A DNA stretch of 64,000 nucleotides from Bacteroidota bacterium (lineage in GTDB: Bacteria > Bacteroidota > Bacteroidia > Flavobacteriales_D > Crocinitomicaceae): assembly GCA_006226425.1 (NCBI GenBank), contig SBGX01000010.1:248001-312000 (forward strand), read 5' to 3'. Position 1 is the stretch's first letter, and each line of letters opens with the position of its first letter. Positions 1 to 64,000 of this stretch are shown here, in pieces. Both the position numbers and the translations under genes were made by a program. A model generated the notes under the pieces. It had not been told where the DNA came from. It worked only from the letters and a program-made list of their open reading frames with translations, and did not search any database.

Positions 1-1116
1 AATGAGTTGTTCCCAACCTTTGCTTTGAATGGAGATCTGCTTTACGCATCAGATGGTCTTCCAGGAATGGGTGGATTGGATATCTTCCGTGCAAAACAAG
101 CAGGAGAACAATTAAAATGGGAAAACCCAGAGAACTTAGGTTATCCGATGAATTCATCTTCCAATGATTACGCCCTAATCGAAGTTTCTGAGAAAAAAGG
201 ATTCTTTACTTCAGAGCGTGTTGGTTCAGTTGGTAAAAACCAACGTCCTGACATTTGGATGTATGATGTTCCACCAAACGTTTTCGACCTGACCGTGAAT
301 GTGATGGAATTGTTCGACAATTCGAAAAAAGTAGCTGGTGCTAACGTAAGTGTTGTTGCCAGTGACGGTGGAAAATGGGAAGGAACGACCAATGATAACG
401 GTAGCATCTTCTGGGACAAAAAACCAAATGGAGATCGTTACATTAACGAGAACAGTTCCTACACCATTACCGTTTCGAAAGAAGGATACACAGCGGTAAA
501 ACCTCAAAGCTTTACGACTGAAGAAGTTAAAATCGACCAGAAGTTCATCTTCGACATGCCGATGATTAAAGACGAACCAATTCGTCTGCCAGAAGTTCGA
601 TACCCGTTAAACAAATGGGAACTGCTTAAGGATAGCACTATCAACTCAAAAGACTCCTTGAACTATGTATATGATCTGTTGGTGAAATACCCTGGTCTGA
701 AACTGGAATTGATTTCCCATACGGATGCTCGTTCCGGAGACATCTATAACCAGGTGCTTTCTGAAAACAGAGCGAAATCGTGTATCAAATACCTGGTTGA
801 GGAAAAAGGAATTGACGCACGTCGTTTGGTTCCTGTAGGACAGGGTGAGCGCGTTCCTAAGAAAGTATGGAGAAAAGGTGATGAGTACTTCGATAGCCAA
901 CCCGCTGACACTGCGGGTGTAGAAGAGGTTGTTCTGGAAGAAAAACTGATCAACTCTTACAAACGAAGTAATAGAACATTGTTTACGCAGCTTCACCAGT
1001 GGAACAGACGTACGGAAGGACGAGTACTTGGAATGGATTTTGATCCGGCCACTGCTCCTCCGGTTCCAGAAGATTTCTTCAAGTTTAAAAATCTTCCAAA
1101 GAACACATCGAAATAA
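1..1116 (+). CDS. OmpA-family outer membrane protein with PD40 and carboxypeptidase-like domains (5' truncated, PorE-like)
   Basis: The reading frame is open to the left edge of the window, so the N-terminus is missing. What remains shows, in order, the end of a WD40-like PD40 beta-propeller (blade motif DGLPGMGGLDIF near the start), a short carboxypeptidase-regulatory-like domain (about residues 100-180 of the visible part) and a C-terminal OmpA peptidoglycan-binding domain with the SHTDARSGD and LSENRAKSCIKYL motifs. This order matches PorE of the type IX secretion system, which sits in the periplasm/outer membrane and binds peptidoglycan, and also many uncharacterised Bacteroidota OmpA proteins. 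A T9SS cargo gene and a PorP/SprF gene follow, which fits but does not prove a PorE role. A strong terminator follows directly. Confidence 0.85.
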   Translation, partial: NELFPTFALNGDLLYASDGLPGMGGLDIFRAKQAGEQLKWENPENLGYPMNSSSNDYALIEVSEKKGFFTSERVGSVGKNQRPDIWMYDVPPNVFDLTVNVMELFDNSKKVAGANVSVVASDGGKWEGTTNDNGSIFWDKKPNGDRYINENSSYTITVSKEGYTAVKPQSFTTEEVKIDQKFIFDMPMIKDEPIRLPEVRYPLNKWELLKDSTINSKDSLNYVYDLLVKYPGLKLELISHTDARSGDIYNQVLSENRAKSCIKYLVEEKGIDARRLVPVGQGERVPKKVWRKGDEYFDSQPADTAGVEEVVLEEKLINSYKRSNRTLFTQLHQWNRRTEGRVLGMDFDPATAPPVPEDFFKFKNLPKNTSK

Positions 1117-1124
1117 AACATTTA

Positions 1125-1152
1125 AGCCCTCGTCTCAGACGGGGGCTTTTTT
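1125..1152 (+). terminator. Rho-independent terminator after the OmpA-family gene
   Basis: A ten-pair stem AGCCCTCGTC / GACGGGGGCT with one T-G wobble and a short loop, followed by a run of T, starts nine bases after the stop codon of the upstream gene. Confidence 0.85.
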
Positions 1153-1176
1153 CTTAAATATACGCTAGATTGCGTA

Positions 1177-1207
1177 TTGATTCGGTTATGTGCATCCGGT
1201 ACTTTTG
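1177..1207 (+). promoter_or_regulatory. Bacteroidota-type promoter for the giant PKD protein
   Basis: TTG at 1177-1179 is followed after 20 bases by TACTTTTG at 1200-1207, an exact match to the TAnnTTTG -7 consensus of Bacteroidota sigma factors. It lies just after the upstream terminator. If used, transcription would start near 1212-1215, ruling out the in-frame TTG at 1170 and ATG at 1188 as starts of the next gene. Confidence 0.5.
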
Positions 1208-1250
1208 TATCGTGAAGTCTTGCATCACAACCAATAATTTAACCACTAGT

Positions 1251-4200
1251 TTGATCAGGCTGCTACTCCTTTCGGTAGTTTGCTTGCTCATTCCAGTACT
1301 TTCCTCTGCTCAATGTACAGATGGAGTAAATGCCGCATTTAGCTTTAGTGGAGACAACCAGTGCTCTAATTTTAGTGTCCAATTTAGTAACCAATCCACT
1401 GGTAGTGGTCTGACCTACGAATGGGATTTCGGAAACCCTACCTCCGGTGCAGCCAATAGCTCAACCGCCAATAACCCGACACATGAATTTATTTCATCCG
1501 GCAGTGGAACGGAAAGTTTCCAGGTTCAATTGATCGCAACCGGATCGAATGGTTGTAAAGACACCCTTGTTCAAACGCTTACCATGAAGCAATCTCCTGG
1601 CGCCACACTGGAAGATCCTATCAATGATTTTAGAAACTGTGACGGAACAGTCTATTCCATCTTACTCTTTGATATTACTCCTACCTCAGGAAATACCAGC
1701 TATCAAATTATCTGGGGAGACGGCTCACCCGATTTTAGTGATGCCAATTTTCCAGGGGCTGGCTTAACCCATGACTATGGAACCGACGACATCTTCAATC
1801 TTCTCTACATTGTAACCGGAAGCAATGGTTGCGTAGATACAACCGAATACACCGTGGCCAACATCACGAACCCATCCATTGGAGCCGCCAACCCCGGGGG
1901 TACAACCGGATGTGGACCGCTGGAAATTTGTTTTCCGCTAAACAACTTTAGCTCCAACCACTCTTCGACTACCTATACCATTGATTTTGGAGACGGCACC
2001 CCGATTGACACCATAGCCCATCCTCCACCCGATGAATTGTGTCATACTTATGACAAGACTTCCTGCGGAAGTGGGGACAACAATGCCTATACTTTTAAGA
2101 TCAGCGCCATTAACTTTTGTGATGTTTCTGAGGCGACAATCACTCCGATCAAGATCTATCTCAAACCAGAAGCACAATTTGAAGCTCCTGAGAACGCCTG
2201 TGTTAGCAGCTCTGTCAACTTTATCAACACGACCATTGCCGGTTTCTTTGGGAGCTCCTGTAGCCAGTTCACCCAGTGTACATGGGATTTTGGAGATGGA
2301 ACGGTAGTCAACACGAATGATTTAAGCAATCAGAGTCACAGTTATGCAGCTACCGGAACTTACACCGTCACTCTTTCGGCCACGAATAACTGTGGAACCA
2401 GCACCTTCACCAAAGACATCTGTATCGAAAGCATCCCTGTCCCCGATTTTACCATCGACGCCGATAGTGCCTGTGCGCCACTCCAGATCAATACGGACAA
2501 CCTATCGAGCAGCGGAGACATCTGTGTGTTAACTTATGCCTGGAATGTCGCTCTATCTGCCAATAGCTGTAATCAAAGCTCTTCGGAAAGCAACTTCATC
2601 AATGGAACGGACCCAAATAGTTTTGAGCCTATTATCGAAATTTTGAATCCTGGTGACTACCAAATCAACCTCAGCGTAACGAACAGCTGTGGTGTATTCA
2701 ACAAAAATCTACCTGTCGTTGTTCAGGGGCCACCACAAGTAAATATCTCAAGTCTTCCCGATCTTTGCTTGGGTGAAAGCAGTACCCCCGGAGCCAATAT
2801 CACTTCCTGTCTCGCTCCGGTTCAGTCCTATTCCTGGACCTTTCAAAACGGAAGTCCTGCCAACTCCTCTCAGGAAGACCCGGGAAGCATTAGCTACAGT
2901 ACGCCTGGGGAATATACGGTTAGCCTGGAAGTAAGCAATCAATGTGGGACTTCAAATGATCAGCAAACGATTCGTGTGCTGGGAGCTCCCAACGATATTC
3001 ACCCGAGAATTTCCAATCCAATTTGTCCAGGTTCCGATGTGCAACTTTTCTGTGACACGGTTCTGGGCGCAAGTTATTCATGGAGTGGTCCCGGAGGCTT
3101 CACTTCCAATCAGCAAAATCCGATTGTTAGCAACGTAAGCGCATCCAACGAAGGATACTATTACGTGACTGCCACACTTGGTTCCTGCCCAGGTCCAAGA
3201 GACAGTGTTGAATTACTTTTAATCGCCTCGGCATTGGTTGATGCCGGACCAGATGATACGGTCTGTTTGCAAGACGCAGGCTTCACCATCACTCCCAACA
3301 GTGCGGGTGGTGGTGACTGGTCTGGCAATGGGATCGACAATGCTGGATTCTTTGATCCCTCATTGGCGGGCGCTGGACAACATACATTAACCTATACCTA
3401 TGAAGACCCGGCAAGTGGTTGTATTAATTCCGATCAACTCCTTATGACGGTCGGGGGGCCTCCAAGCGTCAATGCCGGGAGCGATCTAAATATGTGTAAT
3501 CAGGCGATCCCTGTTCAACTGACCGCAACTCCTTCCGGAGGAAGTTGGAGTGGTCCTGGGATTACTGACCCGGATGGAGAGTTTACCCCTTTTGCAACCG
3601 GTAGTTTTGAGATCATATACAGCCTAAGTGACGCGAATAATTGTTCTAACAGCGATACCATCCTCATAAGCGTGGTCAACGCCTCCACAGTCAATGCTGG
3701 AAACGATACACTGGCCTGTGCCAATGAGTCTGCTATTCAACTAAACGGAAGTCCTGCTGGCGGAAGTTGGTCTGGTAGCGGGGTGAGCTCTGGAGGACTC
3801 TTTACCCCAGGAGCTCCTGGAAGTATTGACCTTGTCTATGAACTGGGATCTGGCTCCTGTCTCTCCAGGGATACGCTTACTGTCACTGTTCAGGCCAAAC
3901 CAAACGTAGATGCCGGACCGGATTTTGATGTTTGCATTGGCTCCGGAACCGGCACACTGAATGGGACTCCTTCCGGCGGTAGCTGGAGTGGAGCAGCCAT
4001 CTCAGATCCTTCTGGAACCTATGATCCTTCCCTGGTCAGTCCGGGAACTCATACACTGACCTACAGCTTTACCGATCCAGTCACCGGATGTAGCAATAGC
4101 GACAACCTTTCCATGAACGTGATCTCATCACCCGTAGTGGACGCCGGACCTGACACTAGTATTTGCAACCAGCCCTTTCCTGTTCAACTCTTCGCTTCCC

Positions 4201-7200
4201 CTGCAGGAGGTACGTGGTCGGGACCCAACGTCACCGCTGATGGAATCTTTACTCCGAGCACGAGTGGAACTTTTACACTCACCTATTCCCTTTCGGCTGC
4301 TCCTCCATGTACGGCAGAAGACAGCAGAGTCATCACCGTTAGTGATCCGGCCGTAGCAGATGCCGGACCTGATTTCGAACTTTGTTACTCCGAAGAAGTT
4401 ACTTTTGTTCAGGCTACTCCTCCAGGAGGAAGCTGGTCTGGGCCACTCATTCAATCTGACGGGAGCATCACACCCAACGCGAGCGGGAGCTACGAATTGG
4501 TTTATTCTTATGGAGCAGGGAACTGTCTGACTCAGGATACCACTCAACTTATCATCCACGACCTCCCGGTGATTGGCGTCGATCCCGATCGATCATTTTG
4601 TCCGTACGACTCTCCGGTGAACTTTTCAGCAAGTCCGTCTGGTGGAAGTTGGTCTGGTAATGGAATTACTGACCCAGCCAATGGGCTCTTTGATCCCGGA
4701 AGTGTTTCCAATCAGGGAAACATCAACTACGTCGTGTACGAATTCACCGAACTTACCACCGGATGTATCAACCGGGATAGTCTGCAAGCCAACGTTTTCA
4801 TCTTACCTCTGGCCGATTTCAACTACAGCAGCGTCATCTGTTCAAATAGTTCCGAGAACTTTACAAGTACAAGCCAGAACGCCAGCAGCTTTTTCTGGGA
4901 TTTTGGAGACGGAAGCCCTGTTCAAAATGAGGAACATCCGGCACATAGCTACGTACTTACCGGTAATTTCGACATTGAGCTCCTCGTCATTTCCACTGAT
5001 GGATGCCGGGATAGTATTTCCAAAGCCATTGAGATCAGGGAATCACCAAGTGTACAATACGACTTGTCTACCGATGAAGGTTGCGGACCTCTCAGCGTTG
5101 ATTTCAGCAATCTTTCAAGTGGAGTCGGAAGCCTGAACTACTTCTGGGATTTCGGAAATGGACAAAATTCAAGTGACCAAAATCCAGAGTCTCAAAACTA
5201 TGTTGCAGGAATTCTCAACGACACCATTTACGTGGTTCAACTGGACGTAAGCAATATGTGTGGGACAGTCAGCAGTTTTGATACAATAACCGTCAAAACC
5301 TCCCCTACTGCAGACTTCGGGACCATGTTTAATACCGGTTGCTCCCCCTACGAAGCACAAATTGCCAACAATAGTTACGGTTTTCCGGACAGCTTCCAAT
5401 GGAATTTCGGAGACGGACAAAGCTCCACGACTTCGGATGCATTGTTTGAACATACTTTTGTCACGGGAGATGAAGATACAATCTACCAAATTGAACTCAT
5501 CGTCTCCAACGAATGCGGAAGTGATACCGGATACCATTCGATACATATTCTCCCGCGAAGTGTGAATGCCTTTTTTAATACCAGTACCCTGTCTGGTTGT
5601 GCGCCCCTTGATGTGGACTTCACTAACTTTTCCACCGGAGCTCAATTCTACAACTGGGATCTCGGAAACGGAAACACCAGCAATGCTTACGATGCATCCA
5701 CGACCTACACGACGGCCGGAAACTATGTGGTCACTCTGATCATTAATGACGACTGTAGTCGGGATACAGCCCGGGTGAGTATTGAAGTACATCCCCGACC
5801 GGATATTGACTTCAGCTATTCCCCAAACACGGTATGTGTCGGACAGGAATTTCAATTCACGGACCTCTCTTCAGACATTACACAGCTTGTCTGGGAATTT
5901 GGTGACGGTGACAGTTCCCTACTGAACAATCCGACACACGTGTATGACACCAGCGGGACCTTTCCAGTGACATTGAATGGTTTCAATACAATTTATCAAT
6001 GCCAGACGTCCATCCAGAAAAATGTCGCGGTGGCTGAAAGTCCTGTCGCAAACTTTGAACTTCCAGATGTAGACGCCTGCTCCCCGGCTACCTTTAGCTT
6101 CACCAACACGAGCAGTAATTACAGCTTTGTTTCCTGGGATTATGGAGACGGAAACCTTTCCACTTCGGTCAATGGTTTAAATACATACACCGAAGCCGGA
6201 AGTTATCAGGTCCAATTGACCGTTGAAAATCAAACCGCCTGTAGAGACTCCATCATCCAGACAGTCGTGCTTTATCCCCGTCCAACGGCGGACTTCGATT
6301 TTGTTTCCATTGATTCCTGTGAGTTGCCAGCCGGAGTAAAAATGCTCAACCAAAGTACGGGCGCGGATTCTTACCTATGGAACTTTGGGAACGGGGAACA
6401 ATCGGTACTTACTCATCCAGAAGCTATCTATCAGTCCCCCGGAAACTATTTCATCAAACTGTTGGCGACGAACAGCTACGGTTGTCAGGATTCAATCACA
6501 AAACCGGTGCAAATCTTCCTCCCTCCATTGGCGGGTATGTTTGTTTCATCTAGTGACTTATGTGAACGACAGCCCATTGTTCTCACCTCATCCAGTTTGA
6601 TGTCAGATTCGGCCAAGTGGTTTACAGGCGATGGAACAATCATCAGTGGAAATCAGGTCACCCATCAGTATCAGGACCTTGGATCCTATTCTATTACGAT
6701 GGTCGCTTACGGTCAGGGAGGCTGTTCGGATACCGTTCATTTCAGTACTCCAATCAATGTAAAACTGTCTCCTACCGCAGATTTTGAATATCTGAACATT
6801 GAGAATAACTTCAAAAAAGATGGAACAATCCAGTTCACCAATCTCTCCCAGGATGCACAACAATATATCTGGGAACTGGACGAAGAATTCTTTTCAGACC
6901 AGGTCCACCCCACCTACAAATACGATGAATTTGGTGAATTACAGGTAAAGTTAACTGCGATCAATGATAATGGTTGTCGGGACACCCTCACTACCGGAAT
7001 CATTGTGGACGTATTTCATGGCCTGCACGTGGCCAACGCCATGTATCCCGGACATCCGGTTTTCGATGTGGCCAATTTTGTTCCCAAGGGAGTCGGACTC
7101 TCTTTCTATCATATCAGTATTTATGATGATTGGGGAAACCTGATCTGGGAATCAAGTGAGCTCGATGAATTTGGCCGTCCAACTGGATATTGGGACGGAA

Positions 7201-7340
7201 CCTACCAGGGAAAGCCGGTTCAGGAAGACGTATATGTCTGGAAAGTCGAAGCAACTTATAAAACCGCAGGCGTTTGGGAAGGGAAGAAATATCCGGATGG
7301 AACAATCAAACGATCTGGAACAGTCACTTTAATCAGATAG
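1251..7340 (+). CDS. Giant PKD-repeat surface protein with type B T9SS sorting domain
   Basis: An exported adhesin-like protein of about 2,030 residues. From the TTG at 1251 it has a compact signal peptide ending LSSAQ; in-frame starts at 1170 and 1188 give a long odd N-terminus and lie upstream of the likely transcription start, so 1251 is preferred but uncertain. The first third holds PKD domains (WDFGDG motifs). A central block of seven 71-77-residue Ig-like repeats follows (V-D-A-G-P-D ... C ... GGSWSG), then more PKD domains. The C-terminus has the YDDWGNLIW, YWDGTYQGKPV and DVYVWKV signature of the gliding-motility-associated CHU_C/TIGR04131 domain, i.e. type B secretion by the type IX system. 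The PorP/SprF gene starts two bases after its stop, as for SprB/SprF-type pairs. It is probably involved in adhesion or surface structure; no enzymatic domain is seen. Confidence 0.9.
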   Translation: MIRLLLLSVVCLLIPVLSSAQCTDGVNAAFSFSGDNQCSNFSVQFSNQSTGSGLTYEWDFGNPTSGAANSSTANNPTHEFISSGSGTESFQVQLIATGSNGCKDTLVQTLTMKQSPGATLEDPINDFRNCDGTVYSILLFDITPTSGNTSYQIIWGDGSPDFSDANFPGAGLTHDYGTDDIFNLLYIVTGSNGCVDTTEYTVANITNPSIGAANPGGTTGCGPLEICFPLNNFSSNHSSTTYTIDFGDGTPIDTIAHPPPDELCHTYDKTSCGSGDNNAYTFKISAINFCDVSEATITPIKIYLKPEAQFEAPENACVSSSVNFINTTIAGFFGSSCSQFTQCTWDFGDGTVVNTNDLSNQSHSYAATGTYTVTLSATNNCGTSTFTKDICIESIPVPDFTIDADSACAPLQINTDNLSSSGDICVLTYAWNVALSANSCNQSSSESNFINGTDPNSFEPIIEILNPGDYQINLSVTNSCGVFNKNLPVVVQGPPQVNISSLPDLCLGESSTPGANITSCLAPVQSYSWTFQNGSPANSSQEDPGSISYSTPGEYTVSLEVSNQCGTSNDQQTIRVLGAPNDIHPRISNPICPGSDVQLFCDTVLGASYSWSGPGGFTSNQQNPIVSNVSASNEGYYYVTATLGSCPGPRDSVELLLIASALVDAGPDDTVCLQDAGFTITPNSAGGGDWSGNGIDNAGFFDPSLAGAGQHTLTYTYEDPASGCINSDQLLMTVGGPPSVNAGSDLNMCNQAIPVQLTATPSGGSWSGPGITDPDGEFTPFATGSFEIIYSLSDANNCSNSDTILISVVNASTVNAGNDTLACANESAIQLNGSPAGGSWSGSGVSSGGLFTPGAPGSIDLVYELGSGSCLSRDTLTVTVQAKPNVDAGPDFDVCIGSGTGTLNGTPSGGSWSGAAISDPSGTYDPSLVSPGTHTLTYSFTDPVTGCSNSDNLSMNVISSPVVDAGPDTSICNQPFPVQLFASPAGGTWSGPNVTADGIFTPSTSGTFTLTYSLSAAPPCTAEDSRVITVSDPAVADAGPDFELCYSEEVTFVQATPPGGSWSGPLIQSDGSITPNASGSYELVYSYGAGNCLTQDTTQLIIHDLPVIGVDPDRSFCPYDSPVNFSASPSGGSWSGNGITDPANGLFDPGSVSNQGNINYVVYEFTELTTGCINRDSLQANVFILPLADFNYSSVICSNSSENFTSTSQNASSFFWDFGDGSPVQNEEHPAHSYVLTGNFDIELLVISTDGCRDSISKAIEIRESPSVQYDLSTDEGCGPLSVDFSNLSSGVGSLNYFWDFGNGQNSSDQNPESQNYVAGILNDTIYVVQLDVSNMCGTVSSFDTITVKTSPTADFGTMFNTGCSPYEAQIANNSYGFPDSFQWNFGDGQSSTTSDALFEHTFVTGDEDTIYQIELIVSNECGSDTGYHSIHILPRSVNAFFNTSTLSGCAPLDVDFTNFSTGAQFYNWDLGNGNTSNAYDASTTYTTAGNYVVTLIINDDCSRDTARVSIEVHPRPDIDFSYSPNTVCVGQEFQFTDLSSDITQLVWEFGDGDSSLLNNPTHVYDTSGTFPVTLNGFNTIYQCQTSIQKNVAVAESPVANFELPDVDACSPATFSFTNTSSNYSFVSWDYGDGNLSTSVNGLNTYTEAGSYQVQLTVENQTACRDSIIQTVVLYPRPTADFDFVSIDSCELPAGVKMLNQSTGADSYLWNFGNGEQSVLTHPEAIYQSPGNYFIKLLATNSYGCQDSITKPVQIFLPPLAGMFVSSSDLCERQPIVLTSSSLMSDSAKWFTGDGTIISGNQVTHQYQDLGSYSITMVAYGQGGCSDTVHFSTPINVKLSPTADFEYLNIENNFKKDGTIQFTNLSQDAQQYIWELDEEFFSDQVHPTYKYDEFGELQVKLTAINDNGCRDTLTTGIIVDVFHGLHVANAMYPGHPVFDVANFVPKGVGLSFYHISIYDDWGNLIWESSELDEFGRPTGYWDGTYQGKPVQEDVYVWKVEATYKTAGVWEGKKYPDGTIKRSGTVTLIR
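3238..4795 (+). repeat. Seven tandem Ig-like repeats inside the giant surface protein
   Basis: Seven in-frame units begin with variants of VDAGPD followed by a conserved Cys, near 3238, 3470, 3693, 3906, 4138, 4360 and 4573. The spacing is 213-232 bases (71-77 codons). Each unit carries a central GGSWSG-like motif and a second Cys about 60 residues on. The units are clearly diverged at the DNA level, so this is an old protein-domain array rather than a recent expansion. Confidence 0.8.
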
Positions 7341-7342
7341 TT

Positions 7343-8401
7343 ATGAAAAAGAATATTCGACATTTGATTCAAATCAGCCTGATTTTGGTACTTGGACAAG
7401 TCCAGGCACAGGACCCTAACTTTTCCATGTTCTACAATGTTCCGACCTACTATAATCCGGCGATGACTGCAATCAACAACGGACTTACCGTTCGGAGTAA
7501 CTATCGAAACCTCTGGACCCCAATTGTCAGTAAACTGAATACCTACTCCGCTGCCTGCGAAATAGAAGCAGTCAACAAAATTGGATTTGGTCTATTGCTT
7601 TCGAGCGACCTGGCAGGAGAAGGCTTATTGCGAACTAATAAAGCAACTGCCTCTTATATGTATCGTCCGATCGAAGGAGAGAATCTATTGTTGCAATTCG
7701 GTTTATCCGGCTCTTATGTCAACAAATTCATTGACTGGGATCGGCTTGTTTTTTCGGATCAGCTGGATGAAGTTCACGGACAGGTCAGACCATCCGCTTT
7801 TTTGAGTCCAAACTACAACACGGTTTCCTATGCAGACTTCAATGCTGGGGTAGCACTCCGATTTAATATTCGTCCGGGAAGAACTGGCCGAATTTACCGC
7901 AAGATGAACGGAACTGCCGGTCTGGCCTTTCATCACTTAAACGAACCGCAAGATGCCTTTCTGGGAGAAGGAGCTTCCCTACTCCCCATCAAAACAGTTG
8001 CCCATAGCGGCTTTAACATCCTCCTGCAACAATCCATTCTTTCCACAGCGATGATCTACGAACACCAGGGCCGATTTCAAACCTTTTCAGCAGGATTCAA
8101 TGTAGCTTACAGTACCCTCTTTGGAGGCGTCTGGTTTCGCAAGGGGTCCAGCCTCCGAAAAACGCAATTCGATTCCGTGATTTTGACCGGAGGAGCCAAC
8201 CTGAAATTATCAGACAAAAGCAAGATGCGGGTCTCCTACTCCTTTGACCTGACTGTTTCCAGACTGCATACCGCCTCGATCGGATCTCATGAGGTCTCAC
8301 TCATCTTTTTCTTTGACGACAAGGTCCTCTTCCGAAAATACCGGGAACAAAAGAAAATCAAGGATCGATACAAGTGTCCTGAAGGCTTCGACGGCTACTA
8401 A
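7343..8401 (+). CDS. PorP/SprF family type IX secretion system membrane protein
   Basis: A 352-residue outer-membrane beta-barrel protein of the PorP/SprF family. The signal peptide ends VQAQ and is followed by the typical family opening (DPNFSMFYNVPTYYNPA). PorP/SprF proteins attach to the type IX machinery, and genome copies next to a type B cargo are usually needed for secretion or surface attachment of that cargo. Here the ATG comes two bases after the stop of the giant PKD protein, so the two are certainly co-transcribed and the pair can be read as cargo plus helper. The length is normal for the family and the frame is intact. Confidence 0.9.
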   Translation: MKKNIRHLIQISLILVLGQVQAQDPNFSMFYNVPTYYNPAMTAINNGLTVRSNYRNLWTPIVSKLNTYSAACEIEAVNKIGFGLLLSSDLAGEGLLRTNKATASYMYRPIEGENLLLQFGLSGSYVNKFIDWDRLVFSDQLDEVHGQVRPSAFLSPNYNTVSYADFNAGVALRFNIRPGRTGRIYRKMNGTAGLAFHHLNEPQDAFLGEGASLLPIKTVAHSGFNILLQQSILSTAMIYEHQGRFQTFSAGFNVAYSTLFGGVWFRKGSSLRKTQFDSVILTGGANLKLSDKSKMRVSYSFDLTVSRLHTASIGSHEVSLIFFFDDKVLFRKYREQKKIKDRYKCPEGFDGY

Positions 8402-8422
8402 TTATTCCTTACTTTTGGTGCT

Positions 8423-9331
8423 ATGAAGCACTTCCTTCTTGCTGGTGAAAAGGGAAGAAATGATTTTTTTAGTCATGCCCTGACCATTGCTTTGGTCGTT
8501 GGTACGCTCGCCATTTTTTCCATGATTCCGGTCTGGATTTACGCCATTCAAACGAATCAAACACAGATTTCTACGGCACTTCTTCAAAAACATTTCGGAA
8601 GCAATCTCCTTTTCTTGTTTAACCTCCTGCCAATTGCATTAGGTTTGGGAACTCTATGGTTATGCGTCCGATACATCCACAAGCGGAAATTTGTGACACT
8701 CATCACCATACGCAAAGCTCCAGATTTAAAGAGAATCTTGTTTAGTTTTCTGATCTGGATGGCCTTTCTGTTTCTGTTCTTCGTACTTAACCTGTTCCTG
8801 TCCCCTGAGGAGATTTCCTGGAATTTTCAGCCTGCTCAGTTTGGAATATTGCTCCTGATCAGTCTTGTTTTTGTATCGATTCAATGTCTTTTCGAAGAGA
8901 TTTTTTTTCGCGGCTACCTGTTGCAAGCCTTTGGTTCCACCATCCCCAACAAATGGATTCCAGCCCTCCTTTCCTGCGGGATTTTCACACTTATGCACTT
9001 CCAAAACCCGGAAGTGGAACTACTTGGTTGGGGTGCACTGCTTTATTACTTTGCAACGGCTATTTTCCTCACCTGGATCACGGTCATCGACGATGGAATC
9101 GAATTGTCAAGCGGATTTCATATCGCAAACAACCTCTTCGGAGCACTTTGGCTAACAAACGATTGGCAGGTTTTTCAAACAGATGCCCTTTTCCGAAGTC
9201 ATGCAGCAGCGGAAATCAACAGTTTTCATTGGATAACTATTCTGGCGGTGTACCCCCTTTTGATGTATCTTTATAGCAAAAAGTATGGGCTTAGTCCACG
9301 AAAGCTTTTTGAATCGTATAAACATGATTAG
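8423..9331 (+). CDS. CPBP family intramembrane glutamic metalloprotease
   Basis: A 302-residue polytopic membrane protein of the CPBP (CAAX protease and bacteriocin-processing, Abi) family. The motifs sit where expected: EEIFFRG at about residues 158-164 (catalytic glutamates and Arg), a conserved His in FTLMHF and the third motif HIANN. The family cleaves substrates within or beside the membrane; bacterial substrates are mostly unknown. The ATG is preceded by TACTTTTG at 8410-8417, which matches the -7 consensus, but it has no TTG at the right distance and sits only five bases before the ATG, so it is a weak promoter candidate. The next gene overlaps the 3' end by eight bases. Confidence 0.85.
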   Translation: MKHFLLAGEKGRNDFFSHALTIALVVGTLAIFSMIPVWIYAIQTNQTQISTALLQKHFGSNLLFLFNLLPIALGLGTLWLCVRYIHKRKFVTLITIRKAPDLKRILFSFLIWMAFLFLFFVLNLFLSPEEISWNFQPAQFGILLLISLVFVSIQCLFEEIFFRGYLLQAFGSTIPNKWIPALLSCGIFTLMHFQNPEVELLGWGALLYYFATAIFLTWITVIDDGIELSSGFHIANNLFGALWLTNDWQVFQTDALFRSHAAAEINSFHWITILAVYPLLMYLYSKKYGLSPRKLFESYKHD

Positions 9332-9701
9332 AATCTTATTATTGGCACTAATGTGCGCTGGGATGGGACATTTAGCATTCAGTCAGATGCTTTCTGGAGA
9401 TTTGAAAGATTCCGGACGGAAAATGCTGACCAGGAGTGAGCTAAAAGTAACCGGGAAAAAATACAGGGGTTTCCAGATTTTTGAAATCTCCGTAGACCGA
9501 AAAGGGGTGGTAAATGGTGTCCGACACATTCCCACAGCAAATGAGTTGACCTCAACCCCTGCACGTATTCAGGCTACCAATTTGCTCAGTGCCCTGGAAT
9601 TCGAAGCCGGAACACATTACCCGAAATTCCAACGAGCCAGGGTAAGAGTTCTTTTTGAGCGGGAAGCAGAAGTTGTCGAACCTGTGAACAAAAGCAAGTA
9701 A
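9324..9701 (+). CDS. Small exported protein, TonB-C-terminus-like
   Basis: A 125-residue protein with a signal peptide (MIRILLLALM to AFSQ). I do not recognise the family with certainty. The body shows a DRKGVVNGVRHIP ... TNLLSALEFEAG ... RVRVLFE pattern resembling the alpha/beta fold of the TonB C-terminal domain, but there is no membrane anchor and no proline-rich spacer, so it would be a free periplasmic domain. The ATG at 9324 lies inside the end of the CPBP protease gene (eight-base overlap), implying translational coupling. An in-frame start at 9285 would add residues spoiling the signal peptide and was not used. Confidence 0.6.
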   Translation: MIRILLLALMCAGMGHLAFSQMLSGDLKDSGRKMLTRSELKVTGKKYRGFQIFEISVDRKGVVNGVRHIPTANELTSTPARIQATNLLSALEFEAGTHYPKFQRARVRVLFEREAEVVEPVNKSK

Positions 9702-9752
9702 CAAGGAAGCTTCCTTCCAGAAAGAAGGACTTCACAACTCACAAAAAAAGAT

Positions 9753-9760
9753 TAACTTTG
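9753..9760 (+). promoter_or_regulatory. Possible -7 element upstream of the DUF4290 gene
   Basis: TAACTTTG matches TAnnTTTG and lies 22 bases before the ATG at 9783. No clear TTG is present about 20 bases upstream, so this is tentative. Confidence 0.35.
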
Positions 9761-9782
9761 CTTACTTCACGAAACAACATCC

Positions 9783-10427
9783 ATGGAATATAATACGCAA
9801 CGCCCACACATGATTCTTCCTGAATATGGTCGCAATGTTCAAAACATGATTGAGCACGCGATGGAAATTGAAGATCGGGAAGAGCGCAATCGGGCCGCTC
9901 GTTCAATCATTGAAGTCATGGGACAATTGAATCCGCACCTGCGAGATGTCGATGATTTCAGACATAAACTTTGGACGCACCTCTTCGTGATGTCAGACTT
10001 CCAATTAGATGTGGACTCGCCTTATGAAATGCCCAACAAGGAAGTGCTGAATGAAAAACCACAGTCCATGGAGTATCCTAAAAACAAGATTCGCTACGGA
10101 CACTACGGTAAATACACGGAAAAGATTATTAAAAAGGCCGTGGAAGAGCAGGACCCAGATGTGAAGGAGCATGTGAAAAGAAGCATGGCCAACTTCATGA
10201 AGAAACAATTCCTGGTCTATAATAACGATGCGGTGGAGAACCACATTATCGCACAACAATTATCAGAATTGTCCAACGGTGAGTTGATTTTGGATGATCC
10301 GGACACCCTGGTTTCAACCAATCAGGTTTTAAAAGCGTACGGAATTAACCCGAATAATCAGAACAACAAGCGCAATAAAAAGGGGCAAAACAATCAAAAG
10401 TTCAAAAAACACAAAAAAAAGTACTAG
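9783..10427 (+). CDS. DUF4290 family protein
   Basis: A 214-residue soluble protein of the Bacteroidota-restricted DUF4290 family. It is recognised by the opening YNTQRPHMILPEYGRNVQNM and the following EIEDREERNRAA helix, and by the phrase GQLNPHLRDVDDFRHKLWTHL. The last ~30 residues are an Asn/Lys-rich basic tail, which suggests nucleic-acid or ribosome contact, though the family function is unknown. It sits three bases upstream of murA, an arrangement I recall as common in Bacteroidota, so co-expression with cell-wall synthesis is likely. Confidence 0.88.
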   Translation: MEYNTQRPHMILPEYGRNVQNMIEHAMEIEDREERNRAARSIIEVMGQLNPHLRDVDDFRHKLWTHLFVMSDFQLDVDSPYEMPNKEVLNEKPQSMEYPKNKIRYGHYGKYTEKIIKKAVEEQDPDVKEHVKRSMANFMKKQFLVYNNDAVENHIIAQQLSELSNGELILDDPDTLVSTNQVLKAYGINPNNQNNKRNKKGQNNQKFKKHKKKY

Positions 10428-10430
10428 AAT

Positions 10431-11735
10431 ATGGCTTCATTTGAGATTCACGGAGGAAAACAACTGAAAGGTGAATTAATCCCACAAGGAGCCAAAAATG
10501 AAGCGTTGCAGGTACTCTGCGCCGTCCTCCTTTCTCCTGAGAAAATTACGATTTCCAATATTCCGGACATTATTGATGTCAATAAATTGATCAACCTGCT
10601 TCAGGCCATGGGGGTCAAGACGGAAAAAGTCGAAAAAGGAACCTTTGTTTTTCAAGCAAAAGACGTTGACCTGAAATACCTCGAGTCAGAAGATTTTAAG
10701 AAACGAGCCTCTTCTCTGAGAGGTTCCATCATGATTGTCGGACCTTTGCTCGCCCGTTTTGGAAAAGGCTTTATCCCCAAACCTGGTGGAGACAAAATTG
10801 GTCGAAGAAGGCTGGACACCCACTTTGAAGGTTTTGCCAAACTGGGAGCCAAATTCAACTATGATGCCGGAGAACACTTCTACTCGGTCGAAGCCAAAAA
10901 ACTGAAAGGAACCTACATTCACCTGGATGAAGCATCCGTAACAGGAACAGCCAACGTAGTTATGGCCGCAGTCATGGCCGAAGGAAAAACGACCATCTAC
11001 AATGCAGCGTGCGAACCTTATCTTCAGCAATTATGCCTGATGCTCAACTCGATGGGAGCAAAAATTGAGGGAATCGGATCCAATATGTTGCACATCAAAG
11101 GAGTCAAATCACTTGGAGGATGTTATCACCGGATTTTACCCGACATGATCGAAATCGGAAGTTTCATTGGACTCGCTGCCATGACCCAATCCGAAATCAC
11201 CATCAAGGACGTAAGCTATGAAAATTTGGGAATCATTCCCCAAGTATTCCAAAAACTGGGAATCAAGCTGGAAAGAAGAGGAGATGATATTTTCGTCCCG
11301 GCACAAGAATCCTATGAAATCGACACCTACATTGACGGCTCTATCCTAAGTATCTCGGACGCTCCCTGGCCGGGCTTTACTCCGGATTTACTTTCGATTG
11401 TACTGGTTGTTGCTACACAGGCAAAAGGAAGTGTTCTGATCCATCAAAAAATGTTTGAATCCCGACTCTTTTTCGTGGATAAACTCATTGATATGGGGGC
11501 TCAAATCATCCTTTGTGATCCGCACCGTGCCACCGTGATCGGCCTGGATAAACAATATCCGCTTCGCGGGATTTCGATGACATCGCCGGATATTCGCGCC
11601 GGAGTTTCTCTACTGATCGCAGCACTTTCTGCCGAAGGAAAAAGTACGATTCACAACATCGAACAAATTGACCGGGGCTATCAGGATATCGACATCCGAT
11701 TGAACAACCTGGGGGCAGATATCAGACGTCTGTAA
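10431..11735 (+). CDS. murA: UDP-N-acetylglucosamine 1-carboxyvinyltransferase
   Basis: MurA transfers the enolpyruvyl group of phosphoenolpyruvate to UDP-GlcNAc, the first committed step of peptidoglycan synthesis in the cytoplasm. At 434 residues the length is normal. The substrate-binding Lys-Asn pair is at residues 22-23 (GAKNEAL) and the catalytic Asp lies in DAPWPGFTPD. In the mobile loop the usual PGGC is PGGD here: Asp121, codon GAC at 10791-10793, replaces the Cys that fosfomycin alkylates (Cys115 in E. coli). The rest of the loop (KIGRRRLDTHFEG) is intact, so the enzyme should be active but insensitive to fosfomycin. It follows DUF4290 closely, and its stop overlaps the start of the next gene (TAATG). 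Confidence 0.96.
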   Translation: MASFEIHGGKQLKGELIPQGAKNEALQVLCAVLLSPEKITISNIPDIIDVNKLINLLQAMGVKTEKVEKGTFVFQAKDVDLKYLESEDFKKRASSLRGSIMIVGPLLARFGKGFIPKPGGDKIGRRRLDTHFEGFAKLGAKFNYDAGEHFYSVEAKKLKGTYIHLDEASVTGTANVVMAAVMAEGKTTIYNAACEPYLQQLCLMLNSMGAKIEGIGSNMLHIKGVKSLGGCYHRILPDMIEIGSFIGLAAMTQSEITIKDVSYENLGIIPQVFQKLGIKLERRGDDIFVPAQESYEIDTYIDGSILSISDAPWPGFTPDLLSIVLVVATQAKGSVLIHQKMFESRLFFVDKLIDMGAQIILCDPHRATVIGLDKQYPLRGISMTSPDIRAGVSLLIAALSAEGKSTIHNIEQIDRGYQDIDIRLNNLGADIRRL

Positions 11736-12226
11736 TGCATTATTTCGTCACCAAACTTGCCCTCGCCCTTGCATTGCTATTCAGTTCTTCCGAAGGACTG
11801 CAAAAAGCACCGGAAATCAGTGGAAAAACACCAGAAGGTAAAGAAGTCAAACTATCGGAATTGAAAGGAAAAATTGTGCTCGTTGATTTTTGGGCTTCCT
11901 GGTGCGGTCCATGCCGACGAGAGAACCCAAACGTCGTGGAAGCTTATCGAAAATACCGCAAAAGTAAATTCAACGGAGCCCGGGGATTTGAGGTCTTTTC
12001 CGTTTCCCTGGATCGAAATCAGGAATCCTGGACCAAAGCAATTGATTTGGATCATTTAAACTGGAAACACCACGTATGGGATCAGGACCAACGCATTTCA
12101 CGTGCTTATGGTGTACGAAGTATTCCGAGCGCCTTTTTAATAAATGGTCGAGGCGAAATAGTTGCTTCCGGAAATGCGCTACGGGGCATCGGATTGCATA
12201 TCGAGATTGAAAAGCTGATGGATTAG
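11735..12226 (+). CDS. TlpA-family thiol-disulfide oxidoreductase
   Basis: A 163-residue periplasmic thioredoxin-fold protein of the AhpC/TSA-TlpA-ResA type. It has an N-terminal hydrophobic segment (about residues 5-20), the opening ISGKTPEGKEVKLSELKGK, the active site WCGPC at residues 56-60, and the cis-Pro segment YGVRSIPSAFLI. Such proteins reduce or isomerise disulfides in the periplasm, for example in cytochrome c maturation; the actual partner is not shown here. The start codon overlaps the murA stop by one base (TAATG), so translation is coupled. Confidence 0.9.
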   Translation: MHYFVTKLALALALLFSSSEGLQKAPEISGKTPEGKEVKLSELKGKIVLVDFWASWCGPCRRENPNVVEAYRKYRKSKFNGARGFEVFSVSLDRNQESWTKAIDLDHLNWKHHVWDQDQRISRAYGVRSIPSAFLINGRGEIVASGNALRGIGLHIEIEKLMD

Positions 12227-12255
12227 CCTAGTGGCTAAAATATTATTCAAAGCTT

Positions 12256-12285
12256 TTTGTTTCAGCCACAAATTCCGTATCTTTG
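12256..12285 (+). promoter_or_regulatory. Strong Bacteroidota-type promoter for the ALDH7 gene
   Basis: TTTG at 12256-12259, an 18-base spacer, and TATCTTTG at 12278-12285, an exact TAnnTTTG match. The predicted transcription start near 12291 leaves a leader of about 37 bases before the ATG at 12328 and excludes the in-frame TTG at 12283. Confidence 0.7.
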
Positions 12286-12327
12286 CAGGCGATTACAACG
12301 ATTACAAAAATTTTAAATTTCAAAGCG

Positions 12328-13884
12328 ATGGCAGTAGTAGAAGCAGGAATTGACATTCAGGAAATTCTGGATAAACTGGGTATTGAAAAAGTGAATCGGG
12401 GAGCCTCTACAGGATCTCATTGGTTCAACACTAGAGGAGAACAAATCAATTCACAATCACCAGTTGATGGTAGTTTGATTGCTTCCGTTAATTCCGCATC
12501 GGAATCAGATTATGAAGCAGTAGTATTGAAAGCCTCCGAGGCCTTCAAAAGCTGGAGAACGGTTCCTGCACCAAAACGTGGAGAAATAGTTCGTCAATTG
12601 GCTGTCAAATTAAGAGAACAAAAAGATGCACTTGGAAAGTTGGTCTCCTACGAAATGGGGAAATCCCTGCAGGAAGGACTTGGAGAAGTTCAGGAGATGA
12701 TCGACATCTGTGATTTCGCCGTAGGACTTTCCAGACAATTGCACGGTTTGACCATGCACTCCGAAAGACCAGGACACCGCATGTACGAACAATACCATCC
12801 GCTTGGAATTGTCGGAATCATTTCTGCCTTTAACTTCCCGGTTGCTGTTTGGAACTGGAATACGGCACTGGCCTGGGTTTGTGGAGACGTTTGTATCTGG
12901 AAACCATCTGAAAAGGCACCTTTAACAGCCATTGCATGTCAAAAGATTACACAAGAGGTTTTTGAAGCCAATGATGTACCAGAAGGAGTTTCCTGTCTGA
13001 TCATTGGTGATGCAACGATTGGGAAATTGTTGACCGCTGACCAACGAGTTCCGTTGATTTCAGCAACTGGTTCAACACGCATGGGGAAATCCGTTGGTGA
13101 AGTAGTTGGAGCACGTTTAGGACGTTCCCTGCTCGAATTAGGAGGAAACAATGCCATCATCATTACTCCTTCTGCAGATCTTAAAATGGTTGTTCCAGGA
13201 GCAGTATTTGGTGCTGTTGGTACGTGTGGACAACGATGTACTTCTACAAGACGTCTGATTATTCATGAAGATATTTATGATCAGGTTAAGAATGCCCTGG
13301 TCAATGCTTACCAGCAAATCAAAATCGGAAACCCATTGGATGAAAACAATCACGTGGGACCACTGATCGATCAAGATGCGGTTAAAATGTACGAAGCCGC
13401 TTTAGCTCAGGTTGTGGAAGAAGGAGGAAATCTGGTTGTTGAAGGAGGAGTTCTTTCCGGGGAAGGTTACGAATCAGGATGCTACGTGAAACCAGCTATT
13501 GCAGAAGCTAAAAACGAATTTAAAATCGTTCAGCACGAAACTTTTGCACCGATTCTTTACCTTTTGAAATATTCAGGAAGTGTTGAAAATGCCATTCGAA
13601 TTCAGAATGGTGTTCCACAAGGACTTTCTTCCGCGATCATGACAAACAACATCAAAGAATCAGAAGCATTCCTTGCAGCAGGAGGTTCTGACTGTGGTAT
13701 TGCAAATGTTAACATCGGTACTTCCGGAGCAGAAATTGGAGGTGCCTTTGGTGGAGAAAAAGAAACTGGTGGTGGCCGTGAGTCCGGATCAGATGCCTGG
13801 AAAGTGTACATGAGAAGACAAACGAATACGATCAATTACTCTGACAGCCTTCCGCTGGCTCAGGGAATCAAATTCGAATTGTAA
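12328..13884 (+). CDS. ALDH7-family aldehyde dehydrogenase (alpha-aminoadipic semialdehyde dehydrogenase)
   Basis: A 518-residue NAD(P)-dependent aldehyde dehydrogenase of the antiquitin (ALDH7) family, which oxidises alpha-aminoadipic semialdehyde in lysine catabolism. The catalytic Cys is Cys304 in GQRCTSTRR and the general base Glu270 in LELGGNN. Family hallmarks visible are NVNIGTSGAEIGGAFGGE, TGGGRESGSDAWK and NYSDSLPLAQGIKFE, very close to the animal ALDH7A1 C-terminus. The ATG at 12328 is chosen because the promoter lies immediately upstream; an in-frame TTG at 12283 lies in the -7 box. It is a single-gene unit with its own promoter and terminator. The substrate is inferred from the family, since no other lysine-degradation gene is nearby. 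Confidence 0.93.
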   Translation: MAVVEAGIDIQEILDKLGIEKVNRGASTGSHWFNTRGEQINSQSPVDGSLIASVNSASESDYEAVVLKASEAFKSWRTVPAPKRGEIVRQLAVKLREQKDALGKLVSYEMGKSLQEGLGEVQEMIDICDFAVGLSRQLHGLTMHSERPGHRMYEQYHPLGIVGIISAFNFPVAVWNWNTALAWVCGDVCIWKPSEKAPLTAIACQKITQEVFEANDVPEGVSCLIIGDATIGKLLTADQRVPLISATGSTRMGKSVGEVVGARLGRSLLELGGNNAIIITPSADLKMVVPGAVFGAVGTCGQRCTSTRRLIIHEDIYDQVKNALVNAYQQIKIGNPLDENNHVGPLIDQDAVKMYEAALAQVVEEGGNLVVEGGVLSGEGYESGCYVKPAIAEAKNEFKIVQHETFAPILYLLKYSGSVENAIRIQNGVPQGLSSAIMTNNIKESEAFLAAGGSDCGIANVNIGTSGAEIGGAFGGEKETGGGRESGSDAWKVYMRRQTNTINYSDSLPLAQGIKFEL

Positions 13885-13897
13885 TTTATATTCTTTC

Positions 13898-13930
13898 AAA
13901 AAGCCTCCTTTCTATTAAGGGGGCTTTTTT
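13898..13930 (+). terminator. Rho-independent terminator after the ALDH7 gene
   Basis: An eleven-pair stem (AAAGCCTCCTT / AAGGGGGCTTT, one wobble) with a six-base loop and a T run. Confidence 0.88.
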
Positions 13931-13945
13931 ATTCGACGACATTAG

Positions 13946-14716
13946 ATGGAAAAAAGGATTCGGGCAATTATTGTAGATGACGAAGCTTTAGCACGGGAGA
14001 CGCTGGCCTTGTTCCTCTATCGAATCCATCCAGAAATTGAAATTCTTGGACAAGCTGAGAATGTACAGAAAGCACATGATTTGATCCGCGAACATCAGCC
14101 TGAGATTGTCTTTCTGGACGTAGAAATGCCCGGTGGAAATGGCTTTGACCTCCTTGACAAATTCAAAGAAGACATCAACTTTAAAGTCATCTTTACCACA
14201 GCTTACGGCCATTATGCTATCCAGGCCATTCGCTATGCTTCCTTCGATTATATCCTCAAACCACTGAATCCGGTAGAAATAAAAAACGCCATTGAGCGCT
14301 ATCTTAAGTACCGTTCAGGAAACAATCAACTCGAGGTTTCCACCCTGCTCCAAAATGTGAGCGAAGGTTCTGGAAACGAACAATTAATCCTCCCCAATCG
14401 CAACGACCAGGTGGTCTATAAGCTAAAAAACATCATTCTGCTTGAAGCTTCGGGAAGCTACACGAAGTTCTACATTGACGGAGGAGAAAGCATCCTGACC
14501 AGCAAAAATTTAAAGAAGTACGAAGAAATGCTCAATGAGGACGTTTTTGTGCGCATACACAAATCGCATATCGTCAATTTGAAGTATGTCAAACGATACT
14601 CCAAAAAGAATCATGGAGAAGTGGAATTGACCGATGGAAATATTATTTCTATCTCCAGACAACGCAAGCATCATTTCCAGAACAAATTCGATGCTTACAA
14701 TTCCTTAAAAGCATAA
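13946..14716 (+). CDS. LytTR-family response regulator
   Basis: A 256-residue two-component regulator. The receiver domain (about 1-125) has the acidic pair DDE near residue 11, the phospho-acceptor Asp58 in VFLDVEMPG, the Thr in TTAYG and the Lys in YILKPL. The C-terminal LytTR DNA-binding domain (about 150-250) has LEASGSYTKFY and VRIHKSHIVNLKYV. LytTR regulators bind direct repeats in promoters, often of envelope or polysaccharide genes. No histidine kinase is adjacent, so it is an orphan whose partner is elsewhere. The gene starts directly after a terminator and I could not identify a consensus promoter. Confidence 0.93.
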   Translation: MEKRIRAIIVDDEALARETLALFLYRIHPEIEILGQAENVQKAHDLIREHQPEIVFLDVEMPGGNGFDLLDKFKEDINFKVIFTTAYGHYAIQAIRYASFDYILKPLNPVEIKNAIERYLKYRSGNNQLEVSTLLQNVSEGSGNEQLILPNRNDQVVYKLKNIILLEASGSYTKFYIDGGESILTSKNLKKYEEMLNEDVFVRIHKSHIVNLKYVKRYSKKNHGEVELTDGNIISISRQRKHHFQNKFDAYNSLKA

Positions 14717-14800
14717 GGCACTCCCTCTTTTTACATTTTTTTTCATCAAAGTGTAAGGAATTGATTGTCTATTCGTCAATTCTTGTGTATTTTACTGCAC

Positions 14801-15508
14801 TTGAAACTTGATCGACCACATATCGCGGTACTTCTGTTTACCAGGACTGCTCTTCAGGATAGCCTCTCTAAAAAAGTGATTCCACGGAACTACTCCCGGA
14901 ATGAGGACTTGTTTCAACTACTCAATAAAAAGGCCTACCAAACGGCTTCTTCCATTGGACTTCCTGTCTATGTTTATGATTCATCCAGGCAGCGAGGAAG
15001 AAATTTTGGAGAACGAATCAAGAATGCCTTTCAGGAAATGTTTGATCGGGGCTATGAGCGAGTCATCTGCCTGGGAAACGACAGTCCTGAACTTGAAAAA
15101 AAGCATTTAACCGAGTTATTAGACGCTCTGAACACAAAGGAATTCGCTTTCGGAAAAACCGATCAGGGAGGAACCTATTGTATGGGGATCAGCCAAAAGG
15201 CTTTTGAGCTTATGGACTGGAATTCGCTTCCCTGGCAAACAAGATTTATCGCACAACAATTGTTGGAAGCGGCCGGGAATCAGGGGATCAACTGTTCTCA
15301 ACTTTCCGAAATTCTCCCGGAAATCAATCGATCAAAGGATTTTGTACCTTTCTTGAAACGAATCCAGCAACAAGTTGGATGGTTCAAACAGGAACTTTTT
15401 AAGCTGATCTTCACGGCTAAACAAGCTTTTTGGGGACGAAATATGCTTCCCATACTCCATACCGGTGTTTTACAGGATGCGCTCAGAGGCCCTCCAATCG
15501 GATGCTGA
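14801..15508 (+). CDS. DUF2064 glycosyltransferase-A-fold protein
   Basis: A protein of about 235 residues of the DUF2064 (TIGR04282) family, related to GT-A nucleotidyl- and glycosyltransferases. Visible features are the beta-strand IAVLLFTR, the VICLGNDSPEL segment at the place of the family's GTDCP metal-binding motif (Asp kept, Cys replaced by Ser), and TDQGGTYCMGI. There is no ATG at the 5' end: candidates are TTG codons at 14765, 14783 and 14801. The last gives the shortest N-terminus in front of the first beta-strand and is preferred weakly. The biological substrate is unknown. It stands alone between the LytTR regulator and the SusC gene. Confidence 0.75.
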   Translation: MKLDRPHIAVLLFTRTALQDSLSKKVIPRNYSRNEDLFQLLNKKAYQTASSIGLPVYVYDSSRQRGRNFGERIKNAFQEMFDRGYERVICLGNDSPELEKKHLTELLDALNTKEFAFGKTDQGGTYCMGISQKAFELMDWNSLPWQTRFIAQQLLEAAGNQGINCSQLSEILPEINRSKDFVPFLKRIQQQVGWFKQELFKLIFTAKQAFWGRNMLPILHTGVLQDALRGPPIGC

Positions 15509-15551
15509 AACGGCTATTTCATTCTCAAACATCACCAATTAAACTTTACTT

Positions 15552-18500
15552 ATGAAAAAATTTATAGTGCTCTGTCTGTTAGCAGGCATTGGACAATTCT
15601 GTTTGGCTCAAAAATATGAGCTGCAGGGAAAAATCAGTGATCCAATCACTTCGGAAAGCATTCCTTTCGCCCGTGTAGAAGTGCCGGGAGCGGCCAAAAC
15701 GATGAGCGACTTGCAGGGAAGTTTTTCCATTCAGGTCCTCCCCACCGACAGTATCCTGGTTTCTGCCAGTGGATACAAAGCTTCCAAGATCGCTGTCAAT
15801 GGACAAAAAACAATTGAAATCACACTAAGTTCCCTCCATGCCGAACTTCCTGAAATGGTCATCACGGCACTTGGACTTAAAAGGAACAAAAGGGATTTGG
15901 GTTATGCGATTCAAACGGTCAAAAGCAAGGAATTGACAGAGATCAGAAACCCAAATTTGGTCAACTCACTTGCGGGAAGGGTTGCCGGAGTTCAAACCAC
16001 CAGCGGATCTTCCGGGGTTGGGTCTTCGTCCCGGATCATCATTCGTGGAGAAACTTCCCTTTCGGGAAACAACCAGCCGCTTTTCGTAGTGGACGGTGTC
16101 CCAGTGAGCAATGATTTCATCGCAAACAACACCGAAAACCTGGAAAATGATTTCCACGAAGTCGATTACGGAAATGGAATGGGTGACTTCAGTTCAGATG
16201 ACATCGAATCCATTACTGTCCTGAAAGGTCCTGGAGCAGCTGCCCTATATGGAACGCGCGCCGCCAACGGGGTGATTGTCATTGAAACAAAAGAAGGTTC
16301 CAGGCAAAACGGAGTCGGTGTTTCCGTGAACAGCAGTATCACCTTCGACAAAATTGCCTTTGCCCCCCAACTTCAGGACATATACGGCCAGGGTTCCGGA
16401 GGTGTATTCGCCTACGAAGATGGAATTGGTGGTGGTATTGGAGACGGAGGCCTCGTCAGTTTCGGTCCTCAAATGAATGGTCAGCTTATTACACAATATG
16501 ATGGTTCTTCAAAAGACATCAATGGAAATACCGTTCGCGGAGGAGATGTCATTGCCCGGAATGGAAATCCGATTACTCCCACTGCCTGGAACAGTAATCC
16601 GGACAATGTCAGAAGCTTTTTCCGCACCGGAGTTACCAGCATGCAAAACGTAGCCCTGTCCTCTGCCAAAAATAGAAACAAGTACCGTTTCTCTTACTCG
16701 AGAATGGACAATCAGGGAACCATCCCCAATACCGACTATACACGAAATAATATCGCACTTACGGCCAATCAACATTTCGGAAAGAAACTTAGCTTACGCA
16801 GTTTTGCCAATTTCATCAATAGTTCCAGCACACATCGTCCCGGTTTGGGTTATGGAAGTGAGAACGCGCTCTATTCTTTCCTCTGGATGGGACGACAGGT
16901 CAATCTGGAAAGTGCAAGAGACTACTGGCAATCGGGTCAGGAAGGCTTCCAACAGTACAATTACAACACACAATGGCTCGACAACCCATTCTTCAACGTA
17001 TATGAAAACACGAATGGATTTAATAAGAACCGAGTACTTGGAAACACGGCCCTGAAATATCAATTGAACTCAAACTGGAGTTTCAGACTCCGATCGGGGA
17101 TTGATAGCTATCATGACCTCAGAGCTTCCAAAAGAGCTTTCAGTACGCAACGTTTTAAGAACGGGGCATATCGAGAAGACGATGTGAGTTTCACCGAAAT
17201 CAACACAGACGCTTTGCTTAGTTACCAAAAAGATTTCGGGACCTCGAACAACTGGAACATGGCTTTTGGTGCCAATAATTTCAACCAGCAGATCAGGTAT
17301 AAAAGTCTGACGGCAGGAGAGCTTTCTGTACCAGGGATCTACAACTTTGGAAACTCCAAAATTCCACTCGTAGCTTCCCAGTACAATGCCAAAAAGCAAA
17401 TCAACAGTTTGTACGCCATCTTTGGATTTAACCTCCAACAGCGCTTCTATATAGATGCCACCGTGAGAAATGATTGGTCCACAACTCTTCCGCAGGAAAA
17501 CAACTCCTTCCTGTATTACTCGAGCAGTATCGCCTGGATTCTTTCGGAGAGTATTAACCTACCAAAGTGGTTTACGTACTCCAAACTGCGTCTGAGTACC
17601 TCCAGCGTGGGGAACGACACGGATCCATTTCAATTAAGAAACACCTATGCATTCAACCAAAACTATGGGAGTTATCCGCTGCTGACAAACTCTTCTACCC
17701 TATTGAATGCCCAGCTTCGACCAGAGCGAATCAATGCCCTAGAAGCCGGTACGGAGCTCTTTTTCTTTCAGGATCGTTTAGGTATTGACTTTACCTGGTA
17801 TCAAAACACGGCCAAAGATCAGATCATCGGCTTACCGGCATCAGCGGCAAGTGGTTTCACTAATCGCATTGTAAACGGTGGAAAAATCAGAAGTCGGGGA
17901 GTTGAACTGGCTCTGACGGGAGAAATCGTCAAGAAGAAAAATTTCACCTGGACTGCCTTTACTAACTTCACGAAGGGAGCAAGTTACGTCATCGAACTCC
18001 CGGACGGAGTAGACCAGTATACGACTGGGTATGCACGCGTTTATTCCGGTACCGACAATACCGTCTATTACATTGCCAATCCGGACAATGGAAAAATTGG
18101 AGACATGTATGGGACAGGCTTCAAAAAAACGGCCGACGGACAAATTATTTATGATCAGAACGGACTTCCGGTTCGGGATGGTGAACTGCGTTACCTGGGG
18201 AACTACAACCCTGACTTTATGCTTGGTTTTGGTTCAGAGATCAAATACAAAAACTGGAGTCTAAATTTCCTCTTCGATTGGAGAAAGGGGGGCACCATCG
18301 TCTCAAGAACAAAAGCCATCGGGCACACTTCCGGAGTCCTGGAAGAAACCCTGGAAGGGCGTGAAAATGGAATCGTAGGTGAAGGGGTCGTTAACACTGG
18401 AACGGATCAAAACCCGGTGTACACGGCTAACACAAAAAGTGTTTCCGCCGCAGAATTTTACAACCAGTTTTACAACCGGGCCAATGAGGAAAGTGCTTTG

Positions 18501-18752
18501 TACGACGCTTCTTACCTGAAATTGAGACAAATTGGAATCAGTTACCGTTTTCCTGAAAAATGGCTTGATAAGTGGCGTATTGAAGATTTCAGAATCGGGG
18601 TCATTGCGCAAAACCTGTTCACGATCACCGAGAACCCACACTTTGATCCAGAACTGAGTGCCATGCAAGGTACCAGTCAGATTTATGGTGTTGAAGACTT
18701 ATCCTACCCGTCTTCCAGAAGTCTTGGGTTCAATATTCAATTCAAATTTTAA
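15552..18752 (+). CDS. SusC/RagA family TonB-linked outer membrane protein
   Basis: A 1,066-residue TonB-dependent transporter. The signal peptide ends FCLAQ. Next come a carboxypeptidase-regulatory-like domain (about 22-95), the plug with NSLAGRVAGVQ, IIIRGETSLSGNNQPLFVVDGVP and DIESITVLKGPGAAALYGTRAANGVI, and a long beta-barrel ending in an aromatic residue (FNIQFKF). SusC proteins pair with a SusD lipoprotein to import oligomers such as glycans or peptides across the outer membrane using TonB energy. The SusD gene follows after ten bases. No polysaccharide-degrading enzyme is encoded nearby, so the substrate is not indicated. Confidence 0.95.
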   Translation: MKKFIVLCLLAGIGQFCLAQKYELQGKISDPITSESIPFARVEVPGAAKTMSDLQGSFSIQVLPTDSILVSASGYKASKIAVNGQKTIEITLSSLHAELPEMVITALGLKRNKRDLGYAIQTVKSKELTEIRNPNLVNSLAGRVAGVQTTSGSSGVGSSSRIIIRGETSLSGNNQPLFVVDGVPVSNDFIANNTENLENDFHEVDYGNGMGDFSSDDIESITVLKGPGAAALYGTRAANGVIVIETKEGSRQNGVGVSVNSSITFDKIAFAPQLQDIYGQGSGGVFAYEDGIGGGIGDGGLVSFGPQMNGQLITQYDGSSKDINGNTVRGGDVIARNGNPITPTAWNSNPDNVRSFFRTGVTSMQNVALSSAKNRNKYRFSYSRMDNQGTIPNTDYTRNNIALTANQHFGKKLSLRSFANFINSSSTHRPGLGYGSENALYSFLWMGRQVNLESARDYWQSGQEGFQQYNYNTQWLDNPFFNVYENTNGFNKNRVLGNTALKYQLNSNWSFRLRSGIDSYHDLRASKRAFSTQRFKNGAYREDDVSFTEINTDALLSYQKDFGTSNNWNMAFGANNFNQQIRYKSLTAGELSVPGIYNFGNSKIPLVASQYNAKKQINSLYAIFGFNLQQRFYIDATVRNDWSTTLPQENNSFLYYSSSIAWILSESINLPKWFTYSKLRLSTSSVGNDTDPFQLRNTYAFNQNYGSYPLLTNSSTLLNAQLRPERINALEAGTELFFFQDRLGIDFTWYQNTAKDQIIGLPASAASGFTNRIVNGGKIRSRGVELALTGEIVKKKNFTWTAFTNFTKGASYVIELPDGVDQYTTGYARVYSGTDNTVYYIANPDNGKIGDMYGTGFKKTADGQIIYDQNGLPVRDGELRYLGNYNPDFMLGFGSEIKYKNWSLNFLFDWRKGGTIVSRTKAIGHTSGVLEETLEGRENGIVGEGVVNTGTDQNPVYTANTKSVSAAEFYNQFYNRANEESALYDASYLKLRQIGISYRFPEKWLDKWRIEDFRIGVIAQNLFTITENPHFDPELSAMQGTSQIYGVEDLSYPSSRSLGFNIQFKF

Positions 18753-18762
18753 GATCAGACCT

Positions 18763-20184
18763 ATGAAAAAAATAACGTCAATCATCGCTGTTTTACTGGT
18801 ACTTAGTGCCTGTAAAAAATTTGAATCCAGCAACGATAATCTAAACGCACCGGAAAAGGTCAATCCACAATTCCTTCTTTCCAATGTTCTGGCCGAAGCC
18901 TCAGACAATCAGGCTTATTGGGGGTGGCACGCTGGAAACTTGCTGGCACAGCACAGCGCCAATCTCGAATTTCTGCCAGTGGATCGCTATGACCTTGGAA
19001 ACAATGAAGGACTTTGGAATGAGACCTATCGTTTATTGAATGATCTTCAGGACATCCGGGAATCCGAGGAGGGCAATGAGGCCTACACGGCGGTCAGCCA
19101 AATTTTGACAGCGCATCAGATCGCTTTGCTCACAGACCTGTGGACGAATGTCCCTTTCTTTGAGGCACTTCAAGCCAAAAGTTCAGGAAACTTCACCCCA
19201 AAATTCGATTCCCAGGAAGACATTTACACTGCTCCTGGTGGAATTCTGGACCTACTCAAAAAAGCGGCAGGTACTTTACAAAACACCAGTGCACCGATCC
19301 AGGGAGATTTACTCTACAACGGAGACCTCAACAGATGGGTTAAATTGGCCAATTCGCTGCGTGTCAGATACCTTGTTCGGATCAGCAAGCAAACGGATGT
19401 TTCAGCCGAACTTCAAGCTCTTGTGGATGAGGGAATGCTCTTTCAAGGAATCTCGGAGGAGGCTGTTGTCCCTTACCTCAGTTCATCCCCAAATCAGTGG
19501 GTGATCTACACAGAACGGGAAGGGCGCTACGTGGATGTCCGCATGAGCAAACAAGCAGAAAATGTTTTCAGTCCGCTGAATGACCCACGCATGAATCATT
19601 ATTATAAACCAACCGTCAATTCTCAGAATGGTGGAAACCCGGTTTATTCAGGAATTCCAAATGGTCTAAGTAGGGAAAGTCAAAACGCCTATGATCTGAA
19701 CGATGTTTCCCTGATGGGAAGTTTCCTCAGAGATCAACCGGATGGCGTAAAGGCTTCCTTCATGACCTATGCAGAACTTCAATTTTGCCTGGCTGAGGCC
19801 GCTCAAAAAGGAATTATCAGTGGATCGGCAACAAGCTACTATGACAATGGAATTCGAGCTTCTTTTGATCACCATAGCCTAAGCCTTCCTTCGGATTATC
19901 TGACAAATTCCGCAGTACTCCTGGACGGTTCTGCCGATCTGGAACGCATCATGACTCAAAAATGGATTGCCTTGTTCCTCTGCGGCTATGAGGCCTGGTT
20001 CGACATCCGAAGAACCGGTTTCCCACAGCTAACTATTTCTCCCGACAACCTGAATGGGGGCGTTTATCCAGTGCGATATCGCTACCCTTCTACAGAACAG
20101 GCGGTCAATGGAACTAACTACAACCAGGCAGTGGGCGCAATTGGTTCGGATGACTATAACAGTAAATCCTGGTGGGAAAAATAG
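18763..20184 (+). CDS. SusD/RagB family nutrient-binding outer membrane lipoprotein
   Basis: A 473-residue lipoprotein with lipobox LSAC at residues 15-18, so Cys18 is the acylated residue. The DLWTNVPFFEAL motif and the alpha-helical body with the C-terminal WIALFLCGYEAWFDIRRTG place it in the SusD_2-like (RagB-type) branch. It forms the lid over the SusC barrel and captures substrate at the cell surface. The ATG at 18763 lies ten bases after the SusC stop; an upstream in-frame ATG at 18658 lies within SusC and would destroy the lipoprotein signal. Its last 13 bases overlap the predicted start of the symporter gene. Confidence 0.94.
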   Translation: MKKITSIIAVLLVLSACKKFESSNDNLNAPEKVNPQFLLSNVLAEASDNQAYWGWHAGNLLAQHSANLEFLPVDRYDLGNNEGLWNETYRLLNDLQDIRESEEGNEAYTAVSQILTAHQIALLTDLWTNVPFFEALQAKSSGNFTPKFDSQEDIYTAPGGILDLLKKAAGTLQNTSAPIQGDLLYNGDLNRWVKLANSLRVRYLVRISKQTDVSAELQALVDEGMLFQGISEEAVVPYLSSSPNQWVIYTEREGRYVDVRMSKQAENVFSPLNDPRMNHYYKPTVNSQNGGNPVYSGIPNGLSRESQNAYDLNDVSLMGSFLRDQPDGVKASFMTYAELQFCLAEAAQKGIISGSATSYYDNGIRASFDHHSLSLPSDYLTNSAVLLDGSADLERIMTQKWIALFLCGYEAWFDIRRTGFPQLTISPDNLNGGVYPVRYRYPSTEQAVNGTNYNQAVGAIGSDDYNSKSWWEK

Positions 20185-21524
20185 AGCTGGATATTACTTT
20201 TTGGCAATGGATGCTTGTACTAGCTACGAGCATCCTGCTTTTTATTTTTTCTCCACTCGCCAAAACGAGTGAGCAATTTTTTCATGCCCGGCACAAAGGC
20301 AAAAGTCCAAACTGGATTTGGTTAACCGGGAGTCTGGTGATTTCCTGGGTCTTCGCCAAGTCCATAGCCAATGCCGCCGATCTGGGGGCGCGCTTTGGAA
20401 TGACTGGTGGATTGGCTTATGCCTGTTACTACTTATCCTTCATTGTTGCGGGATTTGTTATCTATTTCCTACGCAAAAAAGGAGGTTTTCACAGCATTCA
20501 TCATTTTTTGGGAAGTCGCTTCGGACGGGGAGCTCTGATCATTTTCTCCGTAGTCATTGCCTTTCGCTTGTTCAATGAGATTTGGTCCAATACGATGGTC
20601 ATCGGGCTCTACTTCGGAGAACAGGGAAGTGTTCCCTACTATTGGTCGATTTTGATTTTTACGGCACTCACGCTGGCTTATTCCCTCAAAGGAGGACTCA
20701 ACAGTTCCATTTTTTCGGATGGAATTCAAATGATCCTTTTCGGAGTATTATTGACCGCCATTCTCTTCCTGCTTTTCCAACGGCCCGACTTTAACCATAA
20801 CGTCCTCGCCCAAAAGACAAGTTTTAGCTGGGAAGGTGGACTCAATTTACTACTGGTTGCTGTCCTGCAATCTTTCAGTTACCCCTTCCATGACCCCGTA
20901 CTGACAGATCGGGGTTTTATTAGTCCGCTTCGGACCACACTCCGAAGTTTTATTCTGGCTGGTATCATTGGGGGATTGTGCATCTTTCTGTTCAGTTTTC
21001 TCGGAATTGCCTCCGGAGATCAACAACCCGGGCCACAGCAAATCGGAAGTTTTTTCGGTCCAATCATGCTCCTTCTGGTCAATTTTATCATGATTGTTTC
21101 CGCTGCCTCCACTCTGGACTCCACCTTTTCTTCGTTCAGCAAATTAGCGATCCTCGATCTGAAACTGGGACATGGTGTTCGTTTCGGTCGTCTGACCATG
21201 ATCATCGTTGCCCTGGGAGGGACCATTCCCTTACTCTTTGATCCGGCCATTCTATCCGCCACAACCATTAGTGGAACCATGGTCGTCGGTTTGACTCCTG
21301 TGTTCCTGTTTTGGTGGATCAAGGTGCCAAAAATCAGCTTCTATCTGAGTGTACTTGCAGGAATTTTCGTTGGTATCCTATTGGTTCTCCAACTTATTCC
21401 AAAAGGAATCATTCTCAGCCCTGGACCTTATGGAGAATTGCTTTGGGCGAATGTTTTCGCCTTGTTAATTTGCCTACTTTTATACTTTGTCCCCTACTGG
21501 CTAAAACGCAAACGACATGACTGA
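20172..21524 (+). CDS. Sodium/solute symporter (SSS family)
   Basis: A 450-residue inner-membrane transporter of the sodium:solute symporter family with about a dozen hydrophobic segments. Recognisable features are SKSIANAADLGARFG-type sequence in an early helix, the RKKGGFHSIHHFLGSRFG loop, YSLKGGLNSSIFSDGIQM (typical SSS core) and SAASTLDSTFSSFSKL. The GTG at 20172 overlaps the SusD stop by 13 bases; ATG 20211 is a later alternative but cuts into the first helix. Overlap with SusCD suggests one uptake route: SusCD over the outer membrane, then this symporter over the inner membrane. Many SSS proteins carry sugars, amino acids, nucleosides or sialic acid; the substrate here is unknown. Confidence 0.88.
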   Translation: MGKIELDITFWQWMLVLATSILLFIFSPLAKTSEQFFHARHKGKSPNWIWLTGSLVISWVFAKSIANAADLGARFGMTGGLAYACYYLSFIVAGFVIYFLRKKGGFHSIHHFLGSRFGRGALIIFSVVIAFRLFNEIWSNTMVIGLYFGEQGSVPYYWSILIFTALTLAYSLKGGLNSSIFSDGIQMILFGVLLTAILFLLFQRPDFNHNVLAQKTSFSWEGGLNLLLVAVLQSFSYPFHDPVLTDRGFISPLRTTLRSFILAGIIGGLCIFLFSFLGIASGDQQPGPQQIGSFFGPIMLLLVNFIMIVSAASTLDSTFSSFSKLAILDLKLGHGVRFGRLTMIIVALGGTIPLLFDPAILSATTISGTMVVGLTPVFLFWWIKVPKISFYLSVLAGIFVGILLVLQLIPKGIILSPGPYGELLWANVFALLICLLLYFVPYWLKRKRHD

Positions 21525-22356
21525 AAAAAGCTTGGAATACGGTCAAAATACCCTGTTCGTATTTGGGGGATGCTACAGCAATCTTCAAGCGACCAAAAGG
21601 GTACTGGAAATCGCCCATGATTTGGGTTTTGACTCCCAACGGATTATTTGCACCGGGGATGTCGTGGGTTACTGCGGCCAGCCAGAAGAAACAGTCTCCC
21701 TCATCCGTGAAAGCGGGATCAGATGCATCTCAGGCAATGTGGAAATTCAGTTAGCCAATGACGCTCCGGATTGCGGTTGTAATTTTGAAGATGGCTCCAG
21801 ATGCGATGTGCTTTCCAGATCATGGTTCCCTTTCGCACAATCCTGCTTAAGTCCCGAATCCATTTCCTGGATGAAACAACTGCCCGAACATCGAATATTT
21901 GAACACGACAACAGACAAATAGCAGTCTTCCACGGGGCATTCGACGAAACTTCCCGTTTTATCTTTCGCTCCACTCCAAAAGAGGAAAAAGAACAGCAGT
22001 TTCAAATGACTGATTCGGAAATTATCCTCTGTGGACATTCCGGAATCCCTTTTGTGCAACGAATCGGGAACAAATTATGGGTCAATGCCGGGGTCATCGG
22101 CATGCCTGCCAATGACGGGACCACCCGCTGCTGGTTTGCCATTGTAAATCCCGAAAAGCTCAGTGCGGAACTCCACTCTTTTGACTATGACTTTGAAACG
22201 GCCCGGCAGGAAATGTTGAAGCATCCACTCCCTCCCTCCTACGCCCAAACTCTTCAGGAAGGCATCTGGGACAATTGTGAAATCCTTCCCTCCACCGAAA
22301 CTAAACGACAGGGAATTCCACTACCAACTGCTAGGCATTGGATCACTAGGGAGTAG
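21517..22356 (+). CDS. Metallophosphoesterase-fold protein with degenerate metal site
   Basis: A 279-residue calcineurin-like phosphoesterase-fold protein that overlaps the symporter gene by eight bases. Family landmarks are GD at residues 47-48, GN at 73-74, His139 in FHG and GH at 173-174, with the C-terminal LWVNAGVIGMPANDGTTRCW. The first metal motif DxHGN is GCYSN at residues 18-22, so both the Asp and the His are lost, and the usual GHTH is GHSG at 173-176. I recall similar variant sequences in other bacteria, so this is likely a real subfamily and not decay, but its catalytic status is uncertain. A CGC pair and extra cysteines near residues 85-97 are also notable. Its place in the Sus/symporter operon suggests a link to the imported substrate. 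Confidence 0.75.
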   Translation: MTEKSLEYGQNTLFVFGGCYSNLQATKRVLEIAHDLGFDSQRIICTGDVVGYCGQPEETVSLIRESGIRCISGNVEIQLANDAPDCGCNFEDGSRCDVLSRSWFPFAQSCLSPESISWMKQLPEHRIFEHDNRQIAVFHGAFDETSRFIFRSTPKEEKEQQFQMTDSEIILCGHSGIPFVQRIGNKLWVNAGVIGMPANDGTTRCWFAIVNPEKLSAELHSFDYDFETARQEMLKHPLPPSYAQTLQEGIWDNCEILPSTETKRQGIPLPTARHWITRE

Positions 22357-22370
22357 ACCTGAGAATTAGG

Positions 22371-22388
22371 ACTACGATTAGCCGTAGT
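22371..22388. other. Small inverted repeat after the phosphoesterase gene
   Basis: ACTACG and CGTAGT flank a six-base loop, 15 bases after the stop codon at 22356. No T run follows, so it is at best a weak terminator or an mRNA 3' end structure. Confidence 0.3.
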
Positions 22389-22456
22389 TATGCTAGCATT
22401 TCTACAACTTGAATTAGCTTACTCTTTCTATCCTTTTTGCTTGACCAAAAAGATGT

Positions 22457-22471
22457 TTATTTCTGAAATAA
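22457..22471. promoter_or_regulatory. Perfect 15-base palindrome, possible operator
   Basis: TTATTTC-T-GAAATAA, two perfect seven-base arms around one central base, in the gap upstream of the lipoprotein gene at 22579. The symmetry fits a homodimeric repressor site, but no cognate regulator is evident and A/T-rich palindromes also occur by chance. Confidence 0.3.
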
Positions 22472-22578
22472 GAGATGTGCATTTTAATTGAACCTTTCCC
22501 AAAGTTCGTTGTACAGCTAGTTGAATCGACTGCAAAATGATGGGATGGCTGACAATGATTGGACGGTGGAGGAACGCT

Positions 22579-23118
22579 ATGATCTGTGTTTCCTGGCTTG
22601 GGCTGTGCCTTTATGCCTGTCAAACAGAACGTTCACCACAACATCGGAAGCCCAACTCCACCGAAAAGGTGGAAAAAGTCATTGATCAATTCCCTCACCA
22701 GGCTTCTGACAGTATTAAAATGAATTGGATCGATGAACGCTGTGCCTATTATGAACAATTCGAGCAATTCAGTACACGCTTTTTTCGCAAGGATAAACAA
22801 TTCATCCAGGGTTATTATCGCAGGGATTCACTTTATCGCATTGACTTTTTTGACCGACATCAGTTTCAGTACTTTCTGTACAATCAACGTGTCATCAGTG
22901 TATCCTCCTCCTATTTTGTGCCTGAAAGCGGAAGTTGCAATGGCGGCCTTCGGAAGGAAAAATGGTATTTCGATAGCCTTCAGGTAATCGGAAAAAAGTT
23001 TCAATTCACAGACCATCATTTTCACTGCTCCTTTGTTCCAGCAGATTCAACCGTTTACCGTCAAACCCAAGAAAAACTGGCACTGATTTTGGAACAATTA
23101 GCTTCAAACACTTTTTAA
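22579..23118 (+). CDS. Hypothetical lipoprotein
   Basis: About 179 residues from the ATG at 22579, which gives the short hydrophobic signal MICVSWLGLCLYAC with a lipobox-like LYAC; an upstream in-frame ATG at 22537 would add 14 residues. The mature part is polar and rich in Phe, Tyr and His (YYEQFEQF, FFDRHQFQYF, DHHFHCSFVPAD). I do not recognise the family. It begins an operon: the DUF2306 ATG follows its stop codon with no gap, and the next gene overlaps in turn. Confidence 0.65.
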   Translation: MICVSWLGLCLYACQTERSPQHRKPNSTEKVEKVIDQFPHQASDSIKMNWIDERCAYYEQFEQFSTRFFRKDKQFIQGYYRRDSLYRIDFFDRHQFQYFLYNQRVISVSSSYFVPESGSCNGGLRKEKWYFDSLQVIGKKFQFTDHHFHCSFVPADSTVYRQTQEKLALILEQLASNTF

Positions 23119-23787
23119 ATGCTGCCACTGTCCAGACATAAGACTCTCAATATCCTGCTGTATCTTGCCTGGGCAGTCTCTATCCTCCTAGCCTGTTATC
23201 TGGTGTACATTGCCTGGAGTTATTTTGACTTTGATCGAACCAAAAACTTTTTGATCACCAAACAGAGTTACACGGACCGCATCATTTGGCTTGCTTGCTT
23301 TTACATTCATCTATTCTTTGGAGGACTGGCCATTGTTAGTGGTCTTCCGCTCTTCTTTTCCAAACTGATTCCTTTTCAATCTTCCCTCCATCGGTGGATG
23401 GGGAGAATCTACGTTTTTTCTATTCTCCTTTTTGCTGGACCAACCGGACTCTATCTCTCCTTTTTTGCAGAGGGTGGGGCCATCGCCAGTATCGGTTTTA
23501 TACTCATGTCTTTGATTTGGATGATCTCTACCTTTTTGAGTGTTTCTTACATCCTCAAGGGGAATGTCAATAAACATTATCACTGGATCATAAGAAGTTT
23601 TTGTTTCAGTCTTTCCGGGGTTACTCTTCGTATCCTGAGCCCGATTGGCTCGCAGTATTTGGGACTCAACGAAGAACTGAATTTCATGCTCACCGCCTAC
23701 GTCCCCTGGATACTGCATCTTTTGATCGGGGAACTGCTCGTTAAACTTCATCGCCATCGTGTCAAATTGTTAATCCATCCATCATGA
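23119..23787 (+). CDS. DUF2306 family membrane protein
   Basis: A 222-residue polytopic membrane protein with about six hydrophobic helices. The segment HRWMGRIYVFSIL and the later NKHYHWIIRSF with conserved His and Arg mark the DUF2306 family, whose members have conserved His residues and unknown function, possibly heme or quinone related. Its ATG abuts the stop of the upstream lipoprotein gene, and its last four bases overlap the next start (ATGA), so the three genes form one tightly coupled operon. Confidence 0.85.
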   Translation: MLPLSRHKTLNILLYLAWAVSILLACYLVYIAWSYFDFDRTKNFLITKQSYTDRIIWLACFYIHLFFGGLAIVSGLPLFFSKLIPFQSSLHRWMGRIYVFSILLFAGPTGLYLSFFAEGGAIASIGFILMSLIWMISTFLSVSYILKGNVNKHYHWIIRSFCFSLSGVTLRILSPIGSQYLGLNEELNFMLTAYVPWILHLLIGELLVKLHRHRVKLLIHPS

Positions 23788-24257
23788 AAAAACTCATCTT
23801 AATCATTCCAGGCGTTCTGATCGCCTTTGCCCTCACCCTTTCCTTTGCCAACCCGAATAATTTCGGACTTCACTTTGCCAATTGGGCCCTCTCTGGCGAC
23901 CCCCAGGTAAAACCGGAAAAGGTAATGAAAAAGGTTCGTGAACTCGTGGTTGATCCAATTCGTACGGGGATCACAAAACGAAATCCGGGATTACTCATGA
24001 CCAAGTGCTTTTCGAGCATCGAATCAGACATCTACGGTCACCGAAATCCGGAAGAAATAGCTCAATTGAGCTTTTATAAAAGTAATCCTGTGGAGGGACA
24101 AGTCTTCTTAAATCGCTGTGGAAGAGAAGAGGCCATTTGTCGCTATCGACTGAATCTGGAAACAGAAAAGGTATTGGTCAAGGAATCTTTTTTAGGTGAA
24201 TGGATCACTTTGGAATACTTCTTACAAAAAATGGAGCAAGGAAGTGAGAAAGAATAA
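23784..24257 (+). CDS. Hypothetical exported or membrane-anchored protein
   Basis: A 157-residue protein with an N-terminal hydrophobic segment (LILIIPGVLIAFALTLSFA), likely a signal peptide or anchor. The rest is soluble, with pairs of Cys (CFSS, CGREEAICRY) and no recognised domain. Its ATG overlaps the DUF2306 stop by four bases (ATGA). It ends the small + strand operon and faces the SUFU-domain gene across a shared inverted repeat. Function unknown. Confidence 0.65.
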   Translation: MKKLILIIPGVLIAFALTLSFANPNNFGLHFANWALSGDPQVKPEKVMKKVRELVVDPIRTGITKRNPGLLMTKCFSSIESDIYGHRNPEEIAQLSFYKSNPVEGQVFLNRCGREEAICRYRLNLETEKVLVKESFLGEWITLEYFLQKMEQGSEKE

Positions 24258-24258
24258 A

Positions 24259-24282
24259 TTTTCAGGCGTTATCTCCTGAAAA
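24259..24282. terminator. Shared terminator-like hairpin between convergent genes
   Basis: TTTTCAGG (24259-24266) and CCTGAAAA (24275-24282) form a perfect eight-pair stem with an eight-base loop. The stop codon of the - strand SUFU gene lies in the loop. On the - strand a T-rich stretch follows the stem, so it probably terminates the SUFU operon; the + strand tail is less convincing. Confidence 0.55.
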
Positions 24283-24889
24283 CCCGCCACTTGGAACGAA
24301 GTACTGTCCCTCGAAAATCATCCAGGAGTTCCGTCACCCCCTGACGTTCCAGTCGCTGTAACAATTTGTAGGTTCCTTTCCCGATTTTATAATCGAATTC
24401 ATCATCAAAAATGGGAAGAATCGCCAGAAAATGGACCTTACGATCTCCCAATTCCAGAGAAGTTAGTTCTTCTTGCATGAAGCTCGGATCACAGAGAAAG
24501 AAATAACGTTGCTTCATTCCTTCGGATAATTCTACTGGTGGATTTCCTGCCGGAATAGTGTGTCCTGTTCCATACCAGGTCTCTTTTTCGATGACATGAA
24601 GGACCAGCTTTTGTATCCAGTCCATTACCCAATTCATTCGCGGATTTTCCACATCGTCTAAATCCCAATAGGCCGGCAGGCAAAAATAAAGCTCCACATG
24701 CTCCCTGCCTTCATGCTTGGGAAGCACAGGCATTTTATAATTGGATAAGCCACAGGTCATCAGCAACTCTACCTTTGAACGTTTCTGTACCGGAATTCTC
24801 AGTAGTTCTACCGGCCCGACTGATGTAGAAAGTTCTTTCACCACCTGAACTGCCCCCAAACGGGCTGTGATCGCTTCTTTTAGATTCAT
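24269..24889 (-). CDS. Suppressor-of-fused (SUFU) domain protein
   Basis: About 206 residues with a single SUFU-type domain, recognised by ELYFCLPAYWDL, the central WIQKLVLHVIEKETWYGTGHTIPAGNP block and FLAILPIFDDEFDYK. In bacteria, SUFU-domain proteins are frequent as immunity proteins of polymorphic toxin systems and as stand-alone proteins of unknown role. The ATG at 24889 overlaps the upstream DUF6495 gene by four bases (ATGA); an in-frame start at 24919 would lie well within that gene. It is the last gene of the LysE-MORN-DUF6495-SUFU operon. No toxin gene is adjacent, so an immunity role is only a possibility. Confidence 0.85.
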   Translation of the reverse strand: MNLKEAITARLGAVQVVKELSTSVGPVELLRIPVQKRSKVELLMTCGLSNYKMPVLPKHEGREHVELYFCLPAYWDLDDVENPRMNWVMDWIQKLVLHVIEKETWYGTGHTIPAGNPPVELSEGMKQRYFFLCDPSFMQEELTSLELGDRKVHFLAILPIFDDEFDYKIGKGTYKLLQRLERQGVTELLDDFRGTVLRSKWRVFRR

Positions 24890-25368
24890 GCTGTCATGGC
24901 TTTTTCCAGGGAGGACCAAAATTCGACGGAGGAAGGTACTGCCCCCTGCTCCAGTAGCTGATGCAATTCTATTTCCCGTTGATCGTGGTATGTTTTGCTT
25001 GTCTTAAAATAACTGACATCTTCCGGCCTGTTTGTCAGCGTTTCGTGAATCGATTCCGGATTCGACAAACTGGATTGCTCGTGATGTGTCTCTTTGAGTT
25101 GCAAGGCAATTAAATACATCTGATCGGCCATGAGGCGAAATACAAAGCAGCCATCATCTGTTCGCTTTTCCAAATACTCGATCTTTTCATAGACTTGCTG
25201 TAGTACCTGATCACTGAACATCCCGACCAGGGCGAGTGCTTTCTCGGGGTCCTCCTGATTGATCCTTTCCCACTCTTCTCCCTGCACTCCGTTAACAATC
25301 AAAAATTGTTTGAGTTCCTCCTCAAAATGACTGAGTTCTTCGTCTGATAAAAACCGAAATCGGGGCAT
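24886..25368 (-). CDS. DUF6495 family protein
   Basis: A 160-residue soluble protein. The start (MPRFRFLSDEELSHFEEEL, then QFLIVNGVQGEEWERIN and EKALALVGMFSDQV) matches what I recall of the Bacteroidota-specific DUF6495 family. No catalytic motif is evident and the function is unknown. It begins six bases after the MORN-repeat gene and its stop overlaps the SUFU start, so it belongs to the same operon. Confidence 0.7.
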   Translation of the reverse strand: MPRFRFLSDEELSHFEEELKQFLIVNGVQGEEWERINQEDPEKALALVGMFSDQVLQQVYEKIEYLEKRTDDGCFVFRLMADQMYLIALQLKETHHEQSSLSNPESIHETLTNRPEDVSYFKTSKTYHDQREIELHQLLEQGAVPSSVEFWSSLEKAMTA

Positions 25369-25374
25369 GTTCTC

Positions 25375-27090
25375 TTAATTTCCTGGTGAAAATCCTCCGG
25401 AACTTTTTCCTTCAATCACTTCTACACCGCGTTCAAATTTCTTCTCTTTGACCACCTGCCCTTTTCTATCGAAAATCTTCATACTTCCGTGTTTGAGTCC
25501 ATTCCGATATTCAATTTCGGTCACGATCACCCCTTTACGATCAAACTCTTTCATCGTTCCATGTAATTCTCCTCCTTTATACTCGATGGTATTGGCCGGA
25601 TATTTCCCTCCCGGATAATAGGCCGTCCAGGTTCCTTCTTTCTTCCCTGCTTTATAGTTTCCTTCTTCCGTTTTGCGATAATCCTTTTCGGAGAAACTCA
25701 CATACAAACCATCTCGCTCACTTTCATAGATCACACGATCTTTCATGGGACCATAACTCACCTTTGGCTTCTTTTTGATCACTTTGTAATGGATCAACTC
25801 TTTCGGTTTTCCATTGTCGTAATAGGACATCCACTCACCGGATTTCTGACCCATATCATATTCCCCGGAAAGCTTCAATTTTCCATTCGGATTATAGGAG
25901 GTCCATTTTCCGTGGAGTTTTCCCTTTTTAAAACCGGATTCATTCTTCGGGTTTCCGTTGTCCCAGAAATTTTGCCAGGGTCCCTCTTCCAATCCGAATT
26001 CATAATTTCCTTTCATGAGAAGTTTACCGTTCTCATACCAGGTTTCCCATAACCCATGCTTCTGATCGTTCTCGTAAGATCCCTTTTTGAAACGGGAACC
26101 ATCCTTATAATGGTAAGTCCATTGCCCCACTTTTTTATCCTCTTTATACTCGGCGGTATAAGAAAGTTCTCCGGTCGGATACCAATAGGTCCATTTACCG
26201 TCCTGCTTTCCCTCTTTGAAGCCGCCTTCCATGTCCCGGTCTCCTTTTTTGGTGTACCAGGTCCACTTTCCGTCTTTTAAGCCGGATCGATAATACCCAG
26301 ATACATTGACCTGGTCATTGTCATAATAATACTCATAGGAACCGTCTAGTTTTCCCTCCACATAATTCGCTACTTTCTCGATCTTCCCCGTATAATAGAA
26401 GTACTCCCATTTGTCGGTTTTCAGCCCTTTCTCATACTTTCCTCTCAACAGGTCGTGTCCGTAGATACTTCGCTCAACAAACTCACCGTGCGGAAGTCCA
26501 TCCTGATATTGAAACCACTGTTTCAGCGTGCCAGTATTGAAAAAGACAGTCATCTCTCCGTTTCCGTCCTTCAAGGTTTGGGTATGCAAGGAATCGGGTA
26601 ACCAAAATTGCATGACATACACCTGAGAATCCCTGTATTCTTCTTCCAATTGGGGTCTTCCATCCAGGTAGTACGTTTTTTTAGCTCCTGTCAACTTTCC
26701 GTGATCGTACATGGCTTCCACATTGAGCTGCCCGTTTTCATACCACTCCCGATACACGCTGTCCTGAACGTCCAGTACAAAATAACCTTCCTGTCGGTTC
26801 TTTCCGTTTCCGTATTTCAACAGTACCTGTCCATGCAATTGATCTTTGTAATAATTCCGGACTTCAACCAATTGGTTCGATTCGTTGTAGTACTTCCACT
26901 TGCCATGTTTTAGAGTGGTTGCCCCCAGGTCGTCCACATAGTAGGAACCGATGGACTGGAGTTGCGTCTTTCCGAAATCCCAATAAAAGGATTGCTTCTT
27001 ACTTAAATTCTCTTTCCAGACCTTCTGTGCCATGGAACCAAAGGCCATGAACAGAAGTAAAATCAGTAAACCTGGTTTTATACTCCTCAT
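25375..27090 (-). CDS. Exported MORN-repeat (YwqK-like) protein
   Basis: About 571 residues from the ATG at 27090, which gives a signal peptide ending AFGSMAQ; an in-frame start at 27114 only adds eight residues in front. The mature protein is almost wholly tandem MORN_2/YwqK-type repeats of about 23 residues (pattern NGK-G-Y--G---G-W--YY), more than a dozen copies. Databases often call this family 'YwqK antitoxin', but a signal peptide shows export, which does not suit a cytoplasmic antitoxin. Such repeats form extended beta-hairpin arrays that bind partners or lipid. It lies in an operon between a LysE-type exporter and DUF6495. Confidence 0.85.
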   Translation of the reverse strand: MRSIKPGLLILLLFMAFGSMAQKVWKENLSKKQSFYWDFGKTQLQSIGSYYVDDLGATTLKHGKWKYYNESNQLVEVRNYYKDQLHGQVLLKYGNGKNRQEGYFVLDVQDSVYREWYENGQLNVEAMYDHGKLTGAKKTYYLDGRPQLEEEYRDSQVYVMQFWLPDSLHTQTLKDGNGEMTVFFNTGTLKQWFQYQDGLPHGEFVERSIYGHDLLRGKYEKGLKTDKWEYFYYTGKIEKVANYVEGKLDGSYEYYYDNDQVNVSGYYRSGLKDGKWTWYTKKGDRDMEGGFKEGKQDGKWTYWYPTGELSYTAEYKEDKKVGQWTYHYKDGSRFKKGSYENDQKHGLWETWYENGKLLMKGNYEFGLEEGPWQNFWDNGNPKNESGFKKGKLHGKWTSYNPNGKLKLSGEYDMGQKSGEWMSYYDNGKPKELIHYKVIKKKPKVSYGPMKDRVIYESERDGLYVSFSEKDYRKTEEGNYKAGKKEGTWTAYYPGGKYPANTIEYKGGELHGTMKEFDRKGVIVTEIEYRNGLKHGSMKIFDRKGQVVKEKKFERGVEVIEGKSSGGFSPGN

Positions 27091-27122
27091 TTTTCTTTCA
27101 ATAACTTGCTCCAATCGATTTG

Positions 27123-27770
27123 TTACATCTTATTCATAATCCCCTGAATCGCCAAAATAATTCCAAATGCGGCCAGGATCGCCCCCGTAATCCGGTTGAT
27201 GGAACGCAACACTGCGTCTGTAATAAATGGTCTTAGTTTCTTGGCCCCGATAATCTTGAGCAAATCAATGGAAAAAAAGACAGCCAGAAGCACTCCAATA
27301 TACACCAACATCTGCATGGCAAAGGGGAGGTCACTGTCCTCCTTGACTCCAAAAGTCATGACGCTGAACCAATAGAAGATCACCATGGGATTGACCATAT
27401 TCAGGAGGAAACCTTTGATGAAAAGAATGGCATAATTGCTCCCGGAAAGTTGCTGTTTTCCCAGATCCTCCACAGACATTTCCTTCGGTTTCCGTATAAA
27501 AGTGATTACTCCAAAAGCTATAAACAGGACTCCTCCGATGATTTTCAGAAAGGCTTCATTCTCTCCGTAAGCCAACTCTGAAACCTTGGCGTAGAAGAAG
27601 TAGGCAATCAGGATGTAAATTAAATCGGAGATCAGTACGCCCAGATCAAGGTACAAAGCCGCCTTCACCCCTTTCCGAATACTCGTTTCGAGTAGTACGA
27701 AGAAAACGGGGCCTATCATGATACTTAGTATCAAGCCTGTCACGATGGCTTTTAGAATGAGTTCAGTCAC
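27123..27770 (-). CDS. LysE-family amino acid exporter
   Basis: A 215-residue inner-membrane protein with about six transmembrane helices. The family motif GLILSIMIGPVFFVLLETSI near the N-terminus and GFLLNMVNPMVIFYW in the middle (Asn-Pro pair) identify the LysE/RhtB translocator superfamily, which exports amino acids or related metabolites. The start is a GTG at 27770. It is the first gene of the LysE-MORN-DUF6495-SUFU operon, 32 bases upstream of the MORN gene. The exported substrate is unknown. Confidence 0.88.
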   Translation of the reverse strand: MTELILKAIVTGLILSIMIGPVFFVLLETSIRKGVKAALYLDLGVLISDLIYILIAYFFYAKVSELAYGENEAFLKIIGGVLFIAFGVITFIRKPKEMSVEDLGKQQLSGSNYAILFIKGFLLNMVNPMVIFYWFSVMTFGVKEDSDLPFAMQMLVYIGVLLAVFFSIDLLKIIGAKKLRPFITDAVLRSINRITGAILAAFGIILAIQGIMNKM

Positions 27771-27790
27771 GGTTCCTTGATGATCTGTTA

Positions 27791-27798
27791 CAAAAATA
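27791..27798 (-). promoter_or_regulatory. Possible -7 element for the LysE operon
   Basis: On the - strand TATTTTTG matches TAnnTTTG, 20 bases before the GTG at 27770. No TTG is found at the expected upstream distance. Confidence 0.35.
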
Positions 27799-27858
27799 AC
27801 AATTGCTCTGAGACTACCCGGAAATATGAGCGATTTTGGTACTTTCCTACCGCTTTTT

Positions 27859-29190
27859 TTAAATGACTCCCTTCGATTTTAGCTCCAGGTACTTATTTAT
27901 CGTCGAAACGGAAAGTTCTTCTGGACGGGTCAGCAAAGTTTGAATGCCGTATTGTCTTAGTTCTCTGGCAATGTTCACTTTGTGTGCGATCAGTTTTTCA
28001 GATACTGCCGATTCATAAATATTCTCAATACTATCTATTCGCTGATATGCCTGATCTTCCAATTCATTGTTTTGGAACATGACGACTACCAGGACATGCT
28101 TTTGATTCAATTTTTTCAAGACCGGGAGGGCTCTTCGCATGGCGAATTCACTCTCAAAATTACTGTACAACATCAACAGTGATCTGGTCTTAACTGTCTG
28201 ATGAACCGCTTCGTACAACAACTCAAAACTGGCTTCCCGGAAATGCGTTTTTTGATTGTACAACTGATTTAAAATGCGTCGTAGTTGATTGGCACTGCGC
28301 TCTGCCTGAAGCTGGCTTCCGATCTTGTCCGAAAAGGTGATCAGACCCGCTTTATCCCCCTTACGAAGCGCAATATTTGAAAATACCAGGGCCGAATTAA
28401 TGGAATAATCGAGCATGTTCATCCCTTCAAATTCCATTTGCATGTTCCGACTTTTATCGATCACCGAATAAATGTTCTGAGATCGTTCTTCCTGGTATTG
28501 ATTCACCATCAGCTCATTGCGCTTACTGGTCGCTTTCCAGTTGATCGTTCGGATATCATCTCCCTGAACGTAATTCTTGATCTGTTCAAATTCATTGTTG
28601 TGCCCAATCCTTCTGATTTTTTTGATCCCTACTGCCCTGGTTTGCTGATGGAAAACCTTCAATTCGAACTGTTTCATTTGCAGAATGGACGGGTACACCT
28701 GTACGGTCTGTCCCAGTGGATAAATAATTCGACGTTTGCACAGCATCAGTATGGAGGAAATGAACAAATGCACATCCTGAAAATGATAGTCGCCTCGTTT
28801 TCGCGGGATAAAGTCGTAGGAAATTTCCTTTTCCCGACCGGAGGCCAGCAACATGTGATTGACCCGGTTCCTCCATTGCATTTCGATCGGATAACCTTCA
28901 TAAACCTCTATTTTCAGAGGTTGATTTGACTCATTTCTGATCTTCAGCTGCACGGGGTTTCGATCTCCCAGGTTCAATACTGCTCTGAGCTCACGTCGCA
29001 CCTTCAATGGCTCCCGAATCAGGAAGGTGAGCAAAATATCGAGTAAAAAGAAGCCGAACAGACAACTCAACGCGATCAGAGCCACCGGAAAGAGCCATTT
29101 CCAGACAAAGGCCAGCACAAATAGGATGACCACTCCTGCGAATAGCAAGAAGAATAAACGGGTGATATACAGGGAGCGAATAAAGCGCAT
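27859..29190 (-). CDS. DUF58 domain-containing protein
   Basis: A 443-residue protein with two N-terminal membrane helices (about 10-60) and a C-terminal DUF58/vWA-like domain. DUF58 hallmarks are YVQGDDIRTINWKATSKRNELMVNQYQ and the metal-site-like DKSRNM, then GLITFSDKIG. DUF58 proteins work with MoxR-type AAA ATPases in envelope or protein-complex maturation. The ATG is one base after the MoxR stop, so it is co-translated. It is the last gene of the five-gene MoxR operon. Confidence 0.93.
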   Translation of the reverse strand: MRFIRSLYITRLFFLLFAGVVILFVLAFVWKWLFPVALIALSCLFGFFLLDILLTFLIREPLKVRRELRAVLNLGDRNPVQLKIRNESNQPLKIEVYEGYPIEMQWRNRVNHMLLASGREKEISYDFIPRKRGDYHFQDVHLFISSILMLCKRRIIYPLGQTVQVYPSILQMKQFELKVFHQQTRAVGIKKIRRIGHNNEFEQIKNYVQGDDIRTINWKATSKRNELMVNQYQEERSQNIYSVIDKSRNMQMEFEGMNMLDYSINSALVFSNIALRKGDKAGLITFSDKIGSQLQAERSANQLRRILNQLYNQKTHFREASFELLYEAVHQTVKTRSLLMLYSNFESEFAMRRALPVLKKLNQKHVLVVVMFQNNELEDQAYQRIDSIENIYESAVSEKLIAHKVNIARELRQYGIQTLLTRPEELSVSTINKYLELKSKGVI

Positions 29191-29191
29191 C

Positions 29192-30277
29192 TTATCTCGG
29201 TACCTCGATCGTTTGAATAATTTCCTGGATCACATCTTCTACCTGCGTTCCTTCCATTTCAGCCTCCGGGGTCAAAATGAGACGATGGTTTAGTACGTGA
29301 ACTGCCACAAACTGGATATCTTCCGGAGTGACAAAGTCCCTACCCGCTATCGCTGCAACGGCCTTGGAAGATTTCAACATGGAAAGCGAGGCTCTTGGTG
29401 ATCCTCCCAAATAAACTTTTCCATGATTTCTTGTCTTATGCGTAATCGATGCAATGTAGTTCAGAAGACGGTCTTCCACAACGATCTTTTCAACCAAAGA
29501 CTGGATTTTCGAAATGTCTGCCGAAGAGAATACTGCTTTGATCTGATCCAGTGAAGGTGACTTCACCTCATTTCGATAGCGCATCAATATTTCCGTTTCT
29601 TCATTGAGCTCCGGATGGTTGACCTTTACTTTAAACAGGAAACGGTCTAGCTGAGCTTCAGGCAAACTATACGTCCCTTCCTGCTCAATCGGGTTCATGG
29701 TGGCAACGACTAAAAATGGAAAGTCCATCTCATAGCGTTCTCCGTCAAAGGTAATCTGACGTTCTTCCATGACCTCGAAAAGTGCGGCCTGCGTCTTGGC
29801 TGGTGCCCGGTTGATCTCATCGATGAGTACAATATTACTGAATACAGGTCCCCGTTTAAAGGTAAAACTGGCGTCTTTCATATTGTAAACAGAAGTTCCC
29901 AGAACATCCGAAGGCATCAGGTCTGGTGTAAACTGAATCCTCGAAAAACGGATATCCAAGGCTTTCGACATTACCTTGGAGGAAAGTGTCTTGGCAACCC
30001 CTGGAACTCCTTCCAACAAAATGTGTCCATTACAGAAAATCCCTGCCAGCAACAAGTCTACCATTTGTTCCTGCCCAATGATGTATTTCCTCATTTCCTC
30101 ACGGACCTCTCCCACTTTTCGAGCGATCCAAACCAGGTCTTCATTCGAGCGCTCAAAACCATAATGTGTTCCCCCTGAGTTGGTTCCCTGCGAAGGAATT
30201 CCCGAACCAGGCTGATAAGCCTCATGGTTCTCTTTGTTCTCTCTCGATTCTTCGTTTTGTTGTTCCTCGTTCATCAT
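29192..30277 (-). CDS. MoxR-family AAA+ ATPase
   Basis: A 361-residue AAA+ ATPase of the MoxR family. It has a Gln/Glu/Gly-rich N-terminal tail (about 1-40), Walker A in GVPGVAKTL, Walker B in LIDEINRAP, sensor 1 in VVATMNP and the arginine-finger region LPEAQLDRF. MoxR proteins act as chaperone-like remodelers together with vWA-domain partners; DUF58 downstream and the DUF4350/DUF4129 membrane proteins upstream are the likely partners. The ATG overlaps the DUF4350 stop by four bases (ATGA). ATG 30274 is an alternative start. Confidence 0.95.
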   Translation of the reverse strand: MMNEEQQNEESRENKENHEAYQPGSGIPSQGTNSGGTHYGFERSNEDLVWIARKVGEVREEMRKYIIGQEQMVDLLLAGIFCNGHILLEGVPGVAKTLSSKVMSKALDIRFSRIQFTPDLMPSDVLGTSVYNMKDASFTFKRGPVFSNIVLIDEINRAPAKTQAALFEVMEERQITFDGERYEMDFPFLVVATMNPIEQEGTYSLPEAQLDRFLFKVKVNHPELNEETEILMRYRNEVKSPSLDQIKAVFSSADISKIQSLVEKIVVEDRLLNYIASITHKTRNHGKVYLGGSPRASLSMLKSSKAVAAIAGRDFVTPEDIQFVAVHVLNHRLILTPEAEMEGTQVEDVIQEIIQTIEVPR

Positions 30278-31953
30278 ATCTTCTGTTTTAAATAAGGTGA
30301 GACAAATTGTTCAAATGCCTTTTGATCATAGGCGCTAATCAGGTTGATCGGAATTCTTCTTTCCATGCCATCTTCAAAGACAAAGCTGCAAATCCCATTT
30401 TCCATCCGAACCTGCAACATATCCTCTTGTTTACGCACTTTTTTGGGACCAAACAACTGATAGAAAGTCAAGGTCTCCTTCTGAATTTTCATCAGGGGTA
30501 CACTGACCATCCGCACTCCAAATGCCAGCAACAGACCTCCGATCGGCCAGAGCAATATTCCTACACTTTCTGCCTCGTAAAGCAGATAGAATCCATACAA
30601 GGCCCCAATAATACCAATGAAAATTAACGAAACCGGTATCAACATCTTGCGCTGAATCCGCATGGTCTTCAACTGACTTCGTTCTTCTTGCTTTTCTTTG
30701 AGAATCCCGGATTGAATGTAAAAGGCTCTTTGTTTAGTAGATACTTTATGCAGGTACTCATAATTTACCGCACTTTCCGATTCGATCTCCAACATTCTTA
30801 ATAGTTCTTCTATTTCCTTCTGATCCACATTTGATTTCTCAGAAAGGGTGTGCACCATTTTTTGTCGGTCTCCCTTAAGGTCTACAAAAAACTGTTTGTT
30901 CACCGCTACTTCAAAATTGCGCCGCATGACTTGCAAAATGCTGTAAGGGGTCTGCTTCCGATAATAGATTTCTTTCAGGGTCTCCGCAAATGAAAGGGAA
31001 TGATTCATCGTCTTCGGCAAATAGGGAACGTATGGCTGGGTCCGTTTTGTCCTGAAAACCAAAAACAGAATGAGTCCAAGGACGATTAACAAGAGGGCGA
31101 TGGTCAACTCCTTGTGTTTAAAGATGAACTGAAGGTAACTTTCGTCTTTTTTCCCTCCGTCCCGATCTCCTCCCAGGTCTTCATCATCCAGTTTCCCGAG
31201 TTCGAGCCAACAAATCTGATGCTCTTCAGGAATCATGGAAGCGACATATTGTGCATAGTCGTAACCCGCCTGACTCAGTAACTGATAATTTTGAAATAGT
31301 TCCGGATTGCAGTGAACCATCAATCGTCCGTCTCCCACTTCATAGCTAATGAAATTGGTGTGGCCTTTCACAAAACTCAAAGGACTGATTTTCCCAAAAT
31401 TGGAGCCAACATCCCTTCTCACCTGGTGATAATCCATTAGTTGCCAGGTCTTCGCAATGGTGTCCGACTGATGCACGTGGTACAATCTACGAAAGCTGTA
31501 ATCCTCCCCAAAACTCACTCCCACGTGATCCGAGTAATCCCATAGCAAGTTGTCCGAACCATACCAGTAACGGTGCATAAAATCAGAGACATCTTCGTAA
31601 GCCACGAGTAGATTAGCTCCATTTCGAACCTGATCCATCAGGCTATCAAATTCACTTGTTTTCAACTGGAATTTTTCTCCTATGAATAGGTAGGTCTTTT
31701 TCTCGTTCAGGGATTCAGGAACCAGTCGTGTCTCAAACTTGACACTGTTTTTTTTGGTTCGGTACTCTAGCATTTCCCGGAACAGCTGTAGTCCTCGGGG
31801 CCCTTGTCCATCAATATCGTACTTCTCTTCCCAATTGGCCAGTTTCACCGGTCCCCCTCCATTTGCACCACCTGGATCTCTCAAGAAGTACCAAAGGGCC
31901 GCGGTCAGAGCTGCGATCACTACACCGAATATGAGCAGGAACTTTTTAGACAT
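30274..31953 (-). CDS. DUF4350 domain-containing membrane protein
   Basis: A 559-residue protein. An N-terminal signal-anchor helix (about 4-24) is followed by the periplasmic DUF4350 domain (about 40-270: QGPRGLQLFREML and VRNGANLLVAYED), a transmembrane helix near 290, a cytoplasmic alpha-helical part, and a helix pair near 430-480. The family is a constant member of the MoxR-DUF58 operon of Bacteroidota; its fold is related to glutamine-amidotransferase-like domains, but no catalytic activity is established. It overlaps MoxR by four bases and DUF4129 by eight. Confidence 0.88.
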   Translation of the reverse strand: MSKKFLLIFGVVIAALTAALWYFLRDPGGANGGGPVKLANWEEKYDIDGQGPRGLQLFREMLEYRTKKNSVKFETRLVPESLNEKKTYLFIGEKFQLKTSEFDSLMDQVRNGANLLVAYEDVSDFMHRYWYGSDNLLWDYSDHVGVSFGEDYSFRRLYHVHQSDTIAKTWQLMDYHQVRRDVGSNFGKISPLSFVKGHTNFISYEVGDGRLMVHCNPELFQNYQLLSQAGYDYAQYVASMIPEEHQICWLELGKLDDEDLGGDRDGGKKDESYLQFIFKHKELTIALLLIVLGLILFLVFRTKRTQPYVPYLPKTMNHSLSFAETLKEIYYRKQTPYSILQVMRRNFEVAVNKQFFVDLKGDRQKMVHTLSEKSNVDQKEIEELLRMLEIESESAVNYEYLHKVSTKQRAFYIQSGILKEKQEERSQLKTMRIQRKMLIPVSLIFIGIIGALYGFYLLYEAESVGILLWPIGGLLLAFGVRMVSVPLMKIQKETLTFYQLFGPKKVRKQEDMLQVRMENGICSFVFEDGMERRIPINLISAYDQKAFEQFVSPYLKQKI

Positions 31954-32860
31954 GTTCCGTACTTAATCGTTCGTAATAGGATTTCAGTTTTCCTTCGATG
32001 CCACTGTAATCACTTCGTCCGATGCTATAATTTCCGTACCAGATCAAATCGTAAATTCGAACGCTTTCCTCAAAATTCTCTCGCCCGTCCTTTCTCCGAC
32101 TCATCTGGATAACGTAATCTCGATTCGTCAACTCTTTCTTCCATCGAATCCGGCGCAAACGGATCAACTCTTTCAGGATGAAGGTAAAGTAGATCCTCAC
32201 ACACTCCCGATAATCTTCCCGGGCCATAGCTTCCTCTAGTCTTCTTTCAAGTTCTGACTTTGGAATCTCCTCCGGATTTAAGTCTTCCGGAACAAATTCC
32301 ATTTCCACTTTCCGGTTTCGCGGACGATAATTTTTGATCAGGTAATAGGCCAGCAAGAACACCAGAAGGGCCAGCACAATGATCAGCAATGTCTTCCAAA
32401 AACCTGGTCCTAAAAAGGAAACATCCCTTCCGGGTGGATCAACATGCAAATTTGGATCTGTTTTTTGGGAATCAAACTTGATGGGTTCTGGCTTACCCAT
32501 TTTCGGATCAGCTTCTTTCGTTCCACCCTGTCCGGTACCAAAACCTCCACCGCCTCCTCTCAACTGCCTTCTTCGGTCTATTTGTCTTGGAGAATAAGTA
32601 ATCGTGTTCTTCCTTCCCTGATACTTCCTTGAGTTGTTCGTTGACCTCAAAATGCGCTTGCTTTGACTAATCGACGAGGGCGACAAATGTTTGGATGTGG
32701 AAGGTCCCTGGTACTCATCACTTTGATAATACTCATACCTCCTTTGCAAATTCTCAAGAGTGGGAGGAGCTTTTCCTTCCTCCTGGGCTTTCACTTCCAT
32801 GAATATCGAAGTCGAAAGCAGTACTAATACTAAACTAATCTTCTTCGTAATCAACATCAT
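31946..32860 (-). CDS. DUF4129 domain-containing membrane protein
   Basis: About 304 residues from the ATG at 32860, with a signal peptide ending VKAQ. The N-terminal half is polar with a Gly-rich stretch (RGGGGGFGTG). One transmembrane helix (LLIIVLALLVFLLAYYLI) follows, then a cytoplasmic C-terminal DUF4129 domain (YRECVRIYFTFILKELIRLRRIRWKKELTNRDYV and IYDLIWYGNYSIG). The start lies 26 bases inside the end of the SpoIIM-like gene; a second ATG follows directly at 32857. A member of the MoxR operon, thought to be a substrate adaptor or membrane partner of MoxR/DUF58. Confidence 0.87.
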   Translation of the reverse strand: MMLITKKISLVLVLLSTSIFMEVKAQEEGKAPPTLENLQRRYEYYQSDEYQGPSTSKHLSPSSISQSKRILRSTNNSRKYQGRKNTITYSPRQIDRRRQLRGGGGGFGTGQGGTKEADPKMGKPEPIKFDSQKTDPNLHVDPPGRDVSFLGPGFWKTLLIIVLALLVFLLAYYLIKNYRPRNRKVEMEFVPEDLNPEEIPKSELERRLEEAMAREDYRECVRIYFTFILKELIRLRRIRWKKELTNRDYVIQMSRRKDGRENFEESVRIYDLIWYGNYSIGRSDYSGIEGKLKSYYERLSTEHV

Positions 32861-34763
32861 GTTCCTTGACCTTACTTCTTTTTCCAAACTTCTGAAAGTC
32901 TGCTTTCAGTCCGTTCGCTGTTTCCTTCTCATGCTCATTATAAACCAGAAAATGCATGGCAATGATCCATAATGGAAAGACTGCCATGATGAAAATCAGG
33001 TAAACCAGTTGCCGCACATAATTGGATATCACCCATTTGTTCCAATGAAACGTATCACAGACATTTTTGACGAAATCCGTCAGTAAATCCAATAAATCTG
33101 GCATCGGTGGACTGCTCACAAAATTGTTGTCATGGATACTCCCGACAAAAGCAATGGGTTGTGCAAACAGGGCCAAAATGACGAAAAACAAGAAGAGTAC
33201 CATCAATGAGTTCCCATAGGATTGCGCCGAATACTTCCAACCCAGTGAGAATCGCCTTCCGGCCTTTTCCTCTACCGCTGAAGCCGTCACCCCATTCAAA
33301 TAGAAAAAGGGAATGACAAAGATCAACACGAAGTACCATTGCCAGGGAATCAGTGAAATCGTAAAAAATAACAGCAAACTTCCTACCCAGACCAATGGCA
33401 GTTTTTTAGCGGCAAATAAGAAAAATTCTTTCCAGCGAATCACTTGTTGTCCATTCTTGAATACGTAGGATACTGAGATAATCATCAGCGAAAAGAGGAC
33501 TGACCATAAGCCATTGATCAGGTAATCCTGATCCGACTCAAAACCAAATCCGATCATGATTTCCAACTGTTTGGCCCAGTCGAACCAGTAATTTGTTTCC
33601 ATCATCTCGGCATGTAGCTGATCCTGAAAATAAATCAAGCCGACTGCCAGAGGGAAAATGACAAACATATTGATCCGAAAGAAACTGGAAAAATGAATGC
33701 GATAGAATCGGAAACTGTCCGAAATAATCTGTCCCAGGGTCCGAATTCGCTGCAAATTGAAGTACTTATTCGGAAAGGTATTGACCACTTCTTCTTGTTC
33801 CAGCAGGTGAGGATATTTCCTGGCAACGATCATTGGATAAACCACGTAATAGCCTATGATAATCCCAAAAGAAAGTAGAATCAAGGTCCACTTGGACCAC
33901 TCCGCCAAAGATTGATAATTGGCCGTGACAAAACTTTCCAAAAATCCTGCGGTGATAATAAAAGGAACCAGACTCAACATGATCTTCAGGCCTCGCTTGG
34001 CTCCCAACTGAAGTGATTGTAATCTGGTATAATTCCCCGGAAAAAGCCAGGCATTCCCCATGGTGATCCCCGCACCTCCCGCCAATACAATCGCCGAAAT
34101 CTCAAAGGCTCCGTGAATCCAAATCCCTAAAAAGGAAGTGAGCAGAAGTCCTTTGGTGGCGAAGTAATACTGAAAGGCACCAAGCATGACCCCATTCTTA
34201 AAGAGGAAAATGTGCGTTCCTATTGTAAAGAAAATCCCAAAAATAAAAGTCAGAAAAGCGACCCGTAAATTATTGGTGGTAATCCGGATGAACATCCCCA
34301 GATGGCTATCCGTTTCGTACACGGCCAGTGGATTTCCATTAGCAATATTTCGATTGGTCATCTCTACATAGGCATCCCCGACAATGACCCTGGCAAAACC
34401 CGGATCAAAATGGGTCGAAACCGCCCCGATCGTTGCCCATAATAAGAAGACAACCAATGCAAACAACAATGTTTTTCGGGACCGATAAATCTCCAATGGC
34501 AAGGAAACTTTCCAAACGGAAATCAACTTCTTAATCGATTCTCCACGTTGAATGTGCAGGTCCGTATAAATCCGTTGTGCAAGCTGATTCAGGTAAACAC
34601 GTACGGTTCGTCTTTGATAGAAGGTCTGAGCATAACTCAAATCATCCGTAATATCCATGTACAGGCTACTCAGTTCATCCGGGTCCCTGGTTTCACTTTG
34701 AGATAACTTTTCAAAGCGATTCCATTTCTCCTTATTCTGATCTATAAAGCTTGTTTCTTTCAT
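32835..34763 (-). CDS. SpoIIM-like (DUF95) membrane protein fused to a second membrane domain
   Basis: A 642-residue polytopic membrane protein and first gene of the MoxR operon. Residues about 1-320 match the SpoIIM/DUF95 family: cytoplasmic N-terminus, NLRVAFLTFIFGIFFTIGT, GIWIHGAFEISAIVLAGGAG and the C-terminal helices. This is the whole length of a normal SpoIIM protein. From about residue 335 (LQRIRTLGQIISDSFRFYRIHFSSFF) a second, unrelated membrane domain of ~300 residues begins, resembling a protein that in related genomes I recall as a separate gene in the same operon. So this is likely a gene fusion. On the - strand TATATTTA at 34778-34785 is a near-consensus -7 element. Confidence 0.85.
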   Translation of the reverse strand: MKETSFIDQNKEKWNRFEKLSQSETRDPDELSSLYMDITDDLSYAQTFYQRRTVRVYLNQLAQRIYTDLHIQRGESIKKLISVWKVSLPLEIYRSRKTLLFALVVFLLWATIGAVSTHFDPGFARVIVGDAYVEMTNRNIANGNPLAVYETDSHLGMFIRITTNNLRVAFLTFIFGIFFTIGTHIFLFKNGVMLGAFQYYFATKGLLLTSFLGIWIHGAFEISAIVLAGGAGITMGNAWLFPGNYTRLQSLQLGAKRGLKIMLSLVPFIITAGFLESFVTANYQSLAEWSKWTLILLSFGIIIGYYVVYPMIVARKYPHLLEQEEVVNTFPNKYFNLQRIRTLGQIISDSFRFYRIHFSSFFRINMFVIFPLAVGLIYFQDQLHAEMMETNYWFDWAKQLEIMIGFGFESDQDYLINGLWSVLFSLMIISVSYVFKNGQQVIRWKEFFLFAAKKLPLVWVGSLLLFFTISLIPWQWYFVLIFVIPFFYLNGVTASAVEEKAGRRFSLGWKYSAQSYGNSLMVLFLFFVILALFAQPIAFVGSIHDNNFVSSPPMPDLLDLLTDFVKNVCDTFHWNKWVISNYVRQLVYLIFIMAVFPLWIIAMHFLVYNEHEKETANGLKADFQKFGKRSKVKEHDVDYEED

Positions 34764-34830
34764 GGATATCCTGTACGTAAATATAATTTTTTTGACCGAA
34801 ATGACAGGAGCTTTGAGTCAAAAGTTCAAC

Positions 34831-34858
34831 AAAAAAGGGAGCTGAATGCTCCCTTTTT
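34831..34858 (-). terminator. Terminator between the P5C dehydrogenase gene and the MoxR operon
   Basis: AAAAAGGGAGC / GCTCCCTTTTT form an eleven-pair symmetric stem with a five-base loop. It lies just downstream of the - strand dehydrogenase gene and separates it from the SpoIIM operon. Confidence 0.85.
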
Positions 34859-34879
34859 ATTCAATACTCAATGAAATAA

Positions 34880-36508
34880 TTATCCCAAAAACGGATATCT
34901 GTAATCTGTTGGTGGAACAAAGGTCTCTTTGATTGTTCTGGCAGAAACCCATCGCAACAGGTTCATCGCCGCTCCTGCTTTATCATTTGTTCCTGATCCA
35001 CGAGCTCCACCGAATGGCTGCTGTCCAACGACTGCTCCGGTTGGTTTATCATTCACGTAAAAGTTTCCGGCACTATTTTCCAGCATCTTCAATGCCGTAT
35101 TGATCGCATAACGATCTTTGGCGATAATACTTCCTGTCAGGGCATATTCAGAAGTTGCATCAAGCAATTCCATCGTTGCCTCATAATCTTTCGGCTCGTA
35201 TACGTAAATACTCAATACTGGGCCGAAAATTTCCTCGCACATGCTCTTGAATGAAGGATTACTTGTTAAAATCACTGTTGGTTCAATGTAGTATCCTGTC
35301 GATTTATCGTAATTCCCTCCAAAAATGATTTCCGCATCATTCGCCTGCTTTGCATGGTCAATATACGCTGCAATGCGATCAAAAGCGGCTTCGCTAATCA
35401 CTGCGTTCACAAAGTTTGAGGTATCTTCTGGGCTTCCCATTTTCATGGAAGCCAATTGTTCTGTCATGACCGAGCGAACTTCATTCCACAAATTGGATGG
35501 AATATAAGCTCTGGATGCCGCGGAACATTTTTGTCCCTGGAACTCAAACGCACCTCTTGTAAGCGCAGTTGCCACTTCTTTGGCATTGGCCGATTCGTGC
35601 ACCATTACAAAATCCTTTCCTCCAGTTTCTCCAACGATTCTTGGATAGGCCCGGTAAGTTTCCAGATTATCACCTATTTCCTTCCACAAGTGACGGAATA
35701 CCTTCGTCGACCCGGTAAAGTGTAATCCAGCAAAATCCTTGTGCTTGAACACGACATCACCTGCTGTTGGACCGTTCACTGTAATCATATTGACCACTCC
35801 ATCCGGTAATCCTGCCTCACGGAACAACTCCATGATCACCTGAGCCGAATAAATCTGTGTTTCGGCTGGCTTCCAGACCACTACGTTCCCCATCATCGCT
35901 GGAGCCGCACATAAATTCGCTGCAATCGACGTAAAGTTAAAAGGTGTAATGGCGAAAACAAATCCTTCGAGGGGACGATACTCCAAACGATTCCACACTC
36001 CCGGAAGTGAATCCGGTTGCTCCCGGTAAATGTCTGTCATATATTGAACATTGAAGCGGAAGAAGTCAATCAACTCACAGGCCGCATCAATTTCAGCCTG
36101 AAACACGTTCTTCGACTGTGCCAGCATCGTGGCTGCATTCATCTTGGCTCGATAAGGTCCAGCCAAAAGATCTGCTGCTCTCAAAAAGACTGCTGCTCGT
36201 TGCTCCCATGGAAGATTTGCCCACTTCTCTCTTGCTGCCAGGGCTGCATCAATGGCCTGCTCCACGTGTTTCCGTCCTCCTTCATTATAATGTCCAATGA
36301 CTTTAGCGTGCTCATGAGGAGGAGTCAATGGATGTTTTTTATCCGTATAAACTGTCTCGGAACCAATATACATTGGAATGTCCAGCGTTTCCTGGGCATA
36401 CATTTTTTTGTACGTTCCGATTAATTCTTCTCTTTCCGGTGATCCTGGTGCGTATGATTTTACAACTTCGTTTTTTGCAGTTGGGACCTTTGATATTGAT
36501 AATGACAT
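34880..36508 (-). CDS. pruA: L-glutamate gamma-semialdehyde (1-pyrroline-5-carboxylate) dehydrogenase
   Basis: A 542-residue NAD-dependent aldehyde dehydrogenase that oxidises P5C/glutamate semialdehyde to glutamate, the second step of proline catabolism. The motifs are ITPFNFTSIAANLCAAPAMM, KPAETQIYSA, FTGSTKVF, GETGGKDFVMVH (general base Glu), FEFQGQKCSAASR (catalytic Cys) and GGARGSGTNDKAG. It resembles stand-alone ALDH4A1-type enzymes rather than the bifunctional PutA; a proline dehydrogenase must be elsewhere. It lies 32 bases downstream of the PaaE-like reductase gene on the same strand and is followed by a strong terminator. Confidence 0.95.
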   Translation of the reverse strand: MSLSISKVPTAKNEVVKSYAPGSPEREELIGTYKKMYAQETLDIPMYIGSETVYTDKKHPLTPPHEHAKVIGHYNEGGRKHVEQAIDAALAAREKWANLPWEQRAAVFLRAADLLAGPYRAKMNAATMLAQSKNVFQAEIDAACELIDFFRFNVQYMTDIYREQPDSLPGVWNRLEYRPLEGFVFAITPFNFTSIAANLCAAPAMMGNVVVWKPAETQIYSAQVIMELFREAGLPDGVVNMITVNGPTAGDVVFKHKDFAGLHFTGSTKVFRHLWKEIGDNLETYRAYPRIVGETGGKDFVMVHESANAKEVATALTRGAFEFQGQKCSAASRAYIPSNLWNEVRSVMTEQLASMKMGSPEDTSNFVNAVISEAAFDRIAAYIDHAKQANDAEIIFGGNYDKSTGYYIEPTVILTSNPSFKSMCEEIFGPVLSIYVYEPKDYEATMELLDATSEYALTGSIIAKDRYAINTALKMLENSAGNFYVNDKPTGAVVGQQPFGGARGSGTNDKAGAAMNLLRWVSARTIKETFVPPTDYRYPFLG

Positions 36509-36540
36509 ATTCTTATGTTTTTGATGATCACTTATAATCT

Positions 36541-37617
36541 TTATTCGTCAAATGAAACGACTAATTTTTCGCTTGTTGGGTGTGCCTGACAGGTCAGAAT
36601 GTATCCGTTTTCCACTTCGTCCGCTTCCAGGGCATAATTCACGTCCATCCTTGCAGTCCCCTCCATGATTCTGGCTTTACAGGTACAACAAACGCCTCCT
36701 TTGCAAGCAAATGGCAAATCAGCTCCGACGTCCTGTGCCGCATCCAAAATGCTTTGTGAATCTGACTGCAAACTCAAGTCATAAGCGTCCCCATCCAGAA
36801 TGATGCGAACATTGGCTTCAATGACCGGACCTTCCTGCACGACTACCTCTTTCTTTGTTTCGCTTGTTCCAAATAATTCGATGTGTACCTGATTTTCTTT
36901 CAGTCCAAATTTCAACATGCTTTCTTTCACATCGAGGATCATGGCTTCAGGGCCGCATATGTAAACGACTGCTTCTTCCAGATTTTCCTTTTCGTATTTC
37001 AAAAATGCCTGTTGCAGTTCCCCACATTTCTCCTGATTAATTCTTCCTTGCTGAATTTCGTTCCCAGGATTCTCTCTGGAAAAAACATGCACCAAACGAA
37101 AACGATCCAGGTGTTCATTCTTTAAATCTTCCAGCTCTTCCCGAAAGATCACACTATGAAAATTCTTGTTTCCAAAAAAAAGACTCACCGTACTTCCCGG
37201 CTCCTCTTTCAGAATTGTTTTGGCAATCGAAATGATAGGCGTAATTCCGCTTCCGGCTGCAAACAGCACATAGCTTTTTTTTCTTGTCGCCTCTGGACTT
37301 ACATAGAAATTCCCTGCCGGAGTCATGACATCCAGTTCATCTCCAGCTTTCAAGCTGTTATTTGCATATCCTGAAAAGCGCCCGTTTTCGACTTCCTTGA
37401 CGGCTACCCGCCATTCATTTTCGTGAGGAGCCGAGCACAGGGAGTAAGAACGTCTCAATTCTTCTCCATCCAGTTCTTTCTTGAGGGTTAAATACTGACC
37501 GGCCTGATAAGCGTATGCTTCTTTTAGTTCTTCCGGTACTTCAAACTGAAGTGAAACACAGTCTTCTGTTTCCCTTCTGACTTCTTTGATCCGTAGACGA
37601 TGAAATGTTAGACTCAT
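36541..37617 (-). CDS. PaaE-like 2Fe-2S ferredoxin reductase
   Basis: A 358-residue flavin- and iron-sulfur-dependent electron transfer protein. The N-terminal FAD domain (about 1-105) has RRSYSLCSAP; the NAD(P) domain (about 110-240) has FAAGSGITPIISI and YICGPEAMI; the C-terminal plant-type ferredoxin (about 265-358) has cluster ligands Cys305, Cys310, Cys313 and Cys343. Domain order and length match PaaE, the reductase of phenylacetyl-CoA epoxidase, and related hydroxylase reductases. No paa genes are nearby, so it more likely serves another oxygenase or desaturase. It is upstream of pruA on the same strand. Confidence 0.85.
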   Translation of the reverse strand: MSLTFHRLRIKEVRRETEDCVSLQFEVPEELKEAYAYQAGQYLTLKKELDGEELRRSYSLCSAPHENEWRVAVKEVENGRFSGYANNSLKAGDELDVMTPAGNFYVSPEATRKKSYVLFAAGSGITPIISIAKTILKEEPGSTVSLFFGNKNFHSVIFREELEDLKNEHLDRFRLVHVFSRENPGNEIQQGRINQEKCGELQQAFLKYEKENLEEAVVYICGPEAMILDVKESMLKFGLKENQVHIELFGTSETKKEVVVQEGPVIEANVRIILDGDAYDLSLQSDSQSILDAAQDVGADLPFACKGGVCCTCKARIMEGTARMDVNYALEADEVENGYILTCQAHPTSEKLVVSFDE

Positions 37618-37837
37618 GATTTTATTTGCCCCGTAAAATTAGCCAAAATATTCCATTCGGAACGCATTCTGACCTGCTCTTCCCCACTTAAAATTCGATT
37701 CCTAACAGATTCACATTTTCAGGATCTTTATCATTCATTTTTTGAATCTTAGTTTCTTAATTTTGAGTACCGAAACTTCTTCAAACGAAAAAAACTACCT
37801 CAAAAGGGTAGTTTTTCTATTTCAACAAAAAATTTTT
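37618..37837. other. Intergenic gap between the reductase gene and the DUF1501 gene
   Basis: 220 bases, A/T-rich. Apart from the terminator at 37789-37816 I see only a near-consensus -7 candidate on the - strand (TAATTTTA at 37634-37641) ahead of the reductase gene, without a matching -33 element. Confidence 0.4.
37789..37816 (-). terminator. Terminator after the first DUF1501 gene
   Basis: ACTACC / GGTAGT stem extended by A/T pairs to about ten pairs, loop of seven, with A and T runs on both flanks, 22 bases beyond the stop of the - strand DUF1501 gene. Confidence 0.8.
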
Positions 37838-39388
37838 CTAATTCATTTTCAAAAACTGAACACTTTCGTTTCCTGATTTCTTCTGAATAATTACCCGATA
37901 GGTTCCCCGAGGTAATTTCTTTGTTTCAAAGGGTATATGATGTTCATCCAGATCCAGGTTTCCGTCGTAAATCACTCCGCAAGATCTTCCTGAGATATCT
38001 ACGATTTCTGCCTTCACCCATTCTCCTTTGCTGATTACTTTCAGTGTGGCGTGTTTTACACATGGATTCGGATAGACCAGTGATTCCACATCCAGTTTGG
38101 AAAGATCACTTATTCCCAAATTACAAGCTTGCATTAGTGGCATAAAGCTCACCTGATGATCAAACAACTGTTGAACTTCCGCCTCGCTCACTTCAAACCA
38201 ATCTTTTAGCAGAGAGGCATAAACATCACGGAAATCGATCTGCAATGGAATTCCGGCCTGCTCCTGAATCGCTGGTTGAATCACTGGATTTGGGCCAATA
38301 ATTGTATTGCTCAAACAAGAACCAAACAAGAACAGTGGTGCTGCGTCTCCGTGGTCAGTTCCATCACTGGCATTCGAGGCAATCTGTCTTCCAAACTCAG
38401 AAAAGGTCATTCCGGCTACTCGTTTCTCAATTCCCAACAATTGCAAATCTTCCTGAAATGCCTCCACGGCATTGGATAATCTTCGAAGTAAATCCGCATG
38501 GGCACCTTGTGTCGTATCTGTCTTCACTACCTGCTCCGAATGCGTATCAAATCCATTCAGATTCAGGATGTATATTTTTGTTTTTAGTCCTCCCGAGATC
38601 ATCTGCGCCACGGATTTTAATTGCATGGCCAGTCGATTCTCAGGATCATATAGTTGCGACATGGAATTTCCGGCATTGGCCGCCGCATTCACCTGCTGAC
38701 CGTAAGCATTGGTCTGCGCAATGATTGTACTAAGGTATTCCATGTGACTACCGTAGTAGGTTCCATCGTTGATCGACGAAAAGTCTCCCACGTTCACATC
38801 CTGAAAGGGATCGGTTACTGTATGTGAAAAGTTCCCCAACAAGCCCTGACACGTAGAAGATACCTCATAGCCCATGCTGATTGCAAAGGGATCCGGATAA
38901 TCTTCATTCGGATAGTCACTTGGGAAGTTCGGATACTTGGTATCCAAATGACGTCCCAACCATCCGGTGGTTGCATCTTCATCCTGAGTTCCGTAGGACC
39001 AAATATCCATGGATCGGAAGTGGGAACGGTTTTGTTCTGGATAACCTACATTTTGTACGATTGCCAGATTTCCATTGTTAAACATACTCGCCATTCCGGT
39101 CATGGCTGCATGGAATCCATTTTCTGCCGTTACCGGAATAATCGTGTTCTCCGGTAAGAGCACATGTGGGCGCTGGATGACCAAATTATCATACTGATCA
39201 ATCGGGATCAAGGTATTTAACCCGTCATTCCCTCCATTCAGACGAATAACAACCAACACCCGATCTTCTGCTCCTCTCGAATATTCAAACAATTTCTTTG
39301 AAATCGCGCTGTACTGATGATTCCTGAATAGAAATGGTACGGCAGCGGAGGACAGTGATACGTTCTTTATAAACTTTCTTCTTTTCAT
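37838..39388 (-). CDS. DUF1501 protein with Tat-like signal and type A T9SS sorting domain (copy 1)
   Basis: A 516-residue exported protein. The N-terminus KRRKFIKNVSLSSAAVPFLF fits the Tat pattern RR-x-F-[IL]-K. The DUF1501 body has VIRLNGGNDGLNTLIP, QNRSHFRSMDIWS, NLNGFDTHS and DGTDHGDAAPLFLFG; the domain belongs to the alkaline-phosphatase/sulfatase-like superfamily, with unknown substrate. The last ~75 residues (VYPNPC ... LPRGTYRVII ... LKMN) form a type A T9SS sorting domain. It starts eight bases after its DUF1800 partner and is the last gene of the tandem array. It is clearly related along its length to copy 2. Confidence 0.9.
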   Translation of the reverse strand: MKRRKFIKNVSLSSAAVPFLFRNHQYSAISKKLFEYSRGAEDRVLVVIRLNGGNDGLNTLIPIDQYDNLVIQRPHVLLPENTIIPVTAENGFHAAMTGMASMFNNGNLAIVQNVGYPEQNRSHFRSMDIWSYGTQDEDATTGWLGRHLDTKYPNFPSDYPNEDYPDPFAISMGYEVSSTCQGLLGNFSHTVTDPFQDVNVGDFSSINDGTYYGSHMEYLSTIIAQTNAYGQQVNAAANAGNSMSQLYDPENRLAMQLKSVAQMISGGLKTKIYILNLNGFDTHSEQVVKTDTTQGAHADLLRRLSNAVEAFQEDLQLLGIEKRVAGMTFSEFGRQIASNASDGTDHGDAAPLFLFGSCLSNTIIGPNPVIQPAIQEQAGIPLQIDFRDVYASLLKDWFEVSEAEVQQLFDHQVSFMPLMQACNLGISDLSKLDVESLVYPNPCVKHATLKVISKGEWVKAEIVDISGRSCGVIYDGNLDLDEHHIPFETKKLPRGTYRVIIQKKSGNESVQFLKMN

Positions 39389-39396
39389 AGTTCCTC

Positions 39397-41016
39397 TTAA
39401 ATTGTTTGAAATTCGGGTAACTTAAACATCTGATCCAACACCAGTGCGATACGCAATTTAATCGCATCCGCTGTCGCCTGATCGCTCGGATTGGCCTGAT
39501 ACTCATTGTACTGTAAAGTCCATTCAAAATCCGGCAGTCCATTCAGCAAAATCGCTTTCAGTGTATCCTTCTGAAGTTGAGGCAATCCTTTGGGACAAAA
39601 TAAAGTCACCATATCGGCTATGACCTGATTAGGGTCTCCCGGGACGGAAAGGGAATCCAAAAAGCCCAGGTGATTGACTTCAAACCTGTTTCCATTGACA
39701 TTAATTCCTCCATACAGGGTCACATAGCTTGCCATATCAAAACGGAGTTTGATATAACTTGAGTTGACCCAGGATTTCGAATAGTTCGGAGCCTGATAAT
39801 AGGCCGACCATCCACCAACGCTTGGCGGCGCCAGATAACCCATTCCCAATGCCTCCGATACGTAATACATTTCCAGATACATCTGATAATTTACATCCAA
39901 ATCAAAATTTGGTGCCGATCCTGTTGAGTTCAAAATCGAGAAAATATACTCCAATGGACTCTTAATGATTGCTCCACGCACGCTCAGATCATAAAAATGT
40001 TGACTTTTCAGAAGTGCTTCAACGACCGGCTGAACTTCATAATCATTCGCGATCATTAAGGTCGCCATCTCACCAATGACCGTACTCTCCACCTGATCCG
40101 TCAAGTCGTAATTCACGAACCAACGATACAGTTTCCGACAAATGTGTCTGGCTGTTTCGGCCTGCTGAAAAATAACGTCGATATAATTAGCGTATTCATC
40201 AATTCCCGCTTCTGTCACCGTCTGCGAACCAAACTTGGCTGAAAGGGTCTTGTCTCCTGTATAATGCAACTCCGGATAATATACCGCTGAAGTGGAAGTT
40301 GCTGTACTACTTAAAAAACCTGCAATCGTCCATCCTGTCAGAATTTTTGCTCCTTCCGCAATATCCGCCTCGGTATAATTGGTATAGTCTCCCACTCCTA
40401 TTTGCGGTCCCTTTCCAATCGTGTATAACTCCAATAGCTCCCTGGCGAAGTTCTCATTCGGGCTGAACTTATTGTTCTCTGCTCCATTCAAAAACACCAG
40501 CATACAAGGATCAATGGTGATGTCTTTCATCAACTGCTTAAAGTTCCCCAACGCCTGTGTTCGCATCAAATGGAAATAAGCATAGGTTGCCCTGGGGTCT
40601 GCCGTCAACTCTGCCGCAAAATGATTCTGCCAAAACAAACTCATCTTTTCATAGATATTTGGCTGTTCCCGGTTAACTCGCTCCATCAGCCATGCCCCCA
40701 GTGAGGCATTCCGCACGTTGATTGTTTTAAATATCTCTGCCTCCGTCCCTGGATATACTGAATTCACCCAGGATTCTCCAAAATTTGCAATGGTTTCATC
40801 CGAATGATATGCCAATGGCTCTTCGAACGTCGGCGCAGTCATCAATTGGGTGATGGTCGCATCCAAACCGTTAGTTACGGCATCTTCAATCTGTTGTAAA
40901 GTCAGCCCGAACTGGGTTCTCCTTAACAAATGTGCCGCTTCGATGGAAGTCCATGGTCCCGTATAAGGAGCCAAACTATAAACTTCCGGTTCGAGAATCT
41001 CTTCTTCAGGCTTCAT
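39397..41016 (-). CDS. DUF1800 domain-containing protein (copy 1)
   Basis: A 539-residue protein of the DUF1800 family: EAAHLLRRTQFG near the N-terminus, EKMSLFWQNHFAAE, SPNENFARELLELYTIGKG and TGWTIAGF, and the C-terminal GMGYLAPPSVGGWSAYYQAPNYSKSWVNSS. DUF1800 genes are nearly always paired with DUF1501; function is unknown. No signal peptide is visible: the N-terminus is acidic (KPEEEILEPE). It might therefore leave the cytoplasm as a passenger of its DUF1501 partner, or stay inside. The DUF1501 gene begins eight bases downstream. Confidence 0.9.
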   Translation of the reverse strand: MKPEEEILEPEVYSLAPYTGPWTSIEAAHLLRRTQFGLTLQQIEDAVTNGLDATITQLMTAPTFEEPLAYHSDETIANFGESWVNSVYPGTEAEIFKTINVRNASLGAWLMERVNREQPNIYEKMSLFWQNHFAAELTADPRATYAYFHLMRTQALGNFKQLMKDITIDPCMLVFLNGAENNKFSPNENFARELLELYTIGKGPQIGVGDYTNYTEADIAEGAKILTGWTIAGFLSSTATSTSAVYYPELHYTGDKTLSAKFGSQTVTEAGIDEYANYIDVIFQQAETARHICRKLYRWFVNYDLTDQVESTVIGEMATLMIANDYEVQPVVEALLKSQHFYDLSVRGAIIKSPLEYIFSILNSTGSAPNFDLDVNYQMYLEMYYVSEALGMGYLAPPSVGGWSAYYQAPNYSKSWVNSSYIKLRFDMASYVTLYGGINVNGNRFEVNHLGFLDSLSVPGDPNQVIADMVTLFCPKGLPQLQKDTLKAILLNGLPDFEWTLQYNEYQANPSDQATADAIKLRIALVLDQMFKLPEFQTI

Positions 41017-41064
41017 ACGCTGCTGTTTTCTTTAAAGATAAATTAAATCATTTACATCCGCAAA

Positions 41065-42612
41065 CTAGTTCCGAATCAACGAAAGGCTTTCCGTCCCTGA
41101 TTTTCGCTGAATCTTGATCAGGTAGGCACCTTTTGACAGGTCTGCCGTTTTGATCGGAAGTTCATGTCTTCCGGGAGCCAATGCTCCTTCAAAAACTGTT
41201 CTTAGCAATTTTCCTCTCAGGTCATACAATCCTACCCTCATGTGATCTCCCTGTCCGGTCAGGATCAATTGTGCCTGTTCGGTACATGGATTCGGGTACA
41301 CACTGGAGCTTATATCCAACTGGTCAAAATCACTAATCCCCAAACTACACGCCTGCAAAAGCGGATAAAATGTCACCTGATGTTCGAATAAAGGCTGAGC
41401 ATCTGCTTCAGGTACCAAAAACCAATCTTTTAACACCGAAGCATAAATATCTCTGAAGTCGATCTTCATCGGCACGCCGGCCTGATCTACAAGCTGATCC
41501 GAAATTTGAGGATTTGGACCCAGAATGGCATTGGAAATACAGCTTCCGAAAAGGAACAATGGCGCTGCGTCACCGTGGTCTGTTCCATTACTGGAATTGG
41601 AAGCTATCTGCCTTCCAAATTCGGACAGTGTCATTCCAGCTACCCGATGATCTATTCCCAGCAATTTCAAGTCATCCTGGAATGCATGAATGGCATCCGA
41701 AAGTTTTTTGAGCAGGGATGCGTGTGCACCAACTGTTTTATCATTCGTGTCAATTTGCGCTGCATGTGTATCAAATCCATCCAAATTCAGGACGTACACC
41801 TTGGTCGTTAATCCCCCAGAGATCATCTGGGCAACATAGCGGAGGTAAACAGCAATCTGATTGTTTGGATCATAGGCCTGCGAAAGGGTATTTCCTTTTT
41901 CTGCTGCTGCTTTTACCCGAATCCCATAGGAATTTGTTTGTGAAACTACGGTGCTCATGTAGTGTAGGTGACTACCGTAGAGAGTTCCGTCATCTGCCTG
42001 ACTATAGTCTCCCAATTGGACATCATCAAAGGGATCGGGTACCGGATAGGAGAAATTTCCTTCTTCTCCCAGGCAGGTCGCTGAAACCTGATAGCCCATA
42101 CTTATCACAAATGGATCTGGATTGTCTGTGTCCGGATACGCATCAGGAAAGCCCGGATATAATCCGTCATAGCGTCTCCCAAGCCAACCACTGGTCACGT
42201 TCAAATCGGTAGACCCGGTGGACCAAATATCTTTCGACCGGAAATGCGATCTGTTTTGGTTATCATAACCAACGTTCTGGATCACTGAAAGCGTTCCATC
42301 GTTGAACATGGAGGCCATCCCCCCCATGACTGAGTGCATTCCGTTTGTATCGTTTAATTTAATGATCGATTCCATCGGTTGGATCACATTCTCGCGCTGC
42401 TTGACCAGATTGTCATACTGATCCAAGGGAATAAAGGTGTTCAGTCCATCATTTCCCCCATTCAGGCGTATAATTACCAATACGCGGTCTTCTGCTCCTC
42501 TGGAGTACTCAAACAACTTTTCTGAGATGGCCTGAAACTTCACGTTTTTGAACATGAAGGGTACCGCCACGGAGGAAAGGGACACATTTTTTACAAAAGA
42601 TCTTCTTTTCAT
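41065..42612 (-). CDS. DUF1501 protein with Tat-like signal and type A T9SS sorting domain (copy 2)
   Basis: About 515 residues from the ATG at 42612 (MKRRSFVKNVSLSS), matching copy 1; an ATG at 42624 overlapping the upstream stop (TAATG) adds four residues and is an equally possible start. The twin-Arg motif RRSFVK, the DUF1501 core (IIRLNGGNDGLNTFIP, NLDGFDTHA, TDHGDAAPLFLFG) and a C-terminal type A T9SS domain (VYPNPC ... LSKGAYLIKI) are all present. It forms a translationally linked pair with the upstream DUF1800 gene. Roughly two-thirds of aligned residues look the same as copy 1 by eye. Confidence 0.9.
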   Translation of the reverse strand: MKRRSFVKNVSLSSVAVPFMFKNVKFQAISEKLFEYSRGAEDRVLVIIRLNGGNDGLNTFIPLDQYDNLVKQRENVIQPMESIIKLNDTNGMHSVMGGMASMFNDGTLSVIQNVGYDNQNRSHFRSKDIWSTGSTDLNVTSGWLGRRYDGLYPGFPDAYPDTDNPDPFVISMGYQVSATCLGEEGNFSYPVPDPFDDVQLGDYSQADDGTLYGSHLHYMSTVVSQTNSYGIRVKAAAEKGNTLSQAYDPNNQIAVYLRYVAQMISGGLTTKVYVLNLDGFDTHAAQIDTNDKTVGAHASLLKKLSDAIHAFQDDLKLLGIDHRVAGMTLSEFGRQIASNSSNGTDHGDAAPLFLFGSCISNAILGPNPQISDQLVDQAGVPMKIDFRDIYASVLKDWFLVPEADAQPLFEHQVTFYPLLQACSLGISDFDQLDISSSVYPNPCTEQAQLILTGQGDHMRVGLYDLRGKLLRTVFEGALAPGRHELPIKTADLSKGAYLIKIQRKSGTESLSLIRN

Positions 42613-42623
42613 CTTCAATTTCA

Positions 42624-44243
42624 TTAATTTGTTTGAAACTCCAGCAACAAGAATACCTGTTCCAGTACATTGGCCATTCGTTGCCGAATCGGTTCGCTCA
42701 ATGTTGTATTCTGAGGATCTACTTTGTAATCCGCGTATTGTTGCGTCCATTCAAATTCCGGAAGGGAATCGAGCATCATCATTTTCAATGCATCCTTTTG
42801 CGCCTGCTCGAGTCCATTCGGACAAAACACCATGACGATGTCTTCAATGACCTGATTGGCATCCTGTGGAACTGACAGACCATCCAGGAAACTGAGAAAA
42901 TCGAGCTTAAATGCTTTTCCTCCGACTTCCACCCCATTAAATACGGTCATGATACTTGCGAGGGCTATTCGCAATTTCATATAACTGGAGTTGACCCAGT
43001 TTTTTGAATAAATCGGTGCCTGATAATATGCTGTCCATCCACCAACATTCGGTGGTTGAGCATATTCCATCCCCAGGGAGTCTCCAAAGATAAATAGCTC
43101 TTTATAGATTCCATAAGTTGTTGCCAGATCAAAGCTTGGTGTTGATTTCGTACTGTTGATCATTCCGAAGATGAATTCAAGCGGATTTTTGATGATCGCC
43201 CCTCGATGCACCGTCTCATAAAAATGAGCACTCTTCAGCAGCGCTTCCAATACGGGTTTAACTTCGTAATCGGATGAGATCATCAAGGTGGCCATTTCTT
43301 CAATGACATTGCTTTCAACGTCAGTAGAAATCTCGGATGAAACAAACCAGCGATACAGCTTTCGGCAAATGAAGCGCGCTGTTTCTTTATTGGCCAGGAT
43401 CAAATCAATGTATGTTTTGTACTCCTGGTCCTGACCATCACTGATCACCTGATTTCCAAAACGGAAAGAAAGTGTTTTATCTCCCGTATCATGATGCCAC
43501 GGTTCAAAGAATGAGGTCACTTTGGTTGCAGTAGAGCTTCGAACTCCTTCGACCCTCCAACCGGTCAGGATTCTTGAGCCTGACGAAATATCAAATTCCG
43601 TATAATTCGTGTAATCTCCGTTCCCGACATGATTCCCCTTTCCTATGGTGAACAATTCCAATAGCTCCCGGGCATAATTCTCATTCGGACTAAATCGCGA
43701 ATTCTCATCTCCATTCAAAAAGATGAGCATATTCGGATTCACGGTCATTTCCTTGACGAAGGTGGCAAAGTTTCCGAGCGCATGGTTCTGGATCAATCGG
43801 AAATAATCATAAGTGGCACGCGCATCTAAACAGGGTTCTGCCGCAAAGTGATTCTGCCAGAACAGGCACATCTTTTCCTGCAAACTAAATGCCTGCCCGT
43901 TCAAACGTTCCATCGTCCAGGCCTCCAACGATCTTCTTCGGGTTTTCTCGGTGTTGAAACTTGCGGTAGAATCTGAAGGATAAACACTGTTCACCCAGGT
44001 GGTCCCATAAGCGGCTATCGGTTCATCCGCTTCATAAGTTCTTGGAAATGTAAAAGTGGGGATGGTCTCGAGCAGTTGAGTAATCGTGGCATCTAATCCC
44101 TGGTCTGCAGCAGTTTTGATTTGATCATAACTTGGACCAAAAAGGCTGCGTCTTAGCAAGTGTGCAGCTTCCTCCACTGTCCAGGCCCCGGAATAAGGTT
44201 CCATGGCCGAGGAAGAGACGAGCACATCTTCTTCTGGTTTCAT
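42624..44243 (-). CDS. DUF1800 domain-containing protein (copy 2)
   Basis: A 539-residue DUF1800 protein, the same length as copy 1, with EAAHLLRRSLFG, EKMCLFWQNHFAAE, SPNENYARELLELFTIGKG, TGWRVEGV and MEYAQPPNVGGWTAYYQAP. As in copy 1 the N-terminus (KPEEDVLVSSS) is not a signal peptide. It is the first gene of the four-gene array and has a near-consensus promoter upstream. Its stop overlaps the start region of the DUF1501 partner. Confidence 0.9.
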   Translation of the reverse strand: MKPEEDVLVSSSAMEPYSGAWTVEEAAHLLRRSLFGPSYDQIKTAADQGLDATITQLLETIPTFTFPRTYEADEPIAAYGTTWVNSVYPSDSTASFNTEKTRRRSLEAWTMERLNGQAFSLQEKMCLFWQNHFAAEPCLDARATYDYFRLIQNHALGNFATFVKEMTVNPNMLIFLNGDENSRFSPNENYARELLELFTIGKGNHVGNGDYTNYTEFDISSGSRILTGWRVEGVRSSTATKVTSFFEPWHHDTGDKTLSFRFGNQVISDGQDQEYKTYIDLILANKETARFICRKLYRWFVSSEISTDVESNVIEEMATLMISSDYEVKPVLEALLKSAHFYETVHRGAIIKNPLEFIFGMINSTKSTPSFDLATTYGIYKELFIFGDSLGMEYAQPPNVGGWTAYYQAPIYSKNWVNSSYMKLRIALASIMTVFNGVEVGGKAFKLDFLSFLDGLSVPQDANQVIEDIVMVFCPNGLEQAQKDALKMMMLDSLPEFEWTQQYADYKVDPQNTTLSEPIRQRMANVLEQVFLLLEFQTN

Positions 44244-44259
44244 AAGTCATAGTTTTCGA

Positions 44260-44290
44260 TAAATATAACAAAAAACCAGGATGAAGTCAA
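44260..44290 (-). promoter_or_regulatory. Near-consensus promoter for the DUF1800-DUF1501 array
   Basis: On the - strand TTG (44288-44290), a 20-base spacer and TATATTTA (44260-44267), which differs from TAnnTTTG only in the last base. It lies 16 bases before the ATG at 44243. Confidence 0.45.
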
Positions 44291-44320
44291 CAATATATAC
44301 GATTAACAAAACATTAAAAA

Positions 44321-44346
44321 AGCCCCTTGTCAAATGACAAGGGGCT
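44321..44346 (-). terminator. Strong terminator after the Ig-like T9SS protein
   Basis: A perfect twelve-pair stem AGCCCCTTGTCA / TGACAAGGGGCT with a two-base loop, followed on the - strand by six T. It ends the unit of the gene that stops at 44373 and insulates the DUF1800 array. Confidence 0.93.
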
Positions 44347-44372
44347 CTCCAAAATGATTTATTTCTTGTTTC

Positions 44373-45881
44373 TTACTCTTTCACAAAAGATGTTCTGGAA
44401 ACACTTCCATCCTGAAGTTTCACTTCCAACAGGTACATTCCTGCTGTCATAGAAGGAACAGTCAATGTATTTCCTCCGTTTACTTCAAGTGCAGCAACTT
44501 GCTTACCTTCCAACGTCAATACTTTTGCAGACACCAGGGAAGAGTTAGCCAATTCTACATGAATTTGATCTTTTACCGGGTTTGGATAAATCTTTGTAAT
44601 CAAAGAAATCTCTTCCAAACCTACCACACTGTTAAATGTTACTGTAGCAGTATCACAAGCGTTATCTGAGTCACACAACTGGTAATCCAGCGTCAAAACA
44701 CCAAAATAATCAGTAGCTGGAGTACAAGTCAAAATTCCCAATGAAGCATTGTATGACCATGTTCCATTTACATCAGCATACGTTGTTTGAATACCAGCTG
44801 TAGCCAGATCAATATCAACTGTGTGCGAAGAAGCTGTTACCGTTTCATCTGCATCCGTATCGTTTGCCAAAATAGATACTGAGCCTGAGTTTCCGTCAAC
44901 CAACTCACCTCCGTCATCATCATTTGCTACCGGTGCATTGTTCGTCTGAACTGCGTTTACAGTGATCGTAACGGTTGCCTCAGCACATTCCTGTGGTGTA
45001 CCATCGTCACATACACGGTAAGTGTAAGTGTCTGTTCCTGTAAATCCAGCAGATGGAGTATAAGTAATTGCTCCTGTAACGGCATCTACAGATGTTGTTC
45101 CGTTGGATGGTTGAGCAGTTACCTGTACCGTACTAGGAACCAGATTTCCATCTGAATCTGAATCGTTTGCCAATACGTTTGTTGTAACAGGTGTATCCTG
45201 ATCTGTGGCATCTGTATCATCTACTGCCGTAGGCGCTACATTTGCTACTACTTTGGAAACGTTCAATTCCATGTACATGTTCAAGTCAAAACTAGCATGT
45301 CTAGAAACCAATGTTCTCCAAGACGCATCATTCGCTCCAAATGCTGAAATACCATAAATCCAAGTATTATCACACCCACAACCAGTTGTTCCTACGAAAG
45401 TAGCAACTACTTCTGCACTACTAGCATTTCTTCTCCATCCAACAAAAAAATCACTTGTTACAGTTACACCGGTAACTGGAGTAGTAATATCCTTTGTAAT
45501 AGACCCTCCTCCTTCATCAACAGAATTCACTTCAATAGTCGTTGTGAAAATCTCATTCTCAGGCTGACCAAAGGAATTAGAAGTATAGATTACCAAATCC
45601 AATTTTCCAACTTTACCATCATTTGGCTGAGCAGTAGGCAAAAAGTATCTCCCTTTGATTGAATTGATACTCACCTCTCCATCAAGAGCTGCAAAGTCGG
45701 CATAACTGAACTTCTGCACCATCATCGAATCACCCCGAGAGTTATCCGAGTTAAAAAATCCCCCATAATTGGTATTTACATCTAATCCACTAGGGAAGGT
45801 CACGTAGGTAATGTTTTGCGCTTTTACTCCGGCGATCATCAAAAAGGCCGCAGCAAGCGATAACCAGTAATTCTTTTTCAT
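44373..45881 (-). CDS. Cadherin/Ig-like repeat protein with type A T9SS sorting domain
   Basis: A 502-residue exported protein with a signal peptide ending GVKAQ. Residues about 25-205 form a unique N-terminal domain (YGGFFNSDNSRGDSMMVQKF, RHASFDLNMYMEL) of unknown type. Two Ig/cadherin-like repeats follow, starting APTAVDDTDATDQDTP and APVANDDDGGELVDG, each with the N-D-D/LANDSDSDG calcium-site-like motif and the GxDTYTYRVCDD or LTLDYQLCDSD end. The type A T9SS domain (IYPNPVKDQIHVEL ... GMYLLEVKL) ends the protein. It starts 19 bases after the stop of the larger cargo gene, so both may be one transcript. Probable surface or secreted binding protein. Confidence 0.85.
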   Translation of the reverse strand: MKKNYWLSLAAAFLMIAGVKAQNITYVTFPSGLDVNTNYGGFFNSDNSRGDSMMVQKFSYADFAALDGEVSINSIKGRYFLPTAQPNDGKVGKLDLVIYTSNSFGQPENEIFTTTIEVNSVDEGGGSITKDITTPVTGVTVTSDFFVGWRRNASSAEVVATFVGTTGCGCDNTWIYGISAFGANDASWRTLVSRHASFDLNMYMELNVSKVVANVAPTAVDDTDATDQDTPVTTNVLANDSDSDGNLVPSTVQVTAQPSNGTTSVDAVTGAITYTPSAGFTGTDTYTYRVCDDGTPQECAEATVTITVNAVQTNNAPVANDDDGGELVDGNSGSVSILANDTDADETVTASSHTVDIDLATAGIQTTYADVNGTWSYNASLGILTCTPATDYFGVLTLDYQLCDSDNACDTATVTFNSVVGLEEISLITKIYPNPVKDQIHVELANSSLVSAKVLTLEGKQVAALEVNGGNTLTVPSMTAGMYLLEVKLQDGSVSRTSFVKE

Positions 45882-45900
45882 ACTGTGATTAAATAAAGGT

Positions 45901-47997
45901 TTAATTTTTGATTATTTTGCTTTGAACTACACCAGATTCTTTTCTCACAGTGACAAAGTACACTCCGGACTTCACCGAAGACATATCGATGTCCACTACT
46001 CGTTGACCCAATGTATTATTTTTGATCTCTTTGTTCCAAACCACACGTCCGTTCAAATCTGTCAGTTCGACCGCAAACTCTTCATTTGCCACTAATCCTC
46101 CAATTTTCACTTCTGCTTTATCCACAACCGGGTTCGGTGTTACTTCAACTCCTTTCAACGCCTTTCCAAAGGTAACAGCTCTCGTAAACGAATACGAAGC
46201 ATTTCCGTCAAAATCCACTTGCTTCAAGCGGTAATAAACCGTTCCATTGAAATTTGGTTTGTCAACGAATTCGTAATAAGATTCTTCCGAAGTTGTTCCT
46301 TTTCCATCAATTCGATGAATTGAACGGAAGTCAACTCCATCCAAAGATCTTTCTAACTCATAGAAGTCATTATTCAACTCAGACGCTGTTTGCCAATGCA
46401 AAAATGCTTCATTTCCCTGAGCGATGGCCTGAAAGTCAATTAAAGTAATCGGCACCGGAATACAACCCGTTGAAGTAATGTTAAATGAACATATCGATCC
46501 GGCAAAGCCATCAATCATGACAAAGAAGGTCTGATTTGGTGTCGGGGCCACAATCGTATAGGACTTATCTCCCAATCCTGAAGCCGTGTTTCCTCCCAAA
46601 CAACTTCCCAAGGTACATGTCCCGGAACCACACAATGGAGTCGTTCCAACACACCCAGAAATATCACCAGCCGAATAGATCAAAAACTGCAATCCAGCCG
46701 TAGAACCCTCACAGCTTGCTCCGGTCAAATCGATCGTAATATCCGTACCAGCTGCATCTGCCGTCATTTGGTAAACGGATACATTTTCATAAGAAGGTGC
46801 AGGTCCACCACCACAGTTTGGCGGTTTAAATCCTGCACACAAAGACAAACCTTGTAAAGAACTTCTGGTTGTTCCGGTGACCGTTCCTCCACAAGGTGTG
46901 GCAGCCCCTCCAATAAAGTTGTTTACATCACCAGCAAAAGAATCCCAAAAACAAGTTTCAATCGTTGCTGTATAAGGACTACTCGCTCCACTCACGACAC
47001 CCAACAAATCAACACAAACCCAAACGTAAGATCCTGGAGTCAATCCACTCCAATAACTTTGAGAACCTAGTCCATCTGCTGTTCCAATCAAATCTGTATA
47101 CAAAGTCAATGTTCCGTTTGGACCACAAACATCACCCCCACCACAGTTAGACTCATTCACCCAGGAACAGTTATCTGGTGAACTGAAACTAGCGGAAGCC
47201 GTAGCACCACTACATGTCAAATTGGTAAACAACATTGTTTTTACATAATGTCTTTCGGAACCAACCAAAGGCTGCACGTCCATTCCAACAATTCCTGTTG
47301 CCGGCACTTGTACTTTGTACCAGGTACGATACTGAGTCGTATAATGGCTACCACTCGATTTTGGCCCACAGGCAGAACCATAAACTCCAGATGAACTGAA
47401 GGAACAGGAGTTATCAATATCTGTATTCACACATTCTCCGGTAGAAGTTGGGTCAATCGCATCTGCATTGGAAATGGTATGTGCACCACCACTACAGGGT
47501 TCACATTCCGCAGGGTCCGTACTCCCCGGGCCTGAACAGGCCGGACAGGTTCCTCCACAGTCCACTCCGGTTTCCGTACCATTCTGGATTCCATCCGAAC
47601 AGGTAGGACAGGCTGCTGTTGTAAAACTACCTGTTACTCCTCCTCCCGACTGAAAACATCCTCCAGAAGAGCTATTATAATTGCGAATTCGATAATAGTA
47701 AGTTGTGGCACAGGCAAAACCGGTGATCACCTGAGACCCATTACCATGCGCAGGCAAGGAAGTCCCAACCGATGTTGTTAAAGCGGCGTTTGAATACAAC
47801 TGGATATATGTATTTGTTGCATTTGAAGCTCCAGTTGCCCAATTAAATGTCACAGCCGCATCGGTAATTCCAGTAGTAGAGACTCCCGACACTCCAGCGG
47901 GGGCAGTACATCCACCTGCTAATGCATTTGATGAGGCAAATACAAAACCAATTACCATTAAAGGGGCAATCAGCTTTTGAAGTAGTCTTTTTTTCAT
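45901..47997 (-). CDS. T9SS type A cargo protein with fibronectin III-like domain (paralog 1)
   Basis: About 698 residues from the ATG at 47997, with a signal peptide ending NALA; an upstream in-frame ATG at 48030 would sit inside the leader hairpin. A fibronectin III-like domain (about 30-125, APAGVSGVSTTG to TTYYYRIRNYNSSSGG) is followed by a Cys-rich linker (GIQNGTETGVDCGGTCPACSG). A ~340-residue core of unknown fold comes next (ECEPC, SSPDNCSWVNESNCGGGDVCG, GASCEGSTAG, FFVMIDGFAGSICSFNI), then a QTASELNNDFYELERS-type region and the type A T9SS domain (VTPNPVVDKAEV ... GVYFVTV). The core is nearly identical in protein to the neighbour at 48269. Secreted or surface-bound; function unknown. 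Confidence 0.85.
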   Translation of the reverse strand: MKKRLLQKLIAPLMVIGFVFASSNALAGGCTAPAGVSGVSTTGITDAAVTFNWATGASNATNTYIQLYSNAALTTSVGTSLPAHGNGSQVITGFACATTYYYRIRNYNSSSGGCFQSGGGVTGSFTTAACPTCSDGIQNGTETGVDCGGTCPACSGPGSTDPAECEPCSGGAHTISNADAIDPTSTGECVNTDIDNSCSFSSSGVYGSACGPKSSGSHYTTQYRTWYKVQVPATGIVGMDVQPLVGSERHYVKTMLFTNLTCSGATASASFSSPDNCSWVNESNCGGGDVCGPNGTLTLYTDLIGTADGLGSQSYWSGLTPGSYVWVCVDLLGVVSGASSPYTATIETCFWDSFAGDVNNFIGGAATPCGGTVTGTTRSSLQGLSLCAGFKPPNCGGGPAPSYENVSVYQMTADAAGTDITIDLTGASCEGSTAGLQFLIYSAGDISGCVGTTPLCGSGTCTLGSCLGGNTASGLGDKSYTIVAPTPNQTFFVMIDGFAGSICSFNITSTGCIPVPITLIDFQAIAQGNEAFLHWQTASELNNDFYELERSLDGVDFRSIHRIDGKGTTSEESYYEFVDKPNFNGTVYYRLKQVDFDGNASYSFTRAVTFGKALKGVEVTPNPVVDKAEVKIGGLVANEEFAVELTDLNGRVVWNKEIKNNTLGQRVVDIDMSSVKSGVYFVTVRKESGVVQSKIIKN

Positions 47998-48019
47998 GAT
48001 CCTTTTCAGTTTTAAGTAG

Positions 48020-48046
48020 CCCATAGTCAAAATTATCGACTATGGG
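48020..48046 (-). promoter_or_regulatory. Leader hairpin at the predicted 5' end of the paralog 1 transcript
   Basis: CCCATAGTC and GACTATGGG are perfect nine-base arms around a nine-base loop. The hairpin begins about six bases after the -7 box, i.e. at or next to the predicted first transcribed base, and lies 22 bases upstream of the start codon. It lacks a T run, so it is not a terminator. It could stabilise the mRNA 5' end, or be a protein-binding operator. Confidence 0.6.
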
Positions 48047-48052
48047 ACGACA

Positions 48053-48083
48053 CAAATATACGACCATTTTTCCATTCAAACAA
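48053..48083 (-). promoter_or_regulatory. Promoter for T9SS cargo paralog 1
   Basis: On the - strand TTG (48081-48083), a 20-base spacer and TATATTTG (48053-48060), an exact TAnnTTTG match. Confidence 0.65.
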
Positions 48084-48205
48084 TTTTTTGTTAATAAATT
48101 GTTTTCCAGAAAAACACTCCTATTCGCTCTAACTGACCGGATTTAATTCCTTGAAACGTAGCCCTTTTAAGGGTTTTGCTAGATTGTTTTCGAGGCAAGA
48201 GGCAT

Positions 48206-48246
48206 CAAAAATCCCCGTCAAGTGATTTCCTTCAACGGGGATTTTG
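48206..48246 (-). terminator. Terminator after T9SS cargo paralog 2
   Basis: CAAAAATCCCCGT / ACGGGGATTTTG pair over about twelve bases with a 16-base loop, 22 bases past the stop of the - strand gene; A/T pairs at the base supply the T run. Confidence 0.8.
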
Positions 48247-48268
48247 TTAATTTATTTTTGAATACAAA

Positions 48269-50338
48269 TTATTCTTTGATGATTTTCGTCTGAACTGTCC
48301 CTGATAATTTCTTCGCAGCAACATAATACATTCCTGATCGGAATTCTGCCAGATTCAACTCAAGCACCTGATGGGACAATTGGTTGTCCTCAATCGTTTC
48401 GGTCAACATCACTCTTCCGTTCAGGTCGAATACTTCAATCGTAATGTCTTCTCCAATCTTCAAATCAGACAATTTTACTTCACATCTTTCTTTGACTGGG
48501 TTAGGCGTCACTTCCATTGGTACTTCTTTCCCTCCACCGAAGTTCACTGCCTGCACCATCGAGTGCGACTCGTTTCCATCAAAGTCCACCTGTTTCAAAC
48601 GGTAGTAGACCGTTCCGTTATGATTTGGTTGATCTACAAACTCGTAAGATGTTCCCTTAGAAGTAGTTCCCTGACCATCAAACTTCTGAATTGTACGGAA
48701 CTCAATCCCATCCAGCGAGCGCTCTAAGACGAAGTAGTCATTATTGATCTCCGAAGCAGTTTGCCAGTGGATAAACGCCTCATCCCCCTGTTGTACAGCA
48801 ACGAAATCCATCAGGGTAATCGGCACGGGGACACAACCTGTCGAGGTGATATTAAAAGAACAAATAGACCCAGCAAAACCGTCAATCATGACAAAGAAAG
48901 TTTGATTCGGAGTTGGGGCCACGATCGTATAGGTCTTGTCTCCCAAACCGGAAGCCGTGTTTCCCCCCAGACAACTTCCCAGAGTACATGTCCCGGAACC
49001 ACACAACGGAGTCGTTCCTGTACAACCGGAAATATCTCCAGCCGAATAGATCAGGAACTGAAGTCCTGCTGTAGAACCTTCACAGCTTGCTCCTGTCAGG
49101 TCAATTGTGATATCCGTACCCGCAGCATCAGCCGTCATCTTATAGATAGATACATTCTCATACGAAGGTGCTGGTCCCCCACCACAGTTTGGCGGCTTAA
49201 ACCCAGAACACAAAGACAAGCCTTGCAATGAACTTCTGGTCGTTCCAGTGACCGTTCCTCCACAAGGAGTTCCTGCTCCTCCGATGAAGTTATTCACATC
49301 GCCAGCAAAAGAATCCCAAAAACAAGTTTCAATTTGTGCCGTGTAAGGACTACTTGCTCCGGAAACAACCCCTAAAAGATCCACACACAACCATACATAC
49401 GAACCCGGAGTCAAACCGCTCCAATAACTTTGAGAACCTAGTCCATCTGCTGTTCCAATTAAATCTGTATAAAGTGTCAGCGTTCCGTTTGGACCACAGA
49501 CATCACCACCTCCACAGTTGGATTCATTGACCCAGGAACAATTATCTGGCGAACTAAAGCTCGCTGAAGCCGTGGAACCACTACAAGTCAGATTGGTAAA
49601 CAACATGGTTTTCACATAATGTCTTTCCGACCCAACCAAAGGCTGTACGTCCATCCCTACGATTCCTGTCGCAGGCACCTGCACTTTGTACCAGGTACGA
49701 TATTGCGTCGTATAATAGCTCCCCGAAGATTTTACTGCACAAGCAGAACCATATAATCCAGAAGTACTGAACGTACATGAGTTATCAATATCAGTTGTCA
49801 CACAGGCCCCTGAAGAGGTTGGGTCAATAGCATCGGCATTTGAAATGGTGTGGGAACCACTGTTACAAGGCTCACATTCGGCCGGATCTCCCGAACCTCC
49901 GCCGCCTCCGCCGCCGCCTCCGCCGCCACCGCCTCCACCTCCGCCACAAGCGGAAGTCGTGAAGCTACCAGTAGTTGAGCCGGATTGAAAACACCCACCA
50001 GAAGAACTGTTATAGTTTCTTATACGATAATAATAGGTCGTTCCACAGGTAAACCCGGAAAGCGCAACCGAACCCGCACCATGTGAGGGCAACGAGGTTC
50101 CAAATAAGGTTGTCATTCCTGAATTGGTATAAATCTGAATATATGTATTCGTTGCATTGGAAGCACCCGTTGACCAACTAAAAGTTGCTCCGGTTTCCGA
50201 GATACTACCTGTCCCCGTTCCCGAAACAGCAGCTGGTGCAGTACACCCTCCTGCCTGGACCTCAAAAGAGACAACCAGCATTCCCATCAAAATGAGGGGA
50301 GCTACCAAGTATTTTTTAAGAAGTAATTTATTTTTCAT
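48269..50338 (-). CDS. T9SS type A cargo protein with poly-glycine linker (paralog 2)
   Basis: A 689-residue exported protein with a signal peptide ending EVQA, a fibronectin III-like domain (about 30-130), a run of 17 glycines at residues 132-148, the ~340-residue Cys-rich core shared with the neighbour, and a type A T9SS domain (VTPNPVKERCEVKL ... GMYYVAAKK). The glycine run replaces the Cys-rich linker of paralog 1 exactly at the joint between the fibronectin-like and core domains. It has its own upstream region and terminator, so it is a separate transcript. On the - strand TAAACTTTC lies near 50368-50376 but does not match the -7 consensus well. Confidence 0.85.
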   Translation of the reverse strand: MKNKLLLKKYLVAPLILMGMLVVSFEVQAGGCTAPAAVSGTGTGSISETGATFSWSTGASNATNTYIQIYTNSGMTTLFGTSLPSHGAGSVALSGFTCGTTYYYRIRNYNSSSGGCFQSGSTTGSFTTSACGGGGGGGGGGGGGGGGGSGDPAECEPCNSGSHTISNADAIDPTSSGACVTTDIDNSCTFSTSGLYGSACAVKSSGSYYTTQYRTWYKVQVPATGIVGMDVQPLVGSERHYVKTMLFTNLTCSGSTASASFSSPDNCSWVNESNCGGGDVCGPNGTLTLYTDLIGTADGLGSQSYWSGLTPGSYVWLCVDLLGVVSGASSPYTAQIETCFWDSFAGDVNNFIGGAGTPCGGTVTGTTRSSLQGLSLCSGFKPPNCGGGPAPSYENVSIYKMTADAAGTDITIDLTGASCEGSTAGLQFLIYSAGDISGCTGTTPLCGSGTCTLGSCLGGNTASGLGDKTYTIVAPTPNQTFFVMIDGFAGSICSFNITSTGCVPVPITLMDFVAVQQGDEAFIHWQTASEINNDYFVLERSLDGIEFRTIQKFDGQGTTSKGTSYEFVDQPNHNGTVYYRLKQVDFDGNESHSMVQAVNFGGGKEVPMEVTPNPVKERCEVKLSDLKIGEDITIEVFDLNGRVMLTETIEDNQLSHQVLELNLAEFRSGMYYVAAKKLSGTVQTKIIKE
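49895..49945 (-). repeat. GGN codon repeat encoding 17 consecutive glycines
   Basis: 51 bases of GGN triplets in the - strand frame, mixing GGC, GGA and GGT. As an imperfect triplet tract it may change length by slippage in steps of whole codons and so act as a variable-length flexible linker. Confidence 0.9.
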
Positions 50339-50752
50339 AACAGCCTATTTTTAAAATTTGTTTTCCGAAAGTTTAGCAGTCTTAACCTATCAAACCAATG
50401 ATAATAATAAGTTAATCCTTTGTTTTTCAAGAGCTAAATGAACAAAAAACGGCGTTCGTTGAGCAAAACACCCCTTTCGTCGAATAATTTTTTGTTGCTT
50501 TCCCCAAAAAGTCTCTTCGCAAACTAAACCGTTTTAAATTTCTAGACTAGATTTTTATCTCAGATTCTGATAACAATCTTGTAAGCACCAATCAATCAGG
50601 CAATCATACTTTTTAATCAAAGAGTTTACCCTCATTTGAACTCTGTTCTGAGATCGAAATGGGACCTGGTTTTTCCAAAAAATTATTATCTTGAAGCGCT
50701 GCTTGAGTCAATTATTTAACTCAGGTACTGAAACAAAGTAACTTACAACTAC
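50339..50752. other. Divergent intergenic region
   Basis: 414 bases, A/T-rich, between the divergently read cargo paralog 2 and the membrane-only spermidine-synthase-like gene. It must hold promoters for both. No exact TAnnTTTG with a spaced TTG is present; TTATCTTGA near 50688-50696 is the best candidate for the + strand. An inverted repeat lies at 50704-50723. I find no ORF, tRNA or conserved RNA that I recognise. Confidence 0.5.
50704..50723. promoter_or_regulatory. Inverted repeat upstream of the spermidine-synthase-like pair
   Basis: TGAGT and ACTCA arms ten bases apart, with partly symmetric A/T sequence between. It lies 30 bases before the GTG at 50753, near the likely transcription start, a position that suits a repressor site. 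Confidence 0.35.
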
Positions 50753-51361
50753 GTGAAGTCGAATTTTTTCTACTCAATTGCCATATTAGAAGGAGCGGCA
50801 TTGATGGCTACGGAGGTCATTAGCGCAAAAATCATGGCTCCTTATTACGGAAGCTCCCTATTAGTTTGGACCAGTGTCTTTGTCGCTACCCTCGGAGGAT
50901 TAGCCACCGGATACTTCCTCGGTGGGAAACTGGCAAGTGGTAAACAGGTGCATTTCAAGCTTTTCGTTCTACTACTTTCGGGTAGTGTTTATTTGGGGCT
51001 GATGCCTTTCATCTCTACCGGAATCATGGAAGCAACACTGAATATGTCCGTGGAACTTGGCTCTTTGATCAGTGTCATGACCTTCCTTTTTCCGATTCTT
51101 CTTGCTTTCGGAACCGTATCTCCTTTACTGATTCAACTGCTTACCGGTGCAGATCAAAAAGCAGGGGAATCTGCAGGGATCATCTATACCATTTCCACCT
51201 TGGGTGGTATCGTCAGCACCGTTCTATTCGGCTTCTACCTGATCCCTCAAATGGGAATCAAAAGCGCTGTCATGATTTCCTGTGCCATGAGCCTACTCGC
51301 CACGGTCTTTGCTTTCTATGCGTATCAAAAGAATAAATCAACATCCCTTACAAACGCTTAA
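50753..51361 (+). CDS. Membrane-only relative of fused spermidine-synthase-like proteins
   Basis: A 202-residue inner-membrane protein with about six helices. ILEGAALMATEVISAKIMAPYYGSSLLVWTS and the GYFLGGKL loop align with the N-terminal half of the next gene (EGALVIVSEMLGAKLMASFFGNS and GYFFGGKL), i.e. the membrane half of the fused-MFS/spermidine-synthase-like family. There is no methyltransferase half. The start is a GTG at 50753; no nearer ATG exists before the first helix. The partner gene starts four bases after the stop, suggesting a heteromeric complex. Confidence 0.82.
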   Translation: MKSNFFYSIAILEGAALMATEVISAKIMAPYYGSSLLVWTSVFVATLGGLATGYFLGGKLASGKQVHFKLFVLLLSGSVYLGLMPFISTGIMEATLNMSVELGSLISVMTFLFPILLAFGTVSPLLIQLLTGADQKAGESAGIIYTISTLGGIVSTVLFGFYLIPQMGIKSAVMISCAMSLLATVFAFYAYQKNKSTSLTNA

Positions 51362-51364
51362 ATC

Positions 51365-52957
51365 ATGTCTCAAAAAAAGCAACAAGCAGCACCTTCCGGT
51401 TCCGAAAAGGATATTTCCAGATCCATCCTGTTGGCACTTGCATTTGCAGAAGGAGCTCTGGTCATTGTAAGTGAAATGTTAGGAGCCAAACTCATGGCCA
51501 GTTTCTTTGGAAATTCGCTGGCAGTTTGGACGAGTGTTATTACTGTCACTGTTACTTTTCTGACTTTGGGTTATTTCTTCGGCGGAAAACTGTCCCAAAA
51601 ACAACAAAAACGAAAGAAACTGGCTTTCCTATTTATTATAGCGGCGTTTTTTATGGCCTGTATGCCTGTTTGGGCCAATTTCTTCTTTATCAAATTCAGC
51701 GAGTCTACCCTGGTAGGTGGTGCCATTGGAACGGCCATTTTTCTCATTGGCCCTTCTACCCTCTGTCTCGGGATGAGTTCTCCGATCATCATTCAACTAC
51801 TCAACGAACATGGTCTGAATGCCGGTTCCGCGGCCGGAAAAACGTATGCCATTTCCACTCTGGCCGGAATCCTTTCCACCCTGATCATTGGTTTTTATCT
51901 ACTTCCCAACCTGGGAATCTCTGTTCCACTCATGATTTCCGCCTTTATTCTCCTGGCTCTTTCTTTCTGGTTGCGTTTTAGCTACCTGCAAATCGGGATT
52001 GCTTTGCTCGTCGTTATTTTATTTGTCACGGACCTCGGTAAGAAGGAGTATTCCGGCAAGTTATTCAAGCAACTTTACCTGACTGAAGGAATGATGGGAC
52101 AACTCAAGGTGATGGATCAACGGGTCATCGGTTCCGATCTAAACTATCGATTACTTTTCATCAATGGCATCCCACAAACGATCATTCAAAATTCTCCGGA
52201 AGTAAATTCATTCTGGAAGTACGTACACCGGATTTCTTCCGCCGCTTCACTGAAAAAAGGGAAAAAGGCCCTACTGATCGGGGTGGGAGGTGGTGCGCTG
52301 GCTCATGAACTACAACAACTGGACTTCGAACTAGACATGGTAGACATCGACCGAAGAATGTTTGAAATTGCGCAAAAACACTTTTACTTCCAGCCGGATC
52401 AAGACACGAAATTCACCGAAGACGATGCTCGACATTTCATTAAAACCTGCTCAAAGAAATACGACCTGATTGTTCTTGACATTTGCAGTGGAGAGGTTCA
52501 ACCCTCCAATGTGTTTACTTCCGAAGGAATCGAGGAAATGAAGAAAATTCTAAGTCCGGATGGATTAATTCTCATTCAGTATCAGGAAATGCTTGATCCG
52601 GTGGAAATTTCAGGCTCTCAGTCGATTGCCAAAACTTTCCGAAAAGCTGATTTTGAAGTTTACGTCAATATTGAAGAAGGCGATATTTCCAGCGTAGTCA
52701 TGGCCTGCTCTCCTCAAAAAACGGATTTTTCACTGATTGATTCCACGCACATCACCCCAAATGTTTGGTCTCAAAACTGGAAACTGGAAGAAATTAGATC
52801 AGCCTTTCAACCCTACGAAATTAAGGATGCCCAGAGTCTGATTCTTACGGATGATCGTCCGATCCTGGAACACTTAAACGGTCAAACCATTGAAGCCTGG
52901 CGAAAAACCATGATCAAGAATTACGGGCTGCCTTTCCTGCAAACGGAAAATGACTAA
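51365..52957 (+). CDS. Membrane-fused spermidine-synthase-like methyltransferase-fold protein
   Basis: A 530-residue protein: about seven membrane helices (1-215) followed by a spermidine-synthase-like Rossmann domain (about 230-510). SAM-site motifs are LLIGVGGGALAHEL, MVDIDRR and TEDDARHF. At the position of the catalytic aspartate of true polyamine synthases (D-[ST]-[ST]-D-P-x-G-P) the sequence reads LDICSGEVQPSN, so the second Asp and the D-P-x-G-P are missing. It probably does not make spermidine and may be a methyltransferase or binding protein. It is co-transcribed with the membrane-only paralog, and its stop overlaps that of the convergent WYL gene. Confidence 0.85.
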   Translation: MSQKKQQAAPSGSEKDISRSILLALAFAEGALVIVSEMLGAKLMASFFGNSLAVWTSVITVTVTFLTLGYFFGGKLSQKQQKRKKLAFLFIIAAFFMACMPVWANFFFIKFSESTLVGGAIGTAIFLIGPSTLCLGMSSPIIIQLLNEHGLNAGSAAGKTYAISTLAGILSTLIIGFYLLPNLGISVPLMISAFILLALSFWLRFSYLQIGIALLVVILFVTDLGKKEYSGKLFKQLYLTEGMMGQLKVMDQRVIGSDLNYRLLFINGIPQTIIQNSPEVNSFWKYVHRISSAASLKKGKKALLIGVGGGALAHELQQLDFELDMVDIDRRMFEIAQKHFYFQPDQDTKFTEDDARHFIKTCSKKYDLIVLDICSGEVQPSNVFTSEGIEEMKKILSPDGLILIQYQEMLDPVEISGSQSIAKTFRKADFEVYVNIEEGDISSVVMACSPQKTDFSLIDSTHITPNVWSQNWKLEEIRSAFQPYEIKDAQSLILTDDRPILEHLNGQTIEAWRKTMIKNYGLPFLQTEND

Positions 52958-53970
52958 GGTAATTTGTAGCGAGTGCTCATATCGGTGATCCGCTTGCTCA
53001 TCTCTGCTCTCAAAGTGAGCGGCTCAATCACTTCCAATTCTCCTCCAAAGCTCAGGAATCCCCTGATTAGCTCTTCGGAAACAATGACTTCCATCGAGAA
53101 CGTCGTCCGGTTCTTTCCTTCCTTGACCTTCACCTGACTGCTGTGAAAAGGCTGTGAATCGATGTACTTGGCGGCCACGTTATCCGTCTTAAACACAATC
53201 TTCTCAGGACTTGACTCATTCGCTGTGATTCCAACTGCATTTTTAAAGAAGGTCTCCGCTGAAAATTGAATTTTTTTGAAGTAGACTTCCGTCGTCGTTT
53301 CCATATTCTCCATTCGCTCCAGGGCGTAGGTCATGATGGATTCTTTCAAGCAATCAAAACTGATCAAATACCAGCGATTCCTGTATTCTTTCAGTAACAG
53401 AGGAACAACTCTTCTGGGCTTTTTCTTCGCTGTCTGAAAGCTTTCATAAAAAAACTGGATGATCTTTTTATTTCGAATGGCATCCAGCAGAGGAGCCAGG
53501 TATTCATTTCCTTTGACCGAATGCGCCGTTTCAAACTGAACGAGGGAGCCTATGTCTTTTTCCCGGGGGTCTCCTGAAATATTGACCCGATCAAAAATCT
53601 TATCGATCGCAAACCCAAATTGCCGGAACATATCCACATCTTTAAACTGAAGTAAGGTATTTGCCGCAAAACGGATCGCATCCACATCTTCTTCCGTCAA
53701 CGGAATATCATTCATCGTGAAATTTTCATCCGTATAATAATACCCCAGGTACTTCTTGCTGTATTTGATTGGAGCATCGTGCTCATTTCTCATCGCGAAG
53801 ATGTCCTTCTCAATGGTCGAATCACAGATATTTGCGCCATCCACACTCCCGTAAAGTGCATCTTCACATGTCTGTCTAAGAACTTCCTTACTCGGATACG
53901 GTTTGAACTTATTGCGCAAACAACGATCTATAACACGATGTCGGATTAAGGCATTCTTAATGTGTGGCAT
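52954..53970 (-). CDS. WYL-domain transcriptional regulator
   Basis: A 338-residue regulator. The N-terminal helix-turn-helix-like part (about 1-100) carries ALIRHRVIDRCLRN and DSTIEKDIFAMRNEH. The middle has the WYL domain (LLDAIRNKKIIQFFYESF, PLLLKEYRNRWYLISFD), and the C-terminus the WCX extension. WYL proteins sense ligands, often nucleotides, and include regulators of phage defence and of DNA-damage genes; no defence genes are nearby. It is transcribed from its own good promoter, divergently from the DUF5686 gene. Its stop codon overlaps the convergent gene's stop by three bases. Confidence 0.9.
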   Translation of the reverse strand: MPHIKNALIRHRVIDRCLRNKFKPYPSKEVLRQTCEDALYGSVDGANICDSTIEKDIFAMRNEHDAPIKYSKKYLGYYYTDENFTMNDIPLTEEDVDAIRFAANTLLQFKDVDMFRQFGFAIDKIFDRVNISGDPREKDIGSLVQFETAHSVKGNEYLAPLLDAIRNKKIIQFFYESFQTAKKKPRRVVPLLLKEYRNRWYLISFDCLKESIMTYALERMENMETTTEVYFKKIQFSAETFFKNAVGITANESSPEKIVFKTDNVAAKYIDSQPFHSSQVKVKEGKNRTTFSMEVIVSEELIRGFLSFGGELEVIEPLTLRAEMSKRITDMSTRYKLP

Positions 53971-53988
53971 TCCTTATTGGCTTTGAAG

Positions 53989-54019
53989 CAAAAATACTTT
54001 TTTTCAGGCTTTTAGACAA
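53989..54019 (-). promoter_or_regulatory. Promoter for the WYL regulator
   Basis: On the - strand TTG (54017-54019), a 20-base spacer and TATTTTTG (53989-53996), an exact TAnnTTTG match, 19 bases before the ATG at 53970. Confidence 0.65.
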
Positions 54020-54105
54020 TTTCAGCAGATGATATTCCCCTTTCATGTCATTTTCTTAACTTTCCAGTAACTTTTTAAGTCCTTCTTGGTCTTAGCAATA
54101 AGTTT

Positions 54106-56613
54106 ATGACAAACAGACATATTTTCTTCCTGTTTTTCCTGCTATTTTCCATTGGTGGAATGGCCCAATCAATTGAAGGGCGCGTACTTGACGAGCACGG
54201 TGTCGAAATTCCCTTTGCCAAGGTCCGGGTCTTCCATAGCTCCAGAGGAACGGTCGCCAATGCTCTGGGGATTTTCAAGCTGAACCTGGATCATACGGGT
54301 CCATTAATCTTACAGTTTTCCGCTCCCGGTTACCATGAGCGCATCGACTCCCTCGATTTTAAGACCAATATTTCCTCCTATACCGTCACCCTCAGGGAGG
54401 CCATCCAACAATTAAACGAAGTGACTATTATTTCCAAGACCGAAAAAGAGCGCGGGAAGGAAATCATGAAGCAGGTGCAGAAAAAACGCTCTTTCTATTA
54501 CAAACAATTAAAGCGCTTTCGCTGTGAAACTTATTGCCTGGGATCCCTGGAAAAGGAAATTCCCGATTCCCTGGAAACGGATAGCATCATCGATAAAAAG
54601 AGCCTCAATCTCATTGAGTGGAAAGGATTCTCCTATTATCAGGCTGACTCCAAGTTCAAAGATGTCTTTACCGCTTTCAACGACCTGACGGACGACAAAA
54701 AAGTCTCCTTGGGTACCGATGTTTCCATTTCTATGGACTACGGTCCAACCCGATTGTCCGGGGGCATCAGCGAATCATATTCTGATCCTTATCTGTTTGC
54801 TTCTTCTTTCAAGGAACTTTCGGTCAATCTTTTTGAAAATCAATTGGTACTTCCGCACATTTGCCCTAAACCGATCGTTTCCCCGCTCGCCTTCAATGCC
54901 GGAATCTACTACAATTTCTTCCTGGAAGAAACTTTTACAAATGAAGATAGTCTGCTTGTTTATGTCATTCGCCTCGAACCCAAATTCAGCCGAGAACCTC
55001 TGTTTAATGGAAAACTTTACATTGAAGATGAAAGCTGGGCCGTCCTATCCTACGACCTGGGAATCAACCCGGCGGCCATGACCTATTTCAAGCAAATGCG
55101 CTTGCTGTGCGACTACGAGATGCAGGATCAGCGATTGGTTCCCAAGAGCCGGGAATTTGTCTACCTCGTGCACGAGCGAAAAAGCAAAATGAATGGTCAT
55201 ATCCAGGTACAGCACCAAAATTATGCTTTCGATTTTGACGACAAGGCCAACGGGTTTTGGCAGGAAACCAGTGTTTTCGAACCGACTGCCTATGTGCAGG
55301 ATACCGCTTTCTGGAATGAGATTCGACCCTTCAAGCTGAAAAGCTTTGAAGAACGTTTCATACTCCAGCAGGACAGTGCTATTCGCTACCACGAAAGCGA
55401 GGAGTATATGCGTAAAATGGACAGTATCCGCAACAAATTCAGCGTCCTGACTTTTATTTTCGCCGGCTGGAGACACGTCAATTCATTCAAAGGCCTGGAA
55501 TATGGAACCAATGGGATCATTACCCAATTGATTCCTTTTGGGGTGGGAGGTTTTCGATACCGTCCTGCCATCTACTTCTCCAAGGAATTCAAAAATGCCC
55601 AGCGACTCATTCTCGAGCCAACGATCGATTATGGTTTTCTGAACCGGGACTTAAAGGGTGCTCTCCGGACGGAATTCATGTATGACCCGCTCCACTTTTC
55701 CAGTTTCTATTTCAAATTGGGGGACATCTATGACTACGTCAGCAACTATCAAAACATCCAGGGAACTTTTGCTCCGGCCAATCGTGTGCGCAACCGGAGT
55801 GCCATGATCGGCTACAAATCGGAAATCCTCAACGGTCTATACTTTCAAAGTGAGTTCCTCTACTCCCAACGAGAATCGATTGACAGCCTGAAGTACCCTT
55901 CCTGGGTCAAAAGTTTTGGACAATTCTCCGATCCCCAAAGTTTTGAAACTTATAAAATCTTTCTGACGACCATCGACCTGGAGTTTCATCCGGCCCAGAA
56001 ATACATTATCCGAAAAAATAAAAAGGTCATCCTCGGGAGCAAGTGGCCGGTCATCAACCTAAAATACAAGAAGGGGATTCCAGACCTGGCCGGCACCGAA
56101 GCCAATTTTGATTTCCTTCAAATCCGGGCCCGCGATGAAATTCCGCTCAATACCCTGGGGAAACTGGATCTCAATTTTGAAATGGGGAGTTTTCTTCGGA
56201 AGAAAGACCTCAGATTGATTGAATATAAATTCTTTCGGACTTCGGATCGCTACTTTTTCTCGAATCCTCTGAATTCCATGCAGCTGCTCGACACAGCACT
56301 CAACACTTCCAACAGCTACTGGCAATTCAATTTCATTCACCATTTTAACGGCTTTTTCCTAAACAAGATCTGGCTGATCAACCGATTGAAACTGGAAGAA
56401 ACCATTGGCGGTTCCATGCTCTACATTCCCGATGCCAACTTTGCACAGGCTGAACTCTACGTCGGACTGGAACGGCAATTCCGGATTCGAAAAGAAATTT
56501 TTAAGCTGGGAATCTATGCGGTGACCTACTCAAACAGTATTACTTCTGCCGCTATACGCCTAAAATTTGGCTTCAATAACTACAATTCCTTCTCAGGAAC
56601 CTGGGATTATTAG
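54106..56613 (+). CDS. DUF5686 and carboxypeptidase-regulatory-like outer membrane protein (1)
   Basis: An 835-residue protein with a signal peptide ending GGMAQ, a carboxypeptidase-regulatory-like domain (about 22-95: [19 protein letters not shown]) and a DUF5686 body with a predicted beta-barrel C-terminus ending in an aromatic residue (GTWDY). Markers include [19 protein letters not shown] and [17 protein letters not shown]. The family is common in Bacteroidota outer membranes; its role is unknown, though the domain order resembles TonB-receptor-like proteins without a plug. It is paralogous to the gene at 57355. Its stop overlaps the stop of lptB. Confidence 0.85.
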
Positions 56614-57353
56614 GGCTTTAGGTTGTTCTTTCGCAGTTCAAAATTGCGTCCCAAATACACCCGGCGCACCTGCTCATCAGCCGCCAGTTCTTCGGCACTT
56701 CCAGATTTGAGAATTCCACCTTCAAACAGTAAGTACGCACGATCTGTAATTGAAAGGGTTTCCTGTACGTTGTGGTCGGTGATCAAAATTCCGATGTTCT
56801 TCTTGCGCAAATCGGTGACGATGCTTTGAATATCCTCCACCGCAATCGGGTCCACCCCGGCAAATGGCTCATCCAACAGGACGAATTTAGGGTTTGTAGC
56901 CAGCGCACGCGCAATCTCGGTCCTTCTTTTCTCTCCTCCTGACAACCTGTTCCCCAGATTCTTTCTGACATGGTTCAAACTGAACTCATCCAACAATTCT
57001 TCCAGGCGATCTTTTCGTTCCTGCTTGGTCAGTGAGGTCATTTCCAGGATGGCCATGATATTATCTTCTACACTCAACTTCCGGAAGACCGAAACTTCCT
57101 GCGGCAGGTAACCAATTCCCATTTGTGCACGTTTATACATGGGTAGATTAGTAATTTCCTGATCATCCAGATAGACGGCGCCTTCATCCGGTCGGACCAA
57201 TCCCACAATCATATAGAAAGAAGTCGTTTTTCCTGCTCCATTTGGACCGAGCAAGCCAATGATTTCTCCCTGGTTAACTTCCACGGAAACTCCTTTGACG
57301 ACCTGCCTCCCTTTATATGCTTTCTTAATCTGATTCGTATGTAGTTTCATCAT
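56610..57353 (-). CDS. lptB: LPS export ABC transporter ATP-binding protein
   Basis: A 247-residue cytoplasmic ATPase of the Lpt system that drives lipopolysaccharide from the inner to the outer membrane with LptF and LptG. Walker A is GPNGAGKTT, the Q-loop is in [12 protein letters not shown], the signature is [15 protein letters not shown], Walker B is [10 protein letters not shown] and the switch His is in ITDHNVQE. The [10 protein letters not shown] ending is typical of LptB. It starts one base after the DUF5686 gene on the same strand, so an outer-membrane link is plausible. ATG 57350 is an alternative start. Confidence 0.95.
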
Positions 57354-57354
57354 C

Positions 57355-59814
57355 CTAAAAATTAAAGGCCCAACGAGCTCTGATACCCAAAGGATTCATT
57401 CCGGGATCGAGGTGAGTCATTCGCCACACCAAATCAATGCGTCCAACTTTAAATATATTCTCCACTCCAAGTGCTAATTCCGCATAAGGAGTGTTTCCGA
57501 ATCTTCTGGTAAAATCGGGTAAAAGCATCACTTGTGAATGTCGGTTGCTAATGGAGCCATAGGCCATTCTTCCCGTTGTCACCAAACGCCATTGCAACTT
57601 CTTCAACAGTGGAATCCGATCCAGGAATAAGCCTTCCCAATGATGTTCTATAAAAGCTTCTGTGTAACGATCTGAAACGAACTCGAAAAAATTGAGCTTA
57701 TTAAAAGTGGTCGTCAGTAACCAATAGGACTGGTTTCCAGCGTGGACTTTCAGAAATGGATAAGCCGCTGTTCCAAAAACATTACCAAGTGTTACTCCAT
57801 AACGAATCCGTCCCAATACCCCGGCATGACGATTATGCTCCATCTGAAATTCCACTTTCTGATAGTTGTAATCACTACCTAACAATCCTTTGATCCCAAA
57901 GATTCCCTGCACAGAAAAGATCGGATACTTCGATCTCAAGGTTGTTCGGTCAAACGCTCCTGAAATGAATTCTTCATCCTTGGTCCAACGAATCCGGGCG
58001 GTCACCTCGGCGGTTTGAATCCTGGAAATATTTTCCAACACCCCCAGGCTATTGTAACGCTGGTAGTTCGCTAGCCCCAATGGGGTATATTCTTTCCATT
58101 CAATTCCACCGAACAGGATCAGGTCTTTCTTCACATCCTTCTCCAGATTCACTCCTACCTTTTCCACGAAAGTCAACTTGTCCAAAGGTCCGGTTCGGAA
58201 AACCGTTCCGAAAGTTGAACTTACAGAAGCTGCTGTTGGAGACTGCCCAATTTGCTCAATGTCATAATTATACAAAACAGACAACATTCCTCGTTTCTTT
58301 GGGGTGACATTCCAGCGGACCAACGCCCCATATTTAAATCGTTCATCATTGACCCCATAGGCGACTCTTCCTCCCAATTCAACGATTCGGGAAAACTTAT
58401 TGGAAGTGCGTAAAGCGAGTCCTGTTCGGAAACCTTCCACCGGGTTGATACTCGCCAGACTATAAATACTCCCCAACTCTAATTTCTTTAGGGGCCAGTA
58501 ACCTGTTCCCAACAAGTAAGTCCCGTTTTTCAGCGTCGTGAAAAAAGACGTTTGTTCCAGGGAATCGATCATTTCATTGATTCCTTTTTCCTGCTTGCTC
58601 AAAGGCTCGTGGCGATGTTCATCCCAATAGGCTTCACTCCGTTCTTGAGCTCCGTCTGTGTATTCCACCGTGGAATTCGTTTGATAGAAGTCCGGAGGCC
58701 GTTCTTCGTTGATCACAAACTTTTTCCTGGAGGACAATTTCCGCGCATAGAATCCATAGACCTTTGTTTTCTTCGTCAGTTTCAGGTCGGCGATCATCTT
58801 CTCTTTGGTCAACATCCAAACTTCTTTCTCCACCTGGTCGAAGTGATGCTCAAAGTACAGGTCCTGTACGTAATTGATATTGGCCCAGGGAGCGATCCTG
58901 GCAGAAATTTGTTTCACGGCATAGGTAGTATCGTGAATCCACATTTCTCCCTCAAAGGTCATGTCCCCACTCCGCTTTGGCTTAAATCGCAACTTATAGC
59001 ACCACTGATTATCAATGAAAGTGGAGTCCTCCAGATAAAAGCGGTAATAGGTCCTGGCAAAATTCGCCACCGGACTCACAAAAGCCCTTTGGAAGAGGGT
59101 GATGTAATTATCATAGATATTCATGTCCAGATACATGTCTCCAAGTAACTGATTGATCTGGAAATTATCCACTCCGGATAGTTTCGATGCTGTAATGACC
59201 TCTCGCTTCTTCTTCGGGTTGTTCTTAAAGTAGAAGTTCGAAATCGACTCACTCAACAGCAAGGGAAGGTAGTTTTTTCCGTTATCTGCCGAATCCAGGT
59301 AGCTCATGACCAGGTCCAGCCTTTTGACTATCGGATTGTTTTGAAAGCGTTCCCCCAGGTTGTTGACATCCAACTGAATTTTATTGTAGAGCTCGTATTC
59401 ATAGGACTCCAGTTTCTCCTTGTTGTTGATGTCTTTGTTACGAATAACCTTTTTATGGAGAGTTGTTGATGGAAACTCATCGGGTGGTCTGACGGTCACC
59501 TCTCCGATCTCTGCGGTCAGGGTTTCCATTTTCACATCAATCACCTGTTCTTCATCCAGTTTCACTGCTTTACTGACAGTCAGGTATCCCGAAAATGAAA
59601 AACGGAGACTATCTGTCGCATAATATGTTTCGAAGCTGTATCTCCCAACGGAATCTGTCAGGGTCGCTATTTTGGAATCATGAAAACGGACAGTCACAAA
59701 TGGAAGAACTTCCCCGGTAACGGCATCTGTCACCTGACCTCTTACTTTTGTCTGTTGGGCATGAAATTCGCCTATAAAAAAAAGAAAAAAGGCTAGAACT
59801 ATGTAGCGGATCAT
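57355..59814 (-). CDS. DUF5686 and carboxypeptidase-regulatory-like outer membrane protein (2)
   Basis: About 819 residues from the ATG at 59814, with a signal peptide ending GEFHAQ. A GTG at 59832 overlapping the tatC stop (GTGA) adds six residues and is also possible. A carboxypeptidase-regulatory-like domain ([19 protein letters not shown]) is followed by a DUF5686 region ([58 protein letters not shown]) and a beta-barrel-like C-terminus ending in Phe (RARWAFNF). It is a distant paralog of the gene at 54106; the two flank lptB. Gene order tatC, this gene, lptB on one strand suggests co-transcription. Confidence 0.88.
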
Positions 59815-59828
59815 TGGGGTGGTCAGTT

Positions 59829-60614
59829 TCACGTCTGTCTCAAAGCCTTGCGCTCTACTAAGGCCACAACAAATATACTGATTTCGTACAATAATACGAT
59901 CGGGATCGCTACGATCACCTGGCTCACTAAATCCGGTGGTGTAATGATTGCTGACAAGACCAATACACCAATGATTGAATGCTTTCTGTACTTTCTTAAA
60001 AAGGCCGCTGTTATAATTCCCAGCTTGGAAAAAATGTATGACACAACCGGCAACAGAAACAGTAATCCCGAATAGAAGACCGTCGAAATGATCGTGCTCA
60101 TGTATGAGTTAATCGTAAAGATATTTTCAACCGATGTCGAAATCTGATAGGAACCGAAGAACTGCACACACAGGGGAGCTACCACAAAATAACCAAAGGT
60201 AATCCCCAGAAAAAACAGGAGACTAACGTACAATACTACTCCTTTGGCCACACTTTTCTCATTTTGTTTCAGGCCTGGTTTCACAAAGGACCAGATTTGC
60301 CAGAAAATGAAGGGAAAGGAAACGACAATACCGCCCATCACACTCATCATGAGGGCGTAGGAAAACTGCCCGGCAACTGTTGTACTCTGCATTTTTACCG
60401 GAATTTCTTCCACACAGATATTAAAGTTATCACAGAAAAACTGAAAGGTAAAGAATGATGGGTTCTTCATAGACAAAAAAACGTGATCCATGATCCATTC
60501 CTGAAAAACCCAAATGACGGTTGCAAATAGAATAATGGCTACAGCCGACCTGACCAAACGCCACCGGAGTTCCTCCAGGTGGTCTAAAAAGGACATCTCT
60601 TTCTGATCATCCAT
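59829..60614 (-). CDS. tatC: Twin-arginine translocase subunit TatC
   Basis: A 261-residue inner-membrane protein with six helices, the signal-recognising core of the Tat system for folded proteins. Typical sequence: MSFLDHLEELRWRLVRSAVA at the N-terminus (conserved LEELR), GGIVVSFPFIFWQIWSFVKPGL, and LVLSAIITPPDLVSQVIVAIPIVLLYEISIF near the C-terminus. It carries an insertion with two Cys in the first periplasmic loop (FCDNFNICVEE). The TatA partner gene is not in the window. Its likely substrates here include the DUF1501 proteins with RR motifs. Confidence 0.95.
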   Translation of the reverse strand: MDDQKEMSFLDHLEELRWRLVRSAVAIILFATVIWVFQEWIMDHVFLSMKNPSFFTFQFFCDNFNICVEEIPVKMQSTTVAGQFSYALMMSVMGGIVVSFPFIFWQIWSFVKPGLKQNEKSVAKGVVLYVSLLFFLGITFGYFVVAPLCVQFFGSYQISTSVENIFTINSYMSTIISTVFYSGLLFLLPVVSYIFSKLGIITAAFLRKYRKHSIIGVLVLSAIITPPDLVSQVIVAIPIVLLYEISIFVVALVERKALRQT

Positions 60615-60619
60615 GCTAT

Positions 60620-60649
60620 CAAAAACTAGCGATTTCTTTCCTGTTCAAA
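60620..60649 (-). promoter_or_regulatory. Possible promoter for tatC
   Basis: On the - strand TTTG (60646-60649), 17 bases, then TAGTTTTTG (60620-60628), one T longer than the TAnnTTTG consensus. Confidence 0.28.
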
Positions 60650-60662
60650 TCAGCACAAGCTA

Positions 60663-63347
60663 TTACAGCTTTCTGGCTACTTCCACTTCCTCAAAGGCTT
60701 CAATGATATCACCAACTGCAATGTCATTGTATTTCTCGATATTCAACCCACACTCGTAACCGTGTTTCACTTCTTTCTGATCATCTTTAAATCGTTTCAG
60801 TGAACCAAGTTCTCCTGTATGAACGACAATTCCATCACGGATGACCCGTATTTTGGAGTTTCGCTTGATGATTCCCTCCAGCACGAAACAACCAGCCACC
60901 GTTCCTACTTTCGTGATGTGGAAAGCCTCTCTTACTTCTGCTGATCCGGTAACCTGCTCTTCGATTTCTGGAGACAACATTCCTTCCATCGCCGATTTGA
61001 TTTCCTCAATTGCCTTGTAGATAATTGAGTACATGCGGATATCAATTTGCTCCTGTTCAGCCAGTTTTTTCGCACCAGCTGTAGGTCGCACCTGGAATCC
61101 GATAATGATCGCATCCGATGCAGATGCCAGGTTGATATCGGCCTCACTGATGGCTCCCACTCCTTTATGTACAATCTTCACTGCAATTTCTTCAGTTGAA
61201 AGGTTCAACATCGCATCCGAAAGGGCTTCAATGGAACCATCCACGTCTCCTTTGATGATCAGGTTCAACTCCTTAAAGTCACCTATTGCCAGTCGTCGCC
61301 CAATCTCATCCAGTGTGATGTGTTTCATGGTACGCAAGCCTTGCTCTCTGTACAATTGCTCTCGTTTTGTTGCAATCGAACGTGCTTCCCGCTCATCATC
61401 CATGACGTGGAATTTATCCCCGGCACTTGGCGCCCCACTGATCCCCAAAATGGAAACTGGTGTGGCTGGTCCTGCGGCATCCACCACATTCCCTCGTTCA
61501 TCATGCATTGCTCGTACGCGACCGAAATAGCGACCTACCAATACCACATCTCCAACTCTCAAAGTTCCTGCTTCTACCAGGATGTTGGTGACATATCCTT
61601 TCCCTTTGTCCAGGGATGATTCAATCACCGTTCCGAGTGCGTTTTTATCTGGATTGGCTTTCAGATCCAGTAATTCTGCTTCCAACAGCACCTTCTCCAA
61701 CAACTCCGCAATGTTTTGGTTTTTCTTCGCAGAAATCTCCTGACACTGGTATTTTCCGCCCCAGTCTTCCACCAGGATATTCATAGCCGAAAGCTGTTCT
61801 CGGATTTTATCCGGATTGGCTCCGTCTTTATCAATTTTGTTAATGGCAAAAACCATCGGTACTCCTGCCGCCTGAGCATGCGAAATGGCCTCTTTTGTTT
61901 GGGGCATCACATCATCATCCGCTGCGACCAGAATAATAGCAACGTCAGTTACCTGGGCACCTCGGGCACGCATCGCCGTAAAGGCCTCGTGACCTGGTGT
62001 ATCCAGGAATGTCATCTTGCGTCCGTCTTCAAGTGTTACCGAATAAGCTCCAATGTGCTGGGTAATTCCTCCGGCCTCACCAGCCGTCACGTTCGCATTT
62101 CGGATTCGATCCAGTAAGGATGTCTTACCATGGTCAACGTGTCCCATTACCGTAATAATTGGTGGTCTATCCAACAAATCTTCTTCTTTGTCTTCCACTG
62201 TTGGAATCGCTTCCTGAACTTCCGCACTTACAAACTCCGTTTCATAACCGAATTCATCCGCAATGATTTGGATTGTTTCCGCATCCAATCGCTGGTTGAT
62301 CGAAGCAAAAATTCCCAGTGACATACAGGCCGAAATAACCTGTGTCGGGCTCACATCCATCATGGATGCCAACTCAGAAACAGTCACGAACTCTGAAAGT
62401 TTCAGAATTTTTTCCTGCAACTCTGCGTCAAGCATCTCCTGCTCGCGCTTCTGTGCCATACTTTCACGTTTGGCACGACGATTCTTGGCTCCCTTGGATT
62501 TTCCTCCTCCCCCAGAAATTCTTGCCAGGGTCTCCTTCAGCTCCTTCTCAATATCTTTTTCCGAAATTTCCGGTTTCTCAGCTCCGCCTTTTCCAGGTTT
62601 ATTTCCAAATCGCTTGTTCTTCCCAGCATCCCCCTGTGAAACTTTATTCGGATCGATTTTTTTAATTCGTTTTCGTTTCTTTCGCGGTTCGTTGGACGAT
62701 TTATCTGAGGAACGTTCCTTTTCTACCGGAAGTTCAATTTTACCGAGTACCGTAGGGCCCGACAAGACTTTACGCTCTGCCCGGATGGTCTCCACTTCCT
62801 TTTTCTCCTCTTTCTTTTCCTCTTTCGGCTCTTCCTTCTTCTCCTCCTTCTTCTCTTCCGGTTTTGCCGCTTCTTTCTCTACTGGCTTTTCCTCCGGTTT
62901 CTCAGCAGCAGGAGCCTCTTCTTTCTTCTTCTTATCCGGTCTCGTCTTTGTATTGATCTTATCCAGGTCAATTTTTCCAACCACCTGAACACCGACGTCA
63001 GAATCTTTTTTCTCCTCTTCTTTCTTCTCCTCCTCTATCAAATCTTCTTTGACTTTCTGCACGTCAAATTCTTCCTCTTTTTCCTCCTCTTTCTTCTCTT
63101 CAGCTTTATTGTCTCTCAAACTGATCGTCTCACGCTTCTCGCGATTGACTGAAGTAAGCTTCGATTGCTCTTTATCAATTTGATCCTCGGCAAACTGTTG
63201 ACGCAACATATCGTAGTGCTCCGCGGCCAACTTGGAATTAGGACTAAAGTCCATATTAACCCCATTTGACTGAAGATATTCAATCAAGGTAGAGATTCCC
63301 ACATTTAATTCCCCGGCTACTTTACCTAATCTGTGTGTTTTGGCCAT
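60663..63347 (-). CDS. infB: Translation initiation factor IF-2
   Basis: An 894-residue IF-2, the GTPase that places initiator tRNA on the ribosome. An N-terminal IF2_N domain ([21 protein letters not shown]) is followed by a very charged linker (about 70-280) rich in Lys/Glu runs, a second IF2_N-like domain ([17 protein letters not shown]), the G domain with GHVDHGKT (about residue 400), DTPGHEAF and NKID, and domains II-IV ending with [19 protein letters not shown]. The length matches other Bacteroidota. It lies directly downstream of nusA as in the usual nusA-infB order. Confidence 0.97.
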
Positions 63348-63422
63348 ACTTTTACTACTTTTTGTCTGGGTGTTTCAGTTTGCTTTTAACGCTGTTATGT
63401 TTGTTGTACTTTTTGTCAATTT

Positions 63423-64000
63423 TTATTCAAACTCCGCATTCAAAATTTTCATTACCTCACGGATCGTCTCTTCTTCCAAATCCGTACGACTCACCAGGTC
63501 TTCGACAGTAATTGCTAAAACAGACTTCGCTGTATCGCAGCCAATCGCCTTCAATTCGTCGATGATCCAATCATCGATTTCATCTGTAAAGTCGTCCAAA
63601 TCAACATCTTCCACATCCACTTCACCATCACGGTAAACATCAATTTCGTAACCACACAATTTAGTCGCTAATTTAATATTATTTCCGCCTTTTCCAATGG
63701 CTAGCGAGACTTGATCGGGTTTTAAATGCACTTTGGCGCGCTTCTCTTCTTCCAAAATTTCAATGGATGTAATTTTAGCCGGAGACAAGGCTCTCTGAAT
63801 CAACAAATTGGTATTGTTCGTAAAGTTGATTACATCAATATTCTCATTTCTCAACTCCCGCACGATTCCGTGGATTCTCGATCCTTTCATCCCGACACAA
63901 GCTCCTACCGGATCAATCCGATCATCGTAGGACTCTACCGCCACTTTTGCACGCTCTCCTGGCTCCCGAACAATTCGTTTAATCGTAATCAATCCGTCAA
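63423..64000 (-). CDS. nusA: Transcription termination/antitermination factor NusA (5' truncated)
   Basis: The C-terminal ~190 residues of NusA; the frame continues through the right edge, where the sequence reads DGLITIKRIVREPGERAKVAV. The visible parts are the end of the S1/KH region (SYDDRIDPVGACVGMKGSRI), the second KH domain (LKPDQVSLAIGKGGNNIKLATKL), and a short acidic C-terminal helix-hairpin-helix part (EDVDLDDFTDEIDDW ... EDLVSRTDLEEETI). NusA binds RNA polymerase and modulates pausing. It is followed by infB with a gap of 75 bases that holds nothing recognisable. Confidence 0.96.
   Translation of the reverse strand, partial: DGLITIKRIVREPGERAKVAVESYDDRIDPVGACVGMKGSRIHGIVRELRNENIDVINFTNNTNLLIQRALSPAKITSIEILEEEKRAKVHLKPDQVSLAIGKGGNNIKLATKLCGYEIDVYRDGEVDVEDVDLDDFTDEIDDWIIDELKAIGCDTAKSVLAITVEDLVSRTDLEEETIREVMKILNAEFE

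Follow-up and report, generated by a model that had tools for sequence, protein, structure and literature searches.

Two tandem DUF1800-DUF1501 gene pairs lie at positions 37838-44243, on the minus strand, of the window, a 64,000-nucleotide stretch of contig SBGX01000010.1 from a Bacteroidota bacterium. Their DUF1501 products join a Tat-type signal to a T9SS sorting domain, and we consider it probable, judging from sequence, that DUF1501 uses Tat and then T9SS. It would thus cross the inner membrane by Tat and the outer membrane by T9SS. The DUF1800 partner would most likely bind DUF1501 in the cytoplasm and then ride with it through Tat; we place such co-transport at even chances or slightly above. 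The proposal as a whole, in which DUF1501 takes Tat and T9SS and carries DUF1800 through Tat, falls only just on the favourable side of even. Its basis is a conserved twin-arginine motif, the lack of Sec hallmarks, a T9SS domain, the presence of both machineries and the absence of a signal from DUF1800.

The two gene pairs and their N-termini

As originally noted, both DUF1501 proteins open with KRR-x-F-[IV]-K. DUF1501a begins MKRRKFIKN, and DUF1501b begins MKRRSFVKN from the ATG at 42612 or MKLKMKRR from that at 42624; a start at 42750, in a longer open reading frame, is unlikely as it overlaps DUF1800b. The DUF1800 proteins start with MKPEEE and MKPEED and were likewise expected to be signal-less. 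This agrees with the frame 5' of each ATG, which meets an in-frame stop after only 5 codons in DUF1800a and 1 codon in DUF1800b, leaving no room for a hidden signal peptide. The tatC gene is also in the window, but its presence says little because TatC was found in 391 of the 395 genomes of our phylum sample; with TatC so nearly universal, a phyletic test of DUF1501 against TatC was uninformative.

Table 1. Features of the window discussed in the text (positions are those of the 64,000-nucleotide stretch)
Feature	Position	Strand	Remarks
DUF1800b, 539 aa	42624..44243	-	PF08811 286.9 bits; N-terminus MKPEEDVLV; no signal peptide
DUF1501b, 515 aa	41065..42612	-	PF07394 64.4 bits; alternative ATG 42624
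Tat-type signal of DUF1501b, MKRRSFVKNVSLSSVAVPFMFKNVKFQA	42529..42612	-	3' bound set at conserved Ala; putative cleavage
T9SS type A C-terminal domain of DUF1501b, residues ~434-515, seven strands (model)	41068..41313	-	TIGR04183 28.3 bits, PF18962 32.5 bits
DUF1800a, 539 aa	39397..41016	-	PF08811 292.2 bits; N-terminus MKPEEEILEPE; no signal peptide; model pLDDT 94.2
DUF1501a, 516 aa	37838..39388	-	PF07394 53 bits
Tat-type signal of DUF1501a, MKRRKFIKNVSLSSAAVPFLFRNHQYSA	39305..39388	-	3' bound set at conserved Ala; putative cleavage
T9SS type A C-terminal domain of DUF1501a, residues ~434-516 (bounds borrowed from DUF1501b)	37841..38089	-	TIGR04183 21 bits, PF18962 24.4 bits; 23.3 bits in genome scan
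tatC	59829..60614	-	TIGR00945 164.4 bits; PF00902

The twin-arginine motif was present in 150 of the 157 DUF1501s from DUF1800-DUF1501 pairs gathered across the phylum. The seven without RR comprise six with R-K, a replacement that often harms Tat signals, and one start miscall. In an alignment of 120 DUF1501s, R3 is kept in 119, R4 in 113 (K in 6) and F6 in 119, with one gap row, and G52 and D55 are kept in all 120. RRx[FGAVML][LITMVF] occurs near the N-terminus of 79 of the 82 named DUF1501 frames, two named members having R-K, and nineteen same-family relatives keep both RRxF and [YF]PNP (20 regions, one of which, L199, has no readable DUF1501). Alignment A5 was picked by the strict RR motif; its RR invariance is circular and was left out of the evidence. 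The motif at these gene starts goes beyond chance: across the 3.4 Mb genome, M[KN]RRxF[LIVM] matches only five DNA sites, two being the window DUF1501s, one not RR and two not gene starts. A point against is that RRxF[LIVM]K has no excess of sites in genome DNA, 50 (30 read, those given as loci) compared with 76 for the reversed pattern. Residues 1-39 are disordered in the DUF1501b model.

For DUF1800 neighbourhoods we took the highest-scoring of the listed places, first 30 loci with 80 regions and then 30 loci with 20 regions. Five of 166 DUF1800 frames were set aside because no DUF1501 lay within 700 bases. Removing the four rows that duplicate the window (L001 twice, L002 and L144), including the sole row in reverse order, reduced 161 pair rows to 157. 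The partial sequences L087 and L150 were excluded from alignments A1-A3, L402 from A4, and L395 and L414 from A5. A scan of genome contigs with alignment A2 gave 588 matches, the best 80 of which were used; the same kind of scan with a single protein query gave none.

Tat and Sec features of DUF1501 and its T9SS tail

None of 60 further frames with a T9SS domain in this genome (hand-picked from 134 T9SS-domain matches) has the motif within its first 100 residues, nor has any of the 18 readable frames of a second set of 30, which shares one frame with the 60. The hydrophobic core has a median of 1.75 in DUF1501s (1.78 and 1.83 in the window copies) versus 2.60 in T9SS cargo of the same genome, control cores being read at whichever start scored highest, a choice that somewhat favours the controls. 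A glutamine according to the Bacteroidetes Q-rule for Sec cargo is present in 29 of 150 DUF1501s, and in neither window copy, versus 56 of 58 same-genome cargo proteins. Conversely, K or R stands directly behind the core in 100 of 150 DUF1501s versus 14 of 58. A moderate core followed by positive charge is the pattern of Tat rather than Sec signals. With an RR motif, a low core and no Q-rule glutamine, the window DUF1501s lack the N-terminal Sec signal of T9SS type A cargo and are therefore a variant rather than a standard member of that class. Both have an aromatic residue three positions before the conserved Ala, which makes a poor signal peptidase I site and counts against the proposed route.

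At the C-terminus, DUF1501 shares with T9SS type A cargo (TIGR04183/PF18962) a seven-strand sorting domain with YPNP, again as originally noted for both copies, and the tail profile matches solved T9SS sorting domains. DUF1501b scores over the curated cut-offs (28.3 against 23 bits for TIGR04183, 32.5 against 27 for PF18962). DUF1501a falls just below them as a protein (21 against 23 and 24.4 against 27) but exceeds the cut-off in the genome scan at 23.3 bits. At E 0.1, TIGR04183 matched 85 of 85 long but 0 of 54 short DUF1501s, and 74 of 76 in the named set; tails suggested by a loose regular expression on L191 and L192 were rejected, as both are among the 54 short proteins in which the HMM finds none. 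The genome encodes two TatA_B_E matches, one TatC and SprA (TIGR04189, 2423 bits). Tat entry and T9SS exit of DUF1501 are well supported by these sequence data, because the motif is conserved, the features discriminating Sec from Tat differ and both machineries are present.

Could DUF1501 instead be ordinary Sec-dependent T9SS cargo, its RR motif being incidental or serving something else? The curated Tat models TIGR01409 and PF10518 gave no match to window proteins at E 0.1, PF10518 found nothing above its cut-off in the whole genome, and TAT_signal_seq at E 0.1 reached 25 of 85 long, 19 of 54 short and 5 of 76 named-set DUF1501s. The T9SS literature also names only Sec in the portions available to us, as the entry of T9SS cargo in PMC9127263, PMC9251779, PMC10994853 and PMC11285876 and for all T9SS effectors in PMC10202324, and titles and abstract openings in the open-licence literature yielded no published Tat-dependent T9SS cargo. 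The 29 DUF1501s with Q near the expected cleavage site point the same way. Against this stand the near-fixed RRxF that none of the 60 controls carries, the lower core hydrophobicity, the mostly missing Q-rule glutamine and the short DUF1501s that bear the same twin-arginine signal without a T9SS tail. We regard Sec entry as very improbable, and infer that DUF1501 uses Tat.

The DUF1800 partner and rival routes

DUF1800 lies directly upstream of DUF1501 in 160 of the 161 pair rows (the remaining one being a truncated duplicate of the window) and for 79 of the 82 named DUF1501 frames; the operon and the signal-less DUF1800 are family features, not peculiar to the window. In the 157 pairs, DUF1800 has no signal in 119, a Sec-like signal in 14 and an RR start in 24, of which 2 (L113 and L142) have a hydrophobic core and 22 do not. 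A first regular expression had returned 53 RR-bearing DUF1800s, many of them matching the domain's own HLLRR, before the recount at the N-terminus gave 24. The named set has 26 of 79 DUF1800s with an RR start and no core, and none of the 79 has a signal with a core of at least 2.0.

Such N-termini, and a gene translated just before DUF1501 in the same operon, would suit a DUF1800 that remains cytoplasmic and acts there as chaperone or proofreader, holding DUF1501 until it is folded and ready for Tat and T9SS, much like partners of the TorD or NarJ type. The 14 Sec-like DUF1800s argue otherwise: E188, R192, E193, D218 and K256 are shared by all 14 and by 139-142 of the 142 others (one DUF1800 shorter than 400 residues left out), and a Sec-like signal on the same polar core implies that DUF1800 works outside the cytoplasm in those lineages. 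The two RR signals with a core also speak against a cytoplasmic DUF1800, which we find rather doubtful. Alternatively, DUF1501 may pass through Tat and the complex stay periplasmic, or DUF1800 be left there when T9SS takes DUF1501. No T9SS domain was found in 73 DUF1800s, and 54 of 118 complete phylum DUF1501s outside the window lack the tail; these would remain periplasmic, together with a signal-less DUF1800. However, all 85 long DUF1501s keep the tail, which points to selection for the exit of DUF1501 at least, and we think a periplasmic end point improbable. None of 12 DUF1501 partners of Sec-signalled DUF1800s has a T9SS domain versus 66 of 108 others, counts that are uncorrected for relatedness. 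No natural DUF1800-DUF1501 fusion occurs among 1864 frames from 194 sources.

The original prediction of a folded DUF1501-DUF1800 complex passing Tat and then T9SS is thus supported for the route of DUF1501, by motif conservation, discriminators and machineries, and stays conditional for the co-transport of DUF1800. Such a ride would be compatible with the data and is indirectly favoured by the N-terminal types of DUF1800, by the polar core common to its Sec-signalled and signal-less forms, and by the pairing of Sec-signalled DUF1800s with tail-less DUF1501s alone. Tentatively, and with less confidence than in the ride through Tat, we picture a relay in which the cytoplasm-folded complex may pass both membranes without unfolding, DUF1501 giving both addresses and DUF1800 being the passenger; the core-less twin-arginine start of many DUF1800s might then be left over from a Tat signal that was once their own, or serve the complex as a second docking tag.

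Related systems, folds and significance

Tat hitchhiker complexes, such as Ni-Fe hydrogenase (Rodrigue 1999, cited in PMC9251779), consist of one signalled and one signal-less protein per operon, folded before export, and DUF1800 is such a signal-less same-operon partner. Here, by contrast, the signalled DUF1501 also carries a T9SS sorting domain, and DUF1800 is only a putative passenger. T9SS type A cargo as described in the T9SS excerpts above enters by Sec, whereas DUF1501 has a Tat-type signal, mostly without the Q-rule glutamine. The available part of PMC5122149 had already noted, with PRED-TAT, the twin-arginine motif of DUF1501 beside DUF1800 in other bacteria, next to bacterial chitin synthase genes, with the same two families in one operon; that part does not name T9SS or mention a DUF1800 signal. 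In PSD1/DUF1553 pairs of the same phylum, DUF1501 again follows a large family protein (L004), PSD1 taking the place of DUF1800.

Structure comparison likened the DUF1501 fold to nucleotide pyrophosphatase (Z 17.4) and PafA (Z 17.2), at 12-15% identity; 7mw8_C aligned with VIA Z 17.4 over 246 residues (rmsd 3.6), and Foldseek gave 160 matches at E 0.001. As modelled, most of the domain shares the alkaline-phosphatase superfamily fold, and DUF1501 may be loaded with metal. For DUF1800, sequence searches gave no solved relative (one chance-level row) and the fold search nothing at E 0.001 (best Z 4.2), which does not establish a new fold. An hhalign comparison of DUF1800 with PSD1/DUF1553 aligned only the final 72 columns (probability 3.3, E 0.013), and a relationship was not established.

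A Tat-type signal and a T9SS tail on DUF1501 run against the textbook rule that T9SS cargo enters by Sec. If a family this widespread does take the proposed route, T9SS would accept proteins that have folded before leaving the cytoplasm, which would open the cell surface to cofactor enzymes or complexes. DUF1501 and DUF1800, large families without known function, would then gain a testable cellular place.

The gene run and the T9SS tail of DUF1501

The two DUF1800-DUF1501 pairs of the window form a run of four co-directional minus-strand genes with tight joints throughout: gaps of 48 and 8 bases separate DUF1501b from DUF1800a and DUF1800a from DUF1501a, and DUF1501b can start at either of two sites, at 42624 (MKLKMKRR), overlapping the DUF1800b stop codon by its final base, or at 42612 (MKRR). 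Upstream of DUF1800b, direct reading of the sequence found an inverted repeat with a T run. The pairs are preceded upstream by three further, consecutive T9SS type A proteins (44373-50338). The one closest to the pairs (44373-45881) differs from the DUF1501s of the same window in having an ordinary Sec-like signal that includes a Q-rule glutamine (MKKNYWLSLAAAFLMIAGVKAQ). Elsewhere in the window, a SUFU-domain protein (24272-24919) neighbours a DUF6495 protein and a MORN-repeat protein.

Coordinates of the paired genes in the window
Gene	Position	Strand
DUF1800b	42624-44243	minus
DUF1501b	41065-42612	minus
DUF1800a	39397-41016	minus
DUF1501a	37838-39388	minus

A T9SS type A model (E 0.1) matched 85/85 long DUF1501s and 0/54 short ones. 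It also matched 74/76 DUF1501s of the named set (a second set with organism-titled records), including both window copies. By record title, the named loci span Saprospiraceae, Chitinophagaceae, Hymenobacter, Spirosoma, Lacihabitans, Polaribacter, Ignavibacteria and a Kapaibacterium, among others. Of the relatives within the window's own family, all 19 that were readable carry [YF]PNP. In the AlphaFold2 model of DUF1501b (pLDDT 87.4), low-confidence residues (1-6, 8-39 and 425-433) are followed by seven strands (436-514). Solved structures related to the tail (8glj_D, 8glk_D; mirolase, 8qb1) are T9SS sorting domains. SprA is encoded in the genome (2423 bits).

A twin-arginine signal distinct from that of other T9SS cargo

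DUF1501a and DUF1501b begin with MKRRKFIKNVSLSSAAVPFLF and MKRRSFVKNVSLSSVAVPFMF, respectively. We collected DUF1800 neighbourhoods from part of the matches listed for a phylum sample (DUF1800 in 154/395 genomes) and an order sample (61/150). DUF1800 is the gene immediately 5' of DUF1501, in the same orientation, in 160/161 rows, the remaining row being a cut copy of the window. Within the first 70 residues, RRx[FGAVML][LITMVF] is present in DUF1501 in 150 of the 157 pairs kept; of the other seven, six carry R-K and one reflects a miscalled start. Across 120 aligned DUF1501s, one row is gapped at the motif; the others have R3 and F6 (119/120 each), R (113) or K (6) at R4, and L/I/V/M at position 7 (119), while G52 and D55 are each found in 120/120. 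The motif recurs in 79/82 named-set frames (R-K in two, one broken by unresolved bases) and, as RRxF, in 19/19 readable relatives of the window's own family (18 MKRR, one MIKRR). More than 12 residues precede RR in 23 of the 150 RR-bearing DUF1501s (loci L122, L088, L091, L102, L115, L131 and others); 21 of these 23 extended n-regions are histidine-rich, containing H-x(2-4)-H, roughly as G-x-x-H-x-x-[DE]-H-x-x-[WC]-[ST]-RR.

Because the genome holds 134 type A T9SS matches, its own cargo provides a fair control. In 60 frames picked from these, the first 100 residues never contain the twin-arginine motif, and the hydrophobic core read from the best start reaches at least 1.8 in 57. We compared 58 of the 60 with the 150 RR-bearing DUF1501s: the median core was 2.60 in controls versus 1.75 in DUF1501s (Mann-Whitney p 8e-24), control cores being taken from the highest-core start, a bias in their favour. 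Close to the expected cleavage site, a glutamine following a small residue was present in 56/58 controls versus 29/150 DUF1501s, and K/R within eight residues past the core in 14/58 versus 100/150. Such a glutamine is the Q-rule residue of Bacteroidetes proteins exported by Sec, according to excerpts of PMC5837995 and PMC10653852 in which the word Tat does not occur. The 26 DUF1501s of the window and order loci gave a median core of 1.83, the glutamine in seven and K/R after the core in 16; the window copies have cores of 1.78 and 1.83, and both lack the glutamine. Curated Tat models gave no match to the window DUF1501s and, at E 0.1, matched 25/85, 19/54 and 5/76 relatives; they are nearly blind to this family, which counts against the Tat reading.

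The genome has Tat genes (two TatA_B_E matches, one TatC). Searched as DNA, M[KN]RRxF[LIVM] has five matches in it: two are the DUF1501s, one does not encode RR and two do not begin a gene. RRxF[LIVM]K is not enriched as DNA, since it has 50 sites versus 76 for the reversed pattern; of the 30 sites read out of these 50, those that could plausibly be gene starts belong to the two DUF1501s and to locus L335. L335, which we take for a classical Tat substrate, is similar to molybdopterin-binding subunits (QrcB model, 101 bits; formate_TAT, 17.7 bits; both under cut-off).

Variable N-termini of the DUF1800 partner

The window DUF1800 ATGs lie 5 and 1 codons from upstream stops, leaving no room for a hidden signal peptide. 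The original prediction was right that both DUF1501s join a Tat-type start to a T9SS tail and that both DUF1800s are signal-less. By simple rules of our own, 119 of 157 paired DUF1800s are signal-less, 22 have RR without a hydrophobic core, two have RR with a core (L113, L142) and 14 are Sec-like. In the named set, no ATG gave a core of at least 2.0 in any of 79 DUF1800s, and 26/79 have an RR-motif start (for example, MDRRDFLTARKRKK). Core-less RR stands directly behind the start Met at loci L101, L119, L075, L136, L367, L381, L386, L419 and others; such a start alone cannot be a signal peptide. A T9SS domain was found in 0/73 DUF1800s.

DUF1800a residues E188, R192, E193, D218 and K256 are each conserved in 14/14 Sec-signalled DUF1800s and in 139, 142, 142, 141 and 140 of 142 others; the E196 position is Q in 3/14 Sec-signalled proteins. 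Among complete DUF1501 partners, a T9SS tail occurs in 0/12 with a Sec-like DUF1800 versus 66/108 others (Fisher p 3e-5, ignoring relatedness).

Without a signal of its own, DUF1800 might remain cytoplasmic. The predicted signals are near-constant and Tat-type in DUF1501 and vary in DUF1800 (own Sec, own RR, RR remnant or none); this pattern would be expected if DUF1501 can carry DUF1800, and is consistent with such carriage rather than proof of it.

Fold of DUF1501 and proposed export route

The DUF1501 model matches nucleotide pyrophosphatase (Z 17.4 over 246 residues) and PafA (Z 17.2 over 274 residues), and Foldseek adds sulfatases, YejM and LtaS; these matches assign DUF1501 a predicted alkaline-phosphatase fold. 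As with PhoX and PhoD, cytoplasmic metal loading would give DUF1501 grounds for using Tat. A second DUF1501 type (loci L003-L032) matches PF07394 over its full length; in the scanned loci L004 and L012 the gene directly upstream is PSD1/DUF1553, not DUF1800.

The literature covered here keeps the two halves apart. In the portions available, PMC5122149 notes a twin-arginine motif on a DUF1501 adjoining DUF1800, PMC9251779 describes folded-protein transport by T9SS and transport of complexes by Tat, and PMC10202324 ascribes Sec signals to all T9SS effectors; titles and abstract openings yielded no joint report of a Tat-dependent T9SS cargo. The proposal that a folded DUF1501-DUF1800 complex leaves through Tat and then crosses the outer membrane by T9SS is supported in part, namely for DUF1501 as a putative T9SS cargo with a Tat-type signal. 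Such a cargo would be what is new here; co-transport of DUF1501 and DUF1800 is the bolder reading and may also apply.
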